Shown here piece after piece: positions 1-34,107 of a stretch of DNA of 34,107 nt. The stretch is from Petrotoga sp. 9PW.55.5.1. Lineage in GTDB: Bacteria > Thermotogota > Thermotogae > Petrotogales > Petrotogaceae. Location: NCBI RefSeq assembly GCF_003265365.1, contig NZ_AUPM01000001.1, forward strand, positions 1 through 34,107. Direction: 5' to 3'. The notes below the pieces were generated by a model that saw only the letters and a list, made by a program, of their open reading frames with translations, searched no databases and was not told where the DNA came from. A program made the translations under genes and the position numbers. Numbering within the stretch: position 1 is the stretch's first letter; each line of letters starts with the position of its first letter.

Positions 1-50
1 GGGGAATTAAAGCCAAATTCCCCTTCTGTGAAGGGGTGGATGCAGCGTTT
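1..50. repeat. Partial copies of the dispersed palindromic repeat at the left edge
   Basis: Bases 1-10 (GGGGAATTAA) match the outer end of the palindromic element that is complete at 19260-19419. From about 16 a second partial copy starts in the opposite orientation: a hairpin CCCCTTC-tgt-GAAGGGG (20-36) followed by TGGATGCAGCGTTT, identical to the right arm of the complete element read on the other strand. The copy is cut after GCGTTT, so the second hairpin of the arm is missing. The hairpin lies just past the stop codon of the MATE gene on the minus strand and may act in 3' end formation. Repeat identity is seen directly; the function is inferred. Confidence 0.75.
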
Positions 51-69
51 CGAAGAATTTCTATTACAT

Positions 70-1473
70 TTATCCTTCATTTTCTTGTGGTTCATACTCG
101 TTAGGAAAATTCTTATTATATTTTTGTTCTTTTTCTAAGGAATTTAAAATTTTTATTTCTCTAATAACAAAAAATAGGGTTAACGTTGCAGACAAAACAT
201 CCGAAAGAGGAAATGTGTACCAAATACCCATAAGTCCAAATAAATTAGACATAATAAATACCGCTGGTATAAATATTAATATCTGTCTAGACATTGACAA
301 TAACAAAGCTGGAGCGGCTCTTCCTATTGCCTGAAACAGAGCGGAACCTATTACTTGAAAACCTACTATCCAAATAAACATAGCATCTATCCTTAAAGCT
401 ACTATACCTTCTTCAATTAAAGCAGGGTCCGTTGAAAATATAGATAGTAAAAACCTTGGAAACAGTTGAACAAGAGCAAATGAAATAGTTGACCAAATCA
501 GAGCTACAGTTGTAGCTTTTTTTAGTACTTCCTTAACCCTATCATATCTTTTAGCTCCGTAATTATAACCTGCAATAGGAAGAAATCCTTGGGCTATTCC
601 AAACATTGGCAGAAAGAAAAACATGAATAATCTATTAATAACTCCAAAGATTGCAATATGCAACGAACTTCCGTAGGTTCCTAATAAATTATTCAAAACT
701 ATCGCTAACAAACTCCCAGCAACTTGTCTAGCAAAGGCTGAGGCACCAACCGCTACAGTTTCCCCCATTATATGCCGATCCAAAACAAAATTCTTAAAAC
801 GAATTTTTAATATACTTTTTCCACTAAAAAAGTAATATCCAATATATATAACTCCAACCATCTGAGAAAGCACTGTCGCTACAGCTGCTCCTCTTACCCC
901 CATATTAAGTCCAAAAATAAAGATAGGATCAAGAATTATATTTAGAATTCCCGGAATTATCATAGCAATCATTGCATCTTTTGCATGACCTTGTGCTCTC
1001 ATAACGTTATGACTGGCCATTCCTATTGCAAAAAATATTGAACCATATAGGATAACACTCATATATTCTTCGGCATAACTCAAAATATCGGGAGTTGCCC
1101 CAAATAAATTCAACAACGGATCCAGGAAAATAATTCCTACAATTGTTAAGCCTAAACTTAGAAAAAACACAGAAGAAAATATATTACCTAAGGCCTTTTC
1201 TGCTCTATCCTGGTTTTTTGCTCCTAAACTTCTTGATACTAATGTTCCTCCTCCTATTCCTATCATACCTGCAGCCGCCATGATTATCATTTGGATAGGA
1301 AATGCTACAGAAACTCCCGCTATTCCTAAAGTTCCGACACCTCTTGCTATATAAATTGTATCTACAAAATTATATAAAGCTTGAACGAGCATGGCAGTTA
1401 TTGCAGGAATAGAAAGTTTCATTAATAATTTCCCTATTTTTTCTTCTTCAAGCATTTTGGAATTTTCTTCCAC
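70..1473 (-). CDS. MATE-family multidrug/Na+ (or H+) antiporter 1
   Basis: Polytopic membrane protein of 467 aa, the usual MATE size, with about 12 hydrophobic segments arranged as two related halves. It begins with the typical MATE entry (KLLMKLSIPAITAMLVQALY) and has the family-typical ARGVGTLGIAGVSVAFP stretch. MATE proteins export drugs or other organic solutes in exchange for Na+ or H+ at the cytoplasmic membrane; the substrate cannot be read from sequence. The start is GTG at 1473, directly after the TAG stop of marR1 (TAG|GTG), with the Shine-Dalgarno GAGGAGG inside the end of marR1, so the two are translationally coupled. Regulation is presumably by marR1 from the promoter at 1983-2011. 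It is a paralogue of the MATE gene at 2062-3435. Confidence 0.9.
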   Translation of the reverse strand: MEENSKMLEEEKIGKLLMKLSIPAITAMLVQALYNFVDTIYIARGVGTLGIAGVSVAFPIQMIIMAAAGMIGIGGGTLVSRSLGAKNQDRAEKALGNIFSSVFFLSLGLTIVGIIFLDPLLNLFGATPDILSYAEEYMSVILYGSIFFAIGMASHNVMRAQGHAKDAMIAMIIPGILNIILDPIFIFGLNMGVRGAAVATVLSQMVGVIYIGYYFFSGKSILKIRFKNFVLDRHIMGETVAVGASAFARQVAGSLLAIVLNNLLGTYGSSLHIAIFGVINRLFMFFFLPMFGIAQGFLPIAGYNYGAKRYDRVKEVLKKATTVALIWSTISFALVQLFPRFLLSIFSTDPALIEEGIVALRIDAMFIWIVGFQVIGSALFQAIGRAAPALLLSMSRQILIFIPAVFIMSNLFGLMGIWYTFPLSDVLSATLTLFFVIREIKILNSLEKEQKYNKNFPNEYEPQENEG

Positions 1474-1953
1474 CTACTTAGCCTCCTCGTGAGTCGAATT
1501 TCTGTATCGAACAACATTATTTATCATTTTATCCAATAAATTATCAAATTGATTTTTTTCTTGAACTGATAGATGCTCAGTTATTATCTTTTCCAACTCT
1601 TGGTTTACTATCTCAACTTCTTTCCTGATTTCATAAGCTTTATCAGTCAAAAAAATTCTGTTCACTCGATGGTCTGTTTCGTCTACCTTTTTTGTAATAT
1701 ATCCGCTTTTTATCAATTTTTTAAGAGCTCTTGTTGTGGTTGCTTTATCAAATCTCAATTTCTCATTTAACTCTTCTTGACTAATCCCATCTCCATGATC
1801 AAATAGATACATAAGAAAATGAAACTGACCCCTTCCAATATTGTATTTTCTAAGTTTTTGTTTCATAATTGAATTCGACAATCTAAATAGACACGAAATT
1901 TTTCTTATAATCGAAGTTTCATGATTTGAATTTTCAAAAAAAATCTTTTTCAC
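1474..1953 (-). CDS. MarR-family transcriptional regulator 1
   Basis: Winged-helix regulator of 159 aa, normal length for MarR. The DNA-binding part is visible as the GISQEELNEKLRFDKATTTR helix-turn-helix (about residues 75-95), followed by the wing containing DETDHRVNRIFLTDKA, the classic MarR D-x-R-x-x-R type wing. It is the first gene of an operon with the MATE exporter downstream, so it most likely represses that exporter and itself and responds to an exported ligand (inference). The start is uncertain: GTG at 1953 lies inside a full GGAGGTGA Shine-Dalgarno, so either the AAGGAAGG further upstream serves this GTG, or translation begins at ATT 1944-1942, five bases after GGAGGTGA. The first conserved residues come only after about residue 15, so both starts give a complete domain. 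Confidence 0.88.
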   Translation of the reverse strand: MKKIFFENSNHETSIIRKISCLFRLSNSIMKQKLRKYNIGRGQFHFLMYLFDHGDGISQEELNEKLRFDKATTTRALKKLIKSGYITKKVDETDHRVNRIFLTDKAYEIRKEVEIVNQELEKIITEHLSVQEKNQFDNLLDKMINNVVRYRNSTHEEAK

Positions 1954-1982
1954 CTCCCGTTTTCCTTCCTTAATACATAAGG

Positions 1983-2011
1983 ATTATAGTAAAAAAATAT
2001 TGCATATGCAA
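1983..2011 (-). promoter_or_regulatory. Promoter of the marR1-MATE1 operon
   Basis: On the minus strand a perfect TATAAT (plus-strand 1983-1988) is preceded, after a 17-base spacer, by TTGCAT (2006-2011), a 4/6 match to the -35 consensus. The -35 hexamer lies inside the palindrome TTGCATATGCAA, so a bound repressor would block RNA polymerase. The -10 ends about 30 bases from the GTG start of marR1. Confidence 0.7.
2000..2011. promoter_or_regulatory. Operator O1, probable MarR1 site
   Basis: TTGCATATGCAA is a perfect 12-bp palindrome that overlaps the -35 of the marR1 promoter. Its core is the same as that of the larger palindrome at 2029-2048. The centres are 33 bp apart, about three helical turns, so two dimers could sit on one face. 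Autoregulation by MarR1 is inferred from position. Confidence 0.65.
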
Positions 2012-2028
2012 CTAATTTTTGTAAATAT

Positions 2029-2048
2029 TTAGTTGCATATGCAACTAA
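2029..2048. promoter_or_regulatory. Operator O2, probable MarR1 site
   Basis: TTAGTTGCATATGCAACTAA is a perfect 20-bp palindrome just upstream of the marR1 promoter and 13 bp beyond the stop codon of the second MATE gene. It contains the O1 core, and the ACTAA extension also follows O1 on one side. This is the typical size and AT-rich character of a MarR dimer site. Confidence 0.68.
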
Positions 2049-2061
2049 TCAATTTATTAAC

Positions 2062-3435
2062 TTATCTGCTTTTTCCCCAAACCTCTTTTCTTTTCCACTT
2101 TCCTTTAAGGTAAAACATAGTTAGTATTATGGTTTCTCCAATATCTCCAAACATGTAAGAAAGCCAAATCCATATAATAGGTAAATTGAATATACTTATT
2201 GTTAAAATCAGAATGGGAAGCTGTATAACCCATCTTGATAAGACGCTTGAAAACAAGAATGGAATATTGTAACCAGAACCAGAAAAAGCACTTGTTAAAC
2301 CTAGTCCATAACCCAACGCTACTAAACCAAGAGAACCGAATTTTAAGAAATCAATACCATATCTTATAACCAAAGGATCATCAGTAAAAAGTGACATTAC
2401 CGCTTCTCCAAAACCAAAAGCAAGGACAATAAAAATTAACATAACACAGGCTCCTATGATTCCTGTCATGTTAGCAGCTTTCTGTGATCTTTTTATATCT
2501 CCAGCTCCAATTGATTGTCCTACTACAGAAGAAGCTCCCATAGTTAAGCCGAATAAAGGTACAAAAGCAAACCCAAAAATCCTCCCTGCTATTCCGTTTG
2601 CTGCTATTGCTTCGTTACCAAAGATTGCAACAAAACCTAAAATAACTATATTGGAAAGGTTTCTAAAAAATATCTGTATTCCATTGGGTAAGCCAATTGT
2701 TAATAATTTAGCATCTAGTTTGGGATGAAGTTTAAAAAGTCCTTTAAAACGTGGTTTAACTTCATGTGTTCTGTTAAACAAGATTATGAAACCCACAAAA
2801 AAAGCAAACGACTGAGATATAACTGTTGCCAAAGCAGCTCCCAAAACTCCAAAACCGAATCCTTGTATATTAAAAAAAGGTACTTCTTCAAAAATAAATA
2901 ACGGATCAAGAAAAATATTCATAATACTAACTATAATCATTATAATCATTGGAGTTTTTGCATCTCCGAGACATCTAAATATGGTATTAACAGAATAAGA
3001 TGAAAACATTATAGGCAGAAAAAAAAGCCTTAAGTACCCGTATTCTAACCCGTAATTTACAACAGTTTCATCAGCAAAAAAAAGCATAAGGGGTTCTAAA
3101 AATATAGCCATAAAAAAAGCGGCTATTAATGCCATTATGAATTTGAAACTTATAGTCTGCTCTATTGCTTTTGATGTTTGTACATAATCTTTTTTTCCAA
3201 ATGCTTGAGAAATCAGAGAGATCGAGCTTACTCCAATAATTTCATTCAAGGCATCTACCATCCAAAAAATAGTGGAAAAAACCGTAACTCCAGCAATCGC
3301 ATCACTAGAAATCATCCCTATCCAAAAAATATCCACTAAATCATAAACCATCTGTGCTGCCATACCTATCATAGTTGGAATGGACATTACTAAGATATGA
3401 TTAATTACTCTTCCCTTTGTTAGATCTCTCTCCAT
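2062..3435 (-). CDS. MATE-family multidrug/Na+ (or H+) antiporter 2
   Basis: Polytopic membrane protein of 457 aa, of MATE size and topology, starting with the family-typical VINHILVMSIPTMIGMAAQM and followed by LVDIFWIGMISSDAIAGVTV. The ATG at 3435 has a good GGAGG six bases upstream. It is related to the MATE at 70-1473 but clearly diverged, so this is not a recent duplication. It is read divergently from the MarR gene at 3602; a perfect palindrome sits in its promoter (3482-3495), suggesting repression by that MarR. The transported compound is unknown. The gene ends 13 bp before the marR1 operators with no clear terminator between. Confidence 0.9.
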   Translation of the reverse strand: MERDLTKGRVINHILVMSIPTMIGMAAQMVYDLVDIFWIGMISSDAIAGVTVFSTIFWMVDALNEIIGVSSISLISQAFGKKDYVQTSKAIEQTISFKFIMALIAAFFMAIFLEPLMLFFADETVVNYGLEYGYLRLFFLPIMFSSYSVNTIFRCLGDAKTPMIIMIIVSIMNIFLDPLFIFEEVPFFNIQGFGFGVLGAALATVISQSFAFFVGFIILFNRTHEVKPRFKGLFKLHPKLDAKLLTIGLPNGIQIFFRNLSNIVILGFVAIFGNEAIAANGIAGRIFGFAFVPLFGLTMGASSVVGQSIGAGDIKRSQKAANMTGIIGACVMLIFIVLAFGFGEAVMSLFTDDPLVIRYGIDFLKFGSLGLVALGYGLGLTSAFSGSGYNIPFLFSSVLSRWVIQLPILILTISIFNLPIIWIWLSYMFGDIGETIILTMFYLKGKWKRKEVWGKSR

Positions 3436-3470
3436 TTTTTCCTCCGACTAAAAAAAGATCAAATTCTTTT

Positions 3471-3500
3471 ATAATGCATATAAATGATATCATTTGTCAA
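3471..3500 (-). promoter_or_regulatory. Promoter of MATE2
   Basis: On the minus strand a consensus TTGACA (plus-strand 3495-3500) is followed after 18 bases by CATTAT (3471-3476), with TATAAA overlapping three bases further on as an alternative -10. The spacer contains the 14-bp palindrome at 3482-3495. The distance to the ATG at 3435 is normal for a short leader. Confidence 0.55.
3482..3495. promoter_or_regulatory. Operator candidate for MarR2 in the MATE2 promoter spacer
   Basis: AAATGATATCATTT is a perfect 14-bp palindrome between the -35 and -10 of the MATE2 promoter, in the divergent region shared with marR2. Its sequence differs from the TTGCATATGCAA sites of marR1, which fits two separate regulators. 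Binding by MarR2 is inferred from position only. Confidence 0.5.
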
Positions 3501-3547
3501 AAAGAAAAACAAGTATAAAATTTTTTCATTTTTGTTGTAGACAATTA

Positions 3548-3556
3548 TGATATACT
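3548..3556 (+). promoter_or_regulatory. Extended -10 promoter candidate for marR2
   Basis: TGATATACT has the TGn extension before a TATACT -10 box, with no good -35 at 17 bases. A short inverted repeat TTGT-AG-ACAA (3535-3544) lies just upstream and could be another regulator half-site pair. The assignment is weak because it rests on the -10 alone. Confidence 0.35.
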
Positions 3557-3601
3557 ATTACTAAAAAGGAAATAATTTTGTTTAAGAAAGTGGGGAGAAT
3601 T

Positions 3602-4039
3602 ATGGAAGAAAATCCATCGGTTGAAATGGAAAAATTGATTAGAGAAATTTGCTCTAAAGTCAAAAGTGAAGGACGAAAAGTTTTAAAAGAAGTCAATATA
3701 TCTCCTGCTCAATTTGATGTTTTACAAACCGTTTACTTCAAGGGGCCTAAAATGCTTAGTGAAATTAGCAAAAGATTAGGAATTACTAAAAGCACTACAA
3801 CTGGATTAATTAGAAGACTCGAATTGGCAGGTTATTTAGTTAGAGAAAAATCAAAAAAAGATAAAAGAGTATTTGTTGTAGCGATAACCCCTCAAGGAGT
3901 GACTATAATAGAAAAAGTTATAAAAAATCGTATCGCTTTAATGGAACAAGTTTATAAAAAAATGGGAAATAAAGAGAAAAGTATAGAAATATTAAACGAA
4001 ATAAATAAAATTCTACATCAAAATCAAGGTGGGATTTAA
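3602..4039 (+). CDS. MarR-family transcriptional regulator 2
   Basis: MarR winged-helix protein, 145 aa from the ATG at 3602. The recognition helix region KMLSEISKRLGITKSTTTGL and the wing REKSKKDKRVFVVAITPQG, with the KKDKR basic cluster, are clear. The chosen start has GGGGAG four bases upstream; a TTG at 3578 with AAGGA would add eight residues. It is divergent from MATE2, which it probably represses, and lies six bases upstream of the PEGA-domain gene on the same strand, so that gene may be co-transcribed. It is a distinct regulator from the MarR at 1474-1953. Confidence 0.88.
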   Translation: MEENPSVEMEKLIREICSKVKSEGRKVLKEVNISPAQFDVLQTVYFKGPKMLSEISKRLGITKSTTTGLIRRLELAGYLVREKSKKDKRVFVVAITPQGVTIIEKVIKNRIALMEQVYKKMGNKEKSIEILNEINKILHQNQGGI

Positions 4040-4045
4040 TAGATT

Positions 4046-5722
4046 ATGAAATTTTCTATTGGGAAATTATTCGCCATTTTCTTTGTAATGCTACTTTTTT
4101 CTAGTGTGTTTTTTTCATCTTCAATAAGTATTGAGGCTCAATACGGCAGTGATGTATACCTCAATTCCCGTTTTTTAGGAACTGTCTTAGAATCCCCGCA
4201 ACTTTTTGAGGTTGAAAATCTAACCTCAGGCAATTTGGTAATTAAAAAAAATGGGTACAGCGTTTATTCAGTTCCAATAGACCTTCTTGGAAATGAAATA
4301 TACGTAGAAGCTATACAGATCCCCTTAGCTAAGATCAGATTGAATATGAATGTCGAAAGTGCAACTATAGAATATGAATTCATGAATAATTTGATAACTG
4401 AAAAAATTCAAAATAACCAGGAGATAGAAATTCCATATAACGTAGAAAAGATACAAATTAAAAGCGATGGTTATTTTGAAAAAAGTATGACATTTGAATT
4501 AAACCCTTTTGATAAAAAGAATTTAGACATTCAATTAGTGAGCCTAGATGAAATAATAATTGATTCGAATCCAACACATGCTCAAATTTTTTTGGGGGGA
4601 GAGTTTATTGGTGAAACTCCCCTTATAATAAAAAGAGAGGACTACTCAAAAATTACCTTAAAAAAGGAAGGTTATTTACAAAACACTATTAAAACTCTTC
4701 CTGAAAAAGATAAAACCACCGTTTTTTTAAATCCAGGCGTTGATTTTTTTGTAGATAGTAGTCCAAAAGATGTTGGAATTTTCATTGATGGAAAATACAT
4801 AGGCAATACTCCCTTAGAAGGTATTTTCCCTGAAGGAACTTATGAAGTAACTCTTTCGAAATTAGGCTATCAGCCAAAAAATTTAATAATTGATTTAACA
4901 AGTGAAGGCTTAAACAAATACTTTTTTGAAATGAAACAATCAACTAATATAATATACTTTTTAAACTCAAATGAATATGAATTTAATATAGATGGGAGAA
5001 ATTTAGGGAAAGGAATAAATGCTATAATTTTAGACGACTATACCCATTTGATAAGAACCTCTAAGAAAGACAATATTTTAGAATTCTCAATAAATAAAAA
5101 TAACTACCAAGGCGAGCAATATTTAGACCTAGAAAAGTTTAGTACGATAAATGTTTTTTCACTCGACTATTCTCATGCCAGCTTTTTAGGGAATACTCAA
5201 AAAATTCCTACTTTTTTCACAGTAAGTATGCTAAATAGTCCCAACTTTGCTACAGTTAGAAACTTAAATAGAACTTATAATATTTTATTAGAACCTTCTC
5301 AAAGTAAAGATGTTTTTATGGGTGAAGGATTTGGTGTATTATTTATTACTTCAAATGTAGAAAAACCATTAATATATATTGACGGGAAATTTGTAAGCCC
5401 CGAAGAATTTTATGGTTATCCTTTAAAAAATGGAGTTTATAATATAGAGGCTAGAAAATTTAATGAAGTAAAGCAACAAAAAATTACTGTAAGAAACGGT
5501 GAAAAGACTTATATTCATTTTGAATTTGATAATAAAATACCTGTAATTGTTAACACGAAAGAAGAAAATGTTTTTATTAATTCTAAAAAATTTCAGAATA
5601 CTAATCAGAGCATATATTTACCTTCTGGACCAAACGTTTTTTCTAACGGAGAGACATCTATAGTCCTGTTTATTTATGAACCAAAATATATTGATTTAGA
5701 TAAATTGTTTGGGGGGTTATAA
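4046..5722 (+). CDS. Secreted PEGA-domain protein
   Basis: Exported protein of 558 aa with a Sec signal or N-terminal anchor (hydrophobic LFAIFFVMLLFSSVFF, about residues 8-23). At least two PEGA domains are visible by their hallmark segments: IFLGGEFIGETPL (about residue 180) and IFIDGKYIGNTPLEG (about residue 245), each followed by a strand ending in KKEGYLQ or SKLGYQP. More divergent copies lie before and after (for example LIYIDGKFVSPEEFYG near 445). PEGA domains are small beta folds often found in surface proteins; no enzymatic function is expected. The gene ends three bases before the Omp-alpha-like gene, so the pair are probably an envelope operon. Confidence 0.8.
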   Translation: MKFSIGKLFAIFFVMLLFSSVFFSSSISIEAQYGSDVYLNSRFLGTVLESPQLFEVENLTSGNLVIKKNGYSVYSVPIDLLGNEIYVEAIQIPLAKIRLNMNVESATIEYEFMNNLITEKIQNNQEIEIPYNVEKIQIKSDGYFEKSMTFELNPFDKKNLDIQLVSLDEIIIDSNPTHAQIFLGGEFIGETPLIIKREDYSKITLKKEGYLQNTIKTLPEKDKTTVFLNPGVDFFVDSSPKDVGIFIDGKYIGNTPLEGIFPEGTYEVTLSKLGYQPKNLIIDLTSEGLNKYFFEMKQSTNIIYFLNSNEYEFNIDGRNLGKGINAIILDDYTHLIRTSKKDNILEFSINKNNYQGEQYLDLEKFSTINVFSLDYSHASFLGNTQKIPTFFTVSMLNSPNFATVRNLNRTYNILLEPSQSKDVFMGEGFGVLFITSNVEKPLIYIDGKFVSPEEFYGYPLKNGVYNIEARKFNEVKQQKITVRNGEKTYIHFEFDNKIPVIVNTKEENVFINSKKFQNTNQSIYLPSGPNVFSNGETSIVLFIYEPKYIDLDKLFGGL

Positions 5723-5724
5723 AA

Positions 5725-7791
5725 TTGAAAAAAATAGCGTTTTTAATGACTTTAATTTTGGTTTTGTCAATAAATACTTTTTCTCAAACTAATATCGTTG
5801 ATTTGCAGCCTTCTTCGCCTATTTATTCCCAAGTTGTTAGAATGGTCGAATCTGGAATAATGTTTTTGGATAACCAAGGTAGATTTCGTGGCTCTCAGCA
5901 AGTTTTGAGATACGATTTGGCAGAGTTTGGTTCAAACATTCTAGATTTTGTTGAAGGCAATTATGGAAGTAAAATTGAAGAACTAAGCAAAAAAATCACA
6001 GCTTTGGAAAATATGAACATACAAACAAGGTTATACAACCTAGAAAGCACTATATTTGCCCACGAAGATAGATTATCTTATATGGATTCCACTCTAATTA
6101 ATTTAAATAAAAATGTTTCTGATATTTTGAATGTGCTTGATCCCTCTCAACCTATAAATGAAGATAATGTTCTAATTCAAAACATAGTTCAAGAATCGGT
6201 TGAAGTAGCAAGAAAGACCTCAGAAAAAGAGATTCAAAGAATAGCGGACACTTCAATGGCCTCTTTAACGATTTACGAAACAAAGTTAAAAGAATTCGTA
6301 TCTGAAGTAGATCAGCTGAATGAAAAATATGAAAATACAATAGAAAGTTTGAATTATGTTTTAGTGGATGTAACCCAATCAAATCAAGAAGAACTAAGAA
6401 ATTTTGTCGACAAAAAGATAGAAGTTGAGCTCGATGCCTTAAAAACTGCTTTGCATAATATCGCAAAAAATGAAGTAGCCCTTTTTGGGGATACTATAAG
6501 TTCTACTTTTACTACCCTAGATAAAAGAATATCCGATCTTGAAGGTCAAGTAAACCCCTATATGAACAATTACAGTAAGCTTGAAAATAAAGTTGAAGAA
6601 AATGAAGCCAAGATAAACTATTTGATTAGAAATTTTTCCACAGATCCAACGGTCAGCACTATAACTGATTATCAAATGTTAGATATAAAAACAGAAATAG
6701 AAGGATTAAAGTTGAGAACCAATAATCTTTCAACAGATTTAAAGATTATAACAGATCAGATTAATTCTAACCGTTCCGCTATAGAAACATTTGATGCTAA
6801 GCATTTTTATTACAATTCAAAAATAAACGAAATGCAGAATAATTATAACTATCTTTCCGAACAAATTATTATGCAAAATAAGAAAATTGACAACTTGCTT
6901 TTTGAGGTTTCAAAAATATCTCCAACTCAAACACCTAAAGCAGATACTCAAGAATTAACAGAGATTAGAAATTTGCAAGAACGCGTTTCTAGTTTGGAAA
7001 GAACTATTGGAATTTATTACGATCAAATAGGCCAACTTAATATTTATGCCTTTTCTTATGAAGAAATGAAAAACGATTTAGATGAAATTAAAAGAATAAT
7101 AGAAAAAAATGAAGGGGATATACAAACTTTAAAAAATAATAACGAAACTCTGCAAGCTCAGCTAAAATCTTTGTCAAATCTTGCTAATTTAGATCAAGAA
7201 AGTATTTTACAACTTGGAGACATCACAAAATTATCAGAAAATGTGAATATTTTGAATGATTCATATGATACCTTGAAAAAAAATAATCTCCAGATTCAAA
7301 ATGACCTAGTGCAAGTGGAAAACCGGTTAATTAAAGTGGAAACAACGTTGAATAACTTTGAAGTAACATCTTCCGAAATTAAGGAATTAAAAGATTCATA
7401 CAATTCGCTACTTCAACAATACTATGAAATTAAATCGGAAGCTGATTATTTAGTCGATCCTATATCTATGAAAAATGATATTGAAACTGAACTTTCACGA
7501 AAACTGGCCACCGATATTGTGGCACTAGAAAAAGAGATTGCTAATATAAATAAGAAAATATCTTCTATAGAATCAAGAGCATCAAATCTAGAAAAGTCAT
7601 TCGTTGTATACGATGAAACCCTTGTTAAGGTTTCTCAAAAGACTGATGAAAACATAAAAAGATTAGATAAATTGGAAAGTTCTGTTCAAACGATTGAACA
7701 ACCTTCTCAAAGCTTCATTCCTTCCATAATCACAGGATTAATAGGGGTCGCTGTAGGGGCTGGGGTTGTTTACTTGTTATTATCAAATTAA
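5725..7791 (+). CDS. Omp-alpha-like envelope spacer: SLH-like domain, coiled coil, C-terminal anchor
   Basis: Protein of 688 aa in three parts. Residues 1-20 are a signal peptide (ending NTFSQ). Residues about 25-80 resemble one S-layer-homology unit (SPIYSQVVRMVESGIMFLD, then the RYDLAEF segment). Residues about 80-660 are low-complexity, rich in E, K, N, L and I with heptad-like spacing, predicted as long coiled coil. The last 25 residues end in a hydrophobic glycine-rich segment (IITGLIGVAVGAGVVYLLL) with little after it. This is the architecture known for Omp-alpha of Thermotoga maritima, a rod that spans the periplasm between peptidoglycan and toga; here it is considerably longer. The start is TTG at 5725 with GGGGGGT seven bases upstream. 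Confidence 0.78.
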   Translation: MKKIAFLMTLILVLSINTFSQTNIVDLQPSSPIYSQVVRMVESGIMFLDNQGRFRGSQQVLRYDLAEFGSNILDFVEGNYGSKIEELSKKITALENMNIQTRLYNLESTIFAHEDRLSYMDSTLINLNKNVSDILNVLDPSQPINEDNVLIQNIVQESVEVARKTSEKEIQRIADTSMASLTIYETKLKEFVSEVDQLNEKYENTIESLNYVLVDVTQSNQEELRNFVDKKIEVELDALKTALHNIAKNEVALFGDTISSTFTTLDKRISDLEGQVNPYMNNYSKLENKVEENEAKINYLIRNFSTDPTVSTITDYQMLDIKTEIEGLKLRTNNLSTDLKIITDQINSNRSAIETFDAKHFYYNSKINEMQNNYNYLSEQIIMQNKKIDNLLFEVSKISPTQTPKADTQELTEIRNLQERVSSLERTIGIYYDQIGQLNIYAFSYEEMKNDLDEIKRIIEKNEGDIQTLKNNNETLQAQLKSLSNLANLDQESILQLGDITKLSENVNILNDSYDTLKKNNLQIQNDLVQVENRLIKVETTLNNFEVTSSEIKELKDSYNSLLQQYYEIKSEADYLVDPISMKNDIETELSRKLATDIVALEKEIANINKKISSIESRASNLEKSFVVYDETLVKVSQKTDENIKRLDKLESSVQTIEQPSQSFIPSIITGLIGVAVGAGVVYLLLSN

Positions 7792-7812
7792 GTAAAATTA
7801 TAGGAGGAATAA

Positions 7813-8610
7813 ATGAAATACGGTGTAGCTTTAGGCAGCGGTGGGGCAAGAGGTGCAGCACACATTGCCTTGTTAGAACAGCTAAAAGAACGTGAAATAG
7901 AAGTTTCTATTGTTACTGGTTCTAGTGCGGGAGCTATAATTGGTGCATTTTATGCTCTATACCCTGAAGTGGATCTATTAAAAGTTTTCAAAGAAATTAT
8001 TGTTGATGAAAAAAGAACAATCGAATCGCATTTCAAAACATTAAACAATAAGATAACTAACTTCCCTAAGATGATTGCTGGAAAGAGTTTTTTAAAGAAC
8101 GAATTCGTATATCGTTTGTATAAAAACCTTTATGGAAATAAAAAATTCTCTGATTGTGAAATAAAACTTGGTATTGTTTCTTATGATTTGGAAAGTGGTA
8201 AGGAAGTTGAAATAACCGAAGGTTATATAATAGATGCGGTTATGGCCTCCACTAGCGTTCCTGGAGTTTTTCCTCCCCTCAGACTTGGAGGTATGCAACT
8301 TCTGGATGGGGGAGTATTAGAACCAGTCCCTGCACAATTAGCAAAAAAATTAGGAGCTGAATATGTTATTTTTAGTGATTTAAATAGTGAAACTATTGAA
8401 AACTTTCAAATCAACGATGGTTTAGAATATTTAATATATATTGATGACTATAAAAATAAAATAATGGTAGATCATGAAGCCCAATTCGCAGAAGAGATTT
8501 ATTCATTCCCAATAAAATACTCGTGGGAAGATTTTTCTCACTTTCTTGCCATTTATGAAGACGCCAAAATTTATTTAGAAAATAACTTTAAAGAAGGTAA
8601 AAAACATTGA
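7813..8610 (+). CDS. Patatin-like phospholipase (RssA/NTE family)
   Basis: Serine acyl hydrolase of 265 aa. All patatin marks are present: the oxyanion-hole glycine loop GSGGARGAAH (about 8-17), the nucleophile elbow TGSSAGA with Ser38, and the dyad aspartate in LLDGGVLEPVP (Asp165). The family cleaves acyl chains from phospholipids or other lipids using a Ser-Asp dyad. There is no signal peptide, so it is probably cytoplasmic or at the inner face of the membrane. The ATG has GGAGG upstream. It overlaps the next gene, a degenerate paralogue, by four bases. With envelope genes on both sides, a role in lipid turnover of the envelope is a reasonable inference. Confidence 0.9.
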   Translation: MKYGVALGSGGARGAAHIALLEQLKEREIEVSIVTGSSAGAIIGAFYALYPEVDLLKVFKEIIVDEKRTIESHFKTLNNKITNFPKMIAGKSFLKNEFVYRLYKNLYGNKKFSDCEIKLGIVSYDLESGKEVEITEGYIIDAVMASTSVPGVFPPLRLGGMQLLDGGVLEPVPAQLAKKLGAEYVIFSDLNSETIENFQINDGLEYLIYIDDYKNKIMVDHEAQFAEEIYSFPIKYSWEDFSHFLAIYEDAKIYLENNFKEGKKH

Positions 8611-9380
8611 CAATAGTTATGGGTGGATTTTTTGAAGGATTATACTGGGAATCAGGTGTGTTAGATTTTTTTTCAAAAAAAGAGAATGATATAAATTTAT
8701 ACACTTCAAGTATAGGTAGTTTAAGAGGTTTATTTTATTCTAAGTATGGTTCGAATTTTTTCCTCCGTCTCAAAAGTTTTCTCGCTGAGAAGGATAATCC
8801 TCTAAATGAAATAATTAAATCGTCGGAATTATATCACAGTAGATATGCTCAAACCACTGCTTTGATAAGACTGGGAAGAGGGAAATTGTCTCTTTACGAT
8901 TCCAATACTTTAAAAAAGTTTCTAATGGATTATTTCGAAGATGAAACTATCGGATCGCTGGGGGATAATATTCACTTTGAAGTTTTAGAATTAAAAAGTA
9001 GAGAAATTATTACCTTAAACAAAAATATTAAAATTGTGGATATGTTAATGATGGAGTTAGCATTTCCTCCTTACTATGGTTATTATGAGTTTGAAGGAGG
9101 ATATTTTATACCTAGTTCATTTTTATCGTTTATTCCACAAAAATTTCCAAAGGATTCTATGGTGATCGCTTTTGATTCTTCCTTGAGATATCCTTACCCC
9201 AAAAATACTGTAGAAATATTACTAAAAACTTCTTATTCAAGGACTTTAAAAAATTATCGTATTATAACTGAAAATATAAGAACTATAGAGCCAAAAAAAA
9301 CACCTAACAGCTATTTTAATATGTCTGCCTTTTTTGATGGACAAAATGATGCCAAAGAATTTATGGAGGTTGAATTATGA
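8607..9380 (+). CDS. Degenerate patatin-like paralogue
   Basis: Protein of 257 aa that I could align by eye to the patatin just upstream: GGFFEGLYWESGVLD matches the glycine loop, TSSIGSLRGLFY matches the nucleophile elbow (Ser35 in the serine position, but Thr instead of the first Gly), and FEGGYFIPS matches the DGG dyad with Glu163 in place of Asp. Patatins use Ser-Asp, so the Asp-to-Glu change suggests reduced, altered or lost activity. The start is TTG at 8607, overlapping the TGA of the first patatin, with GAAGG upstream; an ATG at 8619 is possible. It overlaps the following OstA-like gene by ATGA. A regulatory or heterodimer partner role is a guess. Confidence 0.7.
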   Translation: MTIVMGGFFEGLYWESGVLDFFSKKENDINLYTSSIGSLRGLFYSKYGSNFFLRLKSFLAEKDNPLNEIIKSSELYHSRYAQTTALIRLGRGKLSLYDSNTLKKFLMDYFEDETIGSLGDNIHFEVLELKSREIITLNKNIKIVDMLMMELAFPPYYGYYEFEGGYFIPSSFLSFIPQKFPKDSMVIAFDSSLRYPYPKNTVEILLKTSYSRTLKNYRIITENIRTIEPKKTPNSYFNMSAFFDGQNDAKEFMEVEL

Positions 9381-10000
9381 AGAGAAATTTTCTTTTAATT
9401 GTTTTTTTACTTTTTTTGAGTCTGTTTACATTCTCCGCAAAAATAAATGTAAGGGCTCAAGAAGTTAAAGGAGAAGAAAGTCGCTATATTTTAAAAAGCG
9501 ACGTTTTAATTCAAAAGGGAACCCTTTCTATCACTACAGAAATGGCTACTATAACTTTGGTGAACGATGACTGGAGAAATGTTGATACTACCAGTGCATA
9601 TATCATGGATGAAACTTTTCAGGCTACTTCTTTGATTCTTCAATTTGACCTTCAAACTGAAAAAGGAACATTAAAAGGCGATGTTGTTGCAAGTATTTTA
9701 CTAGAAGATTCAATTATTGATATAATATGTGATGAGCTCTTAATAGACAATAATAAAAAGATGTACGAAGGAAAATCAGAAGATTTGGTATTCATTAAAA
9801 AAGATGACTATGTAATACATTCTAAATCTTTTGTGTATCTGGAAGAGGAAAACTTACTGACTCTGTCGCAAGAAGTACATATCGTTAATAACGTGAAAAA
9901 AATTGATATGAATTCTACAAAGGCTCTTTTTAACACTAAAACCAATGATATTGAAGCTCAAAATGTAAATCTCATTTTGGAAGTATCAGAAGAGGAATAA
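9377..10000 (+). CDS. Secreted OstA/LptA-like protein
   Basis: Exported protein of 207 aa with a signal peptide (hydrophobic residues 4-20, FSAKI junction). The body is almost entirely alternating beta strand, with layered repeats resembling an OstA/LptA/LptC jelly roll: RYILKSDVLIQKGTLSITTE, then a segment around GTLKGDVVASI, then CDELLIDNNKKMYEGKSED and KSFVYLEEENLLTLSQEV. In didermic bacteria such proteins bridge lipopolysaccharide across the periplasm. Thermotogota are not known for typical LPS, so the cargo here is unknown. ATGA overlap with the upstream pseudo-patatin points to coordinated expression. The family assignment is by pattern and moderately sure; LptD or LptB partners are not in the window. 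Confidence 0.6.
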   Translation: MKRNFLLIVFLLFLSLFTFSAKINVRAQEVKGEESRYILKSDVLIQKGTLSITTEMATITLVNDDWRNVDTTSAYIMDETFQATSLILQFDLQTEKGTLKGDVVASILLEDSIIDIICDELLIDNNKKMYEGKSEDLVFIKKDDYVIHSKSFVYLEEENLLTLSQEVHIVNNVKKIDMNSTKALFNTKTNDIEAQNVNLILEVSEEE

Positions 10001-10041
10001 TTTTATGTTTCTCAATTTACTATTATAGGAGGAAAGATAAC

Positions 10042-10557
10042 ATGAGAAGAATAATCTTCATTTTAGTTTTATTGCTATTGTTTGTTTCGCTTTATTCTCA
10101 AACATCTTATAATATGGGATTTTCAATATTGAATTATTCTGATGATTTTAAATTCGCCTTAAGATCAGGTTTAAAAGCAAATGCTTTTAATCTTGATTTT
10201 GATCTTGGCCCCAACTTTGGGCAAACTTTTTCTCTTATAACTATAACAGATATTTCAGCTAAAATTTGGGAATTCGATGAATTCATCTTTTTTGATATGG
10301 GACTGTTGTGGACATACGGTAGAGGTTTTCCGGGTACGCTCGCGTATGGTGGTTTAAATTTAAACTTTCAAAATATTTTAACAAAACTATATGTTGGTTA
10401 TCCATTCAATGCGACAGATGAATTTTTAAACTATTTTGCATTGAAACTCGAATATACTGTCCCAAAACCAGCAGACTTTATTGACGACTTGAAGTTTCAA
10501 ATAAGAGCAGTAAATGGAAGGTTTGATTTTTCTGTATTTTTAGTAGAACCTATCTAA
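10042..10557 (+). CDS. Small secreted beta-rich protein of unknown function
   Basis: Protein of 171 aa with a clear signal peptide (MRRIIFILVLLLLFVSLYSQ). The mature part has many alternating hydrophobic/polar stretches with aromatic and glycine residues (for example FFDMGLLWTYGRGFPG, LNLNFQNILTKLYVGYPF, FALKLEYTVPKPAD), a pattern seen in small outer-membrane beta barrels or periplasmic beta sandwiches. I do not recognise a family. RBS AGGAGG at 10027-10032, ten bases before the ATG. It lies between the OstA-like gene and a pseudopilin gene, with only one base between its stop and the next ATG. Confidence 0.65.
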   Translation: MRRIIFILVLLLLFVSLYSQTSYNMGFSILNYSDDFKFALRSGLKANAFNLDFDLGPNFGQTFSLITITDISAKIWEFDEFIFFDMGLLWTYGRGFPGTLAYGGLNLNFQNILTKLYVGYPFNATDEFLNYFALKLEYTVPKPADFIDDLKFQIRAVNGRFDFSVFLVEPI

Positions 10558-10558
10558 A

Positions 10559-11002
10559 ATGAAAACAAATAACGGTTTCTTATTAGTAGAGATAGTCTTT
10601 GAAATTTTTATTTTATCATTAACAATATTAATTGTTTTAGGTACCTTCGCAGGGACTTTTCACGTTGTTAAGAGTTCTCTTATAGACATGGTTGAGTTAA
10701 ATATAGTATCTAATTCATTGATGGCGGTAATATACACTGCAAAAAACGAAATGAAAAATGTAACCTCTTTCGATTCTTCTTCTGTTCTTGGAGATTTAAA
10801 AGATGGAAGCTCTACCAGCATCGTTGGATTTTCTTATAATCCATTTACTAAAAGGTTAAATCGATATAGGAAAAGCATATCGGAATCAGGAAGTACCCTC
10901 ATCGGAGAAAATGTAACAGAATTCTCTTATGATGGAGAATTCTTAAATTTAACAATTTTGGATAAATACACTTTGAAATTATATATCAAATCTCAATTTT
11001 AA
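10559..11002 (+). CDS. Type IV pilin-like protein (pseudopilin)
   Basis: Protein of 147 aa with a type IV prepilin N-terminus: short leader MKTNNG, cleavage site G|FLLVE with Phe at +1 and the essential Glu at +5, then about 20 hydrophobic residues (IFILSLTILIVLGTFAG). The remainder is a short soluble domain rich in beta strand, like minor pseudopilins of type II secretion or competence (ComG-type) systems. It would be processed by a prepilin peptidase and sit in the inner membrane. No ATPase, peptidase or secretin is nearby, so the main assembly genes must be elsewhere. The ATG follows the previous stop by one base and has no evident Shine-Dalgarno, so translation is probably coupled. Confidence 0.75.
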   Translation: MKTNNGFLLVEIVFEIFILSLTILIVLGTFAGTFHVVKSSLIDMVELNIVSNSLMAVIYTAKNEMKNVTSFDSSSVLGDLKDGSSTSIVGFSYNPFTKRLNRYRKSISESGSTLIGENVTEFSYDGEFLNLTILDKYTLKLYIKSQF

Positions 11003-11034
11003 AATTGAAAAAAATATAGCAATGGAGGATATTA

Positions 11035-12303
11035 ATGGCTAATGAAATAATAGAGACCTACAAACTTTTGGAAGAAAGAATTAAATCTGAAAATATTCGA
11101 ATATATTTTGAAATGCTTGATTCACCTTATCCAACATTTAAATCAAAGGCGATTCAAGAGTTAACAAAGCAAAAGATAGATACTCCTATAATAAAAGAAC
11201 ATTTGAAAGACCCTGATAAGAATGTACGATTTTCTGCCTTTAGATATTTAGACAAAATGGGGATTTTAGATGAAGAAACAACAAAAGAAGCACTAAAAGA
11301 TCTATCTTCTGCTATTAGGAAAGAAGCGGTTATAAGTTATATTCAAGCTGGAATACAACCAATAGAATATATTTTAGACCATGCTAAAGACCCTGATCCC
11401 ATAGTTAGATATACTCTTCTTTCAACGTTTCTGGAGTTTTATCCTGAGGATTCTCAAAAGTTGATCGACTTATTAAAGAATGATCCCTACATAAAGATTA
11501 AACAATTGATAGCCGCTCTAGAAGACATTTCTCAAACTCTGATTTCCGACGAAATAGAAAAAAGTGTTAAATTGATATCCTTGAAAAGATTTTATGAGAG
11601 AGAAGATTCCATAACTTTTTTCAATACCCTTAAAGCAATATATTTTGAGTGCAATAACGAAACCAAAGGTTTGATTATTAAGTTTTTTAGTGGGCTACCA
11701 TGTGAAATCATTAAGACATTCATGGATAAAATTATTCAAGAAGAAAAAGATTTAAACATACTCCAACTTGCAGCAAATACCTTAAAAAAAGTGTGTAGTA
11801 TAGATTCGATACCTTCTTGGCTGATAGAAGATTTGATAAAAAGCGAAGATGCAAAAACTATAAAATTCGGTTTAAAGTTAGCTGCTGAAAAAGACGACAT
11901 GAGTTATGTGGATTTTTGTAGAGAATTGCTTTCTGAAGTTGATGATGACCTAGTTATAGGAGCAAGTGAATATCTTTTATATTTTCAAGACTATAAACTT
12001 AAAGATTATGTTCCTGAATTTCTAAACTCCTTATCATCCAAAAGAATTAGAGAAGGATTAAAAATTATTAGAAAATTAAAATTAGAAAATTTTATTGAAG
12101 AAAGTTCCGATATTGCTTCAAATAAAATATATCCAACTTCTGTTAGAAAAGCAGCGGTTAATTTATTAAAATTCTTCAAGGCTAAAGATTATTGGGAAAT
12201 TCCTCAAATGATTTTAAAAGACCCCAATGAAAATGGAAATTTAAAATTAGCTGCTTTAAATGCTCTATTGCGACTAAATGCGGAGATGGTGGTAAATCTT
12301 TAG
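11035..12303 (+). CDS. HEAT-repeat protein
   Basis: Alpha-helical repeat protein of 422 aa without signal peptide or membrane segments. Short paired helices recur with the HEAT/PBS-lyase-type spacing, for example LKDPDKNVRFSAFRYLDKMG, LKDLSSAIRKEAVISYIQAG, AKDPDPIVRYTLLSTFLEF and, near the end, LKDPNENGNLKLAALNALL. The repeated DPxxxVR element is the turn between helices. Such proteins are scaffolds; no catalytic function is expected. A good GGAGG precedes the ATG. The reading frame ends in CTT TAG C, and the comFC frame opens in +1 right across this stop (see the comFC entry), so a HEAT-ComFC fusion by frameshifting is possible. Confidence 0.78.
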   Translation: MANEIIETYKLLEERIKSENIRIYFEMLDSPYPTFKSKAIQELTKQKIDTPIIKEHLKDPDKNVRFSAFRYLDKMGILDEETTKEALKDLSSAIRKEAVISYIQAGIQPIEYILDHAKDPDPIVRYTLLSTFLEFYPEDSQKLIDLLKNDPYIKIKQLIAALEDISQTLISDEIEKSVKLISLKRFYEREDSITFFNTLKAIYFECNNETKGLIIKFFSGLPCEIIKTFMDKIIQEEKDLNILQLAANTLKKVCSIDSIPSWLIEDLIKSEDAKTIKFGLKLAAEKDDMSYVDFCRELLSEVDDDLVIGASEYLLYFQDYKLKDYVPEFLNSLSSKRIREGLKIIRKLKLENFIEESSDIASNKIYPTSVRKAAVNLLKFFKAKDYWEIPQMILKDPNENGNLKLAALNALLRLNAEMVVNL

Positions 12304-12304
12304 C
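12288..12304 (+). promoter_or_regulatory. Candidate +1 frameshift site at the HEAT/comFC junction
   Basis: The HEAT gene ends GTG GTA AAT CTT TAG C. The core CTT-TAG-C has the same logic as the prfB programmed +1 site (CTT-TGA-C): a CTT codon before a stop, with the peptidyl-tRNA able to slip to TTT. An SD-like GGTGG (12288-12292) lies five bases before CTT; in prfB the spacing is about three. After a +1 slip, AGC AAA ATT opens exactly the comFC frame. Similarity is seen; use as a frameshift site is inference. An alternative is an ATC start at 12296. Confidence 0.4.
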
Positions 12305-12907
12305 AAAATTATTAATACTCTTTTTGAATCTCACTGTATCGTATGTAAAAAAACAATAAATATTGGAGAAATTATATGCAATGATTGCATTGAAAATATT
12401 TATTCCCCTTCTTCATCTGAAGGGGTTTTTAAGGTTTATCATTATGGAAAATACCAATACCCACTATCTAATATTATAATAAATTTTAAATACAATTCTC
12501 ATCCACAAATTGCAAGAATATTCGGTAAACAGCTTGCTTCTTTATTCATTAAATTAAAATTCCCAGAAATCGAATACGCTGTTTCATATGTACCTTCAAA
12601 TTATATAAGTAGATATCAAAAAGGGTTTGTTCCTGCAGAGTTGATAGCTTCTCACTTCAGTAAACTTTTAGGATTTCAACTAGTGAATATTTTTTCTTCA
12701 AAAACTATAAAAAGGCAATCTCAATTAAATGGTAGAAGAAGAAGTGAAAACGTAAAAAACAAAATAAAATTACTTAAAAAACCACCAAGAAATCTTATAA
12801 TAATAGATGATGTATACACCACAGGTTCTACAATGAATGAAATTGGAAACTTAATATTCGACCATTGTGATATTATTGTTGGATTAACCGTGGCAAAAAC
12901 TTTTTAA
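12296..12907 (+). CDS. comFC: ComFC-type phosphoribosyltransferase with zinc ribbon (no canonical start)
   Basis: The open frame from 12296 gives about 203 aa with full ComFC architecture: an N-terminal C4 zinc ribbon (CIVC, then ICNDC), a middle segment FKVYHYGKYQYPLSNIIINF, and a C-terminal PRTase fold with the PRPP loop LIIIDDVYTTGSTMN. ComFC acts in natural DNA uptake or processing in competent bacteria. No ATG, GTG or TTG lies between the in-frame stop at 12293-12295 and the first zinc Cys; the first usable TTG (12641) would remove half the protein. Family length requires a start near 12296-12311. Expression therefore needs an ATC/ATT start (GGAG at 12282-12285) or +1 frameshifting from the HEAT gene. 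The frame is otherwise intact, so it is not obviously a pseudogene. Confidence 0.8.
   Translation: MFSKIINTLFESHCIVCKKTINIGEIICNDCIENIYSPSSSEGVFKVYHYGKYQYPLSNIIINFKYNSHPQIARIFGKQLASLFIKLKFPEIEYAVSYVPSNYISRYQKGFVPAELIASHFSKLLGFQLVNIFSSKTIKRQSQLNGRRRSENVKNKIKLLKKPPRNLIIIDDVYTTGSTMNEIGNLIFDHCDIIVGLTVAKTF
12405..12430 (+). terminator. Terminator-like hairpin inside comFC
   Basis: CCCCTTC (12405-12411), loop TTCATCT, GAAGGGG (12419-12425), then TTTTT (12426-12430). It has all the features of an intrinsic terminator but lies in the comFC frame, encoding a serine-rich linker after the zinc ribbon. It resembles the outer hairpin of the dispersed palindromic repeat. It might work as an attenuator that is only overridden when ribosomes enter comFC; this is inference. 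Confidence 0.45.
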
Positions 12908-12913
12908 AAAAGA

Positions 12914-13849
12914 TCATAACTTTTTTATTTCATACTTTTTTAAAATCTTTTTATAATCTTCTATATCAGCAATCGCCCCTACATACTTTAATTTTTCAGC
13001 AGAGAAAGCATTTCCTAATTTTGAAGACTCTATTATATTAAGCCCTGTTAATATTCCAATATAAAAACCTGACCAAAAAGCATCTCCAGCACCTGTGGTA
13101 TCTTTTACTTCCTTTGCGTATGAGTTAAAATTAACTTTTTGACTTCCATCAGAAACAATAAATCCCTTTTCACCTAAAGTAAGAATTACGTTCTTTACTC
13201 CTGAATTATGGAAAATATCTATATATTCTTCTTCTCTTTTATCTTTCTGAAAAATATTTATGCAGTCATCCAAAGATGGCTTTAGAAAATCTATATATGG
13301 CAAAATCAATCTTAAAACATCATCTATATCAATGGAGGTTTTCCATAAAATCTTTCGATAATTTGGATCAAAACCAATGTAAGCACCCTTTTTCTTTGCC
13401 TCTTTAATCATTTGAAGAGAATTTTTCAAATTTTTATCAGAGGAAATCGCCCATGAGGAAAGATGAAATATTTTTAAACCGTTTAAAATATTGTTAAAAT
13501 CTTTAGGAATTTCTAAGTTTAGTGAAGCGGATCTAAAGGGATAAAATTCAGGTGAAGTTTGAGATTTCAATACATATACAATGTCAGTTTGATACATATC
13601 ATCCTGTATTATATAATGATTATTTATTCCATATGAACTTAACTTCTCCAAGATAAAATCTCCAAATGGATCATTACCTACCCGTGAAACAACAGTAGAA
13701 TTAAACCCTTGTTTAGCTATGTTGACTGCTATATTACTAGGGGATCCCCCTAAATACTTATCGAATGTAGAAGCATTTTTTAAACCTCTCACATAATCTC
13801 TTGAAATAAAATCTATTAAAACCTCTCCAAAAGAAATAAATTCACTCAT
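12914..13849 (-). CDS. PfkB-family sugar kinase (fructokinase-like)
   Basis: Ribokinase-fold kinase of 311 aa. Signature 1 is seen in YLGGSPSNIAVNIAKQG (about 32-48) and signature 2 in DTTGAGDAFWSGF (250-262), with Asp256 as catalytic base. The N-terminus (FISFGEVLIDFI) and the substrate-side segment FRSASLNLEIP are most like fructokinases or 2-keto-3-deoxygluconate kinases; I cannot decide between these. It phosphorylates a sugar or sugar acid with ATP. Its ATG overlaps the stop of the upstream reductase gene (ATGA). It is divergent from a sugar ABC transporter, so it may act on the imported sugar after hydrolysis. Confidence 0.85.
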   Translation of the reverse strand: MSEFISFGEVLIDFISRDYVRGLKNASTFDKYLGGSPSNIAVNIAKQGFNSTVVSRVGNDPFGDFILEKLSSYGINNHYIIQDDMYQTDIVYVLKSQTSPEFYPFRSASLNLEIPKDFNNILNGLKIFHLSSWAISSDKNLKNSLQMIKEAKKKGAYIGFDPNYRKILWKTSIDIDDVLRLILPYIDFLKPSLDDCINIFQKDKREEEYIDIFHNSGVKNVILTLGEKGFIVSDGSQKVNFNSYAKEVKDTTGAGDAFWSGFYIGILTGLNIIESSKLGNAFSAEKLKYVGAIADIEDYKKILKKYEIKKL

Positions 13850-14394
13850 TTAGACCCCTCTTTTTTTATTTCGTTGTTTTTCTTAACGTAATGTAAAAGC
13901 ATAGTATTTTCGTTTAATTTTTTGAAATCTTTTAAACTAAATTCGTATTTTATGTTAACGTATTTAAATACCGATAAATCCCCTTCAATAATCACCGGTT
14001 CTATTGTAAGAAAGATCTCATCTATAAGATCTTTTTCGAGAAAAAGTGAGTTTATAGTTGGACCTCCTATGAGAGCCACTTCATTGAACCCATTTTCTTC
14101 AAGATTTCTGAGCAATATTTCAGGCGGTTTATCTGTAAAGTAAATTTCTTTTCTATATTTTTGCTCATATTCATTAAATTTTTCAGGTGTTCCTGTCAAA
14201 ACTATGTTTATTCGATCTTTCAAAGGTTTACCTATTTCTTGAAAAGTTTTTCTTCCCATAATTACTATTCCAATATCTTGAGTTATCTTTTGAAAATTTT
14301 CCATATCTTCCTTGGAAGACCAGCTTCTCTGTTCATTTCCCGACATTCTTATCTTACCGTTAATACTTTGAACCATAATTAAAAATACTTTCAT
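13846..14394 (-). CDS. DHFR/RibD C-terminal-like reductase
   Basis: Protein of 182 aa from the ATG at 14394 (GGAGAG seven bases upstream); an extension to 14448 lacks an RBS. The dihydrofolate-reductase fold marks are VFLIMVQSINGKI at the N-terminus, GIVIMGRKTFQEIG in the middle and EVALIGGPTINSLFLEKDLIDE, the nucleotide-binding loop, towards the C-terminus. The family covers RibD-type pyrimidine reductases and YyaP/DfrA-like proteins that use NADPH. Folate or riboflavin roles cannot be told apart here; no rib or fol genes are adjacent. The coupling with a sugar kinase by a four-base overlap is unusual. Confidence 0.7.
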   Translation of the reverse strand: MKVFLIMVQSINGKIRMSGNEQRSWSSKEDMENFQKITQDIGIVIMGRKTFQEIGKPLKDRINIVLTGTPEKFNEYEQKYRKEIYFTDKPPEILLRNLEENGFNEVALIGGPTINSLFLEKDLIDEIFLTIEPVIIEGDLSVFKYVNIKYEFSLKDFKKLNENTMLLHYVKKNNEIKKEGSK

Positions 14395-14460
14395 ATGTAT
14401 TCTCTCCTCTTGGAAAAAATAGTTAGGATAATTAACTTTTATTTGCATTTTCTACAATAA

Positions 14461-14478
14461 TGATAACAAGAGTTATCA
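14461..14478. promoter_or_regulatory. Palindromic operator candidate upstream of the reductase-kinase operon
   Basis: TGATAAC-AAGA-GTTATCA is an inverted repeat with 7-bp arms, 67 bp upstream of the reductase start and about 90 bp before the ABC transporter promoter. Symmetric sites of this size are typical for ROK or LacI-type sugar repressors. The regulator is not in the window. Confidence 0.4.
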
Positions 14479-14567
14479 AAATATAGAAAGAATTAGATTT
14501 AAGCTTCTAATCGAATTTAATCACTATTAATTAATAATAATTGCCTATAATCTCCAATAATAATCTT

Positions 14568-14595
14568 TTGAAATTTTAATTACAAATTATATAAT
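14568..14595 (+). promoter_or_regulatory. Promoter of the sugar ABC transporter operon
   Basis: TTGAAA (14568-14573), 16-base spacer, TATAAT (14590-14595). This is a strong sigma-70-type promoter match. Transcription would begin near 14602 and give a leader of about 118 bases before the ATG at 14720. Confidence 0.65.
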
Positions 14596-14719
14596 AGTTT
14601 GGAAAAGAGTGAAAAATTTTTTATGTTTATGTTTTTATTTTACCATACATTTCTTTCTATTAGATTCTTCCAAAAACCATTTTTAATTATTTATATTTTA
14701 TCAGGAGGTGGCAGGTACT

Positions 14720-15958
14720 ATGAAAAAATTTGTAGTTTTGTTTGCACTATTTACGATGGTTATGAGTTTATTTTCCATTACAATTACCATGACCGCAGGC
14801 GCAGTAGGAAAAGAGTTAGAAGTTCTTAATGAGCAAGTTGCTATGTTCATGGAGGAATATCCAGAAATAGAGGTAAGGGTATTACCAATGCCAAACAGTG
14901 CAACTGACAGGCACGACTTATACGTCACTTATTTAGCTTCTGGAACACCTGATCCAGATGTTTTGATGCTTGATGTTATTTGGCCAGCAGAATTTGCTCC
15001 ATTCTTGGTTGATTTAACTAACGATTACGATTACTTCGAATTAGACAAGTTCTTCCCAGGTACAGTTGCTTCAAACACCGTAGAAGGACAATTAGTAGCT
15101 GTTCCTTGGTTTACTGATGCTGGTATATTGTATTATAGAAAAGACCTATTAGAAAAATACGGTTATGAAGTTCCTGAAACATGGGATGACTTATACACAG
15201 CAGCAAAAGATATTTCTGAAATGGAAGGTATTAATGGTTTTGTATGGCAAGGAGCAAGGTATGAAGGATTAACTTGTAATGTTATGGAGTTCTTTCATAG
15301 TTTTGGTGGAGAAATCATGAAAGATGGAAAAGTTGTTGTTGATGATCCAAAATATTATGAAAATAATATAGCAGCGATAACTTTCATGGACAAGTTAATT
15401 GAAGATGGAGTAAGTCCACGTGGAGTAACAACATATATGGAAGAAGAAGGAAGAAGAGTTTTCCAAAATGGTGACGCTGTATTTATGAGAAATTGGCCAT
15501 ATGCCTGGTCTTTGGCAAATTCCCCCGAATCACCTGTTGCAGGTAAGGTTGGAATAACCGTTTTACCAAAAGGTCCTGGACCTGATGGAAGGAATTCGGC
15601 AACATTAGGTGGATGGAATCTTGGTATAAATGCAAACTCTTCACCAGCTGAAATAGAAGCATCTAAAAAGTTAATTAAATTCTTAACAAGTCACGAACAA
15701 CAAGTTTATAAAGCAGTTAATGCTGGTCAAACGCCAACTATGATAGAAGCTTACAACGATCCTAGAACTATAGAAGCCAATGATTTCTATGCAGATCTTC
15801 TTGATGTATTTTTGAACGCTGAACCTAGACCTATATCACCTATTTACAATGAAATTTCTTATCAAATACAAACGGCAGTTCATCAAGTGTTAACTCAACA
15901 AAAAGATCCAAAACAAGCCATAGATGAGTTGGCTAGAAATCTTAAATCTTTAGAGTAA
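14720..15958 (+). CDS. Extracellular sugar-binding protein of an ABC transporter (family 1)
   Basis: Solute-binding protein of 412 aa with a signal peptide (MKKFVVLFALFTMVMSLFSI) and no lipobox cysteine. Family 1 (maltose/trehalose/sucrose-type) features are seen: PDVLMLDVIWPAEFAPF, VAVPWFTDAGILYYRKDLL, the GDAVFMRNWPYAW segment and TLGGWNLGIN. It captures a sugar outside the membrane and delivers it to the two permeases downstream. The overall look is closest to alpha-disaccharide binders (trehalose or sucrose), but the substrate is not certain. The ATG at 14720 sits nine bases after AGGAGGTG; a GTG at 14708 would fall inside this Shine-Dalgarno and is rejected. Confidence 0.88.
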   Translation: MKKFVVLFALFTMVMSLFSITITMTAGAVGKELEVLNEQVAMFMEEYPEIEVRVLPMPNSATDRHDLYVTYLASGTPDPDVLMLDVIWPAEFAPFLVDLTNDYDYFELDKFFPGTVASNTVEGQLVAVPWFTDAGILYYRKDLLEKYGYEVPETWDDLYTAAKDISEMEGINGFVWQGARYEGLTCNVMEFFHSFGGEIMKDGKVVVDDPKYYENNIAAITFMDKLIEDGVSPRGVTTYMEEEGRRVFQNGDAVFMRNWPYAWSLANSPESPVAGKVGITVLPKGPGPDGRNSATLGGWNLGINANSSPAEIEASKKLIKFLTSHEQQVYKAVNAGQTPTMIEAYNDPRTIEANDFYADLLDVFLNAEPRPISPIYNEISYQIQTAVHQVLTQQKDPKQAIDELARNLKSLE

Positions 15959-15996
15959 TTAGATTTAATAGCTTCAAGATGAAATTTTATCAACAC

Positions 15997-16029
15997 GGGC
16001 GGTAAACGGAATATTTCCGTATACCGCTC
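15997..16029 (+). repeat. Intercistronic hairpin between binding protein and permease genes
   Basis: GCGGTAAACGGAA (15999-16011) pairs with TTCCGTATACCGC (16015-16027) with a single A-A mismatch and a TAT loop; G-T and G-C pairs extend it by two. There is no T run after it, so it is not a standard terminator. Such a hairpin after a binding-protein gene often stabilises the upstream mRNA and lowers permease expression, giving excess binding protein. Confidence 0.65.
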
Positions 16030-16069
16030 TTCTAAATAATTATTTAAAGCCATTTAGGGGGTGTATTGA

Positions 16070-16972
16070 GTGAAAGCTAAAAGTGATTATAAAAAAGCGG
16101 ATATTTGGCTTGCCTTTTGGTTAATTATTCCTACCTTAATTGCAATAGGTATCACTGCTTTTTATCCACTCGGACAAACTATTTATGATAGTTTTTTTAA
16201 ATGGTCTTTAAGACCGGGTTTCCAGAGAGAATTCGTAGGATTTCAAAATTATATAAATCTGTTTCAAGATGCTAGATTTTTAAATTCTTTGTGGAATACG
16301 ATATATTTTACTTTCTTTTCTGTACTTATAGAATTTTTATTAGGTTTGGTTACTGCTTTAATATTAAATGCAGAATTTAGACTAAGAGGTTTGGTTAGAG
16401 CAGCTGTTCTAATACCTTGGGCGATTCCGACTGCTGTTTCTTCACAAATGTGGAAATGGATGTACAACGACCAATACGGTGTTATTAGTCTAATGTTATA
16501 TAATTTAGGAATAATTGAACAAGGAACCCCTATATTGGGAACACCGGGACTAGCTATGGCAGGTATAATCGCTGTAGATGTTTGGAAAACAACTCCTTTT
16601 GTGGCTCTTTTGCTTTTAGCAGGACTTCAAATTATACCTAACGAATTGTACGAAGCTGCCAGAATTGATGGGGCAAGTATGTGGAAACAATTTACTTCAA
16701 TAACATTACCTGTTTTAAGACCTACTATTGGAGTAACCTTGATCTTTAGAACATTGGATGCATTAAGAGTTTTCGATGTTGTATACATTATGACCCAAGG
16801 TTCTGTAGGTACAGAAACTTTGGCTGTCTATAACAGATCTCTTTTGATGGATAATATATTTTCTCCTAGAGGATTGTTTGGTTATGGATCTGCATTGTCT
16901 GTTGTTATATTCCTAATTATTGGAATTTTCACTGTCATATACATGAGATCTTTGAATATAAAATTGGATTGA
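16070..16972 (+). CDS. Sugar ABC transporter permease 1 (MalF-like)
   Basis: Inner-membrane permease of 300 aa with six predicted membrane spans, starting with the ADIWLAFWLIIPTLIAIGIT helix. The EAA loop that contacts the ATPase is seen as YEAARIDGASMWKQFTSITL (about 207-226). It has no long periplasmic insertion as in E. coli MalF, like other small family-1 permeases. The start is GTG at 16070, six bases after AGGGGGTG; the nearest ATG is internal. It pairs with the permease at 16986. An ATPase gene is missing from the operon. Confidence 0.9.
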   Translation: MKAKSDYKKADIWLAFWLIIPTLIAIGITAFYPLGQTIYDSFFKWSLRPGFQREFVGFQNYINLFQDARFLNSLWNTIYFTFFSVLIEFLLGLVTALILNAEFRLRGLVRAAVLIPWAIPTAVSSQMWKWMYNDQYGVISLMLYNLGIIEQGTPILGTPGLAMAGIIAVDVWKTTPFVALLLLAGLQIIPNELYEAARIDGASMWKQFTSITLPVLRPTIGVTLIFRTLDALRVFDVVYIMTQGSVGTETLAVYNRSLLMDNIFSPRGLFGYGSALSVVIFLIIGIFTVIYMRSLNIKLD

Positions 16973-16985
16973 GGAGGGGAAGAAT

Positions 16986-17837
16986 ATGAGATGGGGAATG
17001 CGTACTAAACAAAATACTAAAAAAACTTTTTTGTATATTATTGTAATAATAATGGTTATTTTTTATATATTTCCTTTTTATTGGGCTATAAAAAGCTCTT
17101 TTACTGCAGATCAATACCTTTTTACTAAAAATATAACTCTTTGGCCACAAGGGTTCACTTTTGAAAATTATATAAAAGTTTTTACAGAAAGGCCATTTGG
17201 ACTGAACATATTAAACTCGATTATTGTAGCAGGAGCAACTACCATCTTTTCTTTAATAGTAGGATCGTTTGCAGCCTACGCTATCGCTAGATTAAAAGTC
17301 CCCGGGAAAGGAGCTTTAATGTTGTTAATTCTTGCGGTTAGTATGTTCCCACAAGTTTCTATTTTAGGTGGACTTTTTCAATTGTTAAGAAATATGGGTT
17401 TGATAAATACTTATTCTGGTTTGATTATCCCGTACATTGCGCTGAATTTACCTTTAACAACTTGGATATTACAGAATTTCTTTAGAGAATTACCAAAAGA
17501 AATTGAAGAATCTGCATACATCGATGGTTGTTCTAAGTTTGAAACTTTGTGGAGAATAGTTCTTCCTCTTTCAGCACCGGGTTTAGTAACAACTGGGCTG
17601 CTGGCATTTATTCAAGCTTGGAATGAATTTCTATTTGCATTAACTTTTATGCAAACACCAGAAAAATACACCGTTCCTGTTGCTATAGCTATGTTTACTG
17701 GAAAAACTTTCTATGAAGTTCCTTGGGGACAAATTATGGCTGCTTCCGTAATAGTTACAACTCCTTTAGTTATTTTAGTTTTAGTATTTCAAAAACGTAT
17801 TGTTCAAGGTCTCACAGCTGGAAGCGTTAAAGGATGA
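16986..17837 (+). CDS. Sugar ABC transporter permease 2 (MalG-like)
   Basis: Inner-membrane permease of 283 aa, six predicted spans. MalG-type features: the FPFYWAIKSSFT segment after the first helix and the EAA loop EESAYIDGCSKFETLWRIVL. The ATG follows GAGGAGGGG at good spacing and lies 13 bases after the stop of the first permease gene. The C-terminus ends KRIVQGLTAGSVKG, the usual MalG-type GLTxGAVKG tail. Its end overlaps possible starts of glmM. With no ATPase here, the complex probably uses a shared MsmK/MalK-type ATPase encoded elsewhere (inference from known systems). Confidence 0.9.
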   Translation: MRWGMRTKQNTKKTFLYIIVIIMVIFYIFPFYWAIKSSFTADQYLFTKNITLWPQGFTFENYIKVFTERPFGLNILNSIIVAGATTIFSLIVGSFAAYAIARLKVPGKGALMLLILAVSMFPQVSILGGLFQLLRNMGLINTYSGLIIPYIALNLPLTTWILQNFFRELPKEIEESAYIDGCSKFETLWRIVLPLSAPGLVTTGLLAFIQAWNEFLFALTFMQTPEKYTVPVAIAMFTGKTFYEVPWGQIMAASVIVTTPLVILVLVFQKRIVQGLTAGSVKG

Positions 17838-17842
17838 TGTCA

Positions 17843-19168
17843 ATGAAAATGTTATTTGGTACTGATGGTATAAGAGACGTTGTAAATGAAACTCTCACAG
17901 TAGACTTAGCAATGAAACTTGGAAATGCTTTAGCTAACCTTTTTGGTAATAAGTACAAAAAGTTATATATTGCAAGGGATACAAGAAATTCGGGGAAAAT
18001 GTTAGAAATGGCTTTGGCATCTGGGGCATTAGCTGGTGGTTTAAACGTAGAATCTTGTGGAGTTTTAACAACTCCAGCATTAGCCTATATAACAAAAAAA
18101 GAAAAGTCTATCGGGGTTGTTATATCCGCTTCACATAATCCCTTTATGTACAATGGATTAAAAGTTTTTTGTGAAGGATTCAAAATTTCTGATGAAACCG
18201 AAGAAAAATTGGAAGAAATTATGCAAAAAAATCTTTTAAAATATTGCAATTATGTAGACATAGGTGAATATATAGAAGATTCTTCAAAAGAAGATTATAT
18301 TGATTACATCGTTTCTTTGTATCAAGATAAAATAAAGAATAAAGAATTAAAAATAGCTGTAGACGTTGCAAATGGCGCTGCTGGATCGGTAATTGATAAT
18401 ATATTTCAAAAATTAGGCTTGAACTACTCTGTATACAAAAATTCCCCAAACGGTTTTAATATAAACGATAAATGTGGATCCACTTCTCTTGATTATCTAT
18501 CAAAAGTTATATTAAAAGAAGGATATGATCTTGGAATATTGTTCGATGGAGATGCGGATAGATGTCTCTTTATAAATAAAAAAGGAGAAGTTGTTAATGG
18601 AGATATGTTAATAGCTTTAAGCGCTTTAAAATTGAAAGCTCAAAAAAGACTAAAAAATAATACAGTGGTTGTAACAGTGATGAGTAACCTGGGTTTAGAA
18701 GAATTTCTAAAGAAAAATGAAATAAAGATTTTACGCACACAAGTAGGAGATAAATATGTTTTAGAAAAGATGTTGGAAAAAGACTCTGTTCTGGGCGGAG
18801 AACAATCCGGACATATAATATTCTTAGATAGATCAACAACGGGAGATGGAATAATAACAGCTTTAGAAAGTATAGAAACATTAGAATTTTTATCAAAACC
18901 TTTAGAAGTTTTAATAAATGAAATACCTAAGTACCCTCAACAGCTTGAAAACATAACGGTTAAAGATAAGATAAAAATAATCGAAGATGATAGAGTAAAA
19001 AAACTAACAATGAAATACCAAACTTTTGAAAATTTTCGAATAGTTGTTAGGCCCTCTGGAACTGAACATAAGATAAGAATCATGACTGAAGGTTCTGACG
19101 AGAAGATAATAGAAAGTTGTACTAAAGAATTTAGAAATTTGATACAAAGCATTGATAACGAATCATAG
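17843..19168 (+). CDS. glmM: Phosphoglucosamine mutase
   Basis: Alpha-D-phosphohexomutase of 441 aa converting glucosamine-6-phosphate to glucosamine-1-phosphate for peptidoglycan precursor synthesis. Key parts: N-terminal FGTDGIRD, phosphoserine loop VVISASHNP (Ser97), magnesium loop FDGDADR, sugar-specificity segment LGGEQSGH and phosphate-binding VRPSGTEHKIRIM near the C-terminus. GEQSGH favours GlmM over phosphomannomutase. I prefer the ATG at 17843, eight bases after AAAGGA; ATGs at 17834 and 17837 also exist and overlap the permease stop. The coupling to a sugar transporter is not typical for glmM. Its 3' end faces htrA across the split terminator. Confidence 0.9.
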   Translation: MKMLFGTDGIRDVVNETLTVDLAMKLGNALANLFGNKYKKLYIARDTRNSGKMLEMALASGALAGGLNVESCGVLTTPALAYITKKEKSIGVVISASHNPFMYNGLKVFCEGFKISDETEEKLEEIMQKNLLKYCNYVDIGEYIEDSSKEDYIDYIVSLYQDKIKNKELKIAVDVANGAAGSVIDNIFQKLGLNYSVYKNSPNGFNINDKCGSTSLDYLSKVILKEGYDLGILFDGDADRCLFINKKGEVVNGDMLIALSALKLKAQKRLKNNTVVVTVMSNLGLEEFLKKNEIKILRTQVGDKYVLEKMLEKDSVLGGEQSGHIIFLDRSTTGDGIITALESIETLEFLSKPLEVLINEIPKYPQQLENITVKDKIKIIEDDRVKKLTMKYQTFENFRIVVRPSGTEHKIRIMTEGSDEKIIESCTKEFRNLIQSIDNES

Positions 19169-19174
19169 AAAAAT

Positions 19175-19186
19175 AAAAAGCGGGGT
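19175..19186. terminator. Left half of a bidirectional terminator split by an insertion
   Basis: AAAAAGCGGGGT pairs with ACCCCGTTTTTT at 19557-19568 (one G-T pair). The two halves are now 370 bp apart. Joined, they would make a 12-bp A/T-flanked stem that works as an intrinsic terminator in both directions, as expected between convergent glmM and htrA. Confidence 0.55.
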
Positions 19187-19207
19187 TCGAAAAAAAAATG
19201 ATATGTT

Positions 19208-19259
19208 ACCTCCAAAGTAGACACGTAATTAATAAAAATTACAAAACTACTTTGGAGGT
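19208..19259 (+). repeat. Hairpin sequestering the IS transposase Shine-Dalgarno
   Basis: ACCTCCAAAGTAG (19208-19220) is a perfect complement to CTACTTTGGAGGT (19247-19259), with an inner GTAATT/AATTAC pair. The 3' strand holds the TTTGGAGGT ribosome site that once served orfA. RNA entering from outside would fold and hide this site, a protection known for several IS families. Confidence 0.55.
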
Positions 19260-19419
19260 TTAATTCCCCTTTTTGAAGGGGTGGCTGTGACGGTTACTGT
19301 CACAGACGGGGTAGTTGCTTTTGAATTGGATTTTCAATTTGCTAAAAGCAAATTAAAGAGTGACTACCCCGTCTGCAGCATAAAACGCTGCATCCACCCC
19401 TTCGAGGAAGGGGAATTAA
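19260..19419. repeat. Complete copy of a palindromic (MITE/REP-like) element, 160 bp
   Basis: Outer ends are TTAATTCCCC and GGGGAATTAA. Each arm has hairpin A (CCCCTT/AAGGGG on the left, CCCCTTC/GAAGGGG on the right), GTGG, hairpin B (CTGTGAC/GTCACAG at 19285-19305 on the left; TGCAGC/GCTGCA at 19374-19392 on the right), then ACGGGGTAGT (19306-19315) which pairs perfectly with ACTACCCCGT (19363-19372). The centre has TTGCTTTT/AAAAGCAA. Hairpin B differs in sequence between arms yet stays paired in each. The same family occurs at 1-50 and 34091-34107. There is no coding capacity, so it would be moved in trans. Confidence 0.75.
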
Positions 19420-19508
19420 CCCGATTTTATAACGAAGATAGATTCCAGAAAAAAATTGGATGCCTGACTCCTGTTGAGTTCAGAAACCAAGCATCCAGTT
19501 GCATATAG
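19420..19508 (+). pseudogene. C-terminal remnant of an IS3-family transposase (orfB)
   Basis: The frame ending at the TAG 19506-19508 encodes RFYNEDRFQKKIGCLTPVEF followed by eight more residues. YNxxRxQxxLxxLTPxEFR is the standard C-terminal end of IS3-type OrfB integrases. The DDE catalytic core is missing; upstream the frame runs into the palindromic repeat. Confidence 0.75.
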
Positions 19509-19556
19509 TTTTTTATTAATTTTTGTGTCTACTTGACATGGGGCAGTTCAAAATAT

Positions 19557-19569
19557 ACCCCGTTTTTTT
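19557..19569. terminator. Right half of the split bidirectional terminator
   Basis: ACCCCGTTTTTTT is the partner of 19175-19186. It lies 22 bases beyond the htrA stop codon. Removing 19199-19553 would restore a continuous hairpin with a loop of about 15 bases. Confidence 0.55.
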
Positions 19570-19590
19570 AATATAAAATGATCCATATCT

Positions 19591-20952
19591 TCATCTGTAA
19601 AAAAATTGAACTACATACCTTACATTACTTCTATAAACAATTAAAGCAACATAGCTGTTTTTCTCTACAGAAGAAGCAACCCTTATCCAATCTTCTACAT
19701 TATTTATATCATGATATACACCATTAACTGCAATTTCAGATATAACATCTCCTGCTCTAACTCCAAGAGCGTAGGTATTATCCTTTACTTCCTCAACTAG
19801 AACTCCATTAATACTACTTCTAATATTATATTTCTGGCGATCTTCAGAAGTTATATCTCTTACTACAAGACCAAAATATGTTTCTACTACATCAACAACT
19901 CTACTACCAAGTGTAACCTCAAAGATTATTTTTTCACCAAATCTATCTACGACTATTTCCACTTTTGCTCCTGAAGGATAAGTTGCAATCAAAGAAGATA
20001 AATCATTTGCGCTTTCAATCTCTTTCCCGTCGACTTCAACAATAACATCATTTGCTTTTATACCTGCTTTTTCAGCGGCTCCTCCTGCAACAACGTCACT
20101 TATGTATGCACCTTCATCTACTTTCAATCCTAAAGATTTTTTAAGTTCTTCAGTGATATCGTCGATATAAACACCCAAATAAGCTCTATCAAAAGCTCCT
20201 GTTTCCATCACTGTATTGGCAAATCTTTTTGCGATATTGATAGGAATGGCAAATCCTATATTAACACTTCCTAGTTGCGGATCTACTGCTATAGCGGTGT
20301 TGATTCCTATTACTTCTCCATGTATATTCAGCAAAGGTCCTCCGCTGTTACCAGGATTAATTGTAGCATCTGTTTGAATTAATCCAACATAGTTTCCATT
20401 TCCGCCCGGTTTTTGAATACTTCTATTCGTAGCACTAATTACCCCGCTTGTAACTGTATTTTGTAACCCTAAAGGGTTACCTATAGCTATTGCATCTTCT
20501 CCAATTTTTATCTTATCAGAATCTCCCAATGACAAGGTAGGGAGACCTTCATCATTCTCTATTTTTATTATAGCAAGGTCTAAATCCGAATCTCCTCCGA
20601 TGATTTCTGCATCGAATTTTTTCCCACTAGACATTGTTACAGTTATCTTTTTCGCATTTTCTATTACATGGTAATTTGTCAGTATATACCCTCTTTCATC
20701 AAAAATAAAGCCCGATCCAACTCCTCTCGTTTGATATTCCGGAATCTGTTGGCCAAAAAAACGTTCAAAAAAATCTCTTATATATGGATCAATTTGAATA
20801 GGAGCCGATCTAACGGACTCTATATTTACAACCGCTGGCGCTGCAACCTCAACTACTTTTACTATAGGGCTTTCATACCCCTCATTAACAAGAGCAAATG
20901 AGCTAATAGACAATAAAAATATTGCTAAAACCAACACTAAAGATTTCTTCAT
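19591..20952 (-). CDS. htrA: HtrA/DegP-type periplasmic serine protease with two PDZ domains
   Basis: Protein of 453 aa with a signal peptide (MKKSLVLVLAIFLLSISSFA). The trypsin-like domain has the triad His95 (TNYHVIE), Asp125 (DLDLAIIK) and Ser203 (NPGNSGGPL), plus the LA-loop region near residues 60-75 (FFERFFGQQIP). PDZ1 begins near 255 (YLGVYIDDI, then GGAAEKAGIKANDVIVEVDG) and a shorter, more diverged PDZ2 near 355 (GVRAGDVISEI). It degrades or refolds misfolded envelope proteins. The ATG has GGAGGTG seven bases upstream. An extended -10 promoter (20987-20995) suggests it is transcribed separately from pyrE. T. maritima HtrA is a known homologue. Confidence 0.93.
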   Translation of the reverse strand: MKKSLVLVLAIFLLSISSFALVNEGYESPIVKVVEVAAPAVVNIESVRSAPIQIDPYIRDFFERFFGQQIPEYQTRGVGSGFIFDERGYILTNYHVIENAKKITVTMSSGKKFDAEIIGGDSDLDLAIIKIENDEGLPTLSLGDSDKIKIGEDAIAIGNPLGLQNTVTSGVISATNRSIQKPGGNGNYVGLIQTDATINPGNSGGPLLNIHGEVIGINTAIAVDPQLGSVNIGFAIPINIAKRFANTVMETGAFDRAYLGVYIDDITEELKKSLGLKVDEGAYISDVVAGGAAEKAGIKANDVIVEVDGKEIESANDLSSLIATYPSGAKVEIVVDRFGEKIIFEVTLGSRVVDVVETYFGLVVRDITSEDRQKYNIRSSINGVLVEEVKDNTYALGVRAGDVISEIAVNGVYHDINNVEDWIRVASSVEKNSYVALIVYRSNVRYVVQFFYR

Positions 20953-20986
20953 TTTAACACCTCCAAAAAAATATTTAATCGATACA

Positions 20987-20995
20987 ATTATACCA
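20987..20995 (-). promoter_or_regulatory. Extended -10 promoter of htrA
   Basis: The minus strand reads TGGTATAAT, a perfect TATAAT with a TGn extension and no convincing -35. It is 35 bases before the htrA start, between pyrE and htrA. The same TGGTATAAT occurs upstream of tmcAL. Confidence 0.5.
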
Positions 20996-21037
20996 ATCGT
21001 TCTTAAAAGAAACTTAAAAGGTCGTATTAACTTATAT

Positions 21038-21634
21038 CTATTTGATTATCTTCCTACTTCCAGGCTTAATTAACTCAATTCCTTGTGCACATAATGGGCA
21101 TTCTTCCTTTTGATAAGTATTTGTTTCTATAGAGATTAAACTAACTATCTTAAAATTATTTAAAAATTCTTTCTTAGATCTATTCACTATACAACCTATT
21201 GATGTAACTATTCCACCCAAATTATTAACTAATGAGAAAACCTCAAGAGTTGATTTCCCAGTTGTTATTACATCTTCAACAATTAAGATTTTATCTCCCT
21301 CTTTTATTTTCTGACCACGTCTTAAATTCATTTCACCTTTTTCATCTCTTTCTGTGAACAAAAAAGGCGTCTTCAAAGCTCTAGCAACTTCATAACCTAT
21401 GAGGATACCTCCCATTGCAGGAGAGACAACACAATCAATATTTTCATTTAAGTTTTTAGCTATTAAATTGCCGAAAAGTTCGGTATATTTTGGAAATCTA
21501 AGTACCTTTGCACATTGAATATAAGTATCAGAGTGTAATCCAGAGGATAATAAAAAATGACCTTTTAAAAAGGCTCCTGTATCTTTTAATATTCTAATTA
21601 TTTCAGAATCATCATCCATAGAAATTTTTGACAT
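21038..21634 (-). CDS. pyrE: Orotate phosphoribosyltransferase
   Basis: Type I PRTase of 198 aa that transfers the phosphoribosyl group from PRPP to orotate in pyrimidine synthesis. Motifs: LLSSGLHSDTYIQCAKVL near the N-terminus (orotate site), FTERDEKGEMNLRRGQKI (flexible catalytic loop) and the PRPP loop ILIVEDVITTGKS. The C-terminus has CPLCAQGIELIKPGSR, seen in thermophile and archaeal-like PyrE. The ATG at 21634 has GGAGGGG eight bases upstream; a TTG at 21640 is too close to it. No other pyr gene is in the window. It follows the hydrolase gene by 39 bases. Confidence 0.92.
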   Translation of the reverse strand: MSKISMDDDSEIIRILKDTGAFLKGHFLLSSGLHSDTYIQCAKVLRFPKYTELFGNLIAKNLNENIDCVVSPAMGGILIGYEVARALKTPFLFTERDEKGEMNLRRGQKIKEGDKILIVEDVITTGKSTLEVFSLVNNLGGIVTSIGCIVNRSKKEFLNNFKIVSLISIETNTYQKEECPLCAQGIELIKPGSRKIIK

Positions 21635-21673
21635 ATACAATTCCCCTCCGATTAGAATAAGTAAAAAAATATA

Positions 21674-22411
21674 TTACTTTAAAAACGTAATAATTTTTTT
21701 AAGAAAGATATCTCTATTATACAAACATTCAAACAACTCATGTTTCCCTTTTGGAAAAGAAATGATATCAATATTTGGATTACTTATATTTTTATAGGCC
21801 TTAGCATTTATAACTTTATCTTCCTCACCGTACAATAGTAAAGAAGGAGTGCTTATCTTATTAATCTCTCTTAATGCAATTTCCGCTTCTTCAAACATTT
21901 GACGAGTTGTTTCAACGGTTATCCTATCGTGTACAAGGGGATCATTTATATACATATCCCTACTTTTTTCATTTGTTGATAAATCATTAGGGTTGATTCT
22001 ATTTGAAAAAGATAGCTTTGGAAAAAAGGAGAATAGAGCCAACAACCAATCAGCTTGCCTTATGTCTCCCAAGGCAGGGGAAGAAAGAACTAATTTTCGA
22101 GGTTTTTTATCGGTCAGTTCTGTGAATCTTGAGGCTATAAGCCCTCCCAATGAATGCCCAAACAGGAAGTAATCTTCACTAACATACTCCTCTAGAAAAG
22201 AATAAATTTCGTAGAAGTTTTCTATATCTCCACGTTTTCCTGAAGAATATCCATGACCTGGAAGATCAAAAGTGTATACACCAAATCCGTTATTATTTAA
22301 GAATTTGATAAAATTCTTGTATCTTCCTGAATATTCGCCTAATCCATGTATTAAATATATTTTTTTAAAATCATTAGAATTAGGTAAAAAATATCTGTGA
22401 TATATATTCAT
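21674..22411 (-). CDS. Alpha/beta hydrolase (monoacylglycerol lipase-like)
   Basis: Serine hydrolase of 245 aa, cytoplasmic. Marks: oxyanion segment YLIHGLGEYSGRY, DLPGHGYSSGKRG, nucleophile elbow FGHSLGGLIA, acid in LLYGEEDKVINAKA and histidine in FPKGKHELFE. This order and the HGLGEYSGRY segment match monoacylglycerol lipases and lysophospholipases (PldB-like). It presumably frees fatty acid from a lipid ester; the substrate is not known. No Shine-Dalgarno precedes the ATG, but a TATAAT lies 7 bases upstream, so it could be made from a leaderless transcript, or by reinitiation after rho, whose stop is 20 bases away. Confidence 0.85.
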   Translation of the reverse strand: MNIYHRYFLPNSNDFKKIYLIHGLGEYSGRYKNFIKFLNNNGFGVYTFDLPGHGYSSGKRGDIENFYEIYSFLEEYVSEDYFLFGHSLGGLIASRFTELTDKKPRKLVLSSPALGDIRQADWLLALFSFFPKLSFSNRINPNDLSTNEKSRDMYINDPLVHDRITVETTRQMFEEAEIALREINKISTPSLLLYGEEDKVINAKAYKNISNPNIDIISFPKGKHELFECLYNRDIFLKKIITFLK

Positions 22412-22418
22412 AACAATA

Positions 22419-22424
22419 ATTATA
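22419..22424 (-). promoter_or_regulatory. TATAAT box directly before the hydrolase start
   Basis: The minus strand reads TATAAT, seven bases, then the ATG at 22411. A transcript from here would begin at or next to the start codon. No good -35 lies 17 bases upstream, so this is a weak candidate in an AT-rich gap. Confidence 0.3.
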
Positions 22425-22431
22425 TCATATT

Positions 22432-23757
22432 CTACAAAGCTTTTTGATTCTCAATCGCTTCCATTATCTCCCCGTTAGTTTTATTCTTTCTTAATAAACT
22501 AAGAATGAATTCTAGGGCCTCTTTTGGTGACATATCATTTATGAACTTTCTTAATATTATTGTGGCTCTCATCTCATCTTCATCATATAACAATTCTTCT
22601 TTTCTAGTACCAGATAATTTAAGGTTAATCGCAGGAAAGATCCTATCGTTAGATATTTCTCTAGAAAGTATTAATTCCATATTACCTGTACCTTTGAACT
22701 CTTCAAAAATCACTTCATCCATCTTAGAACCTGTTTCAACCAACGCTGTTGCTAAGATAGTGAGACTTCCACCTTCTCTTATTTTTCTAGCTGCTCCAAA
22801 AAACTTCTTAGGAAAAATTATTGCAGCTGGATCAAGGCCCCCACTAAGTAACTTCCCACTAGAAGGAACGTAAAGATTATATTCTCTAGCGAACCTTGTT
22901 AAACTATCTACCAAAACAACCACATCGTGACCAAACTCTACCAATCTCTTAAAATGGTCTAAAGCCATTTCAGTAATCTTAATCTGATTTTGGGGATCCA
23001 TATCAAAAGGTGCTGCAATAACGTTAGCATCTACTGTATCTCTAATATCTGTAACTTCTTCAGGTCTTTCATCTACTAGAAGTATGTATCTTCTAGTTTC
23101 TGGATAATTTTCAGCAATTGAGTTAGCGATATCTTTTATTAGGGTGGTCTTTCCGGCCTTTGGAGGGGCCACTATCAATCCTCTCTGCCCGAAGCCGATT
23201 GGGGAAAATAAATCTATTATACGAGAGCTGAATGGTGCATTTTTATGTTCAAGAAGCATTCTTTTTTTTGGATACTCTGGAGTTAGGTTTTCAAAGGAAA
23301 TTCTGTCTCTGGCCTTTTGTGGTGGTAAAGCATTAACAGCTTCTATTCTTAAAAGTGCAAAAAACCTTTCTCCTTCTTTCGGTGGTCTAACCTGACCTGC
23401 AATAATATCTCCTGTGAAGAGGTTAAACTTTCTTATCTGTGATTGAGAAACATAAACGTCATCCGTTCCAGATAATAAGGAGTTATCAATGCTTCTTAGA
23501 AATCCGAACCCGTCAGGTAGAACTTCTAATATTCCTTCATAGAAAAAATAACCAATGGATTCAGTTTGTTTTCTTAATACTGCAAATTTTAGCTCATTTT
23601 TTGTCATCTTTGAGTAATTATTTACCTCTAATTTACGGGCAATTTCGTAAAGTTCTTTTCTGGTCATTTCATTCAACTTTGCCATATCTATTTCAACAGC
23701 TTGTATATTATCTTTACTGATTTTTTTTACAGTAGTACCATTTGAATTTTCTTCCAT
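22432..23757 (-). CDS. rho: Transcription termination factor Rho
   Basis: RNA-dependent hexameric ATPase/helicase of 441 aa that ends transcription of untranslated RNA. Order: N-terminal helical domain (MTRKELYEIARKLEVNNYSK), cold-shock-like RNA-binding domain (about 65-140, with PDGFGFLRS and the VYVSQSQIRKFNL stretch), Walker A APPKAGKTT (197-205), the LLVDERPEEVTD segment and the Q-loop/R-loop region. There is no large insertion domain as in some actinobacteria. The ATG at 23757 has AGGAGGG five bases upstream; an upstream ATG adding 11 residues has no RBS. A gap of 224 bases upstream may hold a regulated leader, as rho is often autoregulated. Confidence 0.95.
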   Translation of the reverse strand: MEENSNGTTVKKISKDNIQAVEIDMAKLNEMTRKELYEIARKLEVNNYSKMTKNELKFAVLRKQTESIGYFFYEGILEVLPDGFGFLRSIDNSLLSGTDDVYVSQSQIRKFNLFTGDIIAGQVRPPKEGERFFALLRIEAVNALPPQKARDRISFENLTPEYPKKRMLLEHKNAPFSSRIIDLFSPIGFGQRGLIVAPPKAGKTTLIKDIANSIAENYPETRRYILLVDERPEEVTDIRDTVDANVIAAPFDMDPQNQIKITEMALDHFKRLVEFGHDVVVLVDSLTRFAREYNLYVPSSGKLLSGGLDPAAIIFPKKFFGAARKIREGGSLTILATALVETGSKMDEVIFEEFKGTGNMELILSREISNDRIFPAINLKLSGTRKEELLYDEDEMRATIILRKFINDMSPKEALEFILSLLRKNKTNGEIMEAIENQKAL

Positions 23758-23981
23758 AAAATCCCTCCTAATTTCTGTTTGAAAAGACAAAATTAATTGC
23801 TTAATCTTCTGAATTCTATTAAATTACAAAGCCTTCAATTGAATATTATTAATTTTTTTCCTTCATTGAGAATTATTTATAAAGATAAATACGAGGAAGT
23901 AAATAAAAATCTTACTCCAAAAATGAATAAAAGTCTAAAAAGAAATATAAATTACATACGCGGAATTATTACTGAAGCTCC
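23758..23981. other. Non-coding gap upstream of rho
   Basis: This 224-bp AT-rich stretch separates yqhQ from rho, both on the minus strand. I see no strong promoter or hairpin; a poor TTAGAC-18-TAAGAT pair is the best candidate. It is probably the rho leader. Confidence 0.4.
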
Positions 23982-24917
23982 TTAAGTAGAAAACACCTCG
24001 GTATTAGCAGAATCAAATTCGATTTCATTCCCAGCTTTATCCAAAACAACCTCACCTTCAAAATCTTCTTTCAAAGCGTATTGTAAAGAAATCAAGCCTA
24101 TCTTCAATTGCTCAGAATCAGGTTCTTTGGTGGTGATTTTTTGAAGCATCATTCCAGGATAAGCTAATACTTTTCCAATCTTTGTGTTTATAATTTTTGC
24201 TGTAATTCTTTGAAATTCGTAAGCTAAGCCAGCTACTAAAGGTAAAAGTATTATTCTTGATAGTACTTTCTCTAACATAGAATTAAATCCCAAACCTCCC
24301 GTTATAGCAAAAACTACAATTGATGCAAAAACTGTTATGATTAAAAAACTTGTTCCACATCTTGGGTGCAAAGTTGTATACTTCTTCGCATATTTTTCTT
24401 CTAGCGGTTCTCCATTTTCATAAGTATAAACGCTTTTATGTTCTGCTCCATGATATTGGAATACCCTTTTTATATCTTTCATAAAAGATATACCCCAAAT
24501 GTAGGCAACAACTAAAAATGCCCTAATAAAACCTTCAATAAATGCAAACCAAAATTCAGATGTGATATTAAAAGGTTTTGTCGCATAAACAGGCAAAACA
24601 CCAAAACCTAAAGTTGCAACAACTACAGCTATTAATATAGCAATAACCATATCTTTTGTTGTTAACTCTTCATCTTCTTCGCCAGACATCTTTGCAGAGT
24701 ATGATAAAGCCTGCATCCCAGTTATCATTGCGTGTAACAGAACAAAAAAACCTCTTATTAGGGGAATCTTTTCCCAAATACCCCATGATTTATCTTTAAG
24801 ACTTTTTATAGATATATTTCCGTCTTTTCTCTTAACCGCAACAACGGTATTTACACCTTTCATCATAACTCCTTCTATAACTGCTTGTCCACCTACTGTC
24901 TTAGGTTTTTCTTTCAT
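23982..24917 (-). CDS. yqhQ: DUF1385 membrane protein (YqhQ family)
   Basis: Membrane protein of 311 aa. It opens with the family signature VGGQAVIEGVMMKG and contains conserved HGAEHKSVYTYENGE and LHPRCGTSFLI blocks, whose His, Glu and Cys residues look metal-binding or catalytic. Four or so hydrophobic segments flank these. The family is widespread in Firmicutes and Thermotogota, but its biochemical role is not settled to my knowledge. The ATG overlaps the upstream small gene by 17 bases and has AGGAGG about ten bases upstream. Confidence 0.88.
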   Translation of the reverse strand: MKEKPKTVGGQAVIEGVMMKGVNTVVAVKRKDGNISIKSLKDKSWGIWEKIPLIRGFFVLLHAMITGMQALSYSAKMSGEEDEELTTKDMVIAILIAVVVATLGFGVLPVYATKPFNITSEFWFAFIEGFIRAFLVVAYIWGISFMKDIKRVFQYHGAEHKSVYTYENGEPLEEKYAKKYTTLHPRCGTSFLIITVFASIVVFAITGGLGFNSMLEKVLSRIILLPLVAGLAYEFQRITAKIINTKIGKVLAYPGMMLQKITTKEPDSEQLKIGLISLQYALKEDFEGEVVLDKAGNEIEFDSANTEVFST

Positions 24918-25155
24918 CGAGTTTAATCCTCCTTAAAATTTCCTCGGCTACTCCCTCTTCTGTAACTAAATAATAAAATCTTAAAGCTTCTCTATCTATT
25001 CCGTTTTCTTTATCAAGTAATATAGAAGCTTTTCTTCTTAGCTCATATCTTTTAGTATTTTCCATTCTGGATATATCTTTTATTATACCAAAAAACTGCG
25101 TGTTTGTTAGACACGCTTTCACTATCTCGTCTAAAGATTTTTCATTTTGTTGCAT
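24901..25155 (-). CDS. Small conserved-looking protein of unknown function
   Basis: Protein of 84 aa, charged and predicted helical, no signal or membrane segment (for example MENTKRYELRRKASILLDKE and VAEEILRRIKLDERKT). It is clearly translated by context: five bases after the spoVS stop, AGTAGGT as ribosome site, and overlapping yqhQ. I do not recognise a family. Its position between spoVS and yqhQ suggests co-expression only. Confidence 0.7.
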   Translation of the reverse strand: MQQNEKSLDEIVKACLTNTQFFGIIKDISRMENTKRYELRRKASILLDKENGIDREALRFYYLVTEEGVAEEILRRIKLDERKT

Positions 25156-25160
25156 TTTAC

Positions 25161-25463
25161 CTACTGTTGCTCTGAATATTTTTCTGGGTTTATTCCCTCA
25201 GAAACTTTTGCTACAACTTTAAACTTAATACCTGTTCTTTTTTCAGATCCAACTTCTACTTCTACGAAACCCGGAATAACATAAATTTCTTTTTCTTTCG
25301 CTTCTATAAATCTTTTTGCGATAGCAATAGCCTTTACCGCTTGGTTAACTGCTCCTGCTCCTATAGCTTGTAACTCCACCTCATCAGTTTTAGAAAGAAC
25401 ACCTGCAATAGCTCCTGCAACCTTGTTTGGGGCCGATGAATGACTTACCTTCAACACTTCCAT
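25161..25463 (-). CDS. spoVS: Stage V sporulation protein S (SpoVS), Alba-like
   Basis: Protein of 100 aa, nearly the whole SpoVS family length. It has VSHSSAPNKVAGAIAGVL at the N-terminus, GAGAVNQAVKAIAIAKRFI in the middle and a C-terminal strand with KRTGIKFKVVAKV. The fold is Alba-like and probably binds nucleic acid. In Bacillus it affects sporulation and septation, but it also occurs in non-sporulating Thermotogota and Deinococcota, where the role is unknown. First gene of the spoVS-84aa-yqhQ operon with GGAGG before the ATG and a good promoter at 25505-25532. Confidence 0.93.
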   Translation of the reverse strand: MEVLKVSHSSAPNKVAGAIAGVLSKTDEVELQAIGAGAVNQAVKAIAIAKRFIEAKEKEIYVIPGFVEVEVGSEKRTGIKFKVVAKVSEGINPEKYSEQQ

Positions 25464-25504
25464 GTCTTAGATCCTCCTTTTTGGATAAGGCTATTATATA
25501 TGCT

Positions 25505-25532
25505 ATTTTATCACAAATATGAAATAAGTCAA
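25505..25532 (-). promoter_or_regulatory. Promoter of the spoVS operon
   Basis: The minus strand reads TTGACT (plus-strand 25527-25532), 16-base spacer, TAAAAT (25505-25510). It is divergent from the riboswitch promoter, with the two -35 boxes about ten bases apart. Confidence 0.6.
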
Positions 25533-25541
25533 AAGAAATAA

Positions 25542-25570
25542 TTGAAAAAAGATTAACCGCGTGATATAAT
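25542..25570 (+). promoter_or_regulatory. Promoter of the cobalamin riboswitch-btuFCD operon
   Basis: TTGAAA (25542-25547), 17-base spacer, TATAAT (25565-25570). Transcription would begin near 25577, about 14 bases before the riboswitch P1 stem. Confidence 0.7.
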
Positions 25571-25590
25571 TATATAAAAGTAAATATTTG

Positions 25591-25735
25591 TTGCATTATT
25601 TCAAGGGAAAACGGTGAAAATCCGTTACGGTCGCGCCACCGTGATCGGGGACGAAACTTACAAAATACCACTGGAAAATCCGGGAAGGTGTAAGGAGTAG
25701 AATGATCCGAGAGTCGGGAGACCTGAATAATGCAA
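25591..25735 (+). ncRNA. Cobalamin (B12) riboswitch aptamer
   Basis: The order of conserved blocks is that of the AdoCbl-type aptamer: AAGGGAAAACGGTGAAAATC, an ACGGT-CGCGCC-ACCGT hairpin (25627-25642), GGGGACGAAAC, ACCACTGG (B12-box-like), CCGGGAAGGTGTAAGGAG, ATGATCC and GAGTCGGGAGACCTG. P1 is closed by TTGCATTATTTCA (25591-25603) and TGAATAATGCAA (25724-25735) with one bulged T. It lies directly before a BtuF/BtuC/BtuD-type operon, so it most likely turns uptake off when B12 is plentiful. Confidence 0.9.
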
Positions 25736-25740
25736 GGGTT

Positions 25741-25813
25741 TCTATCTCTTCGCGCCAAAGAGATAGAGAAAATTGTTTTTATGGCGCCAATAAAATTTAA
25801 GGAGGCCATTTTG
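25741..25813 (+). promoter_or_regulatory. Expression platform of the cobalamin riboswitch
   Basis: Hairpin TCTATCTCTT (25741-25750) / AAGAGATAGA (25758-25767) has loop CGCGCCA. The aptamer hairpin at 25627-25642 has nearly the same loop, CGCGCC, whose GCGC or CGCG core is self-complementary, so the two could kiss as L5-L13 do in this riboswitch class. Further on, ATGGC (25781-25785) can pair with GCCAT (25805-25809) around the AAGGAGG ribosome site. Control of translation is therefore more likely than termination, but the TTTTT at 25776 leaves both possible. Confidence 0.6.
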
Positions 25814-26692
25814 ATGAAAAAGGTTTTTTTTATGGTTTTTGTGTTAATGTTTGCAACATTATCTCTTTCGCAACTTGCTTTGGTAGATGACTTAGGAAGA
25901 CTCATAACTTTTGAAAAAGATGTCGAACGTGTAGTTTCTGCGGCTCCTACCGTTTCAGACTATATCAAACATTTAGGTTTAGAAGAAAAAGTTGTAGGTG
26001 TAACAGATTGGGACACCAACATACAAAGTGAAAAAATAGGTAATCTAGTTCCGTTAAACATCGAAAAGATAATATCTCTAAATCCTGATTTGGTTTTTTT
26101 AAGCGGTGGATTTCAGGAACCTGAGGTAAGTAGGCTTGAAAAATTCAATATCAAATCTTTTGTTATCAATCCGGTGAACTTTAACGATATATATAGAGAC
26201 CTTGTATTAATTGGAACAATTTTAGGGGAAAGTCAAAAGGCCGAAAAACTTTCCAATGAATTAAGACAAAAAGTTTTAAATATAGCAAAAGAATCTTTTA
26301 CATGGACGAACAAACCAACGGTTTTATACCTTATGGTTCAAAATAACGTAGCAGAAATATGGACTCCTGGAACAGGTTCGTATATAAACGAATTGATATC
26401 GTACGCTGGAGGTGTTAATTTAGCTGCTCCATACTCTGGTAACAATGGTTTCTTACAAGTTGGCCCAGAGTTTGTTGTTTCTCAAGATCCAGATATAATT
26501 ATCGTTGATTCGTACTATGAGGGTGATGAGTTAGCAAAAAACACTATAATAAATGCTCCACAATTTAAAAATCTTAAAGCAGTCAAACAAGGGAAAATAG
26601 TAATGGTTGATGGAAATAAAATCTCTCAGGCATCTCCATCTCTAATAGATGTGTTGGAACAGTTATATCAATATTTCAGGGATAATAAATGA
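25814..26692 (+). CDS. btuF: Cobalamin-type ABC transporter substrate-binding protein (BtuF-like)
   Basis: Periplasmic binding protein of 292 aa, class III helical-backbone type as in BtuF/FhuD. Signal peptide at 1-20 (ending LSLSQ). The first lobe has LVDDLGRLITFEKDVERVVS, typical of the family, and LNPDLVFLSGG; the second lobe follows with the TWTNKPTVLYLM strand. A similar fold binds haem and siderophores, but the upstream B12 riboswitch makes cobalamin or a precursor the likely ligand. The ATG at 25814 has AAGGAGG eight bases upstream. ATGA overlap with btuC. Confidence 0.88.
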   Translation: MKKVFFMVFVLMFATLSLSQLALVDDLGRLITFEKDVERVVSAAPTVSDYIKHLGLEEKVVGVTDWDTNIQSEKIGNLVPLNIEKIISLNPDLVFLSGGFQEPEVSRLEKFNIKSFVINPVNFNDIYRDLVLIGTILGESQKAEKLSNELRQKVLNIAKESFTWTNKPTVLYLMVQNNVAEIWTPGTGSYINELISYAGGVNLAAPYSGNNGFLQVGPEFVVSQDPDIIIVDSYYEGDELAKNTIINAPQFKNLKAVKQGKIVMVDGNKISQASPSLIDVLEQLYQYFRDNK

Positions 26693-27699
26693 AAATCAAG
26701 CAAAAACGAGTAGAGTTACCAGCTGTTACTATTTTCTTTATTTCCAGTATTTTTTTAATAATGTTATACACCTCATTTGGAAGTGTAAAAATCCCATTAA
26801 ATGAAGTCTTTAGAACGCTTATAGGGCAAAATACTAATGAAATTTACAACAATCTAATCTTAAATATTCGCCTTCCTAGAGTTGTAGGAAGCTTTCTTGT
26901 AGGTAGCATATTAGCAATTTCAGGAAATGTTTTACAATTGGTAGTTCAAAACCCTTTGGCTGATCCATACATTCTTGGGATTTCGTCAGGTGCTAGTTTT
27001 GGTGCTGTGTTTTATACAGCATTAAGCGGAATATATGGGATCTCTATTTTCTTAGGATTAGAAAGTTTCGCTTTCTTTTTTGGAATATTATCGACTTTCA
27101 TTGTATTGATATTAGCAAGACAGGGTAAAAAAATCCCTGTCTTGTCGCTTATTTTAAGTGGTGTAATAATAAGTTTTTTATTCAATTCTTTTACAACTCT
27201 TTTTACAGTGATGTATTGGAGGAACCTAATTCACGTAAATATGTGGCTCATGGGAAGCACGGGAGATCTTATATGGAAAGATAGCTTTGAACTTTTATTT
27301 GTAGTAATCTTACAATTTGTATTAGTCTTATTATTTTCAAAACAGTTGAACGTTTTGTCAATGGGAGACGAAATGGCAATATATTCTGGTATTAATCCTG
27401 ATAGACTAAAACTATTGTTGATTGTAATAAACGTTTTTGCTGTATCTTTTACCGTTTCACAAGTAGGGGTTATAGGCTTTGTTGGACTTATTATTCCCCA
27501 TATAGTAAGGATTATAAAAGGCCCATATTCGTTTGTTTCAAATTTATATTCCCTCTTTATAGGAGGTATGTTTCTCATGACTGCAGATTTTATTTCACGA
27601 ACTATATTTGCCCCATCAGAACTTCCAATAGGGGTCGTAACTTCAATTGTCGGAGCCCCTATATTTATCTATGTTATGAGGAGAAAAGAGAAAATATGA
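26689..27699 (+). CDS. btuC: Cobalamin ABC transporter permease (BtuC/FecCD family)
   Basis: Inner-membrane permease of 336 aa with about ten spans. FecCD family features: NIRLPRVVGSFLVGSILAIS, the QNPLADPYILGISSGASFGA segment and VGVIGFVGLIIPHIVRIIKG, the coupling region to the ATPase. It has ATGA overlaps with btuF upstream and btuD downstream, so the three subunits are made together. Ligand assignment rests on the riboswitch. Confidence 0.9.
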   Translation: MKIKQKRVELPAVTIFFISSIFLIMLYTSFGSVKIPLNEVFRTLIGQNTNEIYNNLILNIRLPRVVGSFLVGSILAISGNVLQLVVQNPLADPYILGISSGASFGAVFYTALSGIYGISIFLGLESFAFFFGILSTFIVLILARQGKKIPVLSLILSGVIISFLFNSFTTLFTVMYWRNLIHVNMWLMGSTGDLIWKDSFELLFVVILQFVLVLLFSKQLNVLSMGDEMAIYSGINPDRLKLLLIVINVFAVSFTVSQVGVIGFVGLIIPHIVRIIKGPYSFVSNLYSLFIGGMFLMTADFISRTIFAPSELPIGVVTSIVGAPIFIYVMRRKEKI

Positions 27700-28466
27700 T
27701 AGAATTTAAAAATGTGAAATTCACGTATGGTAACCATTTTTTACTATCGATAGAAAAATTAAATATAAACAAAGGCGATATAGTATCTATTATTGGACCA
27801 AACGGTGCGGGTAAAAGTACAGTTATTAAAATTTTAGGGGGTATTTTAAAACATTATACTGGTAATATATATATAGATAAAAAAGAACTAAATCATTACT
27901 CTGTAAAAGAACTATCAAAAAAAATTTCAGTAGTTCCACAAGAATTCAATACCTCTTTTGATTATGATTTAGAAAGTATAGTTTCCACCTCAAGGATTCC
28001 ATTTTCAAAAAGGATAAGTTTTTTTGAAAGTAATCATGACAAAAAAATTATTGAAAACGCTTTAAAAACAGTTGGATTATTGGATTACAAAAGCAAACCT
28101 TTTTCTTCACTCTCCGGGGGAGAAAAACAAAAAGTTATGATAGCAAGGGCAATAGCTCAACAGACTCCTATACTCCTCTTAGACGAGTTTTCATCGCAAC
28201 TTGATCCAGGATACACTCAAAATCTTCTAAAATTAGTAAAATCTATGGTAGTTAAAGAAAAGAAAACGGTGATTTCTGTATTCCATGATATTAATAAAGC
28301 AGCTATATTTTCTGATAAAATAATTATTATGAAAGAAGGAAAAGTAAGGTACACAGGCACACCCGAGCAACTTTTCAACGAGTCTGTAATGAAAGAAATC
28401 TTTGCCATGGATGCTTATGTAATCATACACCCTTTAAAAAAAGTTCCTCAAATATTATTCAAATAG
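27696..28466 (+). CDS. btuD: Cobalamin ABC transporter ATPase (BtuD-like)
   Basis: ABC ATPase of 256 aa. Walker A GPNGAGKST (34-42), Q-loop PQEF (81-84), signature LSGGEKQ (139-145), Walker B ILLLDEF (159-165) and switch histidine in VFHDIN (His197). It hydrolyses ATP to drive the BtuC-type permease. Start overlaps btuC. The ATPase ends 11 bases before a PfkB-like gene on the same strand, which has its own weak ribosome site (AGGA). Confidence 0.92.
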   Translation: MIEFKNVKFTYGNHFLLSIEKLNINKGDIVSIIGPNGAGKSTVIKILGGILKHYTGNIYIDKKELNHYSVKELSKKISVVPQEFNTSFDYDLESIVSTSRIPFSKRISFFESNHDKKIIENALKTVGLLDYKSKPFSSLSGGEKQKVMIARAIAQQTPILLLDEFSSQLDPGYTQNLLKLVKSMVVKEKKTVISVFHDINKAAIFSDKIIIMKEGKVRYTGTPEQLFNESVMKEIFAMDAYVIIHPLKKVPQILFK

Positions 28467-28477
28467 GATAAATACAT

Positions 28478-29242
28478 ATGGCGAATATTGATGTAATAGG
28501 TGGAATCTTTTTAGATGTATACATCATTCAAAAAGATAATTTTCATAATTCAAATATCCTCATACTTCCAGGAGGATCAGGGTTAAATGTGGCGGTGGGT
28601 TTATCTCTATTGGGACATAATGTAAGACTTTTTGGAAACATTGGTAATGATTTGGCGGGTGAAATTATCCTGCAAAAGTTGAATTTATATAAAGTCAACA
28701 CTAACTTTATACAAAAAAATAAAACAAATACTTCAAGCTTTATAACTTTCAACGAAAAACCTATAGCTGTTGACAGGCAAACAAACGATCTATCTATTGA
28801 ATTCCCCAAAAGAAGAAGTGATTATTTATTCATTACAACAGAAGTAAATCCAAATATAATAAATAGCAATATTTACCAAAATTATAAAAAAGTTTTTTTT
28901 GATATAGGGCCAAGACCGAGTATAATTACTATGAAATTTGACAATGTTTTATATATAGGAAATTACTCTGAAAGTAAGAAATTCATATACGATTGTGATA
29001 TTGTTAAATTAGGGGAAAAAGGAGCGCGATGGGGAAGAATAATAGTAAAATCAAATGGTATTAAAGCTTTGTACCAAACAGGTATGGGAGATGTTTTTGA
29101 TACTGTAATAATAAATGAATTGTTAGAAAATAGTTCCAAAGAAAAAAGCCTTGAAAAATCGGTTAATATGGCTCAAAGGGAAAGTAACATTTTAGGAGCA
29201 CTCAATAAAATTATCGACATAACCAATACTTTGAAAGATTAA
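28478..29242 (+). CDS. Divergent PfkB-family (ribokinase-like) protein
   Basis: Protein of 254 aa, shorter than the usual 300 or so. It has the N-terminal block PGGSGLNVAVGLSLLGHNV and GNIGNDLAGEIILQKL, but the second signature is QTGMGDVFDTVI instead of DTTGAGDAF: the catalytic Asp is kept, while the DTT before it is lost. The middle segment is shortened. It may be a kinase for an unusual substrate or have lost activity. Co-directional with btuFCD but not a known B12 gene. Its TAA shares bases with the TAA of the convergent Rrf2-type gene. Confidence 0.72.
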   Translation: MANIDVIGGIFLDVYIIQKDNFHNSNILILPGGSGLNVAVGLSLLGHNVRLFGNIGNDLAGEIILQKLNLYKVNTNFIQKNKTNTSSFITFNEKPIAVDRQTNDLSIEFPKRRSDYLFITTEVNPNIINSNIYQNYKKVFFDIGPRPSIITMKFDNVLYIGNYSESKKFIYDCDIVKLGEKGARWGRIIVKSNGIKALYQTGMGDVFDTVIINELLENSSKEKSLEKSVNMAQRESNILGALNKIIDITNTLKD

Positions 29243-29688
29243 CTTTTCTGATATAATTTTTCTTTTCTTTTCCCGTATTCGAGAACGTCTTTCAAAGAAA
29301 TATCTTCTAATTCCCTAAATATAGCTTTTTCAATTCTCTCCCACACGAAATCTACCGAACAATTCTCTTGATTAGCACACTTTCCCTGAGAAATACAATC
29401 GTAGGAATTTAAAGGCACTTCTAATACTTTAACTACTTCTGAAAGCTTTATTTCTTCTGGTTTTTTTGTAAGAAAAAAACCTCCAAATTTTCCCTTTTCT
29501 GAATCAATAATACCTGTCTTTTTTAAATCTGCGAATATTTTTGCTAAAAACTCCTGAGGAACGCCTGCACTCTCTGATATTTGAGCAATAGAAAATACCT
29601 TTTTATTTTCTTCTCTTGATTGTTCTTGCCTTTTACCAAGCTCATACAAACCCCTAATAGCATAACAGCTTTTTATAGTTAAAGACAT
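29239..29688 (-). CDS. Rrf2-family regulator with an IscR-type cysteine set
   Basis: Winged-helix regulator of 149 aa. N-terminal block LTIKSCYAIRGLYELGK is the Rrf2 entry, with FSIAQISESAGVPQEFLAKI as the helix-turn-helix and KGKFGGFFLTKKPEEI as the wing. Cys98, Cys104 and Cys110 are spaced C-x5-C-x5-C, identical to the [2Fe-2S] ligands of IscR, so it probably senses Fe-S status. No isc/suf genes are in the window; the target is elsewhere. It lies last in the tmcAL-guaA-phosphatase-comB strand but is 63 bases from comB, with TATAAT near 29740, so a separate promoter is likely. The ribosome site is AGGTAGGT. Confidence 0.85.
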   Translation of the reverse strand: MSLTIKSCYAIRGLYELGKRQEQSREENKKVFSIAQISESAGVPQEFLAKIFADLKKTGIIDSEKGKFGGFFLTKKPEEIKLSEVVKVLEVPLNSYDCISQGKCANQENCSVDFVWERIEKAIFRELEDISLKDVLEYGKRKEKLYQKS

Positions 29689-29751
29689 ATAATTACCTAC
29701 CTTTTTTAAAATAAACTTCAGTTAAAGGGCGGTCATCATTCATTATAATAT

Positions 29752-30495
29752 TCAAAACATTTCCAAACTTGAATTTACAAAACTGTTGGAATCTTGCTTT
29801 GCATATGGCACCACATCAAACAAATCCTTATTAAAACAAAACTCAAGATCTTCTTTCAAACCTAATTCTTTTAACTTCTTAGCATGATCAGAATTTTTAA
29901 CAACACTTAAACTGTATTTTGATATTTGCAAAGCAGCTTTTGCACCATCGTTTAATTCGTAATCTTCATTTTGTTTTATAAACTCATCAACAAATAAACC
30001 ACTTAAATAAGCATCTTCTAAAGAAACCATTCCATTACTTCCAGAACAAATTAATCCTATATTTTGATAATTTTTTCTTTTCAAAAAGTTAACAACCGCT
30101 GAAAAATTTAACATGGAAAGAGCAAGGATATTCCCGACTTTATTAGCTTCTTTCATTGCTTTTGTTCCATTAGTTGTTGTTAAAACTAAAGACTTGTTTC
30201 TTAAACTTACACAATTGTTCAAAAATTCCACAGGGGAATTCCCAAAATCAAAACCTTCTATCTTCAAAGCCCTTCTTTCGCCGGCTAATAAATATCCCAT
30301 GATTTTTAAATCTCTAGCAACATCTATGCTATCAGTTATATAAACTTCTTTTGCTCCACAATGTATCATTGCACATATGCTTGAAGTAGCCCTTAAAAGA
30401 TCTATCAGGACGTATATTTGATGTTTCTTTATATTTTCATTCGGAAGTAGATATACATTTATACTTTTTTCAAAAATTTTCTCTTCTATTTCAAT
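29752..30495 (-). CDS. comB: 2-phosphosulfolactate phosphatase-like protein (ComB), probable ATT start
   Basis: About 247 aa from ATT at 30495. The ComB family marks are VLIDLLRATSSICAMIHCGA (N-terminal), GYLLAGERRALKIEGFDFGN and LTTTNGTKAM, then GLICSGSNGMVSLEDAYLSG. ComB removes phosphate from 2-phosphosulfolactate in coenzyme M synthesis; its role in bacteria such as this is unclear. The first ATG (30369) lies after the conserved DLLRATS motif and would remove about 42 residues. Upstream to the in-frame stop at 30496-30498 there is no ATG, GTG or TTG. The ATT at 30495 overlaps the TGA of the phosphatase gene (ATTGA) and has AAGGAG four bases upstream, so an infC-like ATT start is the best reading. 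Confidence 0.8.
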   Translation of the reverse strand: MEIEEKIFEKSINVYLLPNENIKKHQIYVLIDLLRATSSICAMIHCGAKEVYITDSIDVARDLKIMGYLLAGERRALKIEGFDFGNSPVEFLNNCVSLRNKSLVLTTTNGTKAMKEANKVGNILALSMLNFSAVVNFLKRKNYQNIGLICSGSNGMVSLEDAYLSGLFVDEFIKQNEDYELNDGAKAALQISKYSLSVVKNSDHAKKLKELGLKEDLEFCFNKDLFDVVPYAKQDSNSFVNSSLEMF

Positions 30496-31144
30496 CTATC
30501 TCCTTTTCTTCTGGGGTTAAATAAGTTCTTAGCCCATAATATTCTAAATGCCAAGTTTCGTTTAATGAAGCCAATATATATTTATAATTTCCTTCATAAA
30601 CAACATGTGAAACAGATGTGTTATCTACCCTAAAGGAGGTATGTTGATTTAGAGGGATATTGAGTATCCATGAAATTATAGTTCTTATTGCAAGCCCATG
30701 GGCAACTACAATAATCTTATCACCCATCTTATGTTTTTTCACTATTCTTTTAAGAGCGTTAACGGCTCTTCTTTGAACATCTCCCAAAGCTTCTACACCG
30801 TCAACCATTGCCCAGATATCTTTATGCCAATATTCCAACTCTTCTTTATAATTCAAAAGTATTTCATCCAACTTTTTACCATCCCATGTTCCTATATTAC
30901 ACTCATTCAAATCAGGATCTTTTTCAATACTCAGATTATGATATTGATTAATTATTTCAGCTGTTCTTACAGCTCGTTTTAATACAGAAGAATATATTCC
31001 GTCTACCTCAACATTTTTAAACCTTTCGGATGTAGCTTGGGCTTGACTTACACCTTCTTCATCAAGTTCTACATCTCGTTGGCCTTGCCAAATACCTTCT
31101 TTATTCCATTTTGTTGTTCCATGCCTAACTAAGTATATATCCAA
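30491..31144 (-). CDS. Histidine phosphatase superfamily protein (phosphoglycerate mutase-like)
   Basis: Protein of 217 aa from a TTG at 31144 that is eight bases after GGAGGTG. The catalytic motif LVRHGTTKWN (His8) comes right after the start, with RTAEIINQ, the acid in LNECNIGTWDG and the second histidine in VVAHGLAIRTI. The GTWDGK region and the C-terminal SLNETWHLE fit the PhoE/GpmB/CobC group of broad phosphatases rather than true phosphoglycerate mutases. A start further upstream would run back over the ribosome site. It lies 17 bases from guaA and overlaps comB. Confidence 0.85.
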   Translation of the reverse strand: MDIYLVRHGTTKWNKEGIWQGQRDVELDEEGVSQAQATSERFKNVEVDGIYSSVLKRAVRTAEIINQYHNLSIEKDPDLNECNIGTWDGKKLDEILLNYKEELEYWHKDIWAMVDGVEALGDVQRRAVNALKRIVKKHKMGDKIIVVAHGLAIRTIISWILNIPLNQHTSFRVDNTSVSHVVYEGNYKYILASLNETWHLEYYGLRTYLTPEEKEID

Positions 31145-31161
31145 AACAGCGACACCTCCAT

Positions 31162-32685
31162 TTATTCCCATTCTATTGTAGCTGGCGGTTTAGAAGTTAT
31201 ATCATACACAACTCTAGTAATCTCTTCAACCTGGTTTGTAATTCTACTTGAAGCTAAATCCAACACTTCAAAAGGAATCTTAGACCAATCAGCCGTCATT
31301 CCTTCTACACTATCTACTGCCCTCAAAGAAACTGTGTAACCATAACTCCTTTGGTCTCCAACGACTCCGACTGTTTTTACAGGTGTCAAAACCGCGAAGG
31401 CTTGCCAAACTTTTTCGTACCACCCTGTTTCTTTCAAGGTTTGAATAAAAATATTATCTACCTTTTTCAAAATTTTCAATTTGTCTTTAGTAATCTCACC
31501 AATTATCCTTATTGCTAACCCCGGACCTGGAAAAGGATGCCTGTACAAAATTTCTCTAGGTAAACCCAAAATCTCACCAACACTTCTAACCTCATCTTTG
31601 AAAAGATCTTTCAAAGGTTCAACTATATTTAACTCTATATGTTCAGGAAGTCCTCCTACATTATGGTGACTTTTTATCTTAAAAGTTTTTTTACCCGATT
31701 TAGCGCTTTCTATAACATCCGAATATATAGTTCCTTGTATTAGAAACTCACAATCTTTCTCTTTTCTTGCTTCCTCTTCAAAAACCCTTATAAAATTTTC
31801 CCCTATAATCTTTCTCTTTGTTTCTGGATCAGTAACGCCTTCCAATTTTTCTAGGAATCTATCTTCTGCATTTATAGTTGTCAAATTTAATCCGATATAA
31901 TCTCTAAACGTACTTTCAACTTCTTTAACTTCGTTCAATCTTAAAAGACCATGATTTACAAATATAGCTTTTAAATTATCACCTATTGCCTTATGAGTTA
32001 GTACAGCTGCAACAGAAGAATCCACACCTCCAGATAATGCAATAATAGCTTTTTTATCTCTTATTTTTTCTTTAATCTCTTTTATTTTCTTTTCAACAAA
32101 GTTAATTAAAGTCCACGAGGTTTTTAAATCGCAAATATCAACAGCAAAGTTCTTTAAAATATCTATCCCAAATTCTGTATGCCTTACTTCCGGATGAAAC
32201 TGTATAGCGTATATTTTTCTTATCTTATCTTCAAAAGAAGAAATTATATTATTCACGGTAAGAGAGGTAACAATAAAACCTTTTGGAACTTTAGTAACCA
32301 CATCTTTGTGACTCATCCAAGCGATGAACTCTTTCTCAAAATTTTGAAATAATAAAGATCTCTCAACTACATTTATTTTAGTCTTTCCATACTCAGCATT
32401 TTCGGTTTTGCCTACTTCACCACCTAATTTTTTTGCGATAAGTTGCATACCATAACATATACCCAAAATAGGTATTTTAGAATTTAAAATAACATCAGAA
32501 ATATCAGGGGCCTCTTCTGAGTATACACTGTCAGGACCTCCTGATAAAATTATCCCTTTTACATTTTCTAATGAAAATTCATCATCGTATTGAACTACCT
32601 CAGAATAAACTCCTAAATCTCTAATCCTTTTAGCAAGAAGCTGAGTGTACTGAGAGCCATAATCTATTACGAGAATTTTATCCAT
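31162..32685 (-). CDS. guaA: GMP synthase (glutamine-hydrolysing)
   Basis: Two-domain enzyme of 507 aa making GMP from XMP, ATP and glutamine. N-terminal class I amidotransferase with Cys77 (LGICYGMQL) and the His/Glu pair in QFHPEVRHTEFG; then the ATP pyrophosphatase domain with the P-loop ALSGGVDSSVAAVL; C-terminal dimerisation domain with HPFPGPGLAIRIIGE and the SKPPATIEWE end that is almost invariant in GuaA. Full length and intact. GGAGGT precedes the ATG; spacing to tmcAL is 13 bases. Confidence 0.96.
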   Translation of the reverse strand: MDKILVIDYGSQYTQLLAKRIRDLGVYSEVVQYDDEFSLENVKGIILSGGPDSVYSEEAPDISDVILNSKIPILGICYGMQLIAKKLGGEVGKTENAEYGKTKINVVERSLLFQNFEKEFIAWMSHKDVVTKVPKGFIVTSLTVNNIISSFEDKIRKIYAIQFHPEVRHTEFGIDILKNFAVDICDLKTSWTLINFVEKKIKEIKEKIRDKKAIIALSGGVDSSVAAVLTHKAIGDNLKAIFVNHGLLRLNEVKEVESTFRDYIGLNLTTINAEDRFLEKLEGVTDPETKRKIIGENFIRVFEEEARKEKDCEFLIQGTIYSDVIESAKSGKKTFKIKSHHNVGGLPEHIELNIVEPLKDLFKDEVRSVGEILGLPREILYRHPFPGPGLAIRIIGEITKDKLKILKKVDNIFIQTLKETGWYEKVWQAFAVLTPVKTVGVVGDQRSYGYTVSLRAVDSVEGMTADWSKIPFEVLDLASSRITNQVEEITRVVYDITSKPPATIEWE

Positions 32686-32698
32686 TCATAAACCTCCA

Positions 32699-34000
32699 CT
32701 ACAAATTATCAAAAATAATAACCTGATTCTTTTTGTCAGGTTCATATGAAGCAAATTCTTTATTTTTAAAAAGCAAAGAATAGATATTACTTGCTAAAAA
32801 ATCGTATTCAATCTGGCTTAAATATATCTCGGGAATACTCTGATATTTCTTTTTTGATGACAACATTTCATCACTCAATTTATTATATATCCTTTTATAC
32901 CGTGATGGAGTAGTTATAATTGGATAAGAACTAACTCTCTTAATCTCATTTAGCAACTCTTGACCTTTTTTTGTAAAACCCAAAACACGTAAATATTGGG
33001 GACCATACCTATTATATAACTTAACCTGCTCTTCTTTCAAATCGAAAAAAATCTTTAAAAGTGTTCTCTTTACTCTTGTTAATGTAAAACGTTTTGTCTT
33101 GACACATTCAATCAATTCTGTTAAAGTAGCATTTCTCTTAGAACAATCTATAAACCTTCTTTCTAATCCCTCTTTAACCCCATCAATTTTCAAAAGATCT
33201 TCTTTTTTCAGCATCCTTAATTTCGCAAGTATCATCTCTCGCATACTTTCAAAAAAAATTGGAGATTTACCTAGATCAATCTCTCGCATTAATATCTCAT
33301 AAGATAATTTTGGAACAGATTGTTCGACTCTATTAATATCATTATTTTTTATTAAATTTCTAATAGCTGTAGCGCTTGAAATTTCACCAGTAAATTCACT
33401 TTGATTATATTTAGCTTTAACTCTTTTAATCACATGAGGTTCTATATCCGATTTATACAACTTCAAACTATTCAAGTATTCTAAACCCAAAATATCGTTA
33501 GATTGCTCTAATACACTTACTATATCCTGAGCATAATTAAATGGTTGAAAATATTCATTTAAAGCATATTTCCTTGCATTTGGGAATGAAAGACCTTCTT
33601 TTAGGTACTTATTAAGCAATTTTTTAAAAGGTTTGGGTTGGTTAATTAAGACTTCTGACACCTTATTTAAACCATCTAAATCCTTAGACTCACTGCCAAA
33701 AACAACATCAGTGACAACATTTGTTCTTTCTAAAACTCCTATGGAACCCTTAGCAAAGCCGCCGGCATCTTGAATGCTATAAACAAAAGGTAATTCAAAA
33801 ACTACATCTATACCCATCTTAACTGCAATTTCGGCACGCGAAAATTTATCCAAAATAGCAGGCTCTCCTCTTTGAACAAAGTTACCACTCATAACAGCGA
33901 TAGTATAATCTGGAGCAATTAAAGCCTTAGCTTCATTTAAATGATGTAAATGACCGTTATGAAAAGGATTATATTCTACAACTACCCCTAAAACCCTCAA
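32699..34000 (-). CDS. tmcAL: tRNA(Met) cytidine acetate ligase (TmcAL, YlbM family)
   Basis: Protein of 433 aa, normal for TmcAL. The N-terminal HIGH-type nucleotidyltransferase domain opens GVVVEYNPFHNGHLHHL (HNGH at 14-17) and has AVMSGNFVQRGEPAILDKF, diagnostic of the family; SSATAIRNL is the second nucleotide-site element. The enzyme activates acetate with ATP and makes N4-acetylcytidine at the wobble base of elongator tRNA(Met). The start is TTG at 34000 with GGGGG upstream. First gene of the operon leading to guaA, with an extended -10 promoter at 34045-34053. Confidence 0.92.
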   Translation of the reverse strand: MRVLGVVVEYNPFHNGHLHHLNEAKALIAPDYTIAVMSGNFVQRGEPAILDKFSRAEIAVKMGIDVVFELPFVYSIQDAGGFAKGSIGVLERTNVVTDVVFGSESKDLDGLNKVSEVLINQPKPFKKLLNKYLKEGLSFPNARKYALNEYFQPFNYAQDIVSVLEQSNDILGLEYLNSLKLYKSDIEPHVIKRVKAKYNQSEFTGEISSATAIRNLIKNNDINRVEQSVPKLSYEILMREIDLGKSPIFFESMREMILAKLRMLKKEDLLKIDGVKEGLERRFIDCSKRNATLTELIECVKTKRFTLTRVKRTLLKIFFDLKEEQVKLYNRYGPQYLRVLGFTKKGQELLNEIKRVSSYPIITTPSRYKRIYNKLSDEMLSSKKKYQSIPEIYLSQIEYDFLASNIYSLLFKNKEFASYEPDKKNQVIIFDNL

Positions 34001-34044
34001 AAATCCCCCTCTCTAATATCATACAAATTTAACCCTTACTCTTA

Positions 34045-34053
34045 ATTATACCA
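34045..34053 (-). promoter_or_regulatory. Extended -10 promoter of the tmcAL-guaA operon
   Basis: The minus strand reads TGGTATAAT, the same extended -10 as before htrA, 44 bases upstream of the TTG start of tmcAL. No clear -35 is seen. Confidence 0.5.
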
Positions 34054-34090
34054 AATTTTGAATTTTAAAATAAAGATGCGGAATTTTATT

Positions 34091-34107
34091 TTAATTCCCC
34101 TTCTTCG
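34091..34107. repeat. Start of a further palindromic repeat copy at the right edge
   Basis: TTAATTCCCCTTCTTCG is the outer end and first hairpin arm of the element at 19260-19419. The sequence stops within the hairpin. Confidence 0.7.

Follow-up and report, generated by a model that had tools for sequence, protein, structure and literature searches.

Few conserved AUH starts (AUA, AUC or AUU) are found in the literature compared here, namely those of infC, pcnB, ccpN and cvfC1, and comFC of a Thermotogota lineage likely adds one. infC and pcnB start at AUU in Escherichia coli (PMC4245954). In Staphylococcus aureus, ribosome profiling places the infC start at AUA and, together with reporters, demonstrates conserved AUU/AUA starts behind strong Shine-Dalgarno elements (SDs) for cvfC1 and ccpN; the AUU/AUA starts tested there reach about 10% of AUG, with ccpN attaining as much as 30% in rich medium (PMC13009471). 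A site of another kind is that of prfB, where +1 frameshifting uses AGGGGG, three nt, CTT, TGA and C; a survey of >12,000 genomes reported this motif as absent in Thermotogota and TAG as never used in 8,164 cases (PMC12421855). An overlap of 8 nt (-8 nt) is among the commoner geometries of translationally coupled gene pairs (PMC10666635), and in Helicobacter pylori both domains of ComFC are required for its activity in natural transformation (PMC9005727).

The comFC locus studied here resembles several of these systems and departs from each. It shares with infC (AUU in E. coli, AUA in S. aureus and in the genome studied here) a near-cognate AUH codon behind a good SD that is conserved in its lineage, but infC encodes a codon-sensing factor and is autoregulated, whereas comFC has no link to initiation and belongs to a pair of overlapping genes. 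As in cvfC1 and ccpN, an AUH start behind an SD is conserved across species, although those cases were established by profiling and reporters (PMC13009471) while comFC is known by comparison, and its start overlaps an upstream stop. The likeness to E. coli pcnB is that of a chromosomal gene with an unusual start, AUU in pcnB, the genes being otherwise unrelated (PMC4245954). Coupled -8 nt pairs show the same start-stop overlap, in the same direction and with the SD in the upstream gene (PMC10666635), but at this locus ATHTTTAR replaces the canonical NTG start.

The HEAT/comFC junction and the comFC product

The window is the whole stretch of DNA that was analysed, 34,107 nucleotides from Petrotoga sp. 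9PW.55.5.1 (NCBI RefSeq assembly GCF_003265365.1, contig NZ_AUPM01000001.1, positions 1 to 34,107 of the forward strand). The HEAT-repeat gene in it (Table 1) ends in GCG GAG ATG GTG GTA AAT CTT TAG, then C, with CTT at 12298-12300 and the stop at 12301-12303. The comFC frame is +1 relative to the HEAT gene; it is closed upstream by an in-frame TAA (12293-12295) and opens at ATC 12296. The observations from which the initial annotation set out hold on the window sequence: skipping one base at AAT CTT TAG C opens comFC, a GGTGG (12288-12292) lies five bases ahead of CTT, and no ATG, GTG or TTG precedes the zinc ribbon, the first such codon in the frame being TTG 12641 at codon 116, far past the cysteines. 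That annotation mentioned neither the GGAG core at 12282-12285 nor the conservation of the ATH codon.

Table 1 Features of the HEAT/comFC locus in the window
Feature	Position	Strand	Remarks
HEAT-repeat protein gene	11035..12303	+	ATG start, 422 aa; PF13646, E=7e-14
Predicted Shine-Dalgarno element GGAGATGGT inside the HEAT gene	12282..12290	+	Bipartite GGAG + GGT against 16S tail CACCTCC; GAG in 20/20; duplex -10.3 kcal/mol
Putative comFC start codon AUC	12296..12298	+	ATH at unchanged frame and spacing in 12/12 genomes (six genera); ATG/GTG homologue in g6
8-nt overlap of putative comFC start and HEAT stop (ATCTTTAG)	12296..12303	+	Kept as ATHTWTAR
CTT TAG C, proposed frameshift site	12298..12304	+	Not conserved: CTT/TTT/ATT/TTA then TAG/TAA in 12 relatives
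comFC, ComF-family, 4-Cys zinc ribbon and phosphoribosyltransferase domain	12296..12907	+	Cysteines, DDVYTTG, TIGR00201, dN/dS

The comFC frame comprises 203 codons, begins IFSKIINTLFESHCIVCKK and ends at TAA 12905-12907. The zinc-ribbon cysteines C14, C17, C28 and C31 are invariant, as are D171 and D172 of the PRPP loop (residues 171-177). The product thus resembles described ComFC/ComF competence proteins in its N-terminal 4-Cys zinc finger, PRT domain and DDxxTTG PRPP loop (PMC9005727); what sets it apart is its unusual start codon and context and a TIGR00201 score (E=5e-28, 98.2 bits, model positions 1-176 of 190) that lies below the curated cut-off of 233.55 bits. The PF00156 match is sub-threshold, and the C-terminus is 8 residues shorter than in congeners. 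By homology and domain features, as predicted from sequence, the protein is a divergent ComF-like member, not an above-cut-off member of TIGR00201. Codons 2-115, all of which lie ahead of any canonical start, are under purifying selection when compared with congeners (dN/dS ~0.1-0.2), so this part of the gene is very probably translated. Gene callers restricted to ATG/GTG/TTG are predicted to cut comFC here to 88 aa, with loss of the zinc finger, or to miss the gene. Among about 30 genes in the window, no other start-less gene with a conserved N-terminus was convincing.

Upstream of the HEAT gene, the ORF at 10559-11002 has a type IV prepilin-like start (MKTNNGFLLVEIVFEIFILSLTILIVLGTF) and no Pfam match, and an LptA/LptC-like gene (9377-10000) and a patatin-like gene (8607-9380) adjoin. 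The occurrence of the prepilin-like ORF with comFC hints at a pilus/DNA-uptake gene cluster.

Start position and Shine-Dalgarno element across relatives

comFC was sought by six-frame search, in 61 genomes first and then in 21 family members, 20 of which carry it. In 12 genomes from g1, g2, g3, g4, g5 and g7 (g1-g8 are working labels for genera, not formal names), including the window genome G000, the counterpart of ATC 12296 is ATH (8 ATT, 3 ATA, 1 ATC); AUC, AUU and AUA thus interchange at the comFC start in this clade, and AUG never occurs there. The HEAT gene has 422 codons in all 12, and in each there is a same-strand overlap of 8 nt between the ATH codon and the HEAT stop, a geometry of coupled pairs, in which start and stop overlap or lie within a few nt of each other. 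At this position of the HEAT alignment, which is gap-free there, the seven g6 genomes have ATG (2) or GTG (5), and this identifies the comFC start site; in g8, comFC has a separate ATG that overlaps the HEAT stop (TAATG). The ATH genomes group together in a midpoint-rooted FastTree of the prfB and HEAT proteins (in which the root is an assumption and support is weak at some nodes), a grouping that would fit a single start-codon change.

The 12 genomes differ in how strongly they call for an AUH start. G000, G013, G011 and G008, one each in four genera, lack any canonical start ahead of the first zinc cysteine and have none open upstream, so across species an AUH codon stands at the homologous position with no usable canonical start. 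The necessity of a non-canonical event rests on these four because the others offer canonical alternatives: an in-frame ATG 18 nt upstream of ATT is open in G006 and G009, and an ATG at codon 6 or 8 (G001-G005 and G009) or a TTG at codon 6 (G007) lies within about codons 6-9, so that G001-G007 and G009 on their own do not demand an AUH start. In the window, a comFC-frame ATG inside the HEAT gene (12278-12280) reads ATG CGG AGA TGG TGG TAA ATC, with the stop just ahead of the AUH codon; its counterpart is closed in most ATH genomes and, where open, in G006 and G009, lacks a clear SD. The overlapping HEAT Asn codon AAT may account in part for the conserved AT of the ATH codon, but in g5, where the HEAT codon is GAT, ATT is nonetheless kept.

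A synonymous-site signature in the HEAT gene points to an SD at a fixed distance from the start codon, canonical or AUH. The Glu codon at 12283-12285 is GAG in 20/20 genomes, against 16% GAG among Glu codons in these genes and 6/20 in the next most GAG-rich invariant HEAT Glu column, and wherever ATH, GTG or ATG occupies the start position (19 genomes) it ends exactly 10 nt ahead of that start codon; of the 12 ATH genomes, 10 have GCG as the Ala codon just before this GAG, against 11% usage. Pairing with the 16S tail of the genome itself, GGATCACCTCCTTTC, agrees with this position at initiation spacing: GGAGAUGGU pairs as GGAG + GGU around a bulge, an imperfect bipartite SD whose best duplex in the window species has -10.3 kcal/mol and which is weaker in G006 (-5.3 kcal/mol). 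The conserved GAG is thus predicted to be part of an in-gene SD for comFC.

We consider it likely, with a probability of roughly 0.87, that comFC is an ordinary ComF-family gene starting at AUC 12296-12298, where the ribosome would be placed by the SD within the terminal part of the HEAT gene. The initial annotation had offered an ATC/ATT start as its second reading, and the conserved start site and SD favour that reading and narrow it to ATC 12296. Such a start would have a precedent in the same cell, because infC of the window genome (L042, G000:C18:2990-6484, minus strand) has no ATG/GTG/TTG at a usable place; its context is AAAGGAAGGTGATTTTAT-ATA-AGC-GAT, and its apparent start is AUA, preceded by AAGGAAGGTGA. 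Seven of the eight family genera keep AUA at the infC start position, and g6 has ATT.

Alternative readings of the junction

The first reading of the initial annotation, that CTT-TAG-C is a programmed +1 frameshifting site at which GGTGG serves as internal SD and a HEAT-ComFC fusion results, draws on a real resemblance, since AAT CTT TAG C looks like a prfB site with a purine-rich element upstream, a one-base slip opens comFC, and the P-site codon is CTT or TTT in 7/12 relatives, with re-pairing possible on TTT. The likeness to prfB is superficial, however, and we regard this reading as very improbable because the elements it needs vary. The P-site codon is CTT only in the window species and TTT, ATT or TTA elsewhere, where prfB-type sites keep CTT followed by TGA C; the stop is TAG in the window species alone, the rest of the ATH clade having TAA; and the following base is also variable. 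In place of AGGGGG three nt before CTT the junction has GGTGG at 5 nt, and this in 2/12 genomes only. Moreover, prfB itself is a single open frame in each of the 20 family genomes whose match exceeds the cut-off, the window genome's copy included, which agrees with the reported absence of the motif from Thermotogota and of TAG from all 8,164 cases (PMC12421855). Ordinary separate comFC starts in g6 and g8 also argue against a fusion, and frameshifting leaves the conservation of GAG and the SD at a fixed distance from the start unexplained. The frameshift was rejected on motif conservation across 20 genomes and on prfB itself; what is conserved is the start site, and a ribosomal frameshift is most likely unnecessary for comFC translation. 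Within the window, the CTTTAGC motif is not rare (two copies per strand), and folding around the junction gave no consistent excess structure. A second, below-cut-off match to the prfB model (G020:C7:420642-421648, probably prfA, RF1) lies in two overlapping pieces in G020 only, possibly through a frameshift or an assembly error.

The remaining alternatives keep separate translation but move or remove the start. A start at AUU codon 5 or 6 (12308 or 12311) is suggested by the ATG that five congeners have at codon 6, where the window species has ATT; we consider it highly unlikely because neither codon has a usably spaced SD, codon 6 reads TTG, TTA or TTT in g3, g7 and g4, codon 5 is TTA in G013, and the N-terminus would be left with 8 residues before the first Cys. 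Likewise, the internal ATG at codon 6 was rejected as the true start, being neither shared nor preceded by an SD at normal spacing. That comFC is decaying after the loss of its start, or is made only as an internal fragment from TTG 12641, would agree with the lack of a canonical start before codon 116 and with the shortened C-terminus, but it is scarcely credible given that all zinc and PRPP-loop residues are intact, that there are no internal stops, that selection acts ahead of codon 116 and that the ATH state is common to six genera; a pseudogene was rejected by dN/dS. The initial annotation would have read an ATG at the comFC start of relatives as a sign of sequence error in the window. 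ATG does occur, but only in g6, where with GTG it marks the start site, and the six other genera carry ATH; the error was rejected, as ATH replaces the canonical start in the same frame relation in five congeners and in six genomes that represent five further genera, which with the window genome make 12. Comparison of relatives thus separates a look-alike of the prfB frameshift from a hidden start codon.

Coupling to the HEAT gene and control of ComFC supply

With AUC 12296 as the start of comFC, GGAGAUGGU (12282-12290), which lies within the final codons of HEAT, would position the ribosome on AUC, and fMet-tRNA would initiate on this near-cognate codon through a third-position mismatch. Ribosomes ending HEAT synthesis would halt at 12301-12303, a stop that AUC overlaps and that the comFC SD precedes by 11-19 nt. 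Given this 8-nt overlap between comFC start and HEAT stop, initiation would probably be mostly termination-reinitiation by ribosomes that have just translated HEAT and are held by the SD. IF3 discriminates against near-cognate start codons, and the AUH codon would keep ComFC low relative to HEAT and sensitive to IF3. In E. coli, IF3 overexpression reduces re-initiation (PMC2268962). IF3-sensitive, low-level expression of ComFC is plausible; initiation at AUC, coupling to HEAT, low yield and IF3 sensitivity are what we infer from the arrangement of the genes.

comFC is most likely a new, evolutionarily conserved case of an unusual start codon, as judged from sequence comparison, and its novelty lies in a DNA-uptake gene, in an overlapping gene pair and in three interchangeable AUH codons over six genera. 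A more doubtful extension is that in most of the family ComFC is under IF3-responsive start-codon control, with selection excluding AUG; because infC and comFC both use AUH starts, the level of IF3 or the translational state of the cell would then set ComFC supply.
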